Below, one piece after another: positions 1 through 45,210 of a stretch of DNA of 45,210 nt. This stretch comes from a virus. The notes beneath the pieces are model-generated. The model did not search any database. It saw only the letters and a program-made list of their open reading frames with translations, and had not been told where the DNA came from. The first letter of the stretch is position 1; every line of letters begins with the position of its first letter. The translations under genes and the position numbers were made by a program. The stretch is from IMG/VR virus record IMGVR_UViG_3300022169_000006, positions 1 through 45,210 of that record; one strand, written 5' to 3'.

Positions 1-126
1 GTCGCCTGCTGCATTTTCAAAATATGCCTGAACAAGCGCTAAGTGATTTGCATCATCTTTTTTACACTTACCAGAGCCTGACACGCTAAAGTTTGCACCA
101 GTAACCAGCGTTGACGCATAACCGCC
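1..126. repeat. Terminal direct repeat, copy 1 (contig overlap)
   Basis: These 126 bases recur exactly at 45082-45207, after which the last three bases of the window no longer match. The repeat lies inside the tail tube gene, and joining the two copies restores one uninterrupted reading frame. This fits the k-mer overlap left by an assembler on a circular or circularly permuted genome. It is less likely to be a true terminal repeat, because real direct terminal repeats rarely sit inside a structural gene. Confidence 0.9.
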
Positions 127-306
127 AGCGTCAGTGTCTGTGCGCGTTGATGTCGTTTCCATAGACGCTTCGAACGATTTAACTGTCAAAGCGCCAAGTC
201 GTAAAAATGTCAATGCTGTTGGGTCTACATCGCCGCAAGCAATCGCAAACTCAAGCGGGACGGTCTTACCAGCATAATCGCCGGAGCTACAATTTTGTAA
301 TGCCAT
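1..306 (-). CDS. Major tail tube protein, N-terminal part (gene crosses the contig join)
   Basis: Translation from the ATG at 306-304 starts MALQNCSSGDYAGKTVPLEF and stays open to base 1. Joined through the 126-base overlap to the frame ending at 44908, it gives one 159-residue protein. Size and position, downstream of the connector genes and before the chaperone and tape measure, match siphovirus tail tube proteins, which polymerise into the tail tube. The start overlaps the upstream stop (TAATG), so translation is probably coupled. The role rests on synteny and length, not on a motif. Confidence 0.7.
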   Translation of the reverse strand, partial: MALQNCSSGDYAGKTVPLEFAIACGDVDPTALTFLRLGALTVKSFEASMETTSTRTDTDAGGYASTLVTGANFSVSGSGKCKKDDANHLALVQAYFENAAGD

Positions 307-725
307 TAGCAATACCCTCTATCTGTTAATAATTCCAATTCAATGTTTACAATCGGCCTGCCTGAGTCAGTAAACATCACTGGCAAGGCGAACGATTGCG
401 GATTTACAGTTATTATATCACTGTTTTCTTGCTGCACGAAAAACAGGTTTTGAATAGATTTCGCTCTGTCTTTGCACACTGCTGCGTCTAACCTATCTTC
501 GATACCGACAAAATAAATTGACACGGCTACTTTTTGGCCTATGAAGTCACCACCTATCGAGCCAGATTCACGAATGATAATGCCGCGACTATCGCCAAGT
601 GATTGCTCATCAAACGTGATTAGTTGCACTTTTGGCGCTGGCTGTGCATCGCCAAACATATCAGTCCAGCCGTCGAACATCCCGCCATCTTGTAATATTT
701 GCCTAACCATTTGTTCAATAATCAT
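306..725 (-). CDS. Putative tail terminator protein
   Basis: 139 residues starting MIIEQMVRQILQDGG. The ATG at 725 overlaps the stop of the previous gene (ATGA) and is preferred to a start 30 bases upstream. Position between a gp10-like protein and the tail tube gene is the usual place of the tail terminator, which caps the tail tube and joins it to the head. The C-terminus (NIELELLTDRGYC) looks like a beta strand. No catalytic motif is seen; the call is by synteny. Confidence 0.5.
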   Translation of the reverse strand: MIIEQMVRQILQDGGMFDGWTDMFGDAQPAPKVQLITFDEQSLGDSRGIIIRESGSIGGDFIGQKVAVSIYFVGIEDRLDAAVCKDRAKSIQNLFFVQQENSDIITVNPQSFALPVMFTDSGRPIVNIELELLTDRGYC

Positions 726-1105
726 AAGTTGTTGCTCGCTTTTATTACCGACCAAATATCAGACTTAGCTTCTGGCGACTCGAAACCATCACGCATAAAG
801 TGCGGCCCTGCATTTGGTTTTTTGCGTGGAGTCCAGTTTTCGTTTTCTTCAAGCTTTAGCGCGTAGTTAAACCCTGTTTTGTCAGAAAATCCTGCGCGGA
901 AGTATAACACAGCACTTCTTGCACTGACTTGATAATCTATCGAGTTAATGAGCGTTGATGTATCGACAGGCGTTTTTAGCATTACTGCAGTTCGCGCCGT
1001 CATCATTATAGCTGTCAGCGTTTTTTCGGTATTCTTATCAATCTGTACTTTTAGATTGCCGATGTTTTTACGAACCAATTCAACACCAGTTACCTTTGCT
1101 GCCAT
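722..1105 (-). CDS. HK97 gp10-like head-tail joining protein
   Basis: 127 residues starting MAAKVTGVELVRKNIGNLKV. The pattern of an N-terminal helix with regularly spaced basic residues, then a TARTAVMLKTPVDTSTLINS segment (repeated in gp10-like proteins as AR..AP.DTG.L..SI), is typical of the HK97 gp10 / tail-component family. The start overlaps the preceding stop (TGATG). It probably acts at the neck between connector and tail. Family call from motif resemblance and synteny. Confidence 0.6.
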   Translation of the reverse strand: MAAKVTGVELVRKNIGNLKVQIDKNTEKTLTAIMMTARTAVMLKTPVDTSTLINSIDYQVSARSAVLYFRAGFSDKTGFNYALKLEENENWTPRKKPNAGPHFMRDGFESPEAKSDIWSVIKASNNL

Positions 1106-1470
1106 CACGTCACCACCATGTAATCAGGCTTTTCATTGACGCCAAACATTTCAGCGCCATCAACTTGCACCATTTTGATTGTCTCGGCTTCGTGCGTTGG
1201 ATTGCCTGTTTGCTCACCCAGCTGTATTTTATCACCTAGGCTAGGCTTAACTAAAAATGTGCCAGCATTAGTTAACATCTCAGTCCAAAACGTTGATTTG
1301 GGCATAAACTTAACGCCTGTTGAATCTGCGTATTCCTCTGAGCCGCCCAAACGATACGACACAAGCACATACTCAGGCGCGGCCCATGTAAAGCGGCCGA
1401 ACTCGTCTTTTTCGCCTTGCCGCCAAATCGTCGCTGTAACTGTGTTTGCCCATCGTGCTATTGATGACAT
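1105..1470 (-). CDS. Putative head closure / connector protein
   Basis: 121 residues starting MSSIARWANTVTATIW, with an AGGTG ribosome site before the ATG. A beta-rich small protein (VLVSYRLGGSEEY, GDKIQLGEQTG) lying between the adaptor-like gene and the gp10-like gene, as in head-closure (stopper) proteins. Its stop overlaps the next start. No definitive motif is visible, so the role is inferred from gene order. Confidence 0.45.
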   Translation of the reverse strand: MSSIARWANTVTATIWRQGEKDEFGRFTWAAPEYVLVSYRLGGSEEYADSTGVKFMPKSTFWTEMLTNAGTFLVKPSLGDKIQLGEQTGNPTHEAETIKMVQVDGAEMFGVNEKPDYMVVT

Positions 1471-1471
1471 A

Positions 1472-1855
1472 TTAGCACCTACAACCTTTACCAGTCGCGC
1501 CAATCTGGAATCTAGAACCTGGCAACATGCTTGTTAAGCAGCCAGCCGTGTCCAGCGCTTCGATGGCTTTTTTGAGTGTAAGCTCAGACTTTTGGTCGTA
1601 ATAACTATAACCTTGAGACGCACCGCTTGGTGCGCGCTGTGACGTGATTTGCTTTTGACCGCCATTAGCAGCACTGCACATCATTGCAATATAGTAATAT
1701 TTCAATAACTTAATAGTGCCGCTTGGATAGTTTGCGTCTAAGCATGCGTCTTTGCTGTCAACTGATTCAATATGCAAATCTACCATGACAGATGGGCAGT
1801 CAGTATAACCTGGCATTGCTGCGTAAAAGTCTGTTGACGTGATTGTGGTTGGCAT
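1472..1855 (-). CDS. Putative head-tail adaptor
   Basis: 127 residues starting MPTTITSTDFYAAMPGY. It has a short N-terminal segment, a helical middle (IKLLKYYYIAMMCSAANG) and a second helix (LTLKKAIEALDTAGCL). Multi-helix proteins of this size upstream of the head-closure gene are usually the adaptor binding the portal ring. Start chosen from GGAGC seven bases upstream; it overlaps the previous stop (TAATG). Cysteine-rich C-terminus (GKGCRC) is unusual. Role inferred from position. Confidence 0.45.
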   Translation of the reverse strand: MPTTITSTDFYAAMPGYTDCPSVMVDLHIESVDSKDACLDANYPSGTIKLLKYYYIAMMCSAANGGQKQITSQRAPSGASQGYSYYDQKSELTLKKAIEALDTAGCLTSMLPGSRFQIGATGKGCRC

Positions 1856-2208
1856 TAAATTGCTCCAAATGCTTTTAACAGTGCCGCTATCGACCCAGCC
1901 GATATCGCAAGCAGTCCGACAAAGTTTTGTTTTTCTGTGCGAATACGTTCACACTCTTTTGTCTCAAGTTTTGTCAATCGCGTAGAGTTTAGCTCTACTT
2001 TATCAAGCGCTTTCTTGCCAATCTCCGTGCTAGAGTCTAACTTGTGACACATAACCATCATTGCTGCGGTATTCTCGCGCATCTCAGATGTCTGTTTCTC
2101 TTGACTCGTGATTAACTTTTCAAGACTTTCTCTTAAATAATCTTGTTCCGCTTCAACACGATCAATCCTACTTTCCATACTCATGACCTGTTGCTTTCCT
2201 TGCGCCAT
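1855..2208 (-). CDS. Coiled-coil protein with C-terminal membrane segment
   Basis: 117 residues starting MAQGKQQVMSMESRIDR, with a GGGGCG site before the ATG; a start 27 bases upstream is possible. Residues about 10-85 are a charged heptad-type coiled coil (RIDRVEAEQDYLRESLEKL). The last 25 residues (NFVGLLAISAGSIAALLKAF) form one hydrophobic helix. The arrangement recalls XhlA-like and other phage membrane-anchored coiled-coil proteins, but the gene lies in the connector operon, not the lysis cassette. Function unknown. Confidence 0.6.
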   Translation of the reverse strand: MAQGKQQVMSMESRIDRVEAEQDYLRESLEKLITSQEKQTSEMRENTAAMMVMCHKLDSSTEIGKKALDKVELNSTRLTKLETKECERIRTEKQNFVGLLAISAGSIAALLKAFGAI

Positions 2209-2264
2209 AACACGCCCCGTTTGAATTGATGACACGCACAGCGTCGTAATTGATGATATTTACA

Positions 2265-2294
2265 ATTGTACCGCACAATTGGGCGTTACAACAA
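2265..2294 (-). promoter_or_regulatory. Possible leftward promoter of the connector operon
   Basis: On the minus strand TACAAT (2270-2265) follows TTGTTG (2294-2289) with an 18-base spacer. The region also holds two CAATTG sites (2263-2268 and 2276-2281), which could be an operator. It lies just upstream of the coiled-coil gene. The -35 match is weak. Confidence 0.35.
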
Positions 2295-2324
2295 ATAGAT
2301 ATCAGCATAAACGAGGCGATCAAA

Positions 2325-2810
2325 CTAACCGGTTGTATTAGCTAATGTTATGGAAATTTGCACAAAACGCGCAATCTCGACACCGCAAAACGATTCAATT
2401 TCATTAACTGGCGCACCATAGCAAACAACTGTTTTAACTGCCGCTAATTCTTGGTCGCTGCATTTAGTCATAAATTTGACGTCCGCTGCTATGTCGCTGA
2501 ACTTTTTTGCACTCAAAACTGGCGACAAATTGACAGACTCAAGACCTGCGGCAACCATAGCTTTAACTTTTTCAATCGCTCGCCATTTAAGCTGGTGTGC
2601 TGCAGATTGGTCTTTTGTGTAATCATCATTAGCGGCTGCGTTAGCTGTTATGGCATCGGCACCATAGGCCAGTATCAACACAAGCGAGCGAGACGTTTTG
2701 TCGCCCATCTTGCGGCCTTTCTTCTTGGCCTCCAACTGTGACTGCACATACTCAGACGCGGCATTGATACCGATTGGTGTAACTTCGTGTTTTTTACGTT
2801 TGTTTATCAT
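2325..2810 (-). CDS. Conserved-looking hypothetical protein
   Basis: 161 residues starting MINKRKKHEVTPIGINAASE; GTGGAG lies 10 bases before the ATG. It begins with a basic stretch (residues 2-8), followed by alternating Ala-rich helices (ADAITANAAANDDYTKDQSA). No membrane segment or catalytic motif is seen. It is the first leftward gene after the divergent promoter at 2849-2877 and would be expressed opposite to the early rightward block. I do not recognise it. Confidence 0.6.
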   Translation of the reverse strand: MINKRKKHEVTPIGINAASEYVQSQLEAKKKGRKMGDKTSRSLVLILAYGADAITANAAANDDYTKDQSAAHQLKWRAIEKVKAMVAAGLESVNLSPVLSAKKFSDIAADVKFMTKCSDQELAAVKTVVCYGAPVNEIESFCGVEIARFVQISITLANTTG

Positions 2811-2843
2811 TAATCTAAAACTCCACTATTTGCTATTTTGTTG

Positions 2844-2877
2844 TTGACAGTATCCATTGTTGCGGCTAATCTGTCAA
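2844..2877. promoter_or_regulatory. Face-to-face divergent promoters with inverted repeat
   Basis: Rightward: TTGACA (2844-2849), 17-base spacer, TAATCT (2867-2872). Leftward on the other strand: TTGACA (2877-2872), 17-base spacer, GATACT (2854-2849). The two -35 boxes are arms of the inverted repeat TTGACAG / CTGTCAA, so each promoter's -10 lies beside or overlaps the other's -35. RNA polymerase can occupy only one direction at a time. The pair would drive the gene at 2810 leftward and the block at 2904 rightward. Confidence 0.65.
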
Positions 2878-2903
2878 TAATTAATAACGATGGAGGTTTA
2901 AAG

Positions 2904-3788
2904 ATGAAAACAGTAATTGATGCGGCAAATGAGTTAAGGGCAGACGCAGCCCTAGGAAAACTAAAGTGGCTCAATTATTTAGGTTTTGACTCAAAAACTG
3001 GTTGGGCTTTGTGCTCACGAAACTATCCCGACGCTGTATGCTCAATCGAAGAATTTGACCAATGTGTCGAGGAAATGTCAGAAGCTAAGTGGATACCTGA
3101 GCTAAAAGGAGATATAAAGATGATAACAGTAAAAGAGTTTAAAGATTTTGGTGGCGATGTAGTTATTGGTGATAAATATAAGTACACAGCAGAGCTAACT
3201 GGGTCTGGCACAATAACAAGTATTGATAACGAGTTAATAGTTGGCGGGTATGATGGAGAGGATGAATTCACTCCAGAATGGTTTTACGATAACGTGTTTA
3301 TTACATCATTCGCATGGCGCACAAACACAGGTGAGAAGCCTGGTTTTAGTGGGTTGATTGAGTGGGAAGGTTTAACTGGAAGCAAATACATCAATCGAGT
3401 TGACGAATTAATCTGGGATGACGGCGTCACTAAATGGCGCCCATCACCAAACCAGCCTAAGCAAAACACACCAAGCAATGAAGATAATGAAAGACCAGTA
3501 TTCACTCAAGAGTTCGCTGTTCGTGGAGGGTCTAGCATTCCTTTAGTATGGAAGCCGTGTGTTATTAAGTACAGCGGCAGTAAATATGTTGTTGTAGTTG
3601 ATAGCGATGGTCGCGAGTATTCTCGCAAAAAAGCTAAGCTAATGACTCGCGAGATAGACACCAGCACACCAAAGCAAAAAGCGGTTGAGGAAGCTGCGCG
3701 TGTAATTGAAATGAAGCACGGAAGCGCTGGTCACGCATACAAGAGATATTGCGAAACACTATATGATGCTGGCTTACTTAAATGCTAG
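2904..3788 (+). CDS. Two-module hypothetical early protein
   Basis: 294 residues starting MKTVIDAANELRADAALGKL, with GGAGG nine bases before the ATG at 2904. The N-terminal module (residues 1-66, ending EEMSEAKWIPE) resembles small free-standing phage proteins. The rest is a beta-rich part followed by a C-terminal helical module (KQKAVEEAARVIEMKHG). A strong internal ribosome site and in-frame ATG at 3120 mark the boundary, suggesting a fusion that may still make the shorter 222-residue form. First gene after the divergent promoter. Function unknown. Confidence 0.7.
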   Translation: MKTVIDAANELRADAALGKLKWLNYLGFDSKTGWALCSRNYPDAVCSIEEFDQCVEEMSEAKWIPELKGDIKMITVKEFKDFGGDVVIGDKYKYTAELTGSGTITSIDNELIVGGYDGEDEFTPEWFYDNVFITSFAWRTNTGEKPGFSGLIEWEGLTGSKYINRVDELIWDDGVTKWRPSPNQPKQNTPSNEDNERPVFTQEFAVRGGSSIPLVWKPCVIKYSGSKYVVVVDSDGREYSRKKAKLMTREIDTSTPKQKAVEEAARVIEMKHGSAGHAYKRYCETLYDAGLLKC

Positions 3789-3991
3789 ACCTACCACCAA
3801 CACACTGCGAGTCAAAACAACTCGCAGCAGCCCAAGCAATGTCAGCAGTTAACGCTGCTGATTTATCTCAAATAAAACTAGCTAACACTGACACAAAGAT
3901 ATTGCGTAAAGCGCTTGATAATTATATTAATGAGCAGCTTAGTGTTAGCGAGTTTTCAATAATGATTTATAGGAGTTGTGAAGATGAGTGA
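3782..3991 (+). CDS. Small hypothetical protein
   Basis: 69 residues starting MLDLPPTHCESKQLAAAQA. The ATG lies inside the last codons of the upstream gene, whose stop is at 3786-3788, so translation is probably coupled; there is no good ribosome site. Mostly helical, without cysteine pairs or membrane segment. Its 3' end overlaps the next start by 8 bases. Not recognised. Confidence 0.55.
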   Translation: MLDLPPTHCESKQLAAAQAMSAVNAADLSQIKLANTDTKILRKALDNYINEQLSVSEFSIMIYRSCEDE

Positions 3992-4304
3992 TATTAAAAT
4001 GAGTGATATTTTTGTGCTGCCAGTGGCAAGTCATAACGGTGATTTATTTAACTCCAAAAACCCGATAAGCGATACTAGAATTTGTAAGGTTTACAATATG
4101 AATCAGTTTAAGGCGTCAAAAGCTGCTGCACACGCAATCAACTCACACGACAAACTAACCGAGCAAAACAAGATGCTGCGAGATGCAATAAAAACAGCAT
4201 GCGACAACACAAGCAAGATTGGCTGTAATGGTGTTGTTACGATGAATATAAAAGACTTTAATGCGTTGGTTTACGCATACAACGAGTGCACAAATGAACA
4301 TTGA
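3984..4304 (+). CDS. Small hypothetical protein with duplicated N-terminus
   Basis: 106 residues from the ATG at 3984, which has AGGAG eight bases upstream; a GTG six bases earlier is less likely. The first ten residues are a near-exact tandem repeat, MSDIKMSDIF, coded by two adjacent 15-base units (ATGAGTGATATT twice). The remainder holds a helix (KASKAAAHAINSHDKLTEQN) typical of small phage proteins with a central coiled coil. Function unknown. Confidence 0.6.
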   Translation: MSDIKMSDIFVLPVASHNGDLFNSKNPISDTRICKVYNMNQFKASKAAAHAINSHDKLTEQNKMLRDAIKTACDNTSKIGCNGVVTMNIKDFNALVYAYNECTNEH

Positions 4305-4464
4305 TTACCGCGACTACGAAGCAATTGCAGCGCTTGAGTATGGTACGTTAGAAGATTGGGCGTTTTAAAGTGCTGAGTACTTTACAAAAATGAACTGTGA
4401 GCTAAACATGGTATTTGCTGCTATTATAGTTGGCGACGCTGTATATAATATGCGCAACAATTAA
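4294..4464 (+). pseudogene. Small gene interrupted by an in-frame TAA
   Basis: The ATG at 4294 overlaps the upstream stop and opens MNIDYRDYEAIAALEYGTLE, which reaches TAA at 4366-4368 after 24 codons. The same frame continues without another stop for 31 more codons (SAEYFTKMNCELNMVFAAII) to TAA at 4462-4464. Both halves have protein-like composition, so a 56-residue gene with a nonsense mutation or stop readthrough is more likely than two unrelated mini-genes. An internal ATG at 4390 has no ribosome site. Confidence 0.5.
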
Positions 4465-4477
4465 AGTGGAGCAACAA

Positions 4478-4714
4478 ATGGACTTAGTTAAAAACCCAAG
4501 TCACTACCAGATATTTGACGACATAGAGTCGATACAAATAATCGCATCATCAATGACTGTCGAGGAATACAGAGGATTCTGTTTCGGCAATCTTTTAAAA
4601 TATCGTTTACGCGCTGGCGGTAAAGACGATATTACCCAAGAGATTGGCAAGGCTAATTTTTACAAAGAATTGTTCGAAAAACACAAGCATTTATGCAGGG
4701 AGATGCCACTTTGA
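4478..4714 (+). CDS. DUF3310 family protein
   Basis: 78 residues from the ATG at 4478, which has GTGGAG upstream. The NPSHYQIF start, IIASSMTVEEYRGFCFGNLL, the KYRLRAGGKDD motif and IGKANFYKELF are the conserved blocks of DUF3310, a small phage family often encoded beside nucleotide metabolism and replication genes. Its exact reaction is not established. The stop overlaps the TTG start of the next gene, so the two are probably translationally coupled. Confidence 0.85.
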   Translation: MDLVKNPSHYQIFDDIESIQIIASSMTVEEYRGFCFGNLLKYRLRAGGKDDITQEIGKANFYKELFEKHKHLCREMPL

Positions 4715-5046
4715 AATTAGTTATTATCGAATCGCCATTCGCCGGTGACAGGCAGCGAAACATCGAGTATGCGCAAAAATGTATGCACGATTGTTTGATG
4801 CGCAATGAAGCGCCTTATGCCAGCCATTTACTTTACACCCAAGAAAACGTGCTTGATGACGACATACCAAGTGAGCGTAAACTGGGTATCGAAGCTGGTT
4901 TTGCTTGGAAGCATTTACCCAATGTTTTAACCGTATTTTACACTGATTTGGGATGGTCTAGCGGCATGAAGTTAGCTGCTGAATACTGTGTCGATAATAA
5001 TCTAAAATTTGAAACAAGGAAGTTATATGCCAAAGAAAACCTATGA
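4711..5046 (+). CDS. SLOG / DUF7768-like nucleotide-binding protein
   Basis: 111 residues if started at the TTG at 4711 (MKLVIIESPFAGDRQRNIEY); GGGAG lies about eight bases upstream. An ATG at 4693 would add six residues. The N-terminal beta strand followed by ESPFAG, the R..N..YA helix and the FYTDLGWSSGMK segment match the Rossmann-like SLOG / deoxyribosyltransferase-like family found in many phages. These bind nucleotides or their derivatives; the substrate here is unknown. It follows DUF3310 in one operon. Confidence 0.7.
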   Translation: MKLVIIESPFAGDRQRNIEYAQKCMHDCLMRNEAPYASHLLYTQENVLDDDIPSERKLGIEAGFAWKHLPNVLTVFYTDLGWSSGMKLAAEYCVDNNLKFETRKLYAKENL

Positions 5047-6223
5047 ACACCTAAGCATTAATTTTAACGATGACAGCTATTTGCAATTTTGCACTGAGCT
5101 GCAGCGTGAGCATTTTCTAGCGTGCCGTGATGCGCTAGGTAATCAAAGCAGGGCAGCTCGAAACATTGGCGCAACTCGCGACTCTGTGCGATCGTCAATC
5201 CGCAACATCCACCGTAAAGCAGCTAAAAGAGGTTATGCGCCAGATAGCGATATGACCAAGGTTTGCCCAGACGGATTTAGGCTCAAAGGCACGTCAACGT
5301 TATATGGGCAGGATGGTGAGAAAAAAATACAGTGGGTAAAGACAGACGTTGACGCAGAGCGCCGTGCGGAAATGTTTGAGGAAGCCATAAAAGCAATGAG
5401 CGAGTCGCTACCAAGGGTTGAGCCGTCAATTGCGCCTGCAATGTGCAACAGCGACTTGATGGCAGTTTACCCGCTTGGAGACCCACATATTGGCATGTTA
5501 GCGTGGGGCGAAGAATCTGGCATGGATTGGGATTTAAAAATAGCGGAGGAAAAATTCTGCGGAGTATTTGACAGACTTGTTAATACGTCACCACCATGTG
5601 CCGAGTGCGTCATTGTTAACCTTGGCGATTTTTTTCACGCAGATAATATGGAAGGTCAGACGAGCAGGTCTAAGCATTCTCTAGATATGGATGGCCGCTA
5701 CGCAAAAATGATTAGGGTTGGCGTTAAGATTATCCGTCAAATGATTGAATCTGCGTTAAAGATACATCAAAAAGTAAGGGTGATTAACGCTGTCGGCAAT
5801 CACGACGATACAGGGTCGCTGTTTCTTGCCGTGTGTCTTGGTAACATTTACGAAAACGAACCGCGAGTGACCGTTGATAAATCACCAACGCCGTTTCACT
5901 ATTTTCAGTGGGGCAAATCGCTGTTTGGTGTCCATCATGGACACACCTGTAAAGCTGAGCGCCTGCCGATGGTAATGGCAACCGACCAATCAAAATTATG
6001 GGGAGAAACCGAGTTTAGAACCTGGTTAACTGGCCACATCCACCACGACACCAAAAAAGAATACTCGGGCTGTGACGTTGAATCGTTTAGGACATTAGCA
6101 GCAAAAGATGCTTATGCTGCATGGGGAGGATATAGGGCAAGGCAGGATAGCAAGTGCTTGGTGATACACAAAGAGTATGGCGAAGTTGAGCGGCATACTG
6201 TGAATATAAAAATGCTAGGGTAA
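5027..6223 (+). CDS. Metallophosphoesterase with N-terminal helix-turn-helix
   Basis: 398 residues from the ATG at 5027, preceded by AAGGAAG. Residues about 30-70 form a helix-turn-helix-like segment (NQSRAARNIGATRDSVRSS). The C-terminal two thirds is a calcineurin-like phosphoesterase: D152-x-H154 in GDPHIG, GD201 in LGDFFHADN, GNHD at 257-260, HHGH at 303-306 and GHIHH at 336-340, giving the metal ligands. Such phage enzymes hydrolyse phosphodiesters, perhaps in DNA or nucleotide turnover; the N-terminus suggests DNA targeting. Last gene of the rightward block, followed by a terminator. Confidence 0.85.
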   Translation: MPKKTYEHLSINFNDDSYLQFCTELQREHFLACRDALGNQSRAARNIGATRDSVRSSIRNIHRKAAKRGYAPDSDMTKVCPDGFRLKGTSTLYGQDGEKKIQWVKTDVDAERRAEMFEEAIKAMSESLPRVEPSIAPAMCNSDLMAVYPLGDPHIGMLAWGEESGMDWDLKIAEEKFCGVFDRLVNTSPPCAECVIVNLGDFFHADNMEGQTSRSKHSLDMDGRYAKMIRVGVKIIRQMIESALKIHQKVRVINAVGNHDDTGSLFLAVCLGNIYENEPRVTVDKSPTPFHYFQWGKSLFGVHHGHTCKAERLPMVMATDQSKLWGETEFRTWLTGHIHHDTKKEYSGCDVESFRTLAAKDAYAAWGGYRARQDSKCLVIHKEYGEVERHTVNIKMLG

Positions 6224-6247
6224 TTTAACTGCCATAGCGTGTAAATA

Positions 6248-6271
6248 AAAGCCCCTTAGTCGGGGCTTTTT
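6248..6271. terminator. Bidirectional terminator between convergent genes
   Basis: AAAGCCCC, six-base loop, GGGGCTTT with flanking T-rich (right) and A-rich (left) tracts. It ends the rightward phosphoesterase operon and the leftward gene that stops at 6273. Confidence 0.85.
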
Positions 6272-6272
6272 G

Positions 6273-6845
6273 TTACTCAGGATAAAAATCTAAATCACCT
6301 TCGAAACCTTCAATCCTAACAGCGATATCTTGGTTTTGCGAGTCAGTGCTAACAAACTTCAACAAATACGACGTGTTAGGCTTTAGTATGTAATTCGAGC
6401 CATACAGCGCATTGCTTAACCCTTTTGATTGATTGCTTGTCGGCCCCATTGCATATATTGTAGGCGCAAACTTTACACCCTCGTCAGTTACTAATACACC
6501 AGATTTTAACGTAAATAAAAACGACGGAGGTTGCGGTGTAAATCCGTTTGCATTGTAAACCGCGCCGATTGTGCCGCCAGTGTAAGTCGGGTCTTGATAG
6601 ATATCCGCCTCGATTGAGCTACCAGTGAACGCAAACTCACGTCTCTTTAAATCAATCGGTTTGCCACCTACCTCGATTACTGAGTAAAAAGCCTGTCCAG
6701 TTGCTGCGTTAGTTACAACTCGAGACGCGGCCCATTGCAGGCCGCGCTTTTTGTTTGCCTCGTTGTAGTCCTGCGTTATTACCGCGCCGACACCGCGAGC
6801 GATTTTGTGAAACAAATGGCCAAGCGATGATAATGACCTGTACAT
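6273..6845 (-). CDS. Hypothetical virion-region protein
   Basis: 190 residues starting MYRSLSSLGHLFHKIARGVG, with AAGGA before the ATG at 6845; an ATG 18 bases upstream lacks this spacing. After a basic N-terminal helix the protein is beta-rich with many Gly, Thr and Tyr (YTGGTIGAVYNANGFTPQPP), typical of decoration or fibre-associated proteins. It is the last gene of the leftward head operon. I do not recognise the family; a virion role is inferred from place and composition. Confidence 0.6.
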   Translation of the reverse strand: MYRSLSSLGHLFHKIARGVGAVITQDYNEANKKRGLQWAASRVVTNAATGQAFYSVIEVGGKPIDLKRREFAFTGSSIEADIYQDPTYTGGTIGAVYNANGFTPQPPSFLFTLKSGVLVTDEGVKFAPTIYAMGPTSNQSKGLSNALYGSNYILKPNTSYLLKFVSTDSQNQDIAVRIEGFEGDLDFYPE

Positions 6846-6853
6846 TTTAATCC

Positions 6854-7132
6854 TTAATAACAATCTTCTGATGATTGCTTGTCACCATGCCATTGGCCTT
6901 CAAGGCAGTGGCGTATTTCGTGCAGCAAACACGCTGGATAATGTTTTAACACAATAACACACTCGTTTTCAGTCATATACGCAACACCAGCCGTTTTGAT
7001 TGATGCGTCTTGGCTAATATGTATGCGTATTAATTTGTTTTTAACATCATTAATCGTTGGCTCTATTGCACAACCAGTGACGCTAATCGTTAATATCAGT
7101 GCTAAAATTATTCGCAAATTCAATGGCTTCAT
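6854..7132 (-). CDS. Lipoprotein with HExxH metallopeptidase-like motif
   Basis: 92 residues starting MKPLNLRIILALILTISV. Residues 1-20 form a lipoprotein signal with lipobox VTGC (Cys21 lipidated), so the product should sit at a host membrane. Residues 71-82 read HEIRHCLEGQWH: a zinc-peptidase HExxH with a further G79 and H82, one residue longer than the metzincin spacing. Small phage lipoproteins with this motif exist, but no substrate is known. It overlaps the upstream gene by about 50 bases and has a poor ribosome site, suggesting coupled translation. Confidence 0.7.
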   Translation of the reverse strand: MKPLNLRIILALILTISVTGCAIEPTINDVKNKLIRIHISQDASIKTAGVAYMTENECVIVLKHYPACLLHEIRHCLEGQWHGDKQSSEDCY

Positions 7133-7373
7133 TCCATGTTAGCAGCATTGGTGCTGTATCGCTGATGCCAAATGAAATTGTATGTCCTTGCTCTGTTAGA
7201 TATTCAACAAAGCGTTCTGCATTTTCCTTGTGATAATTCACCATTCGATAGTCGCCATATTGCACAGCATCAGGCCATGCGTTTTTGGCGGGTTCGCTGT
7301 CTTGATAGCCTTTTTCAGATAACACAACAAACACGTACAAACCGGATTCAAGCCATTGCTCTAATTGTGTCAT
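7083..7373 (-). CDS. Small hypothetical protein
   Basis: 96 residues starting MTQLEQWLESGLYVFVVLSE. The ATG at 7373 overlaps the upstream stop (ATGA) and has GGTGG at good spacing; a GTG 12 bases earlier is less likely. Mixed alpha/beta composition (VNYHKENAERFVEYLTEQGH), acidic, no membrane segment. Its 3' end contains the start of the lipoprotein gene in another frame. Function unknown. Confidence 0.6.
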   Translation of the reverse strand: MTQLEQWLESGLYVFVVLSEKGYQDSEPAKNAWPDAVQYGDYRMVNYHKENAERFVEYLTEQGHTISFGISDTAPMLLTWNEAIEFANNFSTDIND

Positions 7374-8197
7374 ATCGCTGTCCACCCTGCTGCGTTGTAG
7401 TTGATTATAGTGGCGTTAATACTCCCTGCGGTTGCGAGTTGGTTGGCGCCTTGTGATTTATTGTTAAGGGGTATTGTGTTAACGGTAGTTCCACTTGATA
7501 AAACAGAAAAATTATACAGTGGCAAGTTGCCTAAATCAACCCCACCTCGACTTGATATAGTTTTGATTGTTCCGCTGTTCAGTGGAGTTATTTCGAGTGT
7601 ATGCTTGCCGCTTATTGGTATTGTTGTGCCGCTACTGATTGACACGCCATCCATCTTCACTGTGCAGTTGCTGATCCTAAATGTAGTCCCAGACGCGCCG
7701 CTGTCTATATAAAAATTTCGTTCGTCAGACTCAACGAACTTTTTATAATTGCCGCTGACATTCTTGCCGATAAATGATAATTTTATTAACGATGTTGACG
7801 CAGTAACAGGGATACCACTACCACTTAACTGGATATACTGAGTTACTCCGTCAAAATTAAACGCATAACTCGTCACACCCAAAGCAGCAACCGTAGACGT
7901 AATCGCAGTACCGACACTATCAGTAACGACAACTGTGATAGATGCGTTTTTATCAGCAGCCGCAGCAGCAAACGATAAGTTAGCGCTGTTAGTGCCAATA
8001 TTTGTGCCATTCTTTTTCCATTGATACGTGTAAGGCGCAACACCGCCTGTGACTTCGCAACTAAAGGCGGCAAGCGAATACTCGTCAACGGTTTTGCTTT
8101 GCGGTTGTGTCACAAATGACAGCGGGCCACCAACCGCACCAATCGGAATACCTATCATATTGAAAATAATATCGTTTTTATTAATCGGTCTATACAT
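7370..8197 (-). CDS. Ig-like domain virion protein
   Basis: 275 residues starting MYRPINKNDIIFNMIGIPIG, with GGAGGG before the ATG. Residues about 30-108 form a bacterial Ig-like domain: PQSKTVDEYSLAAFSCEVTG, the YTYQWKKNG strand with its core Trp, and a closing ITVVVTDSVG strand. Residues about 110-275 are a beta-rich, Ser/Thr/Gly-rich domain resembling a concanavalin/laminin-G type fold. Ig domains on phage capsids and tails are exposed adhesins that bind host-associated glycans. It probably decorates the head or tail. Confidence 0.75.
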   Translation of the reverse strand: MYRPINKNDIIFNMIGIPIGAVGGPLSFVTQPQSKTVDEYSLAAFSCEVTGGVAPYTYQWKKNGTNIGTNSANLSFAAAAADKNASITVVVTDSVGTAITSTVAALGVTSYAFNFDGVTQYIQLSGSGIPVTASTSLIKLSFIGKNVSGNYKKFVESDERNFYIDSGASGTTFRISNCTVKMDGVSISSGTTIPISGKHTLEITPLNSGTIKTISSRGGVDLGNLPLYNFSVLSSGTTVNTIPLNNKSQGANQLATAGSINATIINYNAAGWTAI

Positions 8198-8209
8198 AAC
8201 GCCCTCCGA

Positions 8210-8548
8210 TTAATAGCGCCAAACGCACGCGATAAAGTGAGTTGCGCCAGTTACACCAGACAGCGTTAATTGCCCCTTAACAGCCATGCCTGTGCCGTTT
8301 GGCGGTGTGCGATCAGCATCGTATGCAGCAGATGCGTTAAAAGTACCCTCGGGCATGTCGCGATAATTTACGCCGTCAGCAGATTGTTTGTACGTAACGG
8401 TGCCAGCCGTGGGTGTTACTTGTGTAACGTAAGCGTCAGAGTAAAATGTGATGTGTGATAGCTCTGCGTACGCATAGCTTGCGCTCATATCCTCGGTTGT
8501 AAAACTGCCATTAGATACCGCGCCTTTGATAAAATAACGTCTAGCCAT
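8210..8548 (-). CDS. Small beta-rich structural protein
   Basis: 112 residues starting MARRYFIKGAVSNGSFTTED; GAGG stands seven bases before the ATG at 8548, which is preferred to the ATG 36 bases upstream. Short repeated strands rich in Thr, Tyr and Ala and the phrase YKQSADGVNYRDMPEGTFNA suggest a beta-sandwich virion protein. It sits between the capsid genes and the Ig-domain gene behind its own promoter. Likely a decoration or fibre-base protein; not recognised with certainty. Confidence 0.6.
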   Translation of the reverse strand: MARRYFIKGAVSNGSFTTEDMSASYAYAELSHITFYSDAYVTQVTPTAGTVTYKQSADGVNYRDMPEGTFNASAAYDADRTPPNGTGMAVKGQLTLSGVTGATHFIACVWRY

Positions 8549-8613
8549 TGTAAAACCTCGTAAATTTAAGGTGGCCACTAACACATATTAGCGACCATGT
8601 TTTGTGTTTAGTA

Positions 8614-8640
8614 ATTATATCACGATTAATTATCACGCAA
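8614..8640 (-). promoter_or_regulatory. Leftward extended -10 promoter
   Basis: On the minus strand TGATATAAT (TATAAT at 8619-8614) is a consensus extended -10. TTGCGT lies at 8640-8635, 15 bases away. It stands just after the capsid operon terminator and would drive the genes from 8548 to 6273. Confidence 0.55.
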
Positions 8641-8666
8641 TAAAAAGCCCCGAATAAACGGGGCTT
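8641..8666 (-). terminator. Leftward terminator after the capsid genes
   Basis: Minus-strand AAGCCCCG, six-base loop, CGGGGCTT followed by TTTATT. It lies directly after the stop of the 52-residue gene and separates the capsid operon from the promoter at 8614-8640. Confidence 0.85.
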
Positions 8667-8669
8667 CTT

Positions 8670-8828
8670 TTACTTCTTAGCTTTCGCTTTTGGCTCAGGC
8701 TCGGGTTCCGGATCCTGCCATGTTGCGCTAAACGTCAGCGCTGCGGGTAAGCATCCTTGCTCAAACTCTAGCTTATCACCTTGTTTAAGCTTTAGCTCTG
8801 CAATGTCACGATTCATAATGTAAGGCAT
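8670..8828 (-). CDS. Small protein downstream of the major capsid
   Basis: 52 residues starting MPYIMNRDIAELKLKQGDKL, with a GGGG ribosome site before the ATG. The body is followed by a proline/acid/lysine tail (DPEPEPEPKAKAKK). Ten bases separate it from the capsid stop. Such tailed mini-proteins next to the capsid gene may be minor head components, but nothing proves that here. A 52-codon open frame with good start and stop next to a terminator supports it as a gene. Confidence 0.6.
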   Translation of the reverse strand: MPYIMNRDIAELKLKQGDKLEFEQGCLPAALTFSATWQDPEPEPEPKAKAKK

Positions 8829-8838
8829 TTAAACCCCC

Positions 8839-9900
8839 TTAGAATGATGACGCGTAGAACACGCCTTTCTTACCGTTTTGCGTAGAGGTAATCTTCAAAC
8901 CTTGCGCAGACACCAGGCAAGTGTTGTAGTTCTCATACGGGTCAAGACGAGTTTTCATATAGCTTGTCATCGGTAATGCTACCAATGGGCTAATGATTTC
9001 TTTGTCACGAACGTATGCGATAAACTCGTTGCCGCTAAATGCAAAGTCCTGCTCAATGCTGCCAATGTGCGGAGCAAAGCGTAAAACTTGGTCAAGTAGC
9101 GAACCAGTTTTGAAGCCAGCAGCGTTTGATAGCGGTTGCAACAAGTTAATCATGATTTCAGGCGACACGTACACTTTGTCAATCTTAGTCACAACGTTAG
9201 CGTTACAAACAGTTTTCATAAACTGTTGGAAGAACGACACAACTTCGTCAGGTGTTGCGCTAGTCAGGTTAATGTTAGCACCAGACGCACCAAGTTGAAT
9301 TTGGTACGTGTTGCGGTGATTCTTGATGCCTTGGCCTACTTGACCGTCAGCAACGATACCAGCGTCACCGTTCAGCATGTAATCGCCAACGTCCCAACCC
9401 ATTTTAACGCGTTTGAGTTTAAGCGCTTGCAGCATTAAATCAACGCCTTCTGACTGTAGACCCATCGACTTGCGATAGTTCATGCCAACGCCACCAGTGA
9501 AAACTGGTACGGGGTTTTTGTCAGTTGCTGAGCTAATGTCGTCAAACTCTTTTAGCAGGCCAAAATCCATGCCACGTTTGATTTGCGAGCTAACATCACC
9601 GCTAGTCACGTTAACATACGACAATTTGCCGATGTTCATCGGAGTTGCGATACCTGCCAAGTCGTTTAAAAACACATATTTGTCGTTAAAGCGCACTTCT
9701 TGAATCACACGGTCAACTTCTTGGAAAAAATCTTTTGTTGCGATACCTGCGTTAGTCGTAAAATCGCCTTGGTCGCGTAAAGTCTTAGCACGCGCTTGCT
9801 CTTGGTTAATCCACCATTCACGACGGCCTAACCATTCCTTTGCTTGAGCGTGAGCGTTGCGGCCCAAGTCAAGATATTGCTTATTAAATACGATAGTCAT
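8839..9900 (-). CDS. Major capsid protein
   Basis: 353 residues starting MTIVFNKQYLDLGRNAHAQA. Size and order (DUF2213 protease/scaffold, small cement protein, this gene) are those of major capsid proteins in the DUF2184/DUF6260 type of HK97-fold phages. Visible features are an N-terminal helix with WLGRREWWINQEQARA, an E-loop-like region (VTSGDVSSQIKRGMDFG), and C-terminal VYVSPEIMINLLQPLSNAAG and MKTRLDPYENYNT. It forms the icosahedral shell. The exact family name is less certain than the role. Confidence 0.8.
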   Translation of the reverse strand: MTIVFNKQYLDLGRNAHAQAKEWLGRREWWINQEQARAKTLRDQGDFTTNAGIATKDFFQEVDRVIQEVRFNDKYVFLNDLAGIATPMNIGKLSYVNVTSGDVSSQIKRGMDFGLLKEFDDISSATDKNPVPVFTGGVGMNYRKSMGLQSEGVDLMLQALKLKRVKMGWDVGDYMLNGDAGIVADGQVGQGIKNHRNTYQIQLGASGANINLTSATPDEVVSFFQQFMKTVCNANVVTKIDKVYVSPEIMINLLQPLSNAAGFKTGSLLDQVLRFAPHIGSIEQDFAFSGNEFIAYVRDKEIISPLVALPMTSYMKTRLDPYENYNTCLVSAQGLKITSTQNGKKGVFYASSF

Positions 9901-9908
9901 AGCCGCCC

Positions 9909-10319
9909 CTATTTAGCAGTTACTGAGATTAAAAAGTTTTCGCCAGCGCCAGTTGTTAACGCTTCGTTAGCCCAGAACATGCCTGCGCCTGCCGTGCCGG
10001 TGGTAGTCAATAAACCGCCAGTGGTAACGAATAGCTCAGCGTCTTTGGCAACAGTTTGTGATACTGCTAAACGCAATGCAAACGTGCGACCAGTAACGAT
10101 TTTGTCACCGTTGATATTGGCGCCTAGTGCGATTGTAGTATCAACATCGGTTGCAGTGTCAGCAGTGTGTACAGCGTAAGCGCGTAACAAGCCAGCTGTA
10201 GCATTGGCAAACTTACCCGCGACTAAATTAACAACAGTACCCGCTTTGGTTGCGGCAGTAGCTGGAGCAGATACGATATCCTGCAAACCATCTAAATTAA
10301 CTCGATTGTAACGACCCAT
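9909..10319 (-). CDS. Capsid cement / decoration protein
   Basis: 136 residues starting MGRYNRVNLDGLQDIVSAPA. Composition is rich in Ala, Thr, Gly and Val with no charged helices (AGTVVNLVAGKFANATAGLL), like small cement proteins that stabilise the capsid at threefold or quasi-threefold positions. It lies two bases after the protease/scaffold gene and eight before the capsid gene, the usual place. Role from position and composition. Confidence 0.65.
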   Translation of the reverse strand: MGRYNRVNLDGLQDIVSAPATAATKAGTVVNLVAGKFANATAGLLRAYAVHTADTATDVDTTIALGANINGDKIVTGRTFALRLAVSQTVAKDAELFVTTGGLLTTTGTAGAGMFWANEALTTGAGENFLISVTAK

Positions 10320-10321
10320 GG

Positions 10322-10681
10322 TTATAGCTCCTCGAAGTAGTTATCTGAGAAAATAAACCCATCTTTGCCTGAGACATCAAAGCCACCAGCAGCGTTAGCA
10401 GTAATCGGAGCCTTTTCGCCTGCCAATTTGCGTAGCGTGTTAATGCTCATTTCTGCGGCCTCGGCTTCGTCCAAACCTAGCTTATTGGCAAAAGCTTTCT
10501 TTTCGTCAGCTTCTTTGCTCATTTTGGCTTTTTTCTCGGCTTCTTTGTCGGCTTCAATCGAATCGATTTTCGCTTTCATGTCGGCGTTTTGCTGAACAAC
10601 GCTAGTGAGCTGCTCGCCCTGCGCTTCCAACGTGTCTTGCAAGGCGCTAATCGCTTGCAGCAACTCAGTATTGTCACTCAT
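10322..10681 (-). CDS. Nested in-frame scaffold protein
   Basis: ATG at 10681 is in frame with the protease gene and has GAGG eight bases upstream. The 119-residue product starts MSDNTELLQAISALQDTLEA and is a coiled coil ending in NYFEEL. This is the lambda Nu3 arrangement, in which protease and scaffold share a C-terminus. The start site is visible; separate expression is inferred. Confidence 0.6.
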   Translation of the reverse strand: MSDNTELLQAISALQDTLEAQGEQLTSVVQQNADMKAKIDSIEADKEAEKKAKMSKEADEKKAFANKLGLDEAEAAEMSINTLRKLAGEKAPITANAAGGFDVSGKDGFIFSDNYFEEL

Positions 10682-11392
10682 TAAATCATCCTCATGATTG
10701 TTTGATTGTTCAGTGTTATTGTAACCCGTTTTTGCTTTATCACCAAAAAAAGCATTGATTTTTAGCATAAGACGGTCAAACAGGCGCGTCTCTAGCTCGC
10801 TGTCATCGTTTGTCGTATTGATTAGCTCGTCAACGTTTACAACCATCACACCCGCGTCAGCGTTAAATCTGACCATCGTGTTATCACCGCCCGCTGGACG
10901 CTCGTTGTCGTGCAAGAATGCGAGGTGGTCGTATTGCTGGTTAGTTGCAATCGTTTTGCCGTCGTCGGTTTTGACGGGCGTTAAGTTTAATCCCGTTGAC
11001 ACACCAAACGATTCTTTACGCTCTAGCTTATCAGCAAAATACTGACCAAGTTTATTGTCACTATTTCGCATCATCGACTTTGACGCTTTGACATCGACGT
11101 AATTAACGCCGTCTTTGTTGTATTGATTGATAACAGTTGAGCCGATAAACCACTCTGTCATATCCTCGTTGACGCTAATCGGGTATCCATCGCGCACAGG
11201 ATGACCGCCAGTGATTGGGCGCTTGTTGATAGTCGGCATGCCTTTAGCGTTTTCGTCTGCGCTGTATGTAATGCCGTTCATTTCGCTGTTGTCAACGGTC
11301 ACTGGTATGCCTTTAATCAGCCAGTGTTTGCCATTGTCTACAATCTGCGACTTGCGCACTGTAGAGTTGATCATGATTTGGTTTGTTTGCAT
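10322..11392 (-). CDS. DUF2213 prohead protease fused to scaffold
   Basis: 356 residues starting MQTNQIMINSTVRKSQIVDN, with CGGAG before the ATG at 11392; a much longer upstream frame runs into the repeat region and lacks a ribosome site. Residues 1-185 match DUF2213: conserved GGHPV near 62-66, the KESFGVSTG serine segment near 126-134, and HLAFLHDNERPAG at 156-168. Residues 240-330 are a charged coiled coil, as in scaffolds. It would cleave capsid or scaffold during prohead maturation. An internal start makes a scaffold-only form likely. Confidence 0.8.
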   Translation of the reverse strand: MQTNQIMINSTVRKSQIVDNGKHWLIKGIPVTVDNSEMNGITYSADENAKGMPTINKRPITGGHPVRDGYPISVNEDMTEWFIGSTVINQYNKDGVNYVDVKASKSMMRNSDNKLGQYFADKLERKESFGVSTGLNLTPVKTDDGKTIATNQQYDHLAFLHDNERPAGGDNTMVRFNADAGVMVVNVDELINTTNDDSELETRLFDRLMLKINAFFGDKAKTGYNNTEQSNNHEDDLMSDNTELLQAISALQDTLEAQGEQLTSVVQQNADMKAKIDSIEADKEAEKKAKMSKEADEKKAFANKLGLDEAEAAEMSINTLRKLAGEKAPITANAAGGFDVSGKDGFIFSDNYFEEL

Positions 11393-11422
11393 TGCGTTTA
11401 TCTCCGAGTAATTACTAAACAA

Positions 11423-11452
11423 ATTATAACGCAAAACGCGGTTTGACTGTAA
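11423..11452 (-). promoter_or_regulatory. Possible leftward promoter of the head operon
   Basis: Minus-strand TTACAG (11452-11447), 18-base spacer, TATAAT (11428-11423), about 30 bases before the DUF2213 start. The -10 is consensus, the -35 is weak. Confidence 0.5.
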
Positions 11453-11494
11453 TGTTACGCAGTTTTGCAAAGCCTGTGTTTTTATTGTGTAATC

Positions 11495-11872
11495 AAAACA
11501 CAAGTGCAACCGCTTGATTTATATAATGTTTGTGCAAAACCACGTGTAAACCTGTTTATTCAAAACACAAGCGTAACTCATTGATATTAAAAGATTTCCC
11601 GTCCAAATTGTGTGTTTATTGTGTTTTTCTCTTAGTGTGTATATGTGTATGGGTATATCCTCGCGCGCGTATGTGTATATATAAATATTTCTTTTATTTA
11701 TTTATTTATTTAATATTAATGATATTAATGATATTTGAACAAAAAAAGATGAATATCTTTACATTTCAATAGCTTACACTTGTGTTTTGATTCCGTTATA
11801 ATACACAAGACTACACAAAATCAAACAGGTTTAGAAAAAACGCCTTTAAATACAATACCTTGCGTTTGTGTA
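11495..11872. other. Iteron-flanked AT-rich intergenic locus A (candidate origin)
   Basis: The 549-base gap 11393-11941 has no credible gene. Copies of AAAACACAAGYGYAA lie at 11495-11509 and 11562-11576; reverse-complement copies lie at 11774-11788 and, degenerate, 11859-11872. Between them are alternating TCGCGCGCGTATGTGTATAT (from 11661), a TTTA repeat (11692-11712) and AAAGAT / ATCTTT arms. Opposed iterons around an AT-rich core are typical of replication origins; partition or regulatory use is possible. Its partner is at 26699-27090. Confidence 0.65.
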
Positions 11873-11897
11873 AATTCACACAGGTTTATGGCAGGCA

Positions 11898-11925
11898 ATA
11901 AAAAACCCACACAATGGCGGGTTTG
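11898..11925 (-). terminator. Leftward terminator after the small-gene operon
   Basis: Minus-strand AACCCGC, loop, GTGGGTT followed by TTTTATT. It ends transcription from the gene stopping at 11942 before it enters the repeat locus. Confidence 0.8.
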
Positions 11926-11941
11926 TTTTGGTTGGTGCTAC

Positions 11942-12241
11942 CTACTTGTGAATTTTTAGACAGTTAATCATTGCTAAGTTTTTCGTGTCAGCGACTGCGC
12001 CGTCTTGGTGTTCTTGTGAGTCATATCTTGTGTTGTTGCTGTAAATTTCAATAGTGATCTTATGCACAATCACCGGCAATTCGTTTAGCAGATACGTTAA
12101 ATCAAATCCGCCTTGGTGAAGCCTAGCGATATCCTCTACGATGTTCGCAAACGACGTGCAATACTCGACACCTTGCTTTGTAGTGTCCGCTTGTGCGCTA
12201 AATGCCATCATTAACGCGATTGTTGCTAATAGTGTTTTCAT
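11942..12241 (-). CDS. Putative secreted periplasmic protein
   Basis: 99 residues starting MKTLLATIALMMAFSAQADT, a clear Sec signal peptide with cleavage after AQA (residue 18). The mature part has two cysteines (YCTSF and NCLKI) that could form a disulphide. The ATG overlaps the previous stop (ATGA) and has GATGGAG upstream. Phage-encoded periplasmic proteins may act in superinfection exclusion or lysis control, but no family is recognised. Confidence 0.65.
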   Translation of the reverse strand: MKTLLATIALMMAFSAQADTTKQGVEYCTSFANIVEDIARLHQGGFDLTYLLNELPVIVHKITIEIYSNNTRYDSQEHQDGAVADTKNLAMINCLKIHK

Positions 12242-12435
12242 GGTTTATCTCCATCTTTGGTGGTTAATCTGCTGAAATACACATCTGTAATTGCGCTAGC
12301 CTCATCAAATAAAGAATCTGTAACCTCGTTAAGCGGGTTGGCACCATGAGTTACTCCGACTCCAGCATTGTACGCTCTAAGCAGCTCCATAAACACTTTC
12401 ATGTGCATTGCTTCATACTCTTTTCTTGATACCAT
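12238..12435 (-). CDS. Small hypothetical protein
   Basis: 65 residues starting MVSRKEYEAMHMKVFMELLR, with GGGAG before the ATG. Predicted two helices with an HGANPLNE loop, soluble. It sits one base after its upstream neighbour and overlaps the secreted-protein gene. Not recognised. Confidence 0.55.
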   Translation of the reverse strand: MVSRKEYEAMHMKVFMELLRAYNAGVGVTHGANPLNEVTDSLFDEASAITDVYFSRLTTKDGDKP

Positions 12436-12436
12436 G

Positions 12437-12817
12437 CTAAATCCACTCCCTTACAATGTATCGTTGATTAACTCTATCTTCTGTCTGTTTGTCTCCGCCA
12501 GTGGTCTCAATTCTATGTATATGACCTTGTTTCATGTAAAGCGGAATATAACAACCCTCTTTTGTATCTGAGTACATAGCACCGTAGTCAGTCTCTTGCA
12601 AAAGCTTAATGTTCGCCCCATTTGTATATCCAACGTGTAGATGTTGCTTTTCGGCCATAGTATAACCAGCTTTGAACGCTTCCCACTTCTGCTGATAAAT
12701 AAATGCGTCACGCTCAACACCGGTAAATTGCGGCACAAACTCATGCACATCATGGTTATACTCTACGCCATACGGTGTGCTAAATAACTCTGTAAACTTG
12801 TTTCTTAATTCGCTCAT
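12437..12817 (-). CDS. Hypothetical protein
   Basis: 126 residues starting MSELRNKFTELFSTPYGVEY; the start has the recurring GATGGAG ribosome site. The middle (YQQKWEAFKAGYTMAEKQHL) resembles the W..F..G..M segment seen in many small phage proteins of unknown function. The C-terminus is basic and ends REWI. Part of the small-gene operon driven from 14796-14824. Confidence 0.6.
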   Translation of the reverse strand: MSELRNKFTELFSTPYGVEYNHDVHEFVPQFTGVERDAFIYQQKWEAFKAGYTMAEKQHLHVGYTNGANIKLLQETDYGAMYSDTKEGCYIPLYMKQGHIHRIETTGGDKQTEDRVNQRYIVREWI

Positions 12818-13047
12818 GATTTCTCTCCATCAAAAATCCCGCAAGCCTTTGCCTTATCGTACCACCCCCTAATCTCGTCAGCACAAGCCGTGCTAACTGG
12901 CGAGCTGGGCGCGTAAAACAGGCAATGTATAAAGTTCAGAACGGCTTTGTCTTTTATTTCTGCAATAATTGGCTCGATATCGTCTTTTGATATCAGGCCT
13001 TGGATAACGTCGTCTAATGTGAGTTTTACTTCTAACTCTGTTTTCAT
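12814..13047 (-). CDS. Small hypothetical protein
   Basis: 77 residues starting MKTELEVKLTLDDVIQGLIS, with GGGGAGG before the ATG. Soluble, mostly helical, with the C-terminal stretch CADEIRGWYDKAKACGIFDG. The stop overlaps the next start (ATGA), so the two genes are coupled. Not recognised. Confidence 0.55.
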   Translation of the reverse strand: MKTELEVKLTLDDVIQGLISKDDIEPIIAEIKDKAVLNFIHCLFYAPSSPVSTACADEIRGWYDKAKACGIFDGEKS

Positions 13048-13065
13048 ACTGTCCTCCCCTAATAA

Positions 13066-13296
13066 TTATCTAGATACACGCGGAATCGGCATCCATCCGA
13101 CCAGCTTTGTTTCGTATTCATTTTCAAAATACATGTCGTGACCATCGCCATCATTACAATTTAGCGCTGCATAAACCCAGCATTTTTCTGTTTCGTTCCA
13201 GTGCGCAACCGTCAAAAACCCATATCCAGCATCGACTAAAATCATGTCGTTTTTTGGTGCGGTTTTCATGTCCTGCAGCTTTAACTTAGTCCACAT
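13066..13296 (-). CDS. DUF551-like small protein
   Basis: 76 residues starting MWTKLKLQDMKTAPKNDMIL. The pattern of an MKTAPKN start, a central VAHWNETEKCWV strand pair and a closing VGWMPIPRV is like the DUF551 family of small phage proteins (ending W.PLP). The function of that family is unknown. GGGGG lies eight bases before the ATG. Confidence 0.55.
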   Translation of the reverse strand: MWTKLKLQDMKTAPKNDMILVDAGYGFLTVAHWNETEKCWVYAALNCNDGDGHDMYFENEYETKLVGWMPIPRVSR

Positions 13297-13297
13297 G

Positions 13298-13843
13298 CTA
13301 TTCCCCCAAAAAACTCAAATCAGCTTCACTATAATTTACGCTTTTAAGCGCCTTGCCTTTGCGCATAATGCCGTTGTTATCGTGCGCACATTTGACGATA
13401 AACAGCCCATGCACTTCTTCGACGTATGTTACCACGCCTTTTAGCGCGTAATGCGATTGCGTTAAAACGACCTCAGTGGCATCTTTACATGCCTTTGACA
13501 TATTAGACCTATGCACCTCAGCCCAGCACCGGTCAAAGTCAATGCCGAGCGATTCAGACGCCCTATCGATAAGCCTCAACGTAAACATTAGATATTTGCA
13601 GCATTCAATCCAGTGTTTGCCATGCTCATTCACACCCATACCGATAATTGTGTAAACCGTATCAACTAGCGCGTCGGCCTTGTCGATTAACGTGTCAGCA
13701 TTGGCCAGCTCGATAAATTCCTCCACCACAGTCGCTAGGGCTAGCTCGTACTCATCAAAAGGTAGCCCGGTGTCAACTGGCAGTCCCATCAATTCGCGAA
13801 ACTCGATAACGTCCGCAGTTTTTTGTTGTAGGTTTTTAATCAT
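13298..13843 (-). CDS. MazG-like / all-alpha NTP pyrophosphohydrolase
   Basis: 181 residues starting MIKNLQQKTADVIEFRELMG. The four-helix nucleotide pyrophosphohydrolase signature is visible: ATVVEEFIELANA (ExxE type, about residues 37-49) followed by DKADALVDTVYTIIGMG (about 53-69), which together bind magnesium and the NTP phosphates. Phage MazG-like enzymes cleave (d)NTPs or alarmones and change the nucleotide pool of the host. Residues 100-181 are an extra C-terminal part with a beta strand run. The ATG overlaps the preceding stop. Confidence 0.75.
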   Translation of the reverse strand: MIKNLQQKTADVIEFRELMGLPVDTGLPFDEYELALATVVEEFIELANADTLIDKADALVDTVYTIIGMGVNEHGKHWIECCKYLMFTLRLIDRASESLGIDFDRCWAEVHRSNMSKACKDATEVVLTQSHYALKGVVTYVEEVHGLFIVKCAHDNNGIMRKGKALKSVNYSEADLSFLGE

Positions 13844-14313
13844 TTTTCAATCTCCCATCCTGCCAGGTATTCCCAGCCGTCTTGCTTAGTAAATAATTCG
13901 TCAGCCAGTGCATCGCTAATGTCGCAATTAACAGTTGATGCTATCCAGCCCAAGTTAACAATATGCAGCGGATTGCACGACCTGACCAATTCCTCGTGCT
14001 TTTCGTTTAGCATGTTTTCAACTGTCGCTCGGCTGTATGGCGCGTCAAACGTGTATTGTTCTGACTGTAAGTATTGCTGCCCGTCCTGGCGCTTACATAA
14101 AACCGCGACATAGACAGACCATTTAAACGGCAATTTAGCGAGCGACTCGGCAATTGTAGGCCCGACGTTGATGCGACCTAGAGATTTCTTGTCAAACGCT
14201 TGAGTCTCTTTTTTGCCACCAACAAACACTAGCAGCATATCTTTAGTACCTAGGGTTGCCATATTTGTTACGCGCTTAATCTGGCAGTGTTTTTTATTGC
14301 GTTTTTTCTTCAT
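13840..14313 (-). CDS. Hypothetical protein
   Basis: 157 residues starting MKKKRNKKHCQIKRVTNMAT at 14313, downstream of GGCGG; the frame extends 48 bases further but without a ribosome site. A strongly basic N-terminus is followed by a mixed domain (KDMLLVFVGGKKETQAFDKK) and a C-terminus rich in Trp and Glu. It overlaps the MazG-like gene. Not recognised. Confidence 0.55.
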   Translation of the reverse strand: MKKKRNKKHCQIKRVTNMATLGTKDMLLVFVGGKKETQAFDKKSLGRINVGPTIAESLAKLPFKWSVYVAVLCKRQDGQQYLQSEQYTFDAPYSRATVENMLNEKHEELVRSCNPLHIVNLGWIASTVNCDISDALADELFTKQDGWEYLAGWEIEK

Positions 14314-14314
14314 A

Positions 14315-14542
14315 TCATGCCGCCTTTGTGAATTTAATATCACTATCACCACGCGTAACAATAAAATAAATATCGTCAGCGCCTCGTTTTGCGTGCCTGT
14401 AAACTGTTGCGCGATTGAGTCCTGTCAGTCTAGAGCACTCGGTTTGGTCGCCGTAACATGCCGATAAGATATCGCGCAAAGTAGTGACCTCGACCGTTTT
14501 TGTGGTTAAAATTTTGTAGTTAATTCTAGTATTGTTAGCCAT
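14315..14542 (-). CDS. NinH-like helix-turn-helix DNA-binding protein
   Basis: 75 residues starting MANNTRINYKILTTKTVEVT. Residues about 26-54 (ACYGDQTECSRLTGLNRATV) match the Fis-type helix-turn-helix of the lambda NinH family (Y.NQTE..R.L...R.TVR). It probably binds DNA and may regulate late or accessory genes. The start has GATGGAG upstream. NinH has no firmly defined role in phage growth. Confidence 0.65.
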   Translation of the reverse strand: MANNTRINYKILTTKTVEVTTLRDILSACYGDQTECSRLTGLNRATVYRHAKRGADDIYFIVTRGDSDIKFTKAA

Positions 14543-14565
14543 GTTTTACTCCATCGTTGCTGTTT

Positions 14566-14766
14566 TTAGAGTTTTGGGTGCATCTTTTTTATTACGCGAG
14601 CGTCTGTGTCATCTTGATTAAATTCGTCGCCGCCCAAGTCAGCAAATGTTAATTTTGATCCTGACGGTATCATTCTTCGACCGCCAGGCTCGCCATTTAA
14701 CCATTTTTTATGACTGGCAACGATTAACTCAAATTCCTCGTACGCTTCAAGTTTATTTTTGCTCAT
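14566..14766 (-). CDS. Small hypothetical protein
   Basis: 66 residues starting MSKNKLEAYEEFELIVASHK, the first gene after the promoter at 14796-14824. GATGGAG stands seven bases before the ATG. Acidic N-terminal helix, then GEPGGRRMIPSGSKLTFADL, then an acidic Asp-rich stretch. Not recognised. Confidence 0.55.
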   Translation of the reverse strand: MSKNKLEAYEEFELIVASHKKWLNGEPGGRRMIPSGSKLTFADLGGDEFNQDDTDARVIKKMHPKL

Positions 14767-14795
14767 GCTTTACTCCATCATTTGATAACACCTGC

Positions 14796-14824
14796 ATAGT
14801 ACTGCTAAAAAAAGTAGCAGTCAA
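14796..14824 (-). promoter_or_regulatory. Strong leftward promoter with internal palindrome
   Basis: Minus-strand TTGACT (14824-14819), 17-base spacer, TACTAT (14801-14796). The spacer carries the inverted repeat ACTGCT ... AGCAGT (14801-14806 and 14816-14821), so a dimeric regulator could bind here. It would drive the leftward small-gene operon 14766-11942. Confidence 0.75.
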
Positions 14825-14836
14825 CAAATTTAAGGC

Positions 14837-14862
14837 AAAAAAAATGCCCCAGATATCGGGGC
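14837..14862 (-). terminator. Leftward terminator upstream of the small-gene promoter
   Basis: Minus-strand GCCCC, GATATCT loop, GGGGC, then ATTTTTTTT. It shields the promoter at 14796-14824 from transcripts arriving from the lysis region. This implies something is transcribed leftward across 14863-15322. Confidence 0.85.
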
Positions 14863-14883
14863 GAATGATGGAGATGGAGATGG

Positions 14884-15003
14884 TTAGCGGTTTTTGGCTA
14901 AATCGTGCGAATTAGCCGGAATTGGGTAAATTGCTTTGTTACGTTTCGCAACGTTACTAGGCTTGCTAGTCACAGCCTCGTAGCTGGCAGATATTATCAC
15001 CAT
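14884..15003 (-). CDS. Doubtful small open frame
   Basis: 39 codons from ATG at 15003 reading MVIISASYEAVTSKPSNVAK. AAGG abuts the ATG with no useful spacing, so initiation is doubtful. It overlaps a second decayed frame. Kept because it ends just before a strong terminator; it may be part of a broken gene. Confidence 0.25.
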   Translation of the reverse strand: MVIISASYEAVTSKPSNVAKRNKAIYPIPANSHDLAKNR

Positions 15004-15162
15004 CCTTATTATCGAATGAAATAACAAATGCTTTACGCGCATCAATCGAGCTATCTAAATATACTTGAGTCGTATAGCTATCAGTCTCTAAGTCGGCACC
15101 ACATTGTTAAGGCGTTTGGCGATTGAACTATTATCAATCCTTGGTATGGCGAGGCAAAATTG
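14966..15162 (-). pseudogene. Possible decayed gene with a frameshift
   Basis: One minus-strand frame reads CLAIPRIDNSSIAKRLNN near 15160-15105 and stops; the neighbouring frame continues at once as CGADLETDSYTTQVYLDSSI to TAG at 14966. Both look protein-like, and neither has a start codon. A single-base indel near 15105 would join them. No family recognised. Confidence 0.3.
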
Positions 15163-15184
15163 CTACTCCCGACTTTCAAAACAC

Positions 15185-15217
15185 CTTAAAAATAAGACCC
15201 ACACTATCGCAGTGGGC
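15185..15217 (-). terminator. Leftward hairpin after the lysis cassette
   Basis: Minus-strand CCCAC, nine-base loop, GTGGG then TCTTATTTTT. It follows the spanin genes and the small membrane frame at 15228-15311. Confidence 0.6.
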
Positions 15218-15227
15218 GCGGCTATTT

Positions 15228-15311
15228 CTAGCAATGATTTTGCTGCGTGTATCTTGGCGGATCAGACGCAGCCCATAAGATAGCCATAAACAAAGCTAAC
15301 AAGCTAAACAT
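15228..15311 (-). CDS. Possible 27-residue membrane peptide
   Basis: Frame starting MFSLLALFMAILWAASDPPR at 15311 with one hydrophobic helix and a short polar tail. It follows the spanin stop by 11 bases and precedes a terminator. The ribosome site is weak. It could be an accessory lysis peptide, but the evidence is only composition and position. Confidence 0.35.
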   Translation of the reverse strand: MFSLLALFMAILWAASDPPRYTQQNHC

Positions 15312-15322
15312 ACATCAATTAA

Positions 15323-15811
15323 TCATTCACCGTCAACAATTATTTTCACATAATCCTGCAAAGCCCTTAATTTTGCTTCGCATTGGTCGGCGTCTTTTCC
15401 GATTGAGATAACGCGTCTTGCAGTCGTAACTGGTAACTCTGCGTATTGTCCTGTGGTGTCATTGCCCACGCTGGCGGCGTCGGCGGTTTCGGGCACTCCA
15501 CAACTTGCGGGCTTGGTGACGACACGCACCCTCCAAGGCCTAGCGTTAAGCTCATCATTGAGGCGCTCAGACTCTTTTTCAGCATTTTGATATAACTCCC
15601 ATGATTGAGATTCTTTGGCTTTTAAATCGCGCTGTATTGCGTCCTGCTGTTCGCGCAATTTAACAATGGCTTTCGTTGTCGCCTGCGCTATTTCTGCTCG
15701 TTCTGTTTGCCAGTCTGACATAACAGAGTCGTGCCCGTAGTCGTAGCAAAGCCAGCCAAATAGCGCGATAAATGCTGCGCCGATGGCATATTTAATTAAT
15801 AACGGGTTCAT
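15323..15811 (-). CDS. Rz: Inner-membrane spanin (Rz-like)
   Basis: 162 residues starting MNPLLIKYAIGAAFIALFGW. Residues 5-24 are a single N-terminal membrane anchor, and residues about 35-95 a charged coiled coil (IVKLREQQDAIQRDLKAKES). This is the form of an i-spanin, which with the outer-membrane lipoprotein encoded inside it fuses the two membranes at the end of lysis. It overlaps the holin stop (ATGA) and contains the Rz1 gene in another frame. Confidence 0.85.
   Translation of the reverse strand: MNPLLIKYAIGAAFIALFGWLCYDYGHDSVMSDWQTERAEIAQATTKAIVKLREQQDAIQRDLKAKESQSWELYQNAEKESERLNDELNARPWRVRVVTKPASCGVPETADAASVGNDTTGQYAELPVTTARRVISIGKDADQCEAKLRALQDYVKIIVDGE
15367..15585 (-). CDS. Rz1: Outer-membrane spanin lipoprotein (Rz1-like), nested in Rz
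   Basis: 72 residues starting MLKKSLSASMMSLTLGLGGC. The signal ends in lipobox LGGC, so Cys20 is lipidated, and the mature part is proline-rich (PSPQVVECPKPPTPPAW), as usual for o-spanins. The gene lies entirely inside Rz in a different frame, the lambda arrangement. Together they span the periplasm. Confidence 0.9.
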   Translation of the reverse strand: MLKKSLSASMMSLTLGLGGCVSSPSPQVVECPKPPTPPAWAMTPQDNTQSYQLRLQDALSQSEKTPTNAKQN

Positions 15812-16038
15812 TTTTCGCTAATCGCTGTTGTCGTTGCTAGTCGTAGCGCGCCCATGATGATTGACATTGCGATAAATGACACACCGTAATACTCGCCTAG
15901 CAAGCCTTGCAATAAATGAAAATTAACTTCGATAACGCCGAGTGCCATTGTCGCGAATGCTGCTAGCATTGTTTTAGATTTAGCCCATTGTTTAATCATT
16001 GTTTGCACCTTTAGTTTAATATCGTTAATAAATTTCAT
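15808..16038 (-). CDS. Holin (two membrane segments)
   Basis: 76 residues starting MKFINDIKLKVQTMIKQWAK. A basic amphipathic N-terminus is followed by two hydrophobic helices, about residues 24-41 (MLAAFATMALGVIEVNF) and 52-70 (VSFIAMSIIMGALRLATT), with a short charged tail. This fits a class II holin, which forms the membrane lesion that releases the endolysin. It sits between endolysin and Rz, overlapping both. Confidence 0.75.
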   Translation of the reverse strand: MKFINDIKLKVQTMIKQWAKSKTMLAAFATMALGVIEVNFHLLQGLLGEYYGVSFIAMSIIMGALRLATTTAISEK

Positions 16039-16376
16039 TATCTACACCCCCACATTTCAACACTAAAGTGATTTGCATCATTTGGCACAGCTTTAGCACC
16101 GCCCAATAATTCCCAGTACTCATGCAGCACATACCAAGCTGGATGATCGCTTGATGCTATATATTCACCATTGGCAAACAGATTTAAATCACCAGCTAGC
16201 CGAAGCTTGTGCACCGACTTTGCTGCGCCGTAACCCTTCTTGGTTCCATGCTCACCGTGTAACCGTGGATCACGATAAAAGTCACCAACCGTCAGCTCAT
16301 ACCCTTGCTCATACGCATAGATGATTAACTTAGCAATCATCAGCGTGAATTTTCTTTGTTTATCGCCTAGCGTCAT
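16038..16376 (-). CDS. Endolysin, M15 peptidase
   Basis: 112 residues starting MTLGDKQRKFTLMIAKLIIY. The zinc site of VanY/M15-type L-alanyl-D-glutamate peptidases is present: SVHKLRLAGDLN gives H56 and D63, and NDANHFSVEMWG gives H103. The 112-residue length is that of compact T5-like single-domain endolysins. It cleaves peptidoglycan cross-link peptides after holin triggering. No signal peptide, so it depends on the holin. Confidence 0.85.
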   Translation of the reverse strand: MTLGDKQRKFTLMIAKLIIYAYEQGYELTVGDFYRDPRLHGEHGTKKGYGAAKSVHKLRLAGDLNLFANGEYIASSDHPAWYVLHEYWELLGGAKAVPNDANHFSVEMWGCR

Positions 16377-16385
16377 ATTCCACCC

Positions 16386-16410
16386 ATAAAAAAGGACTCG
16401 TTAGAGTCCT
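16386..16410 (-). terminator. Leftward terminator after the methyltransferase
   Basis: Minus-strand AGGACTC, TAAC loop, GAGTCCT followed by TTTTTATG. It separates the methyltransferase operon from the lysis cassette. Confidence 0.85.
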
Positions 16411-16416
16411 AGTTTA

Positions 16417-17211
16417 TCATGCTTCTTCTATTCGCTTTCGCGCTATCTCAAAATAATTTTCGTCAAGTTCGATGCCGATAAAGTTGCGGTTGTTTAGTTT
16501 CGCCATTTTACCTGTAGTGCCTGAGCCCATGAATGGATCGAATACAACATCACCCTCATTTGACCAGCTTTCTATGTGTCTAGCAGCAAGCTTTTCGGGG
16601 AATATTGCTGGATGCACAAAAGCTTCAGCGTCTAAAGTTGAGTGTCCTTTCCCTGTGGTTATATACCAGATGTTGCCGTCAATTTTATCTAATCCAACTG
16701 GCTTGCGCTTTTTACCACTTCTAGCAGATCTATTTTTTTCTTTAGTATCAGAAAAATAACTATTCTTTCTTGCTGTCTCTTTTTCAGGAAATTTGCAAGG
16801 AATGCGAATTGGGTTAAATGTTTTTGGATTTCCCTTTGAAAAAACAAACATGTACTCAAAGTCTTGCTCGTATCTATTATGGTTTTTAGGCAGTGCGTTT
16901 TTATGATAAATCATAGTGTCATGCAATCTGAATCCGCAGGACATTGCGTGTAATGCTTGCTTAAAGCTTGTCCCTGTTTCGCTTCCTTTTATTGTCGCGT
17001 CTCCAACAACCCAGACAACAACACCTCCTAGAGCGGTAATTCTATACAGCTCTCTTAATACCTCTTTCCACACTTCATCAGACCAAAGCACATTGTTTCC
17101 GTTATAAGATCTGAGGCTGTCATATGGTGGACTTGTTACGGTTAAATCAACCGAACAGTCTGCAATCTCTTTCATACGCTCAAGACAATCACCTTGCATT
17201 AACTTAATCAT
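16417..17211 (-). CDS. Site-specific DNA methyltransferase (beta class)
   Basis: 264 residues starting MIKLMQGDCLERMKEIADCS; the ATG at 17211 overlaps the previous stop and has GAGG upstream. The catalytic motif IV TSPPY is at residues 26-30 and the AdoMet-binding motif DPFMGSGTTG at 225-234. This order is the beta class, and SPPY is commonest in N4-cytosine enzymes, though N6-adenine is possible. No cognate restriction gene is present. An orphan phage methyltransferase of this type usually protects phage DNA from host restriction. Confidence 0.85.
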   Translation of the reverse strand: MIKLMQGDCLERMKEIADCSVDLTVTSPPYDSLRSYNGNNVLWSDEVWKEVLRELYRITALGGVVVWVVGDATIKGSETGTSFKQALHAMSCGFRLHDTMIYHKNALPKNHNRYEQDFEYMFVFSKGNPKTFNPIRIPCKFPEKETARKNSYFSDTKEKNRSARSGKKRKPVGLDKIDGNIWYITTGKGHSTLDAEAFVHPAIFPEKLAARHIESWSNEGDVVFDPFMGSGTTGKMAKLNNRNFIGIELDENYFEIARKRIEEA

Positions 17212-17396
17212 TCCCAAACCTCGCCAATATCTCTTTTAAGCCTAATATCATCTAGCAAATACTCGCGTTTACGTCTAACCTCGGCTATCTGCGCATCTTT
17301 CTGACTAACCCGTTTCTGCCGCTTGGGTTTTTCTATTTTCTCGTTTTGCGCCATGTCATACGTCATTTGCGAGATGGCGTGAAACCCGTTTTTCAT
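17208..17396 (-). CDS. Small basic hypothetical protein
   Basis: 62 residues starting MKNGFHAISQMTYDMAQNEK, with GAGG before the ATG and ATGA overlaps on both sides. The middle is strongly basic (KPKRQKRVSQKDAQIAEVRR) and helical, which suggests nucleic acid binding. It is cotranscribed with the methyltransferase. Not recognised. Confidence 0.55.
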   Translation of the reverse strand: MKNGFHAISQMTYDMAQNEKIEKPKRQKRVSQKDAQIAEVRRKREYLLDDIRLKRDIGEVWE

Positions 17397-17659
17397 AGCG
17401 CATACCTCGCCACAACACTATCAAGCAGTCTGTGAGCGCGACTGTGTATTGACTCGTGCGGGACTTGCGCGCCGACGTTTGCGTGACTTAATAGTTTGCG
17501 TTCCATGTTGTTTGAGCGTAGGTATTTCGCGACTTTTTTCTCGTTAACAATTTGGTTGTTTTCGGTAAAATACAGCACGATATTTTTAATGCTAACACCG
17601 ATGTCGCAATACATGTGTTCGATGATTTCTTTTTGTTTGTCTGTTAGCTCTCTGGCCAT
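17393..17659 (-). CDS. Putative helix-turn-helix regulator
   Basis: 88 residues starting MARELTDKQKEIIEHMYCDI, with GGGGAG before the ATG at 17659. The N-terminal part (LTDKQKEIIEHMYCD..VSIKNIVLYFTEN..VNEKKVAKYL) follows a sigma-like/MerR-type helix-turn-helix pattern. The C-terminus holds SRAHRLLDSVVARYAL. It probably binds DNA; targets unknown. Confidence 0.5.
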   Translation of the reverse strand: MARELTDKQKEIIEHMYCDIGVSIKNIVLYFTENNQIVNEKKVAKYLRSNNMERKLLSHANVGAQVPHESIHSRAHRLLDSVVARYAL

Positions 17660-17835
17660 TATAGTTTCTCCCCACACTGATTACATACTTTGCCATTTGG
17701 CGTAAATTTAATGCTGTTATGCTTGCACCCTTCGCCACGTTTATTTTTCGTGTCGATACTATCCCACAATTTCGACTCGTGCCATGCCTTACCGTAGTTG
17801 TTGCCTGTGCCTCGGTTTTGTCTTGCGTCAGGCAT
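17659..17835 (-). CDS. Small zinc-ribbon protein
   Basis: 58 residues starting MPDARQNRGTGNNYGKAWHE, with GGGGG seven bases upstream; the frame extends upstream without a ribosome site. C-terminal GCKHNSIKFTPNGKVCNQCG is a Cys/His zinc-binding knuckle, seen in small phage proteins with a mobile N-terminal tail. It may bind DNA or RNA. Lies between the membrane-anchored gene and the regulator. Confidence 0.6.
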   Translation of the reverse strand: MPDARQNRGTGNNYGKAWHESKLWDSIDTKNKRGEGCKHNSIKFTPNGKVCNQCGEKL

Positions 17836-18076
17836 AAAACACCCCCACAGCCACAACCGCGAAGCAACCCAATAAAAACAAAGCAGGCTCGAGCCATCTT
17901 GGCGCGTGTAAAGCGCGCAACCCTCGCTTGCCAGATGCACTACGAACCCAGCCCATGCCATCTAAATAAACTTGCACATTGCCTGTGCGCGACACCTTGT
18001 AATAAGTCACACCTAATCCTGACTCTCTAAAGCGTGTCGCGTCTTTTGGTGCTAACTCTCTAATGCGTTTAGTCAT
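17828..18076 (-). CDS. Small protein with C-terminal membrane anchor
   Basis: 82 residues starting MTKRIRELAPKDATRFRESG at 18076, with GATGGAG upstream. The N-terminal part reads like a DNA- or RNA-associated beta unit (VTYYKVSRTGNVQVYLDGMG). The last 20 residues (ALFLLGCFAVVAVGVFYA) form a membrane helix. First gene of the leftward methyltransferase operon. Not recognised. Confidence 0.6.
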   Translation of the reverse strand: MTKRIRELAPKDATRFRESGLGVTYYKVSRTGNVQVYLDGMGWVRSASGKRGLRALHAPRWLEPALFLLGCFAVVAVGVFYA

Positions 18077-18100
18077 CTTTATAATCTCCATCTTTTGTTG

Positions 18101-18140
18101 TTGACAGTTGCATGTTATGTCGTTAATATTCAGTTGTCAA
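18101..18140. promoter_or_regulatory. Face-to-face divergent promoters, second copy
   Basis: Rightward: TTGACA (18101-18106), 17-base spacer, TAATAT (18124-18129). Leftward on the other strand: TTGACA (18140-18135), 17-base spacer, TAACAT (18117-18112). The layout and the TTGACA / TGTCAA inverted repeat are the same as at 2844-2877. Both directions start genes with GATGGAG ribosome sites. Confidence 0.75.
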
Positions 18141-18160
18141 TAACTGATGGAGATAAAAAT

Positions 18161-18736
18161 ATGAACACTAAAGCAGAACAGGTTTTTAACGAGTTGGTGG
18201 AAAAGTTTAAGAAAGAAGCGATGAGTGCTGTCAATGAATCTATTGCGACAATTCATGGCGACCTACTGCCATACATCAACGTAGATACTGAAACAAACGC
18301 AAGATATCGCGCTGTTGATATGGTTAGTAAGATTTTAGTCGGTGATTTTGAGTTTGACGATAATTACGTAAAGGTTGATGGCTGGATTATATGTCGTATC
18401 AACGACTTTAATTACAACAAAATTGTGGACGTGTTAGCTGCAAAAGCTGGTGACGCAGCAAAAGATGCAAAGATAGCGCGGCTTGAGGCGCAAATTAAAG
18501 ATATGTACGCTGGTAGGATTGATATGCACATAAAAATTGAATGGATGGGTGTAGACTGCATCGCTGACTATTGGGTCGAGGATGGCGTGGCGATAGTTGA
18601 TGGGATACTAATCGGCAAGCAGCATATCTATATGTTCGAGGCATCAAACGCCGTTAGTGATGAGATTCACGCGCTAGTTGACGCAGCTAGACGTGGGTAT
18701 GTTGATGATACTATGTATTTTGGTGAGGAAATATGA
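18161..18736 (+). CDS. Hypothetical early protein
   Basis: 191 residues starting MNTKAEQVFNELVEKFKKEA, with GGAG eight bases before the ATG. The N-terminal half is helical and acidic. The centre holds a coiled-coil segment (AKDAKIARLEAQIKDMYAG), and the C-terminus ends in DDTMYFGEEI. First gene after the divergent promoter, so early expression is likely. Function unknown. Confidence 0.65.
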   Translation: MNTKAEQVFNELVEKFKKEAMSAVNESIATIHGDLLPYINVDTETNARYRAVDMVSKILVGDFEFDDNYVKVDGWIICRINDFNYNKIVDVLAAKAGDAAKDAKIARLEAQIKDMYAGRIDMHIKIEWMGVDCIADYWVEDGVAIVDGILIGKQHIYMFEASNAVSDEIHALVDAARRGYVDDTMYFGEEI

Positions 18737-18786
18737 ACAAATACGAGTTTGACGAATGGTTTAGTGATAATTGGAATCAATCATAA
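18733..18786 (+). CDS. 17-residue micro-open frame
   Basis: MNKYEFDEWFSDNWNQS, overlapping the previous stop (ATGA), with GGTGAGG upstream, and followed directly by a terminator. The aromatic, acidic composition is unlike random sequence. It could be a translated mini-protein; only overlap and context support it. Confidence 0.4.
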   Translation: MNKYEFDEWFSDNWNQS

Positions 18787-18790
18787 TAAT

Positions 18791-18816
18791 AAGCCCCATA
18801 TCGGGGCTTTATTTTT
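18791..18816 (+). terminator. Terminator between convergent genes
   Basis: AAGCCCC, loop ATATC, GGGGCTT then TATTTTT. It ends the two-gene rightward operon, and reads weakly in the opposite direction for the MuF-like gene. Confidence 0.8.
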
Positions 18817-19831
18817 ATCTGACTGCAAAAAACGCCTTGCCCTGCTCCTGAGCTTTTTTGTATAGATTCTGCTGTAAAACCTCTCCAGTTTTCTTATCAA
18901 CTAGGACTGAAGTAATAGAACACTGGCAATTGACGCTATTCCCATCCTCTGACCACCAAGTTGACTGCTCGTCCGACGTATACGTTAACCCATGCCTAGC
19001 TGCGTGCGTTCGCCTTGTTGTCGGTGTCAGAGCGCTAATGTGCATCAACATCGTTTTAAAGCCACCCTTGTCAAAAACGTTGTTATTCATATCGTCGTTG
19101 ACTTCCATGTAAGCTTGTCTAAATGCCGAATTTATCTCGGTACGCGCAATCCTCAGCGCTCTGTACTTATAACCACCCTCATCAGGCCACAACTTTGCGC
19201 TAATACGTCTGGCTGCATCACGAGCTGAAATACCGTCAGCGATTGATTGAGACAGGATAAAGCGCAAATCTTTAATCATATCGCCGCTTAACCCTTCCAT
19301 TGAGTTAAACGTGCGCGACGATAGCAGTTCAATGGGCCGCCGATAAGCTGGGGTCATTAACAGTTGTTGAATATCTAGCCCCCGAATCTCAGTTGATATT
19401 TCATTGCCGACAACAACTGCTGGACTGATATTTTTAAGTGATTGCAAAGACTCACTTGCGCCCGTCTCCCACGCGGGAGTCATGTATTGATTTAGATACC
19501 ATTGCGGCGACCATAAGCCTTGGCCGTCCATTACCCATTGATTGACAATGCGGGCGATAAGCTGGTCAACAGCGTTGATTTCTGCTTGTTCAACCTGGTA
19601 AAGGTATTTTGTTTTGTTCAGCTCAATAGTCGGGCTGTCTAAATTAATCTCGAAGTGATTAACTTGCTTAGTTCCGACTTGATGGCTCGTCAAAAAGTCA
19701 GTGACAATGCGCCTAATCTCGCGCTCAACCTGTTTGATGCGAAAGCCGATATCATCAATCACCCTCTTTCGAAGGCGGCTGATTTTAGGTCCGTTGGGGT
19801 CGTGCAGTGGGTGAATGATTGGGGAGGCCAT
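18815..19831 (-). CDS. Mu F-like head morphogenesis protein
   Basis: 338 residues starting MASPIIHPLHDPNGPKISRL. The C-terminal half has the MuF signature: RALRIARTEINSAFRQAYME, then LTPTTRRTHAARHG, then NCQCSITSVLVDK. MuF-type proteins are minor head proteins bound to the portal, carried in the prohead and sometimes ejected. The start overlaps the portal stop (TAATG). The N-terminal half is helical. Confidence 0.8.
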   Translation of the reverse strand: MASPIIHPLHDPNGPKISRLRKRVIDDIGFRIKQVEREIRRIVTDFLTSHQVGTKQVNHFEINLDSPTIELNKTKYLYQVEQAEINAVDQLIARIVNQWVMDGQGLWSPQWYLNQYMTPAWETGASESLQSLKNISPAVVVGNEISTEIRGLDIQQLLMTPAYRRPIELLSSRTFNSMEGLSGDMIKDLRFILSQSIADGISARDAARRISAKLWPDEGGYKYRALRIARTEINSAFRQAYMEVNDDMNNNVFDKGGFKTMLMHISALTPTTRRTHAARHGLTYTSDEQSTWWSEDGNSVNCQCSITSVLVDKKTGEVLQQNLYKKAQEQGKAFFAVR

Positions 19832-21201
19832 TAATCGTCCTCGCCCGATAAATCGAACCCAGCATCGTCTAACTCAGCATATCCAGCGGCCTCGCGCATT
19901 TCTGACGGCATAAACACAGGTGCTTGGCCAGACTTGTATGCGCGCTCATTGATAGCGCTCATTTTGTCAGATAGTGCTAGTTTGTCGCTAGTAGCAGGCT
20001 CGGTTAAGTCTGACCATTCGATGCAGATATCGCCCTGCGGCTCTGGCAATAAACCCAAATCAATAAGCCTATCAATCACTTGAAAGATAATCTCGTTAAC
20101 AGGACCTTTTCTGCGTGACATCATGGCCTGTGCAAACGCCATCGAATCTTCTGAGCTTGCGAGTCGGCCTGTTTGATAACCAATTAACACAGTCGATGGT
20201 ATGCGCGTGTGGGCTGCAACTTCCTGCAAGCAAGCGTCCATGATTGTTTTAGGGTCGTGAAATGATGCGTTGAACGGTGTCACGCTGGCATTGGCGACGG
20301 TCAATAACGCCTCTTTGCCGTCGTGCCAATTCGCAACGTTTTCGTCCATGATTTCAGCTTCTTCGCTGTCAGGGTGCGGCAGGTTTGAGCCGTCTTGCAG
20401 GCTTAACACACCACGCTGGTCATTGTGTCGCTTGATACCCTCAGCGCTTGCCATGCGTGCTTTTTCCCAATCCATTACCGCATACAAACAGCCCTGCATT
20501 GCTGGTACGCCGTAGATTGTGCCATCCTCCGACCCCTCGGCCGCGATAATCAACCGACTTGGATGCACTTCCATTGATAGCTGCTTACCTGGCTTTGGAT
20601 TGACCGCGTTTTCGATGAGCTGCCACATGGTCGGTTCGCCATAGTTCGGGCTGCTCATATCTTGGTCATACTCAATCGGTAATAGTTGCGCTTCATAAAA
20701 CGGTATCATTTTAACTAGCTGTCGCGGCTGTAGATTATTAAGCGGCTCACGTGCTGAACGACCTAGTTCGTCGCGTGTTACTAGCAACATACCTGCATAC
20801 ATACCAAAGCGCTGTTTACGGTCTAGACCTTTGATGCGCTCCCAAAATTGCAGGCGGCGACTACCGGTTAAGCGTTTTAACTCTTTGATAAAGTCGGAGT
20901 TTGCGACAGTCTCAGGCTCGCCGTTTTTGTCGTATGTTAATACGTCTTTGATTTCTGGATATTCAGACCAGCACGCATCTACTGGCGCATTAATGACTGC
21001 AGTGCCGATACCGACGCGACGACCAACTGCATAAAAATCCTTAAACGATGGTGCGTCTGGATAGTTGTACTGACATATCAAGTCGCGGCCCGTCTCGATT
21101 GGATAGCCGCTGTATTGATGAAAAAAATCATTAAGATTGCGTTGATTTGGTTTTTTCGACAGCGCGTTGTGCACTGCTCTGGATGTTTTGCTAGGTGACA
21201 T
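19831..21201 (-). CDS. Portal protein (DUF1073-like)
   Basis: 456 residues starting MSPSKTSRAVHNALSKKPNQ. It lies between small accessory genes and the MuF gene and is 450-500 residues long, as portals are. The middle contains PSRLIIAAEGSEDGTIYGVP and LQEVAAHTRIPSTVLIGYQT, followed by an acidic C-terminus. These are typical of DUF1073-type portals, the dodecameric channel through which DNA is packaged and ejected. The pairing with MuF and DUF2213 supports this. Confidence 0.8.
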   Translation of the reverse strand: MSPSKTSRAVHNALSKKPNQRNLNDFFHQYSGYPIETGRDLICQYNYPDAPSFKDFYAVGRRVGIGTAVINAPVDACWSEYPEIKDVLTYDKNGEPETVANSDFIKELKRLTGSRRLQFWERIKGLDRKQRFGMYAGMLLVTRDELGRSAREPLNNLQPRQLVKMIPFYEAQLLPIEYDQDMSSPNYGEPTMWQLIENAVNPKPGKQLSMEVHPSRLIIAAEGSEDGTIYGVPAMQGCLYAVMDWEKARMASAEGIKRHNDQRGVLSLQDGSNLPHPDSEEAEIMDENVANWHDGKEALLTVANASVTPFNASFHDPKTIMDACLQEVAAHTRIPSTVLIGYQTGRLASSEDSMAFAQAMMSRRKGPVNEIIFQVIDRLIDLGLLPEPQGDICIEWSDLTEPATSDKLALSDKMSAINERAYKSGQAPVFMPSEMREAAGYAELDDAGFDLSGEDD

Positions 21202-21259
21202 AATAGCGCCCTTGTGTTAAGTATCGTTTGATTTTAACACAAAGGCGTGGTTGCGGGTA

Positions 21260-21427
21260 TCACTGACAAGATGATGGCATCTGGATTGTTTCAAGCTCAG
21301 AATTTAGGTCGTGTAACTCATATCTAGCTAGTTCTGCATCATGTAGCATCATATCACCACAAGACAGTTGATACTCAAGCTCCTCAATTCGTCTGCATAT
21401 CTTTATTATGCGATTTGTTTTATCCAT
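21260..21427 (-). CDS. Small coiled-coil protein
   Basis: 55 residues starting MDKTNRIIKICRRIEELEYQ; the ATG overlaps the previous stop (TGATG) and has GGAG upstream. It is almost wholly helical with heptad spacing (YQLSCGDMMLHDAELARYEL). Not recognised, but the coupled start and the operon position support it as a gene. Confidence 0.5.
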   Translation of the reverse strand: MDKTNRIIKICRRIEELEYQLSCGDMMLHDAELARYELHDLNSELETIQMPSSCQ

Positions 21428-21918
21428 CACTCATCTCCTTTAGGCGCTTTAAATCCAGCATCGAACATATCAGAAAATGTATCTTCCGCCCTTTTCCCGC
21501 CGATACAGAATTTCATAGCAGCCTCAATAAACAATTCACGCTCTGACTTTTGTTTCTTGGCTCGGTAAATGATTCCGTTGCCGCCAAACGAAACTATCCG
21601 TAATTCAAACCATTCGGCATCACTGGTTTCACATTTAAAAATTATCCCACCACCTTTACGCCACCAATTAAACAACTCAGCCGCTTGCTCATCTGTTAGC
21701 TTTGATAGTGGTTTGTCGTTGTTGTAGATAGTCCATTTTTCATTGGCTAGCTCGAAAAATTCTAATGACCACCGCGCTCTGTGCACACCATCTATCTCGA
21801 TACGTTCGCCACATGGGAAAACCTTTGACACTACCCCAGTATCTTTTCCTGTGCGCTCAACAAAAAGCTCAACATTAACAACTCGCCTAACCACATCACC
21901 AACTTTAAATTTATTCAT
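21427..21918 (-). CDS. Hypothetical protein with KOW-like N-terminus
   Basis: 163 residues starting MNKFKVGDVVRRVVNVELFV, with GGAG before the ATG. The N-terminal FKVGDVVRRV..VELF..TGKDTGVVSKV resembles KOW / SH3-like small barrels that bind nucleic acids or proteins. The C-terminal part includes ERELFIEAAMKFCIGGKRAE and a helical end. Function unknown; the barrel is inferred from the VGDVVRRV pattern only. Confidence 0.5.
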   Translation of the reverse strand: MNKFKVGDVVRRVVNVELFVERTGKDTGVVSKVFPCGERIEIDGVHRARWSLEFFELANEKWTIYNNDKPLSKLTDEQAAELFNWWRKGGGIIFKCETSDAEWFELRIVSFGGNGIIYRAKKQKSERELFIEAAMKFCIGGKRAEDTFSDMFDAGFKAPKGDE

Positions 21919-21933
21919 TTCTATCTCCTGTTA

Positions 21934-22071
21934 TTAAAAATTCAACTTAGCACACTGATTAGCACTATTGCCAAGCTCCAAACATTTACGCTCAGCACTG
22001 GCTGTGTACTCATTAAACGCAAATACGCATATTGCGACTAATGCGAGTATTGCGGCTGTTCTTATTTTCAT
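21934..22071 (-). CDS. Small exported or membrane protein
   Basis: 45 residues starting MKIRTAAILALVAICVFAFN, a signal-like hydrophobic stretch, followed by a polar part with two cysteines (KCLELGNSANQC). It could be a secreted peptide or a membrane-held one. The start directly follows the upstream stop, suggesting coupled translation. Confidence 0.5.
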   Translation of the reverse strand: MKIRTAAILALVAICVFAFNEYTASAERKCLELGNSANQCAKLNF

Positions 22072-22233
22072 TTAAAACCCCTTACCGACAGGTTGAACAT
22101 ACTTTGGGTTGAACATCACTTTTTTACCGTTCATTTCTCCAAACACCCAACCAGCTTTAATGCGATGCTCGACAACTTGGCGCGATAACCCGTGAGCCTC
22201 GGCAAACTCACGGATGTTTTTTATTGATTTCAT
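22072..22233 (-). CDS. Small helix-turn-helix protein
   Basis: 53 residues starting MKSIKNIREFAEAHGLSRQV. NIREFAEAHGLSRQVVEHRI is a compact helix-turn-helix of the Excisionase/AlpA-like or MerR-like kind. A basic C-terminus (NGKKVMFNPKYVQ) follows. It probably binds DNA. The upstream stop abuts its start. Confidence 0.6.
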   Translation of the reverse strand: MKSIKNIREFAEAHGLSRQVVEHRIKAGWVFGEMNGKKVMFNPKYVQPVGKGF

Positions 22234-22401
22234 TTAAAGTTCCTCAAACGTTCTCTTACTTATACCTTTTGGGTTTAAAAGGTAAAACCTCCAAGCTGAC
22301 TGGAAGTTTCCCTTGGACTTTTCAGACTTAATAAACCCTACCCTTGCCTTTCTGCATCCGTCTATTGGATACCCGTTATGAACTTTGCAAGCATCGCACA
22401 T
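22234..22401 (-). CDS. Small protein with cysteine knuckle
   Basis: 55 residues starting MCDACKVHNGYPIDGCRKAR. The MCDAC CxxC and the later GC at 16 look like part of a zinc- or metal-binding site. The rest is basic (SEKSKGNFQSAWRFYLLNPK). Weak ribosome site. It is part of the tight run of small leftward genes. Confidence 0.5.
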   Translation of the reverse strand: MCDACKVHNGYPIDGCRKARVGFIKSEKSKGNFQSAWRFYLLNPKGISKRTFEEL

Positions 22402-22419
22402 GATAAAAACTCTAGGGGC

Positions 22420-22584
22420 CTAAAGCCCCATAGACTCCTGTATAATTTTAATTTCTGCTTTAGCGATTGCCTCGAATGACTCAGGGTGCATCCTGTTTGC
22501 TTGCTCAACTACATCGTCAAGGCTTAGGAATTTGTAACGCTCAAGTGTGTTTTTAATCATTTCGTATGCTTTCGATGTTGTCAT
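22420..22584 (-). CDS. Small hypothetical protein
   Basis: 54 residues starting MTTSKAYEMIKNTLERYKFL, read from the ATG at 22584; an upstream frame of 22 residues has no ribosome site. Helical throughout, with a hinge at LDDVVEQANRMHPESF. First gene after the promoter at 22621-22650. Not recognised. Confidence 0.55.
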   Translation of the reverse strand: MTTSKAYEMIKNTLERYKFLSLDDVVEQANRMHPESFEAIAKAEIKIIQESMGL

Positions 22585-22620
22585 TTTATATTCCTTAGCG
22601 TGTTTCGTTTCGATGTGGTA

Positions 22621-22650
22621 ACTATAGCAAACTTTATTTGCTCGCTGCAA
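22621..22650 (-). promoter_or_regulatory. Leftward promoter of the small-gene run
   Basis: Minus-strand TTGCAG (22650-22645), 18-base spacer, TATAGT (22626-22621), 37 bases before the ATG at 22584. Good -10, one weak -35 position. Confidence 0.6.
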
Positions 22651-22670
22651 GCGTTATTTGCATCTATTTA

Positions 22671-22699
22671 TAAAAAAATACCACTTATTTATAAAGTGG
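22671..22699 (-). terminator. Leftward terminator after TerL
   Basis: Minus-strand CCACTT, loop TATAAAT, AAGTGG, then TATTTTTTT. It stands 16 bases beyond the terminase stop. Confidence 0.75.
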
Positions 22700-22714
22700 C
22701 GTTTTATCAGGTAG

Positions 22715-24436
22715 TTATCGTCTGCGTCGGTAGGCTAGGGATGAGGCTGATGCGCGTTGGCCATCGATAACTAGGTCTTGTACTGCGTCCATTAGAGTAT
22801 CATACTGGTCGTCGAAACCGCTTTCCTGGTCCATTAACACGCCGACGGTTATGCCGTCTAATTCGTCAATAAAATCCTCAACCCAATCAACAGGGTATGC
22901 CTTGTCGCCGTTATACCAGGCTGTGTGCTTGATTGGTCTGCCGTCGATGTCAAACGTCGATGGTATGTATACCTTACCCTGCTTGAGTGTCGGGTACGTG
23001 TTACAGTGTCGGGCGAATTTGTTTTGTTCTGCCCCGCGCTGCTGCTCTTGCAATGGTATGCGCTTTTCCGTTTTGAGTGTCTGTATTAATCCCTGTCCTG
23101 CTTGCTTATCCTCGACGGCTAAGTATTTGATTTTAAACTTCATTACCGCTGGTATAGCCGCGCTCCACTCATCCCAACATTTTTTTGCTTGTGTGAGCAA
23201 GTCGAGCGGGTCCCACTTGCCGCGATTAATTGCCGCGATATAAACGCCGTGATCGCTTTTTAGTGCCAATGTAAAGACGGTGTAGTCGTTACTATCTTTG
23301 ACCTTGCCTGAGTTGGTGTCCACATAAATCGCAGCATCAAGTATTAGTGATGGTATCTGCGTATACCTTGGAAACCATGATGAGTCGATTAGGTTGCCTG
23401 ACATGGATATCGGCATTTGCATATACTGAGACATGAACGTGTATTCGTCCTTCTCCCATAGCACAACTAGCTGATCAACACCTTCCATCTGCTCCCAGAA
23501 TGAAAAGAATGTTACCTCTCTGCTTTTCTCGTCACTTCTTGCGATGGTTCCGCTTTCGTTAATGCGCAATGTCACCCTAGGAGAATCCTTTGTATCCTCA
23601 AGCGCAAACTCGCGTATATGGTCGGGTAGTGTGTCGATAAACTCGTCAGTGATAAGTGCGGGTATAACAACCGATTTAAAATCAATGCCCATGCCGCCAG
23701 ATAAGCAATAGCCGATAGAATCGTCTTTGTGTAGCCGCTGCTGGATCATAAATACAGGCGTTGGATGCGCTTTTGACTTATCTCCTCGCCTTGACCGCAC
23801 TGTGTTTGTCAGTATCCGGTGTGAGCGCTCACGTCTAACTGATGAGAATAGGTCCTCAGCTTTGTCTCCGTCATCAATGATGATTGCGCCTGAATATTCA
23901 GGCCCTGGATAGCCTCCCCTAGAGCCGATCACCTGCCCCATCATAGGCTTTGACACCATCGTACCTATGGCCCTTCCTTTTTCGTCAACAACGATCCACT
24001 CCTCAGCCTGTGAAACGGTGAATTGACAAGGCCATAGCTCTTGAAATTCTTCGCAGTTAACAATATCCCTAACGCGCTTTGAGTTTCGCTCAACCAATGC
24101 ACGCCCAGAAGAAAGGGCTAAATTCCTAAACCGCTTTAACTTGCCGCCTCGTATTAGCGCCAGCGTATATGCGTGAATGAATATCGAGAAAAACTCGGTT
24201 TTAGTTGAGCCTGGTGGAACCGCGATGGCTAGTGACGAGTTCTCATCGCCGCGAATGCGCTTGTCGGCTTCCTCTGCAAACCATCGATGATGCCAATTGA
24301 TAAGTAGCGGCTCGCCTTGTGTTATCTCGAAGAATATTCTGGCAAAGTTAAGGAATGATGACTCTGCCATAATTTTAATAGCCAGTCTTTCCTCAAATGA
24401 AAAATCAGCCCATTCACGGCCATTAAATAGAGACAT
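22715..24436 (-). CDS. Terminase large subunit
   Basis: 573 residues starting MSLFNGREWADFSFEERLAI. ATPase: Walker A PPGSTKT at 74-80, Walker B AIIIDD near 184-189. Nuclease: the conserved aspartate in YVDTNSGK (D373), the acid of VEDKQAGQ (E442-D443), and a late D in DDQYDTLMDA near 536. These are the two domains of a phage packaging motor that cuts and pumps DNA into the prohead. It starts at the last base of TerS, so the two are coupled. Confidence 0.9.
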   Translation of the reverse strand: MSLFNGREWADFSFEERLAIKIMAESSFLNFARIFFEITQGEPLLINWHHRWFAEEADKRIRGDENSSLAIAVPPGSTKTEFFSIFIHAYTLALIRGGKLKRFRNLALSSGRALVERNSKRVRDIVNCEEFQELWPCQFTVSQAEEWIVVDEKGRAIGTMVSKPMMGQVIGSRGGYPGPEYSGAIIIDDGDKAEDLFSSVRRERSHRILTNTVRSRRGDKSKAHPTPVFMIQQRLHKDDSIGYCLSGGMGIDFKSVVIPALITDEFIDTLPDHIREFALEDTKDSPRVTLRINESGTIARSDEKSREVTFFSFWEQMEGVDQLVVLWEKDEYTFMSQYMQMPISMSGNLIDSSWFPRYTQIPSLILDAAIYVDTNSGKVKDSNDYTVFTLALKSDHGVYIAAINRGKWDPLDLLTQAKKCWDEWSAAIPAVMKFKIKYLAVEDKQAGQGLIQTLKTEKRIPLQEQQRGAEQNKFARHCNTYPTLKQGKVYIPSTFDIDGRPIKHTAWYNGDKAYPVDWVEDFIDELDGITVGVLMDQESGFDDQYDTLMDAVQDLVIDGQRASASSLAYRRRR

Positions 24437-24852
24437 TATTTTAACTTGCCTAGCAATTCATCTTGTGCGGCTTTGTACTTATCCTTGTCGAACTTGTTTC
24501 CTGCTGGACTCATAGAGCCGTCTGAAGATGACAAGTCCATGCTCTTAACTTCAACGTGACCATACTTGCTCAGCATCATCTTAGCAACCTGTGCGTTTAG
24601 CTCATTTGTTAAGCTTCCGTTTATCAATTTTCTTTCTGCTAATTCGTTTACACACTTGACAATGTCCGAAAATTCAGCCTTTAAATCGTCAGTCTCACCT
24701 TCTTCAGCCCACTTGTAAACAGTGCTTTTAGCCCGTCCAATATGAATAGCTAAACCCACAACAGAATGAACCGCATCAGGGCAGTTATTGATATAATCAT
24801 AAGCCAGCTCAATCACTTCATCAGTGTAAGTTGTTGGTCTTCCTGCTGCCAT
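24436..24852 (-). CDS. Terminase small subunit (P22 gp3-like)
   Basis: 138 residues starting MAAGRPTTYTDEVIELAYDY at 24852; GAGG lies five bases upstream. The GRPT..T.E....A..YI start, an HTH at LAIHIGRAKSTVYKWAEEGE and the helical LAERKLINGSLTNELNAQVA segment match small DNA-packaging subunits of the P22 gp3 type. It recognises the packaging site and hands DNA to TerL. Confidence 0.8.
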   Translation of the reverse strand: MAAGRPTTYTDEVIELAYDYINNCPDAVHSVVGLAIHIGRAKSTVYKWAEEGETDDLKAEFSDIVKCVNELAERKLINGSLTNELNAQVAKMMLSKYGHVEVKSMDLSSSDGSMSPAGNKFDKDKYKAAQDELLGKLK

Positions 24853-24894
24853 ACAAACCTCAAAACCTCTATAAAAACATACCCACATTCTAAC

Positions 24895-24915
24895 ACAAAA
24901 GCCCCTGTTGGGGCT
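24895..24915 (-). terminator. Leftward terminator upstream of TerS
   Basis: Minus-strand AGCCCC, loop AACA, GGGGCT then TTTGTGTT. It separates the small membrane genes from the terminase operon. Confidence 0.65.
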
Positions 24916-24922
24916 GTTTAGT

Positions 24923-25024
24923 TCATGCTGCAACGAAAACATAAATCATTGCTAATATTGCGGCCAGTACAAACCAGACCACCGACACTTGGCCGCGCGT
25001 TTCTTCTTCATTGTCAAATTTCAT
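24923..25024 (-). CDS. 33-residue membrane protein
   Basis: MKFDNEEETRGQVSVVWFVL followed by AAILAMIYVFVAA. A short acidic N-terminus and a single membrane helix. Its ATG lies within the previous gene's last codons, behind a GGAG site. Could be a minor lysis or membrane factor; no family known. Confidence 0.5.
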   Translation of the reverse strand: MKFDNEEETRGQVSVVWFVLAAILAMIYVFVAA

Positions 25025-25106
25025 CGCAATCTCCACGGGTTGCAACATGGAAAAACCGCAACACAGCCACTAACAACGTCAAATAAATAAATAGTCCGAT
25101 TAACAT
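25014..25106 (-). CDS. 30-residue membrane protein
   Basis: MLIGLFIYLTLLVAVLRFFH is one membrane helix, followed by a short polar tail. It overlaps the upstream stop by a few bases with GAGG just before the ATG, and its 3' end overlaps the 33-residue gene. The two may act together. Confidence 0.45.
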   Translation of the reverse strand: MLIGLFIYLTLLVAVLRFFHVATRGDCDEI

Positions 25107-25321
25107 GATAACACCTCGTTTAATTCTTTTTGATTAACGCCAGCCGCTAAACATTGCTCAATAAATGCTTTGCGGTGTTTGCCGTTGTGCTCGCGCAGAT
25201 AGCTCAGTGACGCGCGCTGGTTTAGCGGGTACTCAACGATGCGCACACCGTTTGAGTCGTACACTCGCACACCGCTGAATGATGAGCGAGTGCTTTTGTT
25301 TGTTGATGTGAATTTGTGCAT
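25100..25321 (-). CDS. Small hypothetical protein
   Basis: 73 residues starting MHKFTSTNKSTRSSFSGVRV. The N-terminus is Ser/Thr-rich; the middle has YPLNQRASLSYLREHNGKHR and the end FIEQCLAAGVNQKELNEVLS. The ribosome site is weak (GGTAA); a TTG 18 bases upstream is an alternative. Not recognised. Confidence 0.5.
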   Translation of the reverse strand: MHKFTSTNKSTRSSFSGVRVYDSNGVRIVEYPLNQRASLSYLREHNGKHRKAFIEQCLAAGVNQKELNEVLSC

Positions 25322-25340
25322 TTTATTTACCAGATTCAAA

Positions 25341-25357
25341 GCCGCAGCAAGTGCGGC
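25341..25357 (-). terminator. Weak leftward hairpin
   Basis: Minus-strand GCCGCA, loop CTTGC, TGCGGC then TTTG. The short T tract makes it a weak terminator or attenuator. Confidence 0.4.
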
Positions 25358-25368
25358 ACTAATATTTA

Positions 25369-25647
25369 TTAAACAATCTCAACGCCAGCTTTTTTGGCTT
25401 CGCCAATTAAAAACCCAAGGACATCACACCCGTCTATATCTGCAAGCGCCCAGTCATTACAATCCGCACAAAGCCCTTCGTCAAAACCGCTATCTCTGCG
25501 TTCAATTTGATTTAAAAACATTTGTTCGTTTTCGTCATATTTCAAACAGCATTGTAATGATTTGCTGTTGTTAAATTCTACAAAAAAGAAGCCGTGTTCA
25601 ATGTTCACTTCTACGTTGATTACTTCTAGACAGTTTAAGTTTTTCAT
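25369..25647 (-). CDS. Small acidic hypothetical protein
   Basis: 92 residues starting MKNLNCLEVINVEVNIEHGF, behind a GGAG site. It has a beta strand run, then an acidic region with cysteines (GFDEGLCADCNDWALADIDG) that may bind metal, and a helical end (LIGEAKKAGVEIV). Driven by the promoter at 25694-25721. Not recognised. Confidence 0.55.
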   Translation of the reverse strand: MKNLNCLEVINVEVNIEHGFFFVEFNNSKSLQCCLKYDENEQMFLNQIERRDSGFDEGLCADCNDWALADIDGCDVLGFLIGEAKKAGVEIV

Positions 25648-25693
25648 TTTTCTATCTCCATCCGCTTCGGACTATTCCTTAGCTCTTGTGATA

Positions 25694-25721
25694 ATAATAC
25701 TACTTACAAATTATAATGCAA
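25694..25721 (-). promoter_or_regulatory. Leftward promoter
   Basis: Minus-strand TTGCAT (25721-25716), 16-base spacer, TATTAT (25699-25694). About 45 bases upstream of the ATG at 25647. Confidence 0.55.
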
Positions 25722-25735
25722 GTGGTATTTTAAAA

Positions 25736-25975
25736 TTATTTTCTCTCCACCCTAAAATAACACCCGGGCACTTTTTTAACGCGCATCGTTTTACCTACCT
25801 TATCGCGCGCTACAGCGTCTTTTACAATTAACTGATAGTCTGACAACCCCAAAGCATTAAAACACGTTACAGCGTCATCCAGACGCATTCTAGTGTAGTT
25901 CCAAGCGTCTGGATTAGACGTGCTTGTCACAACTTTGATAAAACGTGCTTTCCATGCTTCGGGTGTCTTTGCCAT
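25736..25975 (-). CDS. Small basic hypothetical protein
   Basis: 79 residues starting MAKTPEAWKARFIKVVTSTS. Basic; the middle reads YTRMRLDDAVTCFNALGLSD and the end KVPGCYFRVERK. Its ATG is immediately after the stop of the upstream gene. Possibly nucleic-acid binding by composition only. Confidence 0.5.
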   Translation of the reverse strand: MAKTPEAWKARFIKVVTSTSNPDAWNYTRMRLDDAVTCFNALGLSDYQLIVKDAVARDKVGKTMRVKKVPGCYFRVERK

Positions 25976-25976
25976 T

Positions 25977-26231
25977 TTACATATCGTCCGTATAAATTAC
26001 TGCAACCAGTTTTTTGTCTCTGCCAGTGAGTTTTAACGAATAACTATCAATTGTCGCATCGTTAAACACTACTGATACATTGTTGTACATAACTAGCCAG
26101 TTGTCGTCAAGCATTGTTATTAGCAATCGTCTGCCGCTTTCGTTTTGCAGCGTCGTTGTCTCTGGGCCTTCGTGATCTAGGTTAAAGCCAAGCTGGGCCA
26201 GTTTGTTGAGTAGGTCTGTTTTGCTTATCAT
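25977..26231 (-). CDS. Hypothetical protein
   Basis: 84 residues starting MISKTDLLNKLAQLGFNLDH. A helical start with an acidic loop (DHEGPETTTLQNESGRRLLI) and beta strands (MLDDNWLVMYNNVSVVFNDA). Its ATG overlaps the YopX-like stop (ATGA). Not recognised. Confidence 0.55.
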   Translation of the reverse strand: MISKTDLLNKLAQLGFNLDHEGPETTTLQNESGRRLLITMLDDNWLVMYNNVSVVFNDATIDSYSLKLTGRDKKLVAVIYTDDM

Positions 26232-26620
26232 GATTGCACCTCGTGAATGTTGCCGATTACCATTAAGCTAAAGTCACCTACATCATAGAACTCCGTAGCA
26301 GAATGCCTAACTATCCACTTTGCATCTTCTGACCATTCGACTAGGTACTTCAATTCCTCAAACCGCTCAAGCTCGTCATCAATTATAATTACAATATCCC
26401 CATCAAATATCTTTGCTCCCGCACAGTCTTTGATACCTGTGTATTGTCCGATTGTACCATTTTTAACTGGCGCGTTTGCCTCTCCACCAGTTTCTGGGTG
26501 CCAATGAATCCTGTACGAATACTCGTCATAATATGCAGTAGTTTTCTCAAGGTCCTTTGTTAAGTATCCATAAACAAACTCACCATTTGGTCTTAGACCT
26601 CTAAATTCAATCTCTCTCAT
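26228..26620 (-). CDS. YopX family protein
   Basis: 130 residues from the ATG at 26620 (MREIEFRGLRPNGEFVYGYL), with GATGGAG upstream. REIEFRG, the YGYL strand, NGTIGQYTGIKDCAGAKIFD, GDIVII and the end VIGNIHEV are the conserved blocks of the YopX fold family, common in phages. Its function is not known. First gene after the promoter at 26651-26679. Confidence 0.85.
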   Translation of the reverse strand: MREIEFRGLRPNGEFVYGYLTKDLEKTTAYYDEYSYRIHWHPETGGEANAPVKNGTIGQYTGIKDCAGAKIFDGDIVIIIDDELERFEELKYLVEWSEDAKWIVRHSATEFYDVGDFSLMVIGNIHEVQS

Positions 26621-26650
26621 TGTTATAACTCCATCAATTAATGCCATTGA

Positions 26651-26679
26651 ATTATGCGCCCAAGTGTTGAGTGTGTCAA
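26651..26679 (-). promoter_or_regulatory. Strong leftward promoter before the YopX-like gene
   Basis: Minus-strand TTGACA (26679-26674), exactly 17 bases, CATAAT (26656-26651). Consensus -35 and near-consensus -10. It lies at the left edge of repeat locus B. Confidence 0.7.
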
Positions 26680-26698
26680 TATTTCGCCTGTGTAAAGT

Positions 26699-27090
26699 CT
26701 GTGTAAAAACACACAGATGCAAGCCTATGATTTTAAACAAGTTATTTTTAAACCTGTGGGATTTTGTTTAATTTTGTGTATTCTTGTGCAAACAAAACAC
26801 AAGTGTAAGGTGATGAAAAATAAGGAAAAGATGATTTTTTTGTGTATTTTCTATTAATATCTATAAAGTATAAATAAATAAATAAATAAAAGAAATATAT
26901 AGTCGTGCGCGCACGCGCGTAGAGACATATACACACATACGGGTATAGCAAAAATACACAGGTTTTACACAAAAAAAGACGAATATCTTTGCAAATCATA
27001 GCCTTGCGCTTGTGTTTTTGGTTTCACAGATTACACAAAATAAACAAGCTTTTTGATAAACTTGTTTACATTCAACTAGTTGCGCTTGTG
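26699..27090. other. Iteron-flanked AT-rich intergenic locus B (candidate origin)
   Basis: The 617-base gap 26621-27237 has no credible gene. AAAACACAAGTGTAA is at 26794-26808; reverse-complement copies lie at 27004-27018 and 27080-27090. Between them are an AAAT repeat (26871-26891), a CGTGCGCGCACGCGCGTAGA segment (from 26904) and an ATATCTTT arm near 26983-26990. At the left edge is a hairpin CTGTGT / ACACAG (26699-26716). The locus is related to 11495-11872, but its central tract is in inverted orientation. It abuts the DUF3987 helicase gene, which favours a replication role. Confidence 0.65.
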
Positions 27091-27192
27091 TATGATTTCA
27101 ACGAAAAAACACAGGTTTTCGCATTTTTGCTTGTTATTGTTTTTATTTTGCGTTTATTGTTTGCGTTTTGATTGCAACTTGGAAGTGCGCAA

Positions 27193-27221
27193 TAAAAAAG
27201 GCCGCACCCTGGCGACCTTTT
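27193..27221 (-). terminator. Leftward terminator after the DUF3987 gene
   Basis: Minus-strand AAGGTCGC, loop, GCGGCCTT then TTTTATT. It ends the DUF3987 operon before the repeat locus. Confidence 0.75.
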
Positions 27222-27237
27222 GCTTAATCTGTTTTTA

Positions 27238-28830
27238 CTAATCAATTAGCTTGTGTGATACATAAAACCGATTGCGCTTGCGAATGACATATCCGTCGGC
27301 CTCCAGTTTTGGCATTATGGTCTCGCGCAACACCTCGGCGATTTTGCAGTTTGCAAACTCTTTTCTGCTGCGTAGCGAGTTCGATAGCATCTCAAATGTG
27401 ATACTTGGGTACGTCTTTTCGATTTTTGACTGCTTCAAATCCTTTTGCAATTTGCGCTTCATATAGTCGATAACAGCGTTAAACTTTGGCGCGTCGCCAG
27501 AGTAACCGCGTGACTCGGTTTCTTGGAGGTATGTGCGACTTAGCTCGCGGAATATCTCGATTGCGCGTCGCATTGTCTTGAGTCCGATATCTTTGCGTTT
27601 TTGTCCCGACGATGACCACTCAGACGCCACCCAAAGCACCGACGCAATTTTGCAAATCTGCTTATCGGCTTTACCCATTGCGCCCCGTGTCATGTTGTCA
27701 GAAAATCGGCCCGTGTCGCCCATTTCAGCTTCGATTTCATTCCTGAACCTGGCAAGCTCACGTATTGCGTCGCCAGTAAAGCGTAAAACCGTCTCATCCT
27801 CATGTGACACACGATTGACGGTATTAATGTATTCCGCCTTTAAACTTCCATCTATCGGCGTGTAATCGAGCATATCGCGAGTGCCTAACCTGTGCGGCTC
27901 ACGCATTAGCAAAATGCGCTCAGATATACCGCGGCCTGACTCACCCGCTATCAATATTTGCTCGACCGCCTCAGACTGGGCCAAAACAACAAACGAGCCT
28001 CTAATGTAACCCTCGAACCCGTCGCGAGTGATACGTGATGATGAGTGCCATTCTCCCGAGTACATTTTCAGGAACACGCCATGGTTAGTTTTTTTAGCTG
28101 CACTGTCACCGTAAGAAAAACCCAGCATAACGTTAACCGCGTCCGATTCGTCTGATACGATATTCGCCCAACCATCTTGTAAGCTCATTTGTTTCTCGAG
28201 CGCTTCGGGTGTTGCATCGTCAAGTGTAACTTTTAACGAGCCAAGACTTTCAGACTTTTGAACAAGCCTAGCGATATCTGACGCAATTTGCGCCTTGCTT
28301 GAGTCTGTCGCGGCCTTCAACTGGTCTTTTAGTGATTGAATGTCCATGTAAATTTTAATTTTTTCAGATGCGCGTTTTTCGTTTAGTGATTTGAACGCAA
28401 TGCGGATCGGGTCCATCCAATATGACGTCACGCCCGATTTTCCGGTTGATGGCGGCTGTGCTGTAACAACAAACAGGTTGCAGGGCTCCTCTTTGTCGCC
28501 GTAGATGCTGTATTTAAAGTTGCGACTAATAGCAGCAGATAAGCAGCCTAACCCGTGCAACATTGCGGTATTGACGGGAAATTTAACAGTCTCGCTAATT
28601 GATTTGCTATAACGCTCAATAATGTTAGGGCGCCAACCATCAATTGCAGTGTTAACAATATCAACAACAATCGCGTTATCTTCTGGCCGATAAAATTTAA
28701 TAGGCGGCCACATATCAGAGTCGGTAAGCGCCACAAGTTTATCTTCGCGATCTTCAATAATAAGATGCGATAGCGACTCATATTCGCTATTGGCCAGCGC
28801 TTCAAATAATGTTTCGTTTTCGTTTATCAT
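27238..28830 (-). CDS. DUF3987 replicative helicase-like ATPase
   Basis: 530 residues starting MINENETLFEALANSEYESL. Residues 124-132 (AQPPSTGKS) are the Walker A site. The ADAVNVMLGFSYGD region and FVVLAQSEAVEQILIAGESG follow the DUF3987 pattern, phage and plasmid ATPases thought to act as replicative helicases or primase partners. The C-terminal 90 residues are helical with basic surfaces. It lies next to repeat locus B and opposite the primase operon. Confidence 0.75.
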   Translation of the reverse strand: MINENETLFEALANSEYESLSHLIIEDREDKLVALTDSDMWPPIKFYRPEDNAIVVDIVNTAIDGWRPNIIERYSKSISETVKFPVNTAMLHGLGCLSAAISRNFKYSIYGDKEEPCNLFVVTAQPPSTGKSGVTSYWMDPIRIAFKSLNEKRASEKIKIYMDIQSLKDQLKAATDSSKAQIASDIARLVQKSESLGSLKVTLDDATPEALEKQMSLQDGWANIVSDESDAVNVMLGFSYGDSAAKKTNHGVFLKMYSGEWHSSSRITRDGFEGYIRGSFVVLAQSEAVEQILIAGESGRGISERILLMREPHRLGTRDMLDYTPIDGSLKAEYINTVNRVSHEDETVLRFTGDAIRELARFRNEIEAEMGDTGRFSDNMTRGAMGKADKQICKIASVLWVASEWSSSGQKRKDIGLKTMRRAIEIFRELSRTYLQETESRGYSGDAPKFNAVIDYMKRKLQKDLKQSKIEKTYPSITFEMLSNSLRSRKEFANCKIAEVLRETIMPKLEADGYVIRKRNRFYVSHKLID

Positions 28831-29069
28831 TAATTGTCGCCTCGCACAAAGTCGATGTTAAAAGGCTTATCTGTTAGACGGCCAACATGATTAACCATTG
28901 CATCAAACGTCTTGAATTCACGAACATGACCACGCTTACTGTGCAGCTCATGCCAATTTTCGCTGGTGCAAACTTCGAGTATTAAATTTCCGTTTTTATT
29001 AACACATCTCATCTTTGCTAAATCATGCTCTAGCATGACTTTTAGCTGTTCGTTGCTGACTTTAGCCAT
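28830..29069 (-). CDS. Hypothetical protein upstream of DUF3987
   Basis: 79 residues starting MAKVSNEQLKVMLEHDLAKM. Helical N-terminus, then beta and a HELHSKRGHVREFKTFDAMV middle. The stop overlaps the DUF3987 start. Likely a small partner of the replication gene; not recognised. Confidence 0.55.
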   Translation of the reverse strand: MAKVSNEQLKVMLEHDLAKMRCVNKNGNLILEVCTSENWHELHSKRGHVREFKTFDAMVNHVGRLTDKPFNIDFVRGDN

Positions 29070-29095
29070 TTTTTACCCCGTTTTGATATTTTCGG

Positions 29096-29123
29096 TTGAC
29101 CAAAACATAATAAACGTTATTAT
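29096..29123 (+). promoter_or_regulatory. Rightward promoter of the replication operon
   Basis: TTGACC (29096-29101), 16-base spacer, TATTAT (29118-29123), ahead of the primase gene. The spacer and -10 include an imperfect palindrome around AACGTT. A weak opposing promoter for the DUF3987 operon may overlap. Confidence 0.65.
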
Positions 29124-29154
29124 AAGCACAATGCAACAAGAAGTTGAGGTTTTA

Positions 29155-30192
29155 ATGATTAGTGTCGAATCAATAAAAGCATTAGCAAATGGACGTTGGC
29201 CCGAGGTTTATCAGTGGCTAAATATAAGTGTGCCAGCCAACAGAAAGCATGGACCTTGCCCGATGTGTGGCGGCAAAGACCGTTTTCGTATGGATGACAA
29301 GCAAGGCGAAGGCACCTGGATTTGCAACCAATGCGGCGCGGGTGACGGGATATCGCTTGTTCAAGAATATAATAATTGTGACTTTGTGACTGCAATTAAT
29401 CTTTGTGCTGATGCGCTTGGTATTCAAGACTATGATGCAATCAAGCGCCAAGACAACGAACGCAGGTATCAAGCAAAGCAATTACAGCAGTCAGCAGAAG
29501 CAGCCAAACAGAAGCAAGAACAAAACGCGATAACGGCTAGCAAAGCGTCTGAAATCATAGCTCATTGCGATAAAGCGGATTCGATGCACCCTTACCTAGT
29601 CAAGAAGCAGATAAACGTTAACAGCGCGCTACAGTGCTTTAAGCGTGTTGAGGTTGAAACCAAGTCGGGCCGCATGATGAGCATTCAAGGATTTTTAGTT
29701 ATACCGATGATCAACGACAGAAAAAAGCTAGTTAACTGTCAAATTATATCGCCATGCCTGAAATATAAGTTATTTCTGTTGAACGGTCAGACAAAAGGCG
29801 CATTTCACGTGATTGGCAATATCAAAGACGGCCAGCCAATATTAGTAGCCGAGGGATACGCAACAGGCGCAACGGTTCACGAGCTAACAGATATGGCTGT
29901 TGTTGTTGCGTTTACTGCTGATAACCTGCTCATTGTTGTTGAGTCGATTATTTATGACTATCCGCACTCGAAAGTCGTAATCATGGGCGACAACGATTGG
30001 CACTTAGAAGATCCAACCAAATACAAAAAACCACTAAACAAGGGCAAATACAAAGCAGCACAGGCGGCATCCAAAACAGGAGCAAGATTAATGTTTCCTG
30101 ATTGGGCGCGAGGTGTAACAGATTTTAACGATCAATACGTGATACACGGTAAAGGTATTAATATTAATAAGTTGATGGAGATGGTGATATAA
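29155..30192 (+). CDS. Primase with zinc finger and Toprim domain
   Basis: 345 residues from the ATG at 29155 (MISVESIKALANGRWPEVYQ), with GAGG upstream; the longer frame starting earlier lacks support. Zinc finger CPMC at 35-38 and CNQC at 57-60 is the P4/T7-type primase finger. A Toprim fold follows with E233 (VAEGYATG), D279 and D281 (MGDND), the metal ligands. It makes RNA primers. First gene of the rightward replication operon. Confidence 0.85.
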   Translation: MISVESIKALANGRWPEVYQWLNISVPANRKHGPCPMCGGKDRFRMDDKQGEGTWICNQCGAGDGISLVQEYNNCDFVTAINLCADALGIQDYDAIKRQDNERRYQAKQLQQSAEAAKQKQEQNAITASKASEIIAHCDKADSMHPYLVKKQINVNSALQCFKRVEVETKSGRMMSIQGFLVIPMINDRKKLVNCQIISPCLKYKLFLLNGQTKGAFHVIGNIKDGQPILVAEGYATGATVHELTDMAVVVAFTADNLLIVVESIIYDYPHSKVVIMGDNDWHLEDPTKYKKPLNKGKYKAAQAASKTGARLMFPDWARGVTDFNDQYVIHGKGININKLMEMVI

Positions 30193-30198
30193 TCACTG

Positions 30199-30226
30199 TT
30201 GACACGAAACGAATAAACGTTACAAT
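30199..30226 (+). promoter_or_regulatory. Promoter inside the replication operon
   Basis: TTGACA (30199-30204), 16-base spacer, TACAAT (30221-30226), just beyond the primase stop. It would start transcripts for the zinc-finger/endonuclease frames and the helicase. Confidence 0.7.
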
Positions 30227-30238
30227 AGGGGGTAAGAA

Positions 30239-30385
30239 ATGGCTATCGAGAAAAAAACTTGTGAAGAATGTAAAACCAAATTCTACGGAACTGCAAAAGC
30301 AAAATACTGCGGTACAACATGCCGAGTTAGGGCGCATCGTAAGAAAAATATGCGGGAAATGTCAGAAGCTACTTCCAGCAAGTAG
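30239..30385 (+). CDS. Small zinc-finger frame overlapping the GIY-YIG gene
   Basis: 48 codons from the ATG at 30239, with GGGGG upstream, reading MAIEKKTCEECKTKFYGTAK and a second CxxxC (CGTTC). It overlaps the start of the larger zinc-finger frame by 125 bases in another phase. A one-base change in the A5 run at 30344-30348 would join them into one protein with an extra N-terminal finger. It may be the true beginning of the endonuclease gene or a separate short protein. Confidence 0.5.
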   Translation: MAIEKKTCEECKTKFYGTAKAKYCGTTCRVRAHRKKNMREMSEATSSK

Positions 30386-31508
30386 CGAGTTCTTTTGCTC
30401 AAACACGCATTCACATGATGGGCTTTACAGTGTTTGCCACACATGCAGAAAGCAAAAGCTAAAAAGGATCGTTGGCTTAACTAGGTGCGAATCATGCTTA
30501 GACTTAAAGGGTAACGACAATTTCTCCTTAAGTAAGAAAGTATGTAATTCATGCCGCAAAGATAACGGAACGGAACAAAAGGCAGTTATTAGCAAGTCAG
30601 AAGCTAGATTGTTAGGGTTAGCTAAGTATTTTACTGGCACGCCATGCAAAAGAGGCCATGTTGCAGAAAGACTTGTTTCAACTGGTCATTGCGAAACTTG
30701 CAGAAAGCTAAGGAAGAAAGGGCTTCTAGAAAACATTAACAAACCAAAAGGATATTGGTTAATTAAAGAGAATGTATTAAACGAGGCAAAAAAGTACAAA
30801 GATAGACCGGAAATGAAGCTTAAAAACAATCCTGCATATGTTGGACTTTGCAAGCTTGATTTGTGCGTAGAGGCTTTCCCAGCCGACACAAAACCAAACG
30901 GATATTGGACTGTAGAAAGGTGCTTTGAAGCAGCCAAGCTTTATGGTGACATATCTGAATTTTCAACAGGAGAGCACATGCGAGCATACAACATGTTATG
31001 CCGCGAAGGATTAATAACGGAAGCGTCAAAACACATGAGCAGGAAAAGGGTTAGAAACAATCACTGGACAAAGAAAAGCTGCAAAAAAGAGGCTTTAAAG
31101 TATAACACTAGGAACGAATTTAGAAAGTTTGCAAGCGGGGCATACAGTAAAGCCAGTGATGAGTCATGGCTTGATGAGATATGCGCGCACATGGGATGCG
31201 GATACAAAGCTAGCGACACTGTTTATATTTGGAAGGTAGCTGGGTTTTGTGATCTTTATAAAATCGGCCTATCCAACAAAAGAATGTGCGAAAGCAGAAT
31301 TAATATTGTTGCAAAATCTCATGGTTACAAGATCGAAAATAGCTGGGCTTTTACCGTTGGCGTTGAATCTGCTTACATGACAGAAAAAGAATGCCTAAAG
31401 TTTGGCCGCAAGGCTAAGGTGGCTAAAAAAGACGGTTATACAGAGTTTCGCCACTTAACCTGTAAGCAGTTAAACGAATTATTATTAAAACTTGAAAATT
31501 TAAAATAG
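30261..31508 (+). CDS. Zinc-finger / GIY-YIG (T5orf172-like) endonuclease
   Basis: Open frame of 415 codons. Three cysteine fingers: CGKCQKLLPASSEFFC, CESCLDLKGNDNFSLSKKVC, CKRGH...CETC. Then three approximate repeats with GYW/HW, an EA.KY-type helix and AY..., of the kind that accompanies nucleases in phage mobile endonucleases. The last 95 residues start VYIWKVAGFCDLYKIGLSNK, the GIY-YIG/T5orf172 pattern. The only available start is a GTG with a poor site, so this frame may be entered from 30239 by a frameshift or an error. Likely mobile. Confidence 0.65.
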   Translation: MKNVKPNSTELQKQNTAVQHAELGRIVRKICGKCQKLLPASSEFFCSNTHSHDGLYSVCHTCRKQKLKRIVGLTRCESCLDLKGNDNFSLSKKVCNSCRKDNGTEQKAVISKSEARLLGLAKYFTGTPCKRGHVAERLVSTGHCETCRKLRKKGLLENINKPKGYWLIKENVLNEAKKYKDRPEMKLKNNPAYVGLCKLDLCVEAFPADTKPNGYWTVERCFEAAKLYGDISEFSTGEHMRAYNMLCREGLITEASKHMSRKRVRNNHWTKKSCKKEALKYNTRNEFRKFASGAYSKASDESWLDEICAHMGCGYKASDTVYIWKVAGFCDLYKIGLSNKRMCESRINIVAKSHGYKIENSWAFTVGVESAYMTEKECLKFGRKAKVAKKDGYTEFRHLTCKQLNELLLKLENLK

Positions 31509-31521
31509 ACAGGAGTTGATG

Positions 31522-33405
31522 ATGGATATACCAAAACTAGGCAAAATAACCCCGTACCCGTTCCAATGGGACATTGCGCAAAACATGCTAGGCCACATAC
31601 GCAAGGTTTTAAAAGGTGAGATTGAGCCAGAGGCAGCATTTATTAACGGATTTGTCAGTGCTGGTAAAACAATTATCGGCGGCATTATCGCTCGCCACTG
31701 TGAAAAGGTCGGGGCTAGGTTATTAATACTTGCTAGGACTGGCGAGCTTGTTGAGCAAGATAGCGATGAAGTGTGGAATATGGGTGGCAAGTCAAGCGTT
31801 TACAGCGCAAGCCTTGGCGTAAAAAGCACACATTACAACGTTGTTGTTGGAACTGAGGGCACAGTTGCTAATGCGCTAGATACTGACTTTGCAACATGGA
31901 TCCCGCACGTAATATTGATTGATGAATGTCATGAAGTTAATTGGGAAAGCGTGATTAATAATGATGAGTCTCAGTACGCAAGAATAATCAATCACTTTAA
32001 GCGCATTAATCCAAAGGTAGCTATTGTTGGCATGACAGGAACACCATACCGAGGTGTTGAGTCAATCAAGGGGCCTTTTTGGAAAACTGAAATCAAGCTA
32101 ACTGATGGGCAGGCGATTGATAGAAAATTTTTAGTTGATAAAGAATACATTGTCCCAACCATATTCGGTTTTGGTCACGATGACGCACAGTATGACATTA
32201 AAGGATTCGATCCTGAAAACGAGTTAGGCACAAAAGAGTTCAGCGATTCACAGCTAGAAGAAATGCACGCTCAAATGAATATGAGCAACACGCAGGCAAT
32301 TATGCGTGAAGTTCAAGAGGTGATGAAGTCAAGGCATTGCGCAATTATCACTTGTGCAGGTAAAAAGCACTGTGAAGAAGCCGCAAGTTGCTTACCTGAA
32401 GATGAATATGCAATTATCACCGATAGCACTCCGAGTCGAGAAAGGCGGCTGATACTTAAAGGGGCTAAGAATGGCGAGTTAAATAGCCGTGGGACTTTTA
32501 GATATAAGTACCTTGTGCAGGTTAGCGTGCTCACAACTGGCATAAATTTGCCACTTGTTGATACAAGTATAATATTGCGTCGCATTGGCTCTTTAACGCT
32601 TTTAGTTCAGCTATTAGGCCGAGGTATGCGCCTATTAAAACCTGAGCACATCGAAGCAGGCTACACAAAAACAGATCACCTTGTGCTTGATTACACCTCA
32701 ACGATGAGTGCTATGGCCGAGCTATTCAACGATCCAATACTTGAAGAAGCACAACTAAGCCACGCAAAACAAAATGGTGAGTATATAACGTGCCCGATAT
32801 GCAGCACACAAAACAGCGTACATGCAAGGCGATGTATTGGCACTGATACAATCGGCGATCAACCAGATAACCGTTGCGGTCACTGGTGGAAATTTAGGAC
32901 GTGCGACGATGAAGTGATCAACGGAATTAAAATCGGTGTTGGCTGCGGTCATAAAAATGACATTGCGGCACGTGAGTGTAGCAATTGCGGAAAGTATCTG
33001 ATTGACCCCAACGCAAGACTGACAAAAAAACATTACAGTGATGCAGATTGGCGGCCAGTAGTTGGCTGGCATCTTGAGGTTATCGGCAAAAATAACGATG
33101 CAATCAAGGTCACTTACTATTTAGACGTTTACGGCATCGATGGCGAGCAAGAAGTCGCGGAAGTCATTTACTGGGCGATTTTTGCGGGTGGTGCGCATGT
33201 TTGGAAGTCTAAATTCATCGGCAAGCATGTCAAAAAAGGTTTATGGCAAAAAGCTGTTACATGCAAAGACATCAACAAGTTAGTGCAAAAAGACTTGTGG
33301 AAAGACCCGCAATTTATCACACACCGCAAAAACGAAAAAGGACAAAGCATTGTTCACGGCGTAACATTTACGGGCGACACACTTTATACGGACGGCAGCA
33401 AATGA
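31522..33405 (+). CDS. DEAD/DEAH-type helicase with zinc finger
   Basis: 627 residues from the ATG at 31522 (MDIPKLGKITPYPFQWDIAQ), with AGGAG six bases upstream; a nearer ATG at 31519 and TTG at 31516 are alternatives. Walker A GFVSAGKT at 43-50, motif II DECH at 134-137, MTGTP at 171-175 and a later QLLGRGMRL. C-terminal zinc sites CPIC..., and CGHKND...CSNCG. This is a superfamily 2 helicase for replication or recombination. Confidence 0.85.
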   Translation: MDIPKLGKITPYPFQWDIAQNMLGHIRKVLKGEIEPEAAFINGFVSAGKTIIGGIIARHCEKVGARLLILARTGELVEQDSDEVWNMGGKSSVYSASLGVKSTHYNVVVGTEGTVANALDTDFATWIPHVILIDECHEVNWESVINNDESQYARIINHFKRINPKVAIVGMTGTPYRGVESIKGPFWKTEIKLTDGQAIDRKFLVDKEYIVPTIFGFGHDDAQYDIKGFDPENELGTKEFSDSQLEEMHAQMNMSNTQAIMREVQEVMKSRHCAIITCAGKKHCEEAASCLPEDEYAIITDSTPSRERRLILKGAKNGELNSRGTFRYKYLVQVSVLTTGINLPLVDTSIILRRIGSLTLLVQLLGRGMRLLKPEHIEAGYTKTDHLVLDYTSTMSAMAELFNDPILEEAQLSHAKQNGEYITCPICSTQNSVHARRCIGTDTIGDQPDNRCGHWWKFRTCDDEVINGIKIGVGCGHKNDIAARECSNCGKYLIDPNARLTKKHYSDADWRPVVGWHLEVIGKNNDAIKVTYYLDVYGIDGEQEVAEVIYWAIFAGGAHVWKSKFIGKHVKKGLWQKAVTCKDINKLVQKDLWKDPQFITHRKNEKGQSIVHGVTFTGDTLYTDGSK

Positions 33406-33836
33406 TTGAGATATTGCAAAACAAAAACGGGTTAACCATTTATCGACTGATTGATAGGCCAGCCAAAAGCCGCAGCGAAAACAGCGAGCAGGTAGATTTG
33501 AATTTTCATTGCGCTAAATCGTGGCCCAATCACTACCAGGCGATGTGGCACACTGTTAACGAGTCTGGCGCAGGTGGCAGCGCTAGATATGGCGCAGAGT
33601 TAAACAAGCGCGGACGTAAAAAAGGCGTTGCCGATTGGATAGTTGCAGTGCCTAGAAATGGTTTTCACGGCCTATTTTTAGAGCTAAAAAAAGAGGGCAA
33701 AGACGCAAGCCCGATAAGTAAAGAGCAGCGCGAGCATTTACTGTTCCAGCAACAGTTAGACTACAAATGCGTTGTTGCATACGGATATAAAGCAGCACTA
33801 AAAGCAATTGATGATTATATGTTGACACGCTCATAA
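33402..33836 (+). CDS. VRR-NUC domain nuclease
   Basis: 144 residues from the ATG at 33402 (MIEILQNKNGLTIYRLIDRP), overlapping the helicase stop (ATGA); an earlier ATG belongs to the helicase frame. The VRR-NUC core is GVADW (D78), LELKK (E94, K96) and a later KEQREHL with Q109, all in the right order. These nucleases act on branched DNA, here beside the helicase and exonuclease. Confidence 0.85.
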   Translation: MIEILQNKNGLTIYRLIDRPAKSRSENSEQVDLNFHCAKSWPNHYQAMWHTVNESGAGGSARYGAELNKRGRKKGVADWIVAVPRNGFHGLFLELKKEGKDASPISKEQREHLLFQQQLDYKCVVAYGYKAALKAIDDYMLTRS

Positions 33837-33850
33837 TGGGCGTGTACTAT
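33822..33850 (+). promoter_or_regulatory. Strong rightward promoter of the recombination genes
   Basis: TTGACA (33822-33827), 17-base spacer, TACTAT (33845-33850), inside the end of the VRR-NUC gene. It drives the exonuclease and SSB genes. Confidence 0.75.
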
Positions 33851-33883
33851 TCAATTGTTGTTAAATGATGGAGATTACAAACA

Positions 33884-34729
33884 ATGATAACAGTAACAGA
33901 ATATCAAGACGACATGGAGTTGACAGAGGGCTATTACTCTGGCGTTCCAAACGATGTGTATCACGCTCACAACTCAATATCTAAATCTGGTTTAGATATT
34001 ATCGACCGTGACCCGTACCACTTTTTTAACCAGAAACCACGCGAGCAAACAAGACCTATGCAGGTAGGCTCTGCAATCCATGCCGCGATACTTGAGCCAG
34101 ACGTTTTTGCAAATGAATACATGATGCTGCCAACGCTAAAAGACCGACGCCAGCCAGAGTATAAGCAAGCTGTCAAAGCGTATGGAGAGGGTAAAGTTTT
34201 TACCAATGCTGATTGCGAAAATATCGACAACATTCAAAAGGCAGTTTGGAGCAATACAGAAGCCGCTGAGCTACTCAATGCAGATGGATGGTGTGAGTTA
34301 TCGGGTTTTGTTAAAGACCCTGTTAGCGGAGTCATGTGCCGCCATAGATTTGACAAACTAACCAGGGACGGCTGGGCTGTCGATATCAAAAAAACGCAAG
34401 ACGTTCGCAGTGAAGAATTTGCAAAGTCTATTTACAACTATCGCTACCATGTGCAAGATGCGTTTTACCTGGCGCAGTTTGAATGGTTAACAGGTCAACA
34501 ACTCAAAGGTATGAAGTTTATTTGTGTTGAAGAAAAGTGGCCGCACAAAGTAGCGATTTATCAGCTATGCGACATTAGTCGTGAGATTGGTGCGAACCTG
34601 TTTAGATATAATTTAGACACGTATGCAGATTACAAAAATAACGATGTAACACCCACAAACGACACAACAACAGAAATCATATCATTGCCTGAATGGGTAA
34701 TGCGTAGGTATGAAGATGAGATTATTTAA
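33884..34729 (+). CDS. RecE-like PD-(D/E)XK exonuclease (DUF3799)
   Basis: 281 residues starting MITVTEYQDDMELTEGYYSG, with GATGGAG upstream. The start YYSGVPNDVYHAHNSISKSG, MQVGSAIHAAILEPDVF, RFDKLT and the VDIKKTQDV segment match DUF3799, the exodeoxyribonuclease VIII / phage RecE-like exonuclease, with D...(D)xK catalytic residues. It resects DNA ends for annealing-type recombination, together with the proteins that follow. Confidence 0.85.
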   Translation: MITVTEYQDDMELTEGYYSGVPNDVYHAHNSISKSGLDIIDRDPYHFFNQKPREQTRPMQVGSAIHAAILEPDVFANEYMMLPTLKDRRQPEYKQAVKAYGEGKVFTNADCENIDNIQKAVWSNTEAAELLNADGWCELSGFVKDPVSGVMCRHRFDKLTRDGWAVDIKKTQDVRSEEFAKSIYNYRYHVQDAFYLAQFEWLTGQQLKGMKFICVEEKWPHKVAIYQLCDISREIGANLFRYNLDTYADYKNNDVTPTNDTTTEIISLPEWVMRRYEDEII

Positions 34730-34741
34730 GGAGGTTCATTT

Positions 34742-35254
34742 ATGAGGTTTATTAACCTTCCAGAATTAAAGTTACTTAACGAAAGATTTTATATCTGTGA
34801 ACACAACAAGCTTAGGCACAAAAGCAGCGCTGGAGGCGTAATTGTTGGATCTGAAGCTGGCACCCTAGATAAGCAAGGATACATGAGGTTTGTCCTTAAC
34901 GGGAAAAAATACAATAACCACAGGGCCATATACTTTATGCGAACAGGAGAGGACCCTATGGAAATGGAGGTGGATCACATTAACGGAGATAGGCTTGATA
35001 ACTCGCCAGAAAACCATAGGCTAACATCAAGAAAGCAGAACGGAAGAAACAGGGCTCTAAACAAAAACAATAAACTAGGGGTGAAAGGTGTTTACTGGTG
35101 TAAGCGAGACCTAGTTTATAAGGCTTTCATTAGGGTTGACGGGGTAAAAATAAACCTTGGCAATCACAATCAATTAGAAAGCGCAAAGTCAGCATATAAA
35201 TTAGCAGCAAAAAAATATTTCGGCGAATTTGTAAGGAGTGAAGATAATGAGTGA
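34742..35254 (+). CDS. HNH-AP2 homing-type endonuclease
   Basis: 170 residues starting MRFINLPELKLLNERFYICE, with AAGGAGG upstream. HNH core: H60-R61, VDHINGDRLDN at 77-87 (D78, H79) and N91. AP2 domain about 112-162 (KGVYWCKRDLVYKAFIRVDG). HNH plus AP2 is the form of free-standing homing endonucleases. It uses AGA/AGG codons far more than its neighbours and splits a recombination operon, which fits insertion as a mobile gene. Confidence 0.85.
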   Translation: MRFINLPELKLLNERFYICEHNKLRHKSSAGGVIVGSEAGTLDKQGYMRFVLNGKKYNNHRAIYFMRTGEDPMEMEVDHINGDRLDNSPENHRLTSRKQNGRNRALNKNNKLGVKGVYWCKRDLVYKAFIRVDGVKINLGNHNQLESAKSAYKLAAKKYFGEFVRSEDNE

Positions 35255-35831
35255 TGTAACATTTGCGTTAGAAGCAAACAGCCAGCAACTTAACTATGAC
35301 GACATTGCTGACGGTGAAGTGGTAATAACCATTACAAATGTAAACGTTCAGCAGTGCGATCAACCTGTAAGAATATCTTACCATGGATGTCATGGAAGAA
35401 CTTATCGCCCATCAAAGGGAATGATAAGGATATTAGCTGCTGGATGGGGTAGAGACTCTGCTAATTGGATTGGTAAATCTGTAAAGCTTTATGGCGACCC
35501 GTCTGTCAAGTGGGCTGGAAAGGCTTTAGGCGGAATTAGAATTAAAGCTATGTCCGATATCAACCCAAGCGGATTAAACACAATGCTAACTGTTGCGCGT
35601 GGCAAGCGCGAACCGTTCAAAGTCGAATGTCTAAACATGCAGCGCCCGACATACCCGCAAGACAAGTTTGATCAAGTTTTGCCTGCGATGGTTGCACAAA
35701 TTACCGCAGGCAAAATGAGCATTGAGCAAGTTGTCGCTAAGTGCCAGCAAACTGGCGATTTAACACCGCAACAATTGCAAGCGTTAGAGCAAGCTGTGCC
35801 TGTTAGCGCGGACGATGAAGAAATTAATTAA
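35247..35831 (+). CDS. Possible recombination-associated protein
   Basis: 194 residues from the ATG at 35247 (MSDVTFALEANSQQLNYDDI), with AGGAG upstream, overlapping the HNH stop by 8 bases. Beta-rich N-terminus and a helical C-terminus (KMSIEQVVAKCQQTGDLTPQ) with an acidic tail. It lies between exonuclease and SSB, the place of single-strand annealing or mediator proteins. I do not see a definite RecT, Erf or Rad52 motif. Confidence 0.55.
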   Translation: MSDVTFALEANSQQLNYDDIADGEVVITITNVNVQQCDQPVRISYHGCHGRTYRPSKGMIRILAAGWGRDSANWIGKSVKLYGDPSVKWAGKALGGIRIKAMSDINPSGLNTMLTVARGKREPFKVECLNMQRPTYPQDKFDQVLPAMVAQITAGKMSIEQVVAKCQQTGDLTPQQLQALEQAVPVSADDEEIN

Positions 35832-35849
35832 TAACACAAGGAAATAAAA

Positions 35850-36287
35850 ATGTCTCACACAGTATCAGGTTTAATTCGTAAAGCCCCATTTGTTAAAGAT
35901 GGTTGCGGTCAAGATGGCCAGTCTAAAATGTATGTTGTTGAATTGTCAGAAATGACAAAGGATTATCAGACGCAAGAAAAGTCGTACGCAAACTATAAAG
36001 CTATGTTTTTTGCTAAAACAGATGCGGCCAAAGGTTACTACGACAAAGCGTTTGCAGAAGGTTCTTTTGTTGTTGTCTCAAGTGAAAAGCTAAAAGTTGA
36101 ACAACGCGAGCACGATGGCAAAACATATGTATCTTTGATGATGGAAAATGCGCGATTAGAGGGTGCGCATTTTGAAGATGGCCAGCAACCGCAACAGCAA
36201 CAAGGTTATGCGCCGCAACAGCGACCAGCGCCACAGCCTCGAGCGCAGCAAATGCCTGAGTTTGACGACTCGGATATCCCTTTTTAA
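35850..36287 (+). CDS. Single-stranded DNA-binding protein
   Basis: 145 residues starting MSHTVSGLIRKAPFVKDGCG. An OB-like N-terminal part (MYVVELSEMTKDYQT, FVVVSSEKLKVEQREHDGKT) is followed by a long Gln/Pro-rich linker and the acidic tip DDSDIPF, the classical C-terminal peptide of bacterial SSBs. It binds exposed single strands and recruits partner proteins through this tip. Last gene of the operon. Confidence 0.8.
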   Translation: MSHTVSGLIRKAPFVKDGCGQDGQSKMYVVELSEMTKDYQTQEKSYANYKAMFFAKTDAAKGYYDKAFAEGSFVVVSSEKLKVEQREHDGKTYVSLMMENARLEGAHFEDGQQPQQQQGYAPQQRPAPQPRAQQMPEFDDSDIPF

Positions 36288-36309
36288 TCTGATTTAAACT
36301 GGAAAAAAT

Positions 36310-36330
36310 AGCCCTCGTGTGAGGGCTTTT
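36310..36330. terminator. Bidirectional terminator at the operon end
   Basis: AGCCCTC, loop GTGT, GAGGGCT then TTTG; the other strand continues ATTTTTTCC. It ends the SSB operon and the tail-fibre operon, which converge here. Confidence 0.8.
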
Positions 36331-36398
36331 GTAAATAAAATGATTATATCTATTATGCTGCTTCACATTGTTGTCATCTGTTAGTATTACCAGTTAAT

Positions 36399-38330
36399 TT
36401 ACAGTTGTATTTTTGAACTCCTAATAAACTCAACAATCACTTCGGCATCATTGTAACCTAATACTGTGTTTGTGATGCTGGAAGACAGGGCGCCTTGGGG
36501 ACTGGCAAATCCAGTTCCGTCATTTGATACGCTTTTGTAAAATATTTTGGCAACAGAGTATTCAGTACCGCTAAATGATCTTAATATCTGCAAACCTAGA
36601 CCATTTTGTAAATCTTGACAATCTTTATACGGGATCATTACTCCTGTCGATTTCCAACGAATATAAATATCAGTTATGAAGTCTGAGGCAGTAACGCCCA
36701 TAGATGTTAGCGTCTTCTCTCTAGTTGTTGTCCCTGTAAACGTAGTTAAATCTGCGCGTTTACGATACAAAACCGCATCTGACTTAGCATCAATAGCGTT
36801 TTTCTGCGTTGAAGTGAGCGGCTTTGTGATTTCTATTCCGCATGATTTCATAACATTTTCAGCCATGGCTAGATGCCCTTCGTCGTTAGGGTGCAAACCG
36901 TCAGATAGTAAAGACCTTTCTTTTAATCTTAAAACGCTGTGGTCGATAATAGGCCACTGCCTCTCTTTGGATAATGAGTACAACGCGTTTCTATAATCAT
37001 CAAAGTCATAATCCTCGATTGCAGGCGGAAATATTGTCTCATCTGCTCTTGGTGGTACAACTAAAACTATAACATTGCTCTGCCTGTATGATTCTAATGT
37101 TGCCCCAATTGTACGCAGATTATCGATATAATCTGATGGTGTTAACGCAGACGTATAAATGTCGTTTGACCCCACAGCTAGTACAAATATTCCAGATGTC
37201 CCTCCGATACCACCACACTCACCTATGCTTAATATTTGGTCGGGAGATGTTAAGAAATCTGCTGTGTTCCATCCGCTGACAGCCATTCTCATCGGCATTA
37301 ATACATTCGGTTGGTTAGGATTATCTCTGATTGGTACAAGAGCTAAGAATTCGACTGGATTGTTTATAACTTTAAACTGCACTGGCGCACCACCAGATGA
37401 AATATTTACATACTGAGAAAGAACGGTTTTCGCTGCGGCACCTGAGCAATCTATTGTTGCCAATAAGCTACCATTTTGGCGGATTTCAACGCTGCCGCTA
37501 GTTGGAGTTCGATCAAAATAAAACGCCATTTTTGTGGCGTTAGCTCTAGCTACAGTGATTGTCCCATTGACAGCAATTACTTGACTGCGCTGGATTGGGC
37601 CTGATGTTCCTGCTGTTTGTCCTGTTAGGGCAACATTGCCCATAGACGTCCAGTTGAAGTTTACCTCGTTGCCGATGCCGTAGCCGCCTGTCAGGTAATC
37701 GGCAATAGAATCAAAAATAATGCTTGCGTAACTCTTACTTAGAGATGTTGATGCCTCGCCCACAGTAAGTGAGTCGCCTAAGACACATATTGCACCAGCA
37801 GAGGTAAATAATCCTGCTTTTTGGATTCTATTTGTCAATAAGGCGTTGTTTGCGTTAGCAACGTTACTGCTGTTTACAATCGATGACTCAGCGTTACTTC
37901 CGTCATCCATGGCTATCGCACTCGCATCATGCGCCCCAGCTTCATTACGCCCACTTAAGCTGTTATGACTTGTAGCCGAAAACTTCTGCCAATTGCTACC
38001 GCTGTTGGGATTCGTCCCAGCCGTCACAGTAATCGGAGCGCTGCCACTACCAACGTATTTATATAAATACCCGTCAGTAGGCGAGTTAGGTACTAGCAGG
38101 TTTAAACTCGTTAGCGTCCCGCCTGTTGCAAACGTAAAGCCAGCAACGCCAAAGCCAAATGTTTTGATTGCTTCGTCCAAAGTCAAAATCTCTTTTCCTG
38201 TTCTCGTAACTACTGTACCTGACGAATTGACAAAATAATCAAGCACTTTCGCGTTGTCATTAATAACAGCGCTTGTCGAGTTTGGTACTGCATCCGCTGG
38301 TCTTGGTAAATCAAAATTATCGTTTGCCAT
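36399..38330 (-). CDS. Tail fibre/spike with SGNH hydrolase domain
   Basis: 643 residues starting MANDNFDLPRPADAVPNSTS, with AAGGA before the ATG. Residues 1-175 are a tail-attachment region rich in Asn, Ser and Thr. The hydrolase core is ICVLGDSLTVGE (S187), GSND at 387-390 (N389) and DGLHPND (D477, H480). This GDSL/SGNH set suggests deacetylation of surface glycans, as in phage depolymerases. The C-terminal 160 residues are of unknown fold. Confidence 0.8.
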   Translation of the reverse strand: MANDNFDLPRPADAVPNSTSAVINDNAKVLDYFVNSSGTVVTRTGKEILTLDEAIKTFGFGVAGFTFATGGTLTSLNLLVPNSPTDGYLYKYVGSGSAPITVTAGTNPNSGSNWQKFSATSHNSLSGRNEAGAHDASAIAMDDGSNAESSIVNSSNVANANNALLTNRIQKAGLFTSAGAICVLGDSLTVGEASTSLSKSYASIIFDSIADYLTGGYGIGNEVNFNWTSMGNVALTGQTAGTSGPIQRSQVIAVNGTITVARANATKMAFYFDRTPTSGSVEIRQNGSLLATIDCSGAAAKTVLSQYVNISSGGAPVQFKVINNPVEFLALVPIRDNPNQPNVLMPMRMAVSGWNTADFLTSPDQILSIGECGGIGGTSGIFVLAVGSNDIYTSALTPSDYIDNLRTIGATLESYRQSNVIVLVVPPRADETIFPPAIEDYDFDDYRNALYSLSKERQWPIIDHSVLRLKERSLLSDGLHPNDEGHLAMAENVMKSCGIEITKPLTSTQKNAIDAKSDAVLYRKRADLTTFTGTTTREKTLTSMGVTASDFITDIYIRWKSTGVMIPYKDCQDLQNGLGLQILRSFSGTEYSVAKIFYKSVSNDGTGFASPQGALSSSITNTVLGYNDAEVIVEFIRSSKIQL

Positions 38331-38344
38331 GTTTATTCCTTGGG

Positions 38345-40831
38345 TTAATCTTGCTCATAAATTTTATCATTATACGCTGCTAAACTCACTGTCATCGTTT
38401 TGCTGTCGTTTGATTGTATGTCCGTAATAATGTAATCAGTGCCAGCGTACTCGTCATCTGTTGAGATAATGTAACGACTACCAAGCTGCACAATGCCAGT
38501 GTCAGCGGTGTATCCGCCACTTAGCCCTACCGCCCTAAATCCTTTACTGGTGTACGATAGCGGCGTACATTGCACTAACTCTGTTAGCTCGCCATTGTCA
38601 TTTGTTATCTGCACAAAATAAGTCTTGCCAGCTTCTGGGTTAAACGACTCACTAGTTAAATATTCATCGCCAAAAATATCTAAAATCTCACCGTCGAATA
38701 TTTTAGCGTCGTTAATGTCTGCAAATCTCACTCTGTCAGTGATTTTACCCGCAAATCCGTCATGCAAAATATCAACCTCCGCTGTGCGTTTTGCGTAGAT
38801 AATTTTGCGTATTTCAACATCTGCGCGGTTTTCTGCTTGCGCCTTTGATTGGCAACCGGGTAATTTGATTTCCTTTGGATAGTTTCCAACAGTATCAACT
38901 ATTGCACCGCCGCTGACAGACCTGTAAATCGTCGCTTCAACGTTGTCAGGCAGTGACACATAAGTTAACGCTATAGAGTCTTTATCGCTTGGCAAAAACT
39001 GCTTAAACGACTGTTTGGGAGGCGTGCTGCGGCTAATGTTACGTCTGTTGTATAGCGCAACTGGAAACGGTTTAATCTCGTCACGCTCAAATATCCAGCT
39101 TTGATACGCTCTAAATGGCACAACCCGCGCAACGTCACAAATAGTGCGCACTCGCTCACCCATCGACACATCTTTGTCGTCAAAAGTAAAATCAAACGTG
39201 CGCAAATCCGCGGGTAATCTGTCGTTTATCTCGTATAGCCCTTGCAAATCAACAGTTGATGGATCGCGTTTACCCGCAACAATTAACGTATATGCAACAG
39301 CGTCGGCAAAGTCTCGTGTAGCGACAAGATTGCTGGTCTCTAGCTCATTTGTTGTGCGGTTGTAATATGGCAGTTTGCGCGTTAAGTCCAAGTTAATTTT
39401 TGATGAGCTGCCGCCCACAAGTCTTTCGCTTGCCTTGCGCTCAACCCATAACAATGTCACGTCACCGTAGTTAGGATTAGACTGCTCCTCGACGCCGACA
39501 ATCTGCTCAACTTCTACTAACTCACTTGACGCATCGCCAAGTTCATCACTTGTGCGTTTTGCGCGGCCTTGATATCGACCTGCTGGCAAGCCATCAAAAT
39601 AATAAGTGCGATATTGTGGATCCAAACTGTTTCCAGTTATTTCTTCGACCAAATTCGCAGTATGACCACCCGATATTGGCAGGTCGTTCTCGTCTACTTG
39701 CTGGATTTCGAGTCTAAAATTAACAGTCAGTTTTTTGCCTTTTTCCGTGCGTATTCCTCGCGGCATTGCGATGTGAAACCACACCCCAGTATTGTTTGTC
39801 CCGGGCACAGTGTACCAGCCTACCCAGTTGTTTAGCGAGCCGTCAGGACTTGCTAGCTCAATCTCAATAAGCGACGTTGTGTCTGGGGAGCTGTTATAGC
39901 TAGAGCCTGTTGGTAGTGTGATTGTCGTTGATGTTACAGCAGTAATCTGCCAAGTTCCAACCAACACAACAATCTGACCAACAGACCTAGTTTCAGTCAC
40001 TTTAACGTTTACATAATCGCCAACCTCAAGCGCTAGGTTTGCAATGATATCCTCGCCGACCTCTAAAACACTATTGCCTGCATACGCAGTTATCGCTCCG
40101 TCACCCGTCGAGTATTCACCGCTTACCGACTCGGAGTTTGGCGCTTCTAGCGACTGAGATGTGATTTCGTTCGTCTCACGCACAATCAAACGCTGCTCAG
40201 GTGGAGGCGTTGAGTTTGGCGGATAGACTGTGTAGTTAGAGTTTGGTATTGATGCTAAATTTGTCTCGCCACTTCTAACCATCGTTATGTCATACTCAGA
40301 CACGCCAACACAGAGCAATTCGCGCTGTATTTTCAGGTTGCTCTCGTAAACGTAAAAAGACGGCTGGATTTGGTCTGGATAGCAAACGGGAGACCCGAAA
40401 ACCTCTGGGATTGCTTCGTTTGGTCTGTATTCGTTTGTTGCGGCGTTTAGTTTGCTGTTTGGGCTAGAACCAGCAGCTTCTGAGTTACCCGGGTTTGTTG
40501 ACGGTGCTAGAGCAATGGCAGCAATCGCAGCAATAATAACAACAATAATCGCTGTCACAATAGCACTAAAAAAGCCCTGATAAGTGATAATATCCACCCT
40601 ATCGTAAGGCTCAAGCAGAAAATCAACTTTCAAATCAAGTTCGTCAGCTTCGCCGCCGTCTTTTGTGTCGTATAGCAGCTTGCCATTAACGTAAACAGCC
40701 GCAGACAATCCGCCAAAATTAGGCTCAAAATTATCAATCAAAAAATCCAGCAGGCAAGTGCCGCTATCAACCTGCTTTAGAAAAACAGGCTTTATACCAG
40801 ATGCGGCGTTAAAATGTCTAATAGTTGGCAT
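38345..40831 (-). CDS. Tail tip protein (lambda J-like)
   Basis: 828 residues starting MPTIRHFNAASGIKPVFLKQ. A hydrophobic stretch near residues 108-130 (FFSAIVTAIIVVIIAAIAAI) matches the N-terminal segment often found in phage tail tip attachment proteins of the J type. Later segments contain repeated beta domains and GDVTLLWVERKASERL. It lies directly downstream of the NlpC/P60 gene and upstream of the fibre gene. It would form the tail tip that contacts the host. Confidence 0.75.
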   Translation of the reverse strand: MPTIRHFNAASGIKPVFLKQVDSGTCLLDFLIDNFEPNFGGLSAAVYVNGKLLYDTKDGGEADELDLKVDFLLEPYDRVDIITYQGFFSAIVTAIIVVIIAAIAAIALAPSTNPGNSEAAGSSPNSKLNAATNEYRPNEAIPEVFGSPVCYPDQIQPSFYVYESNLKIQRELLCVGVSEYDITMVRSGETNLASIPNSNYTVYPPNSTPPPEQRLIVRETNEITSQSLEAPNSESVSGEYSTGDGAITAYAGNSVLEVGEDIIANLALEVGDYVNVKVTETRSVGQIVVLVGTWQITAVTSTTITLPTGSSYNSSPDTTSLIEIELASPDGSLNNWVGWYTVPGTNNTGVWFHIAMPRGIRTEKGKKLTVNFRLEIQQVDENDLPISGGHTANLVEEITGNSLDPQYRTYYFDGLPAGRYQGRAKRTSDELGDASSELVEVEQIVGVEEQSNPNYGDVTLLWVERKASERLVGGSSSKINLDLTRKLPYYNRTTNELETSNLVATRDFADAVAYTLIVAGKRDPSTVDLQGLYEINDRLPADLRTFDFTFDDKDVSMGERVRTICDVARVVPFRAYQSWIFERDEIKPFPVALYNRRNISRSTPPKQSFKQFLPSDKDSIALTYVSLPDNVEATIYRSVSGGAIVDTVGNYPKEIKLPGCQSKAQAENRADVEIRKIIYAKRTAEVDILHDGFAGKITDRVRFADINDAKIFDGEILDIFGDEYLTSESFNPEAGKTYFVQITNDNGELTELVQCTPLSYTSKGFRAVGLSGGYTADTGIVQLGSRYIISTDDEYAGTDYIITDIQSNDSKTMTVSLAAYNDKIYEQD

Positions 40832-41225
40832 ATTTCTTGTATTCCGTTTTGCTGAACATTTTAGATACGTTTTGTTTACGCTCCCATTTTACAGCACCCA
40901 CGCCAGATAACCCAGAGCAATGCAGCACTCCGCCACAAAACACGCGTCCAACGTGAACAAATCTGTCTTTGTGGTCGTAATACCAAGCAACGTCACCGTC
41001 TGAGCCGTCGCTATCAATCCACCATGGTTGTGTTATTTCATCCTTTGCTGCGATGTGAGTTGGTGTGCGCGATTCTAGATAACCCGCCACAGTTGGCAGG
41101 GTAATATTATCGACAAGCTCAAACGATTTAATCACTAGACCCCAGCAATCGTAAGATTCAGGGCCAGTTGCACGGTTAACCCAAGGCTTGCCGATAACCT
41201 CGGCAATAAACTGCTGCGCAATCAT
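40818..41225 (-). CDS. NlpC/P60 tail-tip assembly peptidase
   Basis: 135 residues starting MIAQQFIAEVIGKPWVNRAT. Catalytic Cys27 in YDCWGL and a histidine near 91 in VHVGRV are the NlpC/P60 pair. This is the place of the lambda K-type protein, between the small tail proteins and J. The enzyme probably trims peptidoglycan during DNA entry. Confidence 0.8.
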   Translation of the reverse strand: MIAQQFIAEVIGKPWVNRATGPESYDCWGLVIKSFELVDNITLPTVAGYLESRTPTHIAAKDEITQPWWIDSDGSDGDVAWYYDHKDRFVHVGRVFCGGVLHCSGLSGVGAVKWERKQNVSKMFSKTEYKKYANY

Positions 41226-41710
41226 GACAACACCTTTAGACCGGGAAAGCTCTCCGCTTTGTACGTCCGAGCGACATTGATTGCCGACGGGTTATCATCA
41301 GACGCAACAATGGCAACGTTGTCACCCTCGATTGCGAAGCTGACCACCCACATATCGAATTTAATTGTCTCAACACCATCTACAAACTCGCGATAGATAA
41401 ATTTAGTTGTATCAGTGTTGGGTGTCGCAATATTGTAGTCATCAATCAAGCGCAATTTTTCTTTAAGCTGTGACCCGACCCTGCCCAAGTCGATTTTCAT
41501 CGAAAGGTTGCCATACTCTGACATGTCGGGCAGACTTATTTTCATCGCGGCGGGTAAAAATGTCACCTCGCCGCTATCACTTGTTGTAAACGTTTTTGAG
41601 TAATACTGACCTTTAACATATCTGACACTGCCAATCGCTGGATGATAAATCTCAAACGTTTTGTAAGTAATTTTCTTTTGTTGTTGCGCGTGAAACTGTC
41701 TGCTAGTCAT
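41222..41710 (-). CDS. DUF1833-like tail protein
   Basis: 162 residues starting MTSRQFHAQQQKKITYKTFE. FEIYHPAIGSVRYVKGQYY and VTFLPAAMKISLPDMSEYG are typical of the DUF1833 minor tail proteins encoded before NlpC/P60 peptidases. It probably belongs to the tail tip baseplate ring. The stop overlaps the next start. Confidence 0.7.
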   Translation of the reverse strand: MTSRQFHAQQQKKITYKTFEIYHPAIGSVRYVKGQYYSKTFTTSDSGEVTFLPAAMKISLPDMSEYGNLSMKIDLGRVGSQLKEKLRLIDDYNIATPNTDTTKFIYREFVDGVETIKFDMWVVSFAIEGDNVAIVASDDNPSAINVARTYKAESFPGLKVLS

Positions 41711-41713
41711 GGT

Positions 41714-42205
41714 TTAAGCCTCGGGTAAGCTCTCGTTAATCGCGATATCAAGCAGGTTTGCCGCTTCGGTCAAATCTGAGCGCGGATTGTTTTCAAACAA
41801 CCCAAGTATGGATTCTGGGTACTGGTCGTCAGTCGCTTGCTCTTGACGCGTCATCACCGATGCTGTGTAACTAAAAACGTTATTTTCTTGACCAGTGCAT
41901 TGAAAGCCTGGAGGCAATAGCAATACCTCTTGAGTCGTCAAGCCTTCCTCGATTTGGATTGGCAAATAAAACCACCCGCCAGCGTTGGTAAAGTTATTTA
42001 TCTTTTGCCACGCCCTAAACGCTCTAGCCTCACTGCGGTTAAATTTAAATGACACGTCGTAAAATGTTGGCGTGTCTTCGGTTATCAGCTCGACAAATGG
42101 AGGCCCAACTTGCACGTCACTTACAGTAAAACCCTGCGTTTGCTGTCTGCTTTTTGAACTTGTTACGCATGAGCGTAAGTGGTTTGGCCATGTTGCGATT
42201 GTCAT
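41714..42205 (-). CDS. Minor tail tip protein
   Basis: 163 residues starting MTIATWPNHLRSCVTSSKSR. W.PN.L, VGPPFVELITEDTPTFYDVS and RAFRAWQKINNFTNAGGWFY have the layout of the lambda M-like / DUF-type minor tail proteins that follow the tape measure. It is inferred to join the tape measure to the tip complex. Family not certain. Confidence 0.6.
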   Translation of the reverse strand: MTIATWPNHLRSCVTSSKSRQQTQGFTVSDVQVGPPFVELITEDTPTFYDVSFKFNRSEARAFRAWQKINNFTNAGGWFYLPIQIEEGLTTQEVLLLPPGFQCTGQENNVFSYTASVMTRQEQATDDQYPESILGLFENNPRSDLTEAANLLDIAINESLPEA

Positions 42206-44217
42206 TAGAATGTTCTCCCTTTGGCGTCTGTGCCTGTTGTTACGGCTCTAAATGTTTGACCTTTATTGTTGAAATCGGCAACCCATAATTTAATAAACTG
42301 CCTGCCTGTTGATTCATCAAAACCTTGCGATTGCCCTGTTACTTCTTGCGGAGTGCCTTGGTTGATGATTTGAATATCAATGTTAGCTTGTCCGCCGCCA
42401 CCATTCATTGCGGCCATTAAGTCGCTATTGCTAACGACTTGACCGCCCTTTGCGCCCATTAGCATTGGATTGCCGCTTTGTGGAATATAAAGCTCAGTGC
42501 GACCACCTTCAGCAACTTGGTAGTTTGAGCCGTAACCGACTGAGCCGCCATAGTTACGTGCGCCTGCTGTTGATAGAGTTTGCGACAGCGCATAAGTAGA
42601 TGCAATACCTGTTGATGCTGGCGCAGCGTTAGCGCCATAACTTGCAAGCGATACCGCGGCGGCGGCAGGTGCCCAAGCTGACGCTACAGCAGCACCAGAC
42701 GCAACACTTGCGGCAGCAGCGGCAGATTGCGCAGACTGACCAATGATGGCATTTTTTACATACTGTAAACCCATTTGAACGAGTGAGTTAATCGCATCAT
42801 TAAGGATGGCATTAGCTAGACCTCTGAACGCCTCTTTTGCGGTCATCGTCTGAGATACCATGCCAGTGAACACTTGCGAAACGGTGCCGCTTAACGAGTT
42901 TAGCCCGTCAATCAGCATCTTATTGCCCTCTGACTGCATAGCAAAACTTTGCTCCGCTGCGGCCATACGATTAGCTTCATATTGCGCATCGATAGCTTCA
43001 CGCGCGTCTACAGCCAACTGGTGATTGGCAGTCTCAAGCGCTTCATACTCTGCAACAATGGCAAGCTGTCTTTCTCGCTCGGCCGTTAATTTTGCAAGCG
43101 GGTCTAAACCTGAATCGGCAAAGCCTTGGGTTTGCCCCGTTACCTGCTCGGCACGCTTGCGTTTAGCCTCCAACAGCTTAGCCTCGTTCGCCAGCTCTTT
43201 TAGCATTTGCGCTTCGTTGGCTTTTGCTGCCGCAGCCTCCTCTCTTGCGCGTTCCTGTGTAAGCTTTACTTCTTCGGCTTTCTCTCTCTTTAGTCTGATT
43301 AGGCTTTCTATTTGCGCGTCAATGACTGGAGGTATCATTTCACCAGCTTTAAGGCCAAGCTCTTGAGCAACCGCATACCTAAGCGATGCCTCCTCACCAT
43401 CTCTTAATGCAATAATTTGAGATGTTAGGCTTTCGGTAATGCTGGCAAGTCTAGATTCAACACCTTTATCTTGGCCTAGGCTTTTTATCGTTTCTTCGGT
43501 TTTCTTTATCTCAATCGACGTTGACGCCAATGCAGCCTTTGTTGTTACAAGTTCTGCCTCAACATCTTTTGGATCATCGCCAATCAAGCTGTTTAAAAAT
43601 GACGACCCTCGGCTGCTTGACTGTAATTGCCTAGCCGCAATTAACGCAGATTGCAGCTCGTTCACCTGCTTAGCTAGCGCGGCGGCTTCCTTCTTTTGCT
43701 CATTTAACTTTACTATCAAGGCGTTTTTTGCTACAGACTGTTGCGTTTCGCTTAGCTTGTTAAAGTTCTCATTTAACAACTCGATAGAGTCGTCAAGCTC
43801 TCTTACCTCTGCCGTTGCTCCTATCAGTTGTGGGATAAGAAAACCTGCAATACTTGCGCCAATACCTATAACCGCACCAGCAAGTGGAGCACCAAGCACA
43901 AAGCCTAAGTCAGCACCCTGTTGAGATAGCGCCAGCATCGCATCTTGCCCGCCTTGTATTTGGCCTACGAATTGCTGAATTTGTATGCCTGCCTGACCTG
44001 CATTTCTGCCAACACCGCTTATTTTAGAGCTAGCAGATGTTGCAGCCTTACCAGCGCCGTCAAGCGCTTTTGAAGCCTTAGAGCTGGCTGGCGTTAAACT
44101 GTTAAGTGATGCCTCGGCTTTATTTACAGACGTTCCAAGTCTTGTTAAGCCGCTTACCGCTTCGGCATCGTCAACAGTGACACCGTAACCAATCGAGCCT
44201 AAATTCACGTCAGCCAT
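42205..44217 (-). CDS. Tape measure protein
   Basis: 670 residues starting MADVNLGSIGYGVTVDDAEA. Long helical and Ala-rich regions, a hydrophobic segment (ALSQQGADLGFVLGAPLAGA, then LAGAVIGIGASIAGFLIPQL), coiled coils, and a C-terminal YGGSVGYGSNYQVAEGG..LYIPQSGNPML segment are typical of tape measures. Length sets tail length. The upstream neighbour is the chaperone, with overlapping start. Confidence 0.85.
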   Translation of the reverse strand: MADVNLGSIGYGVTVDDAEAVSGLTRLGTSVNKAEASLNSLTPASSKASKALDGAGKAATSASSKISGVGRNAGQAGIQIQQFVGQIQGGQDAMLALSQQGADLGFVLGAPLAGAVIGIGASIAGFLIPQLIGATAEVRELDDSIELLNENFNKLSETQQSVAKNALIVKLNEQKKEAAALAKQVNELQSALIAARQLQSSSRGSSFLNSLIGDDPKDVEAELVTTKAALASTSIEIKKTEETIKSLGQDKGVESRLASITESLTSQIIALRDGEEASLRYAVAQELGLKAGEMIPPVIDAQIESLIRLKREKAEEVKLTQERAREEAAAAKANEAQMLKELANEAKLLEAKRKRAEQVTGQTQGFADSGLDPLAKLTAERERQLAIVAEYEALETANHQLAVDAREAIDAQYEANRMAAAEQSFAMQSEGNKMLIDGLNSLSGTVSQVFTGMVSQTMTAKEAFRGLANAILNDAINSLVQMGLQYVKNAIIGQSAQSAAAAASVASGAAVASAWAPAAAAVSLASYGANAAPASTGIASTYALSQTLSTAGARNYGGSVGYGSNYQVAEGGRTELYIPQSGNPMLMGAKGGQVVSNSDLMAAMNGGGGQANIDIQIINQGTPQEVTGQSQGFDESTGRQFIKLWVADFNNKGQTFRAVTTGTDAKGRTF

Positions 44218-44846
44218 TATTTAGCCCTCTTTGCTTCTATTCTGTCCAGCATTGCCATAGCCTCGTAATAATCCTCGTCGGATGGAGCGCCATTTGTTTT
44301 ACTGTTTTTGTCGTCAGGAAATTTCACAGACATAATCTTGTCAAACTCTGTTTTGGTTAAGTTCTCTGCGTGCTCTGCTGTCATATCTAGATGAGACATA
44401 GCGATGCGCACAAAATCGTAAACGTCAATCTCTGAGCACTTTTTGCCGTCTTTACCGCTAGCATTGTTAACACCGATTAAACCATGCTTTAATAATATTT
44501 TTGAGACAGCAACCATGTGCTCCAACGGCATAATGCCAGCCTGAAAGTGCTTAGCGCTTTTTTCCCACTTAATCCTACCAACAAGCGGAGTGATATCATC
44601 ATCGCAACATGATTGCATGATTAGCGCACACCATTGGTAAAGTGTACGGCTGTAGTTGTAAGCTAATGATTTGTATCCAGCTGATAGGCAAGCATTTATT
44701 TTTGATTGTATAGAGCCGTTGATGTTTGCAAAAACCTCGGCTAACTCGTCAGGCTCACATATTTTGCGAATGTTTTTAAACGTTGGATAAAACTCAAATC
44801 GCCCAACCTCCGTGTCAGCGTAAATGTGCCCGATGTCGTGTCTCAT
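44217..44846 (-). CDS. Tail assembly chaperone (DUF6246-like)
   Basis: 209 residues starting MRHDIGHIYADTEVGRFEFY. Lies between tail tube and tape measure, the position of the lambda gpG/gpGT chaperone. It is one frame, without a visible slippery site for a longer form. The middle carries QSCCDDDITPLVGRIKWEKS. Helps the tape measure and tube assemble. Confidence 0.65.
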   Translation of the reverse strand: MRHDIGHIYADTEVGRFEFYPTFKNIRKICEPDELAEVFANINGSIQSKINACLSAGYKSLAYNYSRTLYQWCALIMQSCCDDDITPLVGRIKWEKSAKHFQAGIMPLEHMVAVSKILLKHGLIGVNNASGKDGKKCSEIDVYDFVRIAMSHLDMTAEHAENLTKTEFDKIMSVKFPDDKNSKTNGAPSDEDYYEAMAMLDRIEAKRAK

Positions 44847-44853
44847 AAAAACC

Positions 44854-44885
44854 CCAAAAAAAATGACAGCCTAATGACTGTCATT
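44854..44885 (-). terminator. Leftward terminator after the tail tube gene
   Basis: Minus-strand AATGACAG, eight-base loop, CTGTCATT followed by TTTTTT. It lies between the tail tube stop (44908) and the chaperone start (44846), so tail tube can be made in excess over the following genes. Confidence 0.85.
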
Positions 44886-44907
44886 ATATCACTAAAATAA
44901 GCGATAT

Positions 44908-45210
44908 TTACGCTGCGGTTAAAGATACCATCGTGGTATTGTAATTTGACTCCGTAATGTCAAATTGCACGTCAAATGTGACAAAGTCTGTTGTGTCACC
45001 CGTACGGCTGTAAGATGACATCACACAAAATGGTCGGAATGTTAAATCAGGGAACGCTAGACGAACATATAAACGCAAACCGTCGCCTGCTGCATTTTCA
45101 AAATATGCCTGAACAAGCGCTAAGTGATTTGCATCATCTTTTTTACACTTACCAGAGCCTGACACGCTAAAGTTTGCACCAGTAACCAGCGTTGACGCAT
45201 AACCGCCCTG
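44908..45210 (-). CDS. Major tail tube protein, C-terminal part (5' end cut by window end)
   Basis: This is the distal part of the gene that begins at 306. The frame runs through the repeat into a C-terminus ending VSLTAA at 44908. The middle contains short beta-rich stretches (RLYVRLAFPDLTF, FVTFDVQFDITES), as expected for a tail tube beta-sandwich. A hairpin terminator follows at 44854-44885, before the chaperone gene. In the full product this half supplies residues 75-159; the last three bases of the window are not reliable. Confidence 0.7.
   Translation of the reverse strand, partial: QGGYASTLVTGANFSVSGSGKCKKDDANHLALVQAYFENAAGDGLRLYVRLAFPDLTFRPFCVMSSYSRTGDTTDFVTFDVQFDITESNYNTTMVSLTAA
45082..45207. 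repeat. Terminal direct repeat, copy 2 (contig overlap)
   Basis: Exact copy of bases 1-126. The final three bases (45208-45210) differ from 127-129 and are probably assembly noise. The unique genome length is therefore about 45.08 kb. Confidence 0.9.

Follow-up and report, generated by a model that had tools for sequence, protein, structure and literature searches.

Two related iteron-bearing loci, candidate paired replication origins, in the genome of a phage with a DUF3987 helicase

The Bacillus phage SPP1 has paired replication origins, oriL and oriR, which lie 12-13 kb apart in a genome of about 44 kb and each consist of repeats and an AT-rich unwinding element (PMC6316719, PMC3485210). 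One of these origins lies within the replication genes and the other among late genes, and the protein G38P, when bound at oriR, has been proposed to stall replication forks (PMC3485210, PMC6316719). The phage genome described here resembles that of SPP1 in having two related sites, hereafter called locus A and locus B, separated by about 15 kb; B lies in the replication region and A near late genes. Compared by description, SPP1 has a DnaB-type helicase, a loader and the replisome organiser gp38, whereas the present phage has a DUF3987 helicase; furthermore, the SPP1 repeats are direct and oriL lies inside gene 38, whereas A and B contain inverted, outward-facing sets of iterons and are both intergenic. 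By analogy, A and B would work like the paired origins of SPP1, but they are not classed here as members of that system. Lambda-type and plasmid iteron origins resemble A and B in the arrangement of initiator-binding repeats beside an AT-rich melting region, but in those systems there is a single origin, its iterons are direct, and that of lambda lies within a gene, whereas A and B are two intergenic sites with inverted iteron sets. The satellite phage P4 has two separate cis regions, ori1 and crr, which carry the same iterons and are served by one replication protein, alpha, a single primase-helicase-initiator. Unlike in P4, primase and helicase are encoded separately in the present phage, and A and B are each provided with an AT-rich core.

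The DNA analysed, hereafter called the window, is the whole 45,210 bp of the IMG/VR virus record IMGVR_UViG_3300022169_000006. It has a direct terminal repeat of 126 bp (positions 1-126 equal 45082-45207), indicating that the genome is circular or circularly permuted and about 45.1 kb in size. The best matches of its terminase are in Vibrio phages (62.6% to LP.1), and a search of bacterial genomes with the capsid protein, made to find a host, gave no match. The replication and recombination set includes the DUF3987 helicase, a primase with zinc ribbon and Toprim domains, an SF2 helicase, a DUF3799 exonuclease and a single-strand-binding-like protein. Neither a phage DNA polymerase nor DnaB or a helicase loader was found among the window proteins scanned (a subset of the open reading frames), the helicase present being that of the DUF3987 family. 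An HNH endonuclease gene with an AP2-like domain, probably of the homing type, is located within the replication operon (34742-35254).

Locus B (26682-27120, plus strand) is, according to self-alignments, an inverted dimer of half units of about 150 bp with an AT-rich and alternating-GC core between them. It lies between the DUF3987 gene, the identity of which agreed with the original prediction (PF13148, E 1.9e-41), and a YopX-like gene on the minus strand. Locus A (11468-11892, minus strand) is the second copy, likewise an inverted dimer of half units around a polar core; it is flanked by a small gene and by a gene of the phrog_760 family, two genes from the putative capsid gene. The core is made up of an (AAAT)n tract, AAAAGAAATAT, an alternating CG tract and a purine-pyrimidine tract, and its polarity is opposite in A and B, yet the flanking genes are all on the minus strand. 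The AAAT tract and the CG-rich alternating segment that had been noted in B were both present: the former is read directly from the sequence at 26870-26894, and the latter, TCGTGCGCGCACGCGCG, at 26903-26919 (plus strand), is conserved in the four-locus alignment, from which, together with the sequence, the corresponding tract of A was placed at 11661-11669 (minus strand). Formation of a hairpin by the alternating CG segment was considered and rejected, its single-strand folding being no better than that of shuffled sequences.

When A was reverse-complemented and aligned with B, the two shared 74% identity over 206 columns (E 3.5e-28), with an alignment score of 174 as compared with a mean of 25 and a maximum of 40 for shuffled sequences. 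A second locus of the same design about 15 kb away, as originally predicted, is thus present, in inverted orientation and with identical internal geometry, and its similarity to B extends well beyond AT content. A scan of the whole genome with a half-unit model gave nothing else convincing besides the four half units from which the model had been built. No credible similarity to the DNA of A or B was found in annotated phages, weak matches to Staphylococcus phages (E 0.4) overlapping the AT-rich core, and neither locus matched Rfam.

The 15-mer originally proposed as the repeat, AAAACACAAGTGTAA, is exact at 26794 (plus strand) and its inverted copy at 27004 has 2 mismatches, but at 27080 the match is limited to the 12-base core; a fourth copy in B, at 26711, had been overlooked. 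The exact 15-mer was discarded as evidence, since its occurrence in the whole genome with up to 3 mismatches was not significant (7 found, 3.5 expected) and at least 118 unspecific matches were obtained when viral contigs were scanned for it. The degenerate core TTRCRNNTGTGT, on the other hand, was found 11 times against 0.66 expected, a count reached in none of 100 shuffles, and 8 of the 11 are in A and B. A tighter form, TTRCRYNTGTGT, has eight exact copies genome-wide, four in A and four in B. The iterons of B are TTGCATCTGTGT at the outer left (26711-26722, minus strand), TTACACTTGTGT at the inner left (26797-26808, minus strand; the repeat first noticed at 26794) and TTGCGCTTGTGT at both the inner right (27004-27015, plus strand) and the outer right (27080-27091, plus strand). 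Those of A are TTGCACTTGTGT (11498-11509, minus strand), TTACGCTTGTGT (11565-11576, minus strand), TTACACTTGTGT (11774-11785, plus strand) and TTGCGTTTGTGT (11860-11871, plus strand). Both loci therefore have two minus-strand iterons followed, across the core, by two on the plus strand, facing outwards. The hexamer TACACA occurs 7 and 9 times in the two loci and 17 times in the rest of the genome. Three of the four perfect DnaA boxes (TTWTNCACA) of the genome are also found here (11531-11539, 26700-26708 and 26963-26971), which may reflect only the TACACA iteron; the corresponding loci of T1 and of genome G026 contain none.

Since the iteron pattern was fitted to the window's own sites, an independent test was needed. 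The relative G001 (IMGVR_UViG_3300010372_000001) was found through its helicase, 77% identical to that of the window, in an alignment search of IMG/VR, and thus independently of the loci. It contains one locus adjoining the helicase gene (B', 760-1112) and another (A', 31352-31705) between homologues of the two genes flanking A (71% and 40% protein identity). A' and B' have opposite polarity, as have A and B, and the spacing of the loci likewise matches. The core TTRCRNNTGTGT, as defined on the window, was found five times in G001 (0.62 expected), always inside A' or B', and these copies are oriented as in the window and similarly spaced. When 2.9 million viral contigs were searched for the inner pair of sites at 180-210 bp, the pattern matched the G001 contig only, twice. 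AT-rich intergenic DNA is prone to spurious matches, and the 15-mer alone is not significant, but the probability that A and B are alike by coincidence of composition is negligible: their alignment scores far exceed those of local-composition shuffles, the geometry is identical in an independent relative and a single contig was matched among the 2.9 million, so that this explanation is refuted for the window and G001. The formal alignment, the shared geometry and the retention in G001 of both sites with their opposite polarity firmly support the original suggestion that A and B are one shared element present at two sites.

Duplex stability was calculated genome-wide as nearest-neighbour free energy of 100-bp stretches. 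The least stable stretch of the genome is in A (11676-11775, z 5.2) and the second least stable in B (26801-26900, z 4.6), where it contains the (AAAT)n tract; the third had a z of 3.2. Both are candidate DNA-unwinding elements, and the centre of that in B is 388 bp from the DUF3987 helicase gene. Measured from the centre of the weakest duplex and corrected for polarity, the iterons are at about -137, -51, +150 and +227, positions which agree in A, B, A' and B'. GC skew, which had been suggested as a check for an origin, shows no switch at A or B and is uninformative because it tracks gene orientation.

The comparison was extended to 31 genomes encoding a DUF3987 helicase, with lambda, HK97 and three Vibrio phages from the terminase matches (LP.1, 1.076.O and 1.154.O) as controls. 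The two least stable stretches were similar to each other, with a score reached in none of 200 local shuffles, in the window, G001, G016, T1, TLS, RTP, F20 (= G018), G021, G023 and G026, and marginally so in G017, G022 and G002 (1, 2 and 3 of 200 shuffles, respectively). Lambda, HK97, LP.1 and 1.076.O had no similar pair and 1.154.O a weak one (9/200); in the remaining single-site genomes, for which 60 shuffles were used instead of 200, the z of the pair similarity was below 1. Where the iteron motif is clear, it varies by lineage but matches within the pair: GGGACAA has 9 and 10 copies in the G026 pair and 4 elsewhere, ATCTTAC, which is clear in G017 too, has 10 and 4 in that of F20 and 8 elsewhere, and TAAGCAA has 6 and 5 in that of G016 and 7 elsewhere. 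In T1, TLS, RTP, G021 and G023 iteron enrichment is weak and the similarity of the pair lies mainly in the AT core.

In many DUF3987 phages only a single site can be recognised. In 13 genomes other than the ten with pairs, the least stable stretch of all was no more than 1.3 kb from the helicase gene (2.9 expected), and in 18 of the 31 either of the two least stable stretches was within this distance (5.5 expected); as the genomes are partly related and the tests not fully independent, these probabilities are indicative only. The top cluster of repeated 7-mers was near the helicase gene in eight genomes; in G001 the top cluster was the distant locus and the second the near one.

T1, TLS and RTP (Drexlerviridae) have the same helicase family as the window, and in each the two weakest duplexes of the genome are two mutually similar sites, the pair within a genome outscoring every cross-genome pair among unrelated lineages. 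The candidate sites are 203-302 and 29997-30096 in T1, 194-293 and 28810-28909 in TLS, and 202-301 and 28084-28183 in RTP. Unlike the window, these phages have weak iterons, in shared-motif tests within or near the control range, so no firm claim of iterons is made for them; their sites are roughly 4-15 kb from the helicase gene (2-17 kb in the T1 group) rather than adjoining it, and no origin is annotated. A re-analysis of TLS, a relative of T1, in 2024 reported a lack of iteron-type repeats throughout the genome and named no origin (PMC11447400). Our search of the literature, which covered mostly non-subscription papers, so that an earlier description is possible, found none on origins of the T1 family.

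Short clustered repeats that are rare elsewhere, an adjacent, easily melted AT-rich element that is the genome's least stable duplex, a linked gene for the replicative helicase and the recurrence of these features in several lineages are to be expected at a replication origin, and here two related sites of this kind are present on one genome, as in SPP1. From these features we infer origin activity: A and B are probably paired iteron/DNA-unwinding origins organised like oriL and oriR. Two origins had been one of the functions first proposed, and it is the best supported, by the iterons, the duplex weakness, the adjoining helicase gene and the occurrence of the same architecture in many DUF3987 phages. 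The other proposal, an origin plus a termination site, is kept in the form of a fork-block variant, as proposed for oriR of SPP1. One site would then be the origin, and the other, which shares its iterons, would serve to block forks, to switch replication or to terminate it. Being a sub-case of the paired-origin reading, with which its confidence overlaps, this variant is possible but appears somewhat unlikely. The shared iterons, the opposite core polarity and the distance of about 15 kb, an arrangement like that of oriL and oriR, are consistent with it, but the iteron set is complete at both sites, their cores are equally weak, and neither site looks degenerate in the window or in G001.

The main rival to paired origins is that A and B are duplicated transcription-control regions, with arrayed operators or upstream elements through which a phage regulator would control the neighbouring operons. 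Each locus is located between a terminator and a promoter: a terminator-like hairpin (11903-11924, minus strand) lies at the outer edge of A, with a similar hairpin at the edge of A', and a sigma-70-like promoter, TTGACA-17-CATAAT (26651-26679, minus strand; 11 of 12 consensus matches), lies next to B. This clear promoter, which serves the downstream minus-strand gene, falls however just outside B, and promoter-like sites within the two regions are at chance level (7 against 6.4 expected and 3 against 5.5). In T1, TLS and RTP both sites are intergenic according to the annotation: one separates divergent early operons and the other precedes the recE/recombination operon, as would suit regulatory regions. 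Repeated promoter or leader regions do exist in such phages, for example the 21-bp repeats of TLS (PMC11447400) and, in the window, a 74% DNA repeat (2836-2911 and 18093-18168) at which two plus-strand genes begin, their leader peptides being similar (LLLTV...); this repeat is probably a shared promoter/leader. Control of transcription does not account readily for a polar core that is reversed between A and B when the flanking genes are co-directional, nor for sites that are the weakest duplex of the genome and, where single, cluster by the replicative helicase gene across lineages. As the function of A and B it is thus rather improbable, although one site could serve both replication and transcription.

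A partition site had also been suggested originally, and iteron-like inverted repeats around a core do resemble the centromeres of low-copy replicons. That A and B are partition, centromere or incompatibility sites of a plasmid-like prophage is nevertheless very improbable, as no ParA/ParB, integrase or repressor was found among the window proteins scanned (a subset of the open reading frames) and the same architecture is found in T1, a virulent phage.

The DUF3987 helicase gene next to B (27238-28830, minus strand) also matches the DNA helicase family phrog_2373 (E 2.2e-121). The best PDB match of its AlphaFold2 model (pLDDT 89) was MCM (E 1.7e-5), a distant match given the TM-score of 0.38, and the model raises the possibility that DUF3987 proteins are MCM-like replicative helicases. 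The C-terminal end of the model has a helix-strand-helix-helix-strand-strand segment which is winged-helix-like in appearance. The primase gene (28966-30192, plus strand; PF08273, E 6.9e-19; PF13362, E 6.3e-6; phrog_2249) is close by, and a gene for a 79-amino-acid protein (28830-29069, minus strand) overlaps the helicase start and has homologues at the same place in genomes L131 and L132. The search for a phage protein that binds the motif yielded two candidates. The 79-amino-acid protein is a candidate iteron-binding initiator by position; it had no match to any known family, DNA-binding families included, and its model (pLDDT 87) had no confident PDB match, a weak match to a ribosomal protein being uninformative as to its fold. 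The winged-helix-like segment predicted for the helicase is the other candidate.

In the paired-origin mechanism that we propose, one of these two candidates would bind the outward-facing iterons flanking the AT-rich core, which would melt and allow the DUF3987 helicase to be loaded. The phage primase would then prime synthesis and a host polymerase would extend, the latter being proposed because the proteins scanned yielded no phage DNA polymerase. Early theta replication probably begins at one site, and the second, with its opposite polarity, might be a second origin or a fork-stalling or restart site which begins the synthesis of concatemers, as proposed for SPP1 oriR.

In several relatives, the gene at or just upstream of the helicase start encodes a small protein with a YdaS-like HTH (E 3.8e-19 in L180). 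An AP2-like alternative at this position had a weak Pfam score below the cut-off and clearer PHROG matches to HNH endonuclease families, and further protein types were classed by eye only. The small gene coupled to the helicase (L141, 9560-9829; L180, 9276-9515; L129, 5474-5779; and others) seems to be swapped for different DNA-binding folds by lineage. Tentatively, phages with an MCM-like, winged-helix-tailed DUF3987 helicase might share one origin design, in which iterons flank an AT-rich core that is either single beside the helicase gene or duplicated at a distance, as in the T1-like phages and the present one. The iterons and a swappable small initiator encoded just upstream of the helicase (YdaS-like HTH, AP2 or others) would then change by lineage, while the copies within a genome are kept matching.

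Two exact candidate origins are now named in each of T1, a founding model phage, TLS and RTP, so that initiation of replication can be tested directly in E. coli. The paired sites of the window may represent a second case of paired origins in the manner of SPP1, served by a different helicase. For uncultured phages, the analysis provides a recipe by which candidate origins are sought as the weakest duplexes of the genome, and it is then asked whether these form a matching pair or lie near a DUF3987 gene.

Two minor observations were made in the genomes compared. Genome L126 (XCL1123) has two similar AT-rich divergent promoter regions (5453-5573 and 43985-44104), apart from its helicase-linked locus. 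T1 (L287) has a tandem repeat of about 128 bp with 96% identity (27806-27933 and 27905-28032) inside its large tail protein gene.
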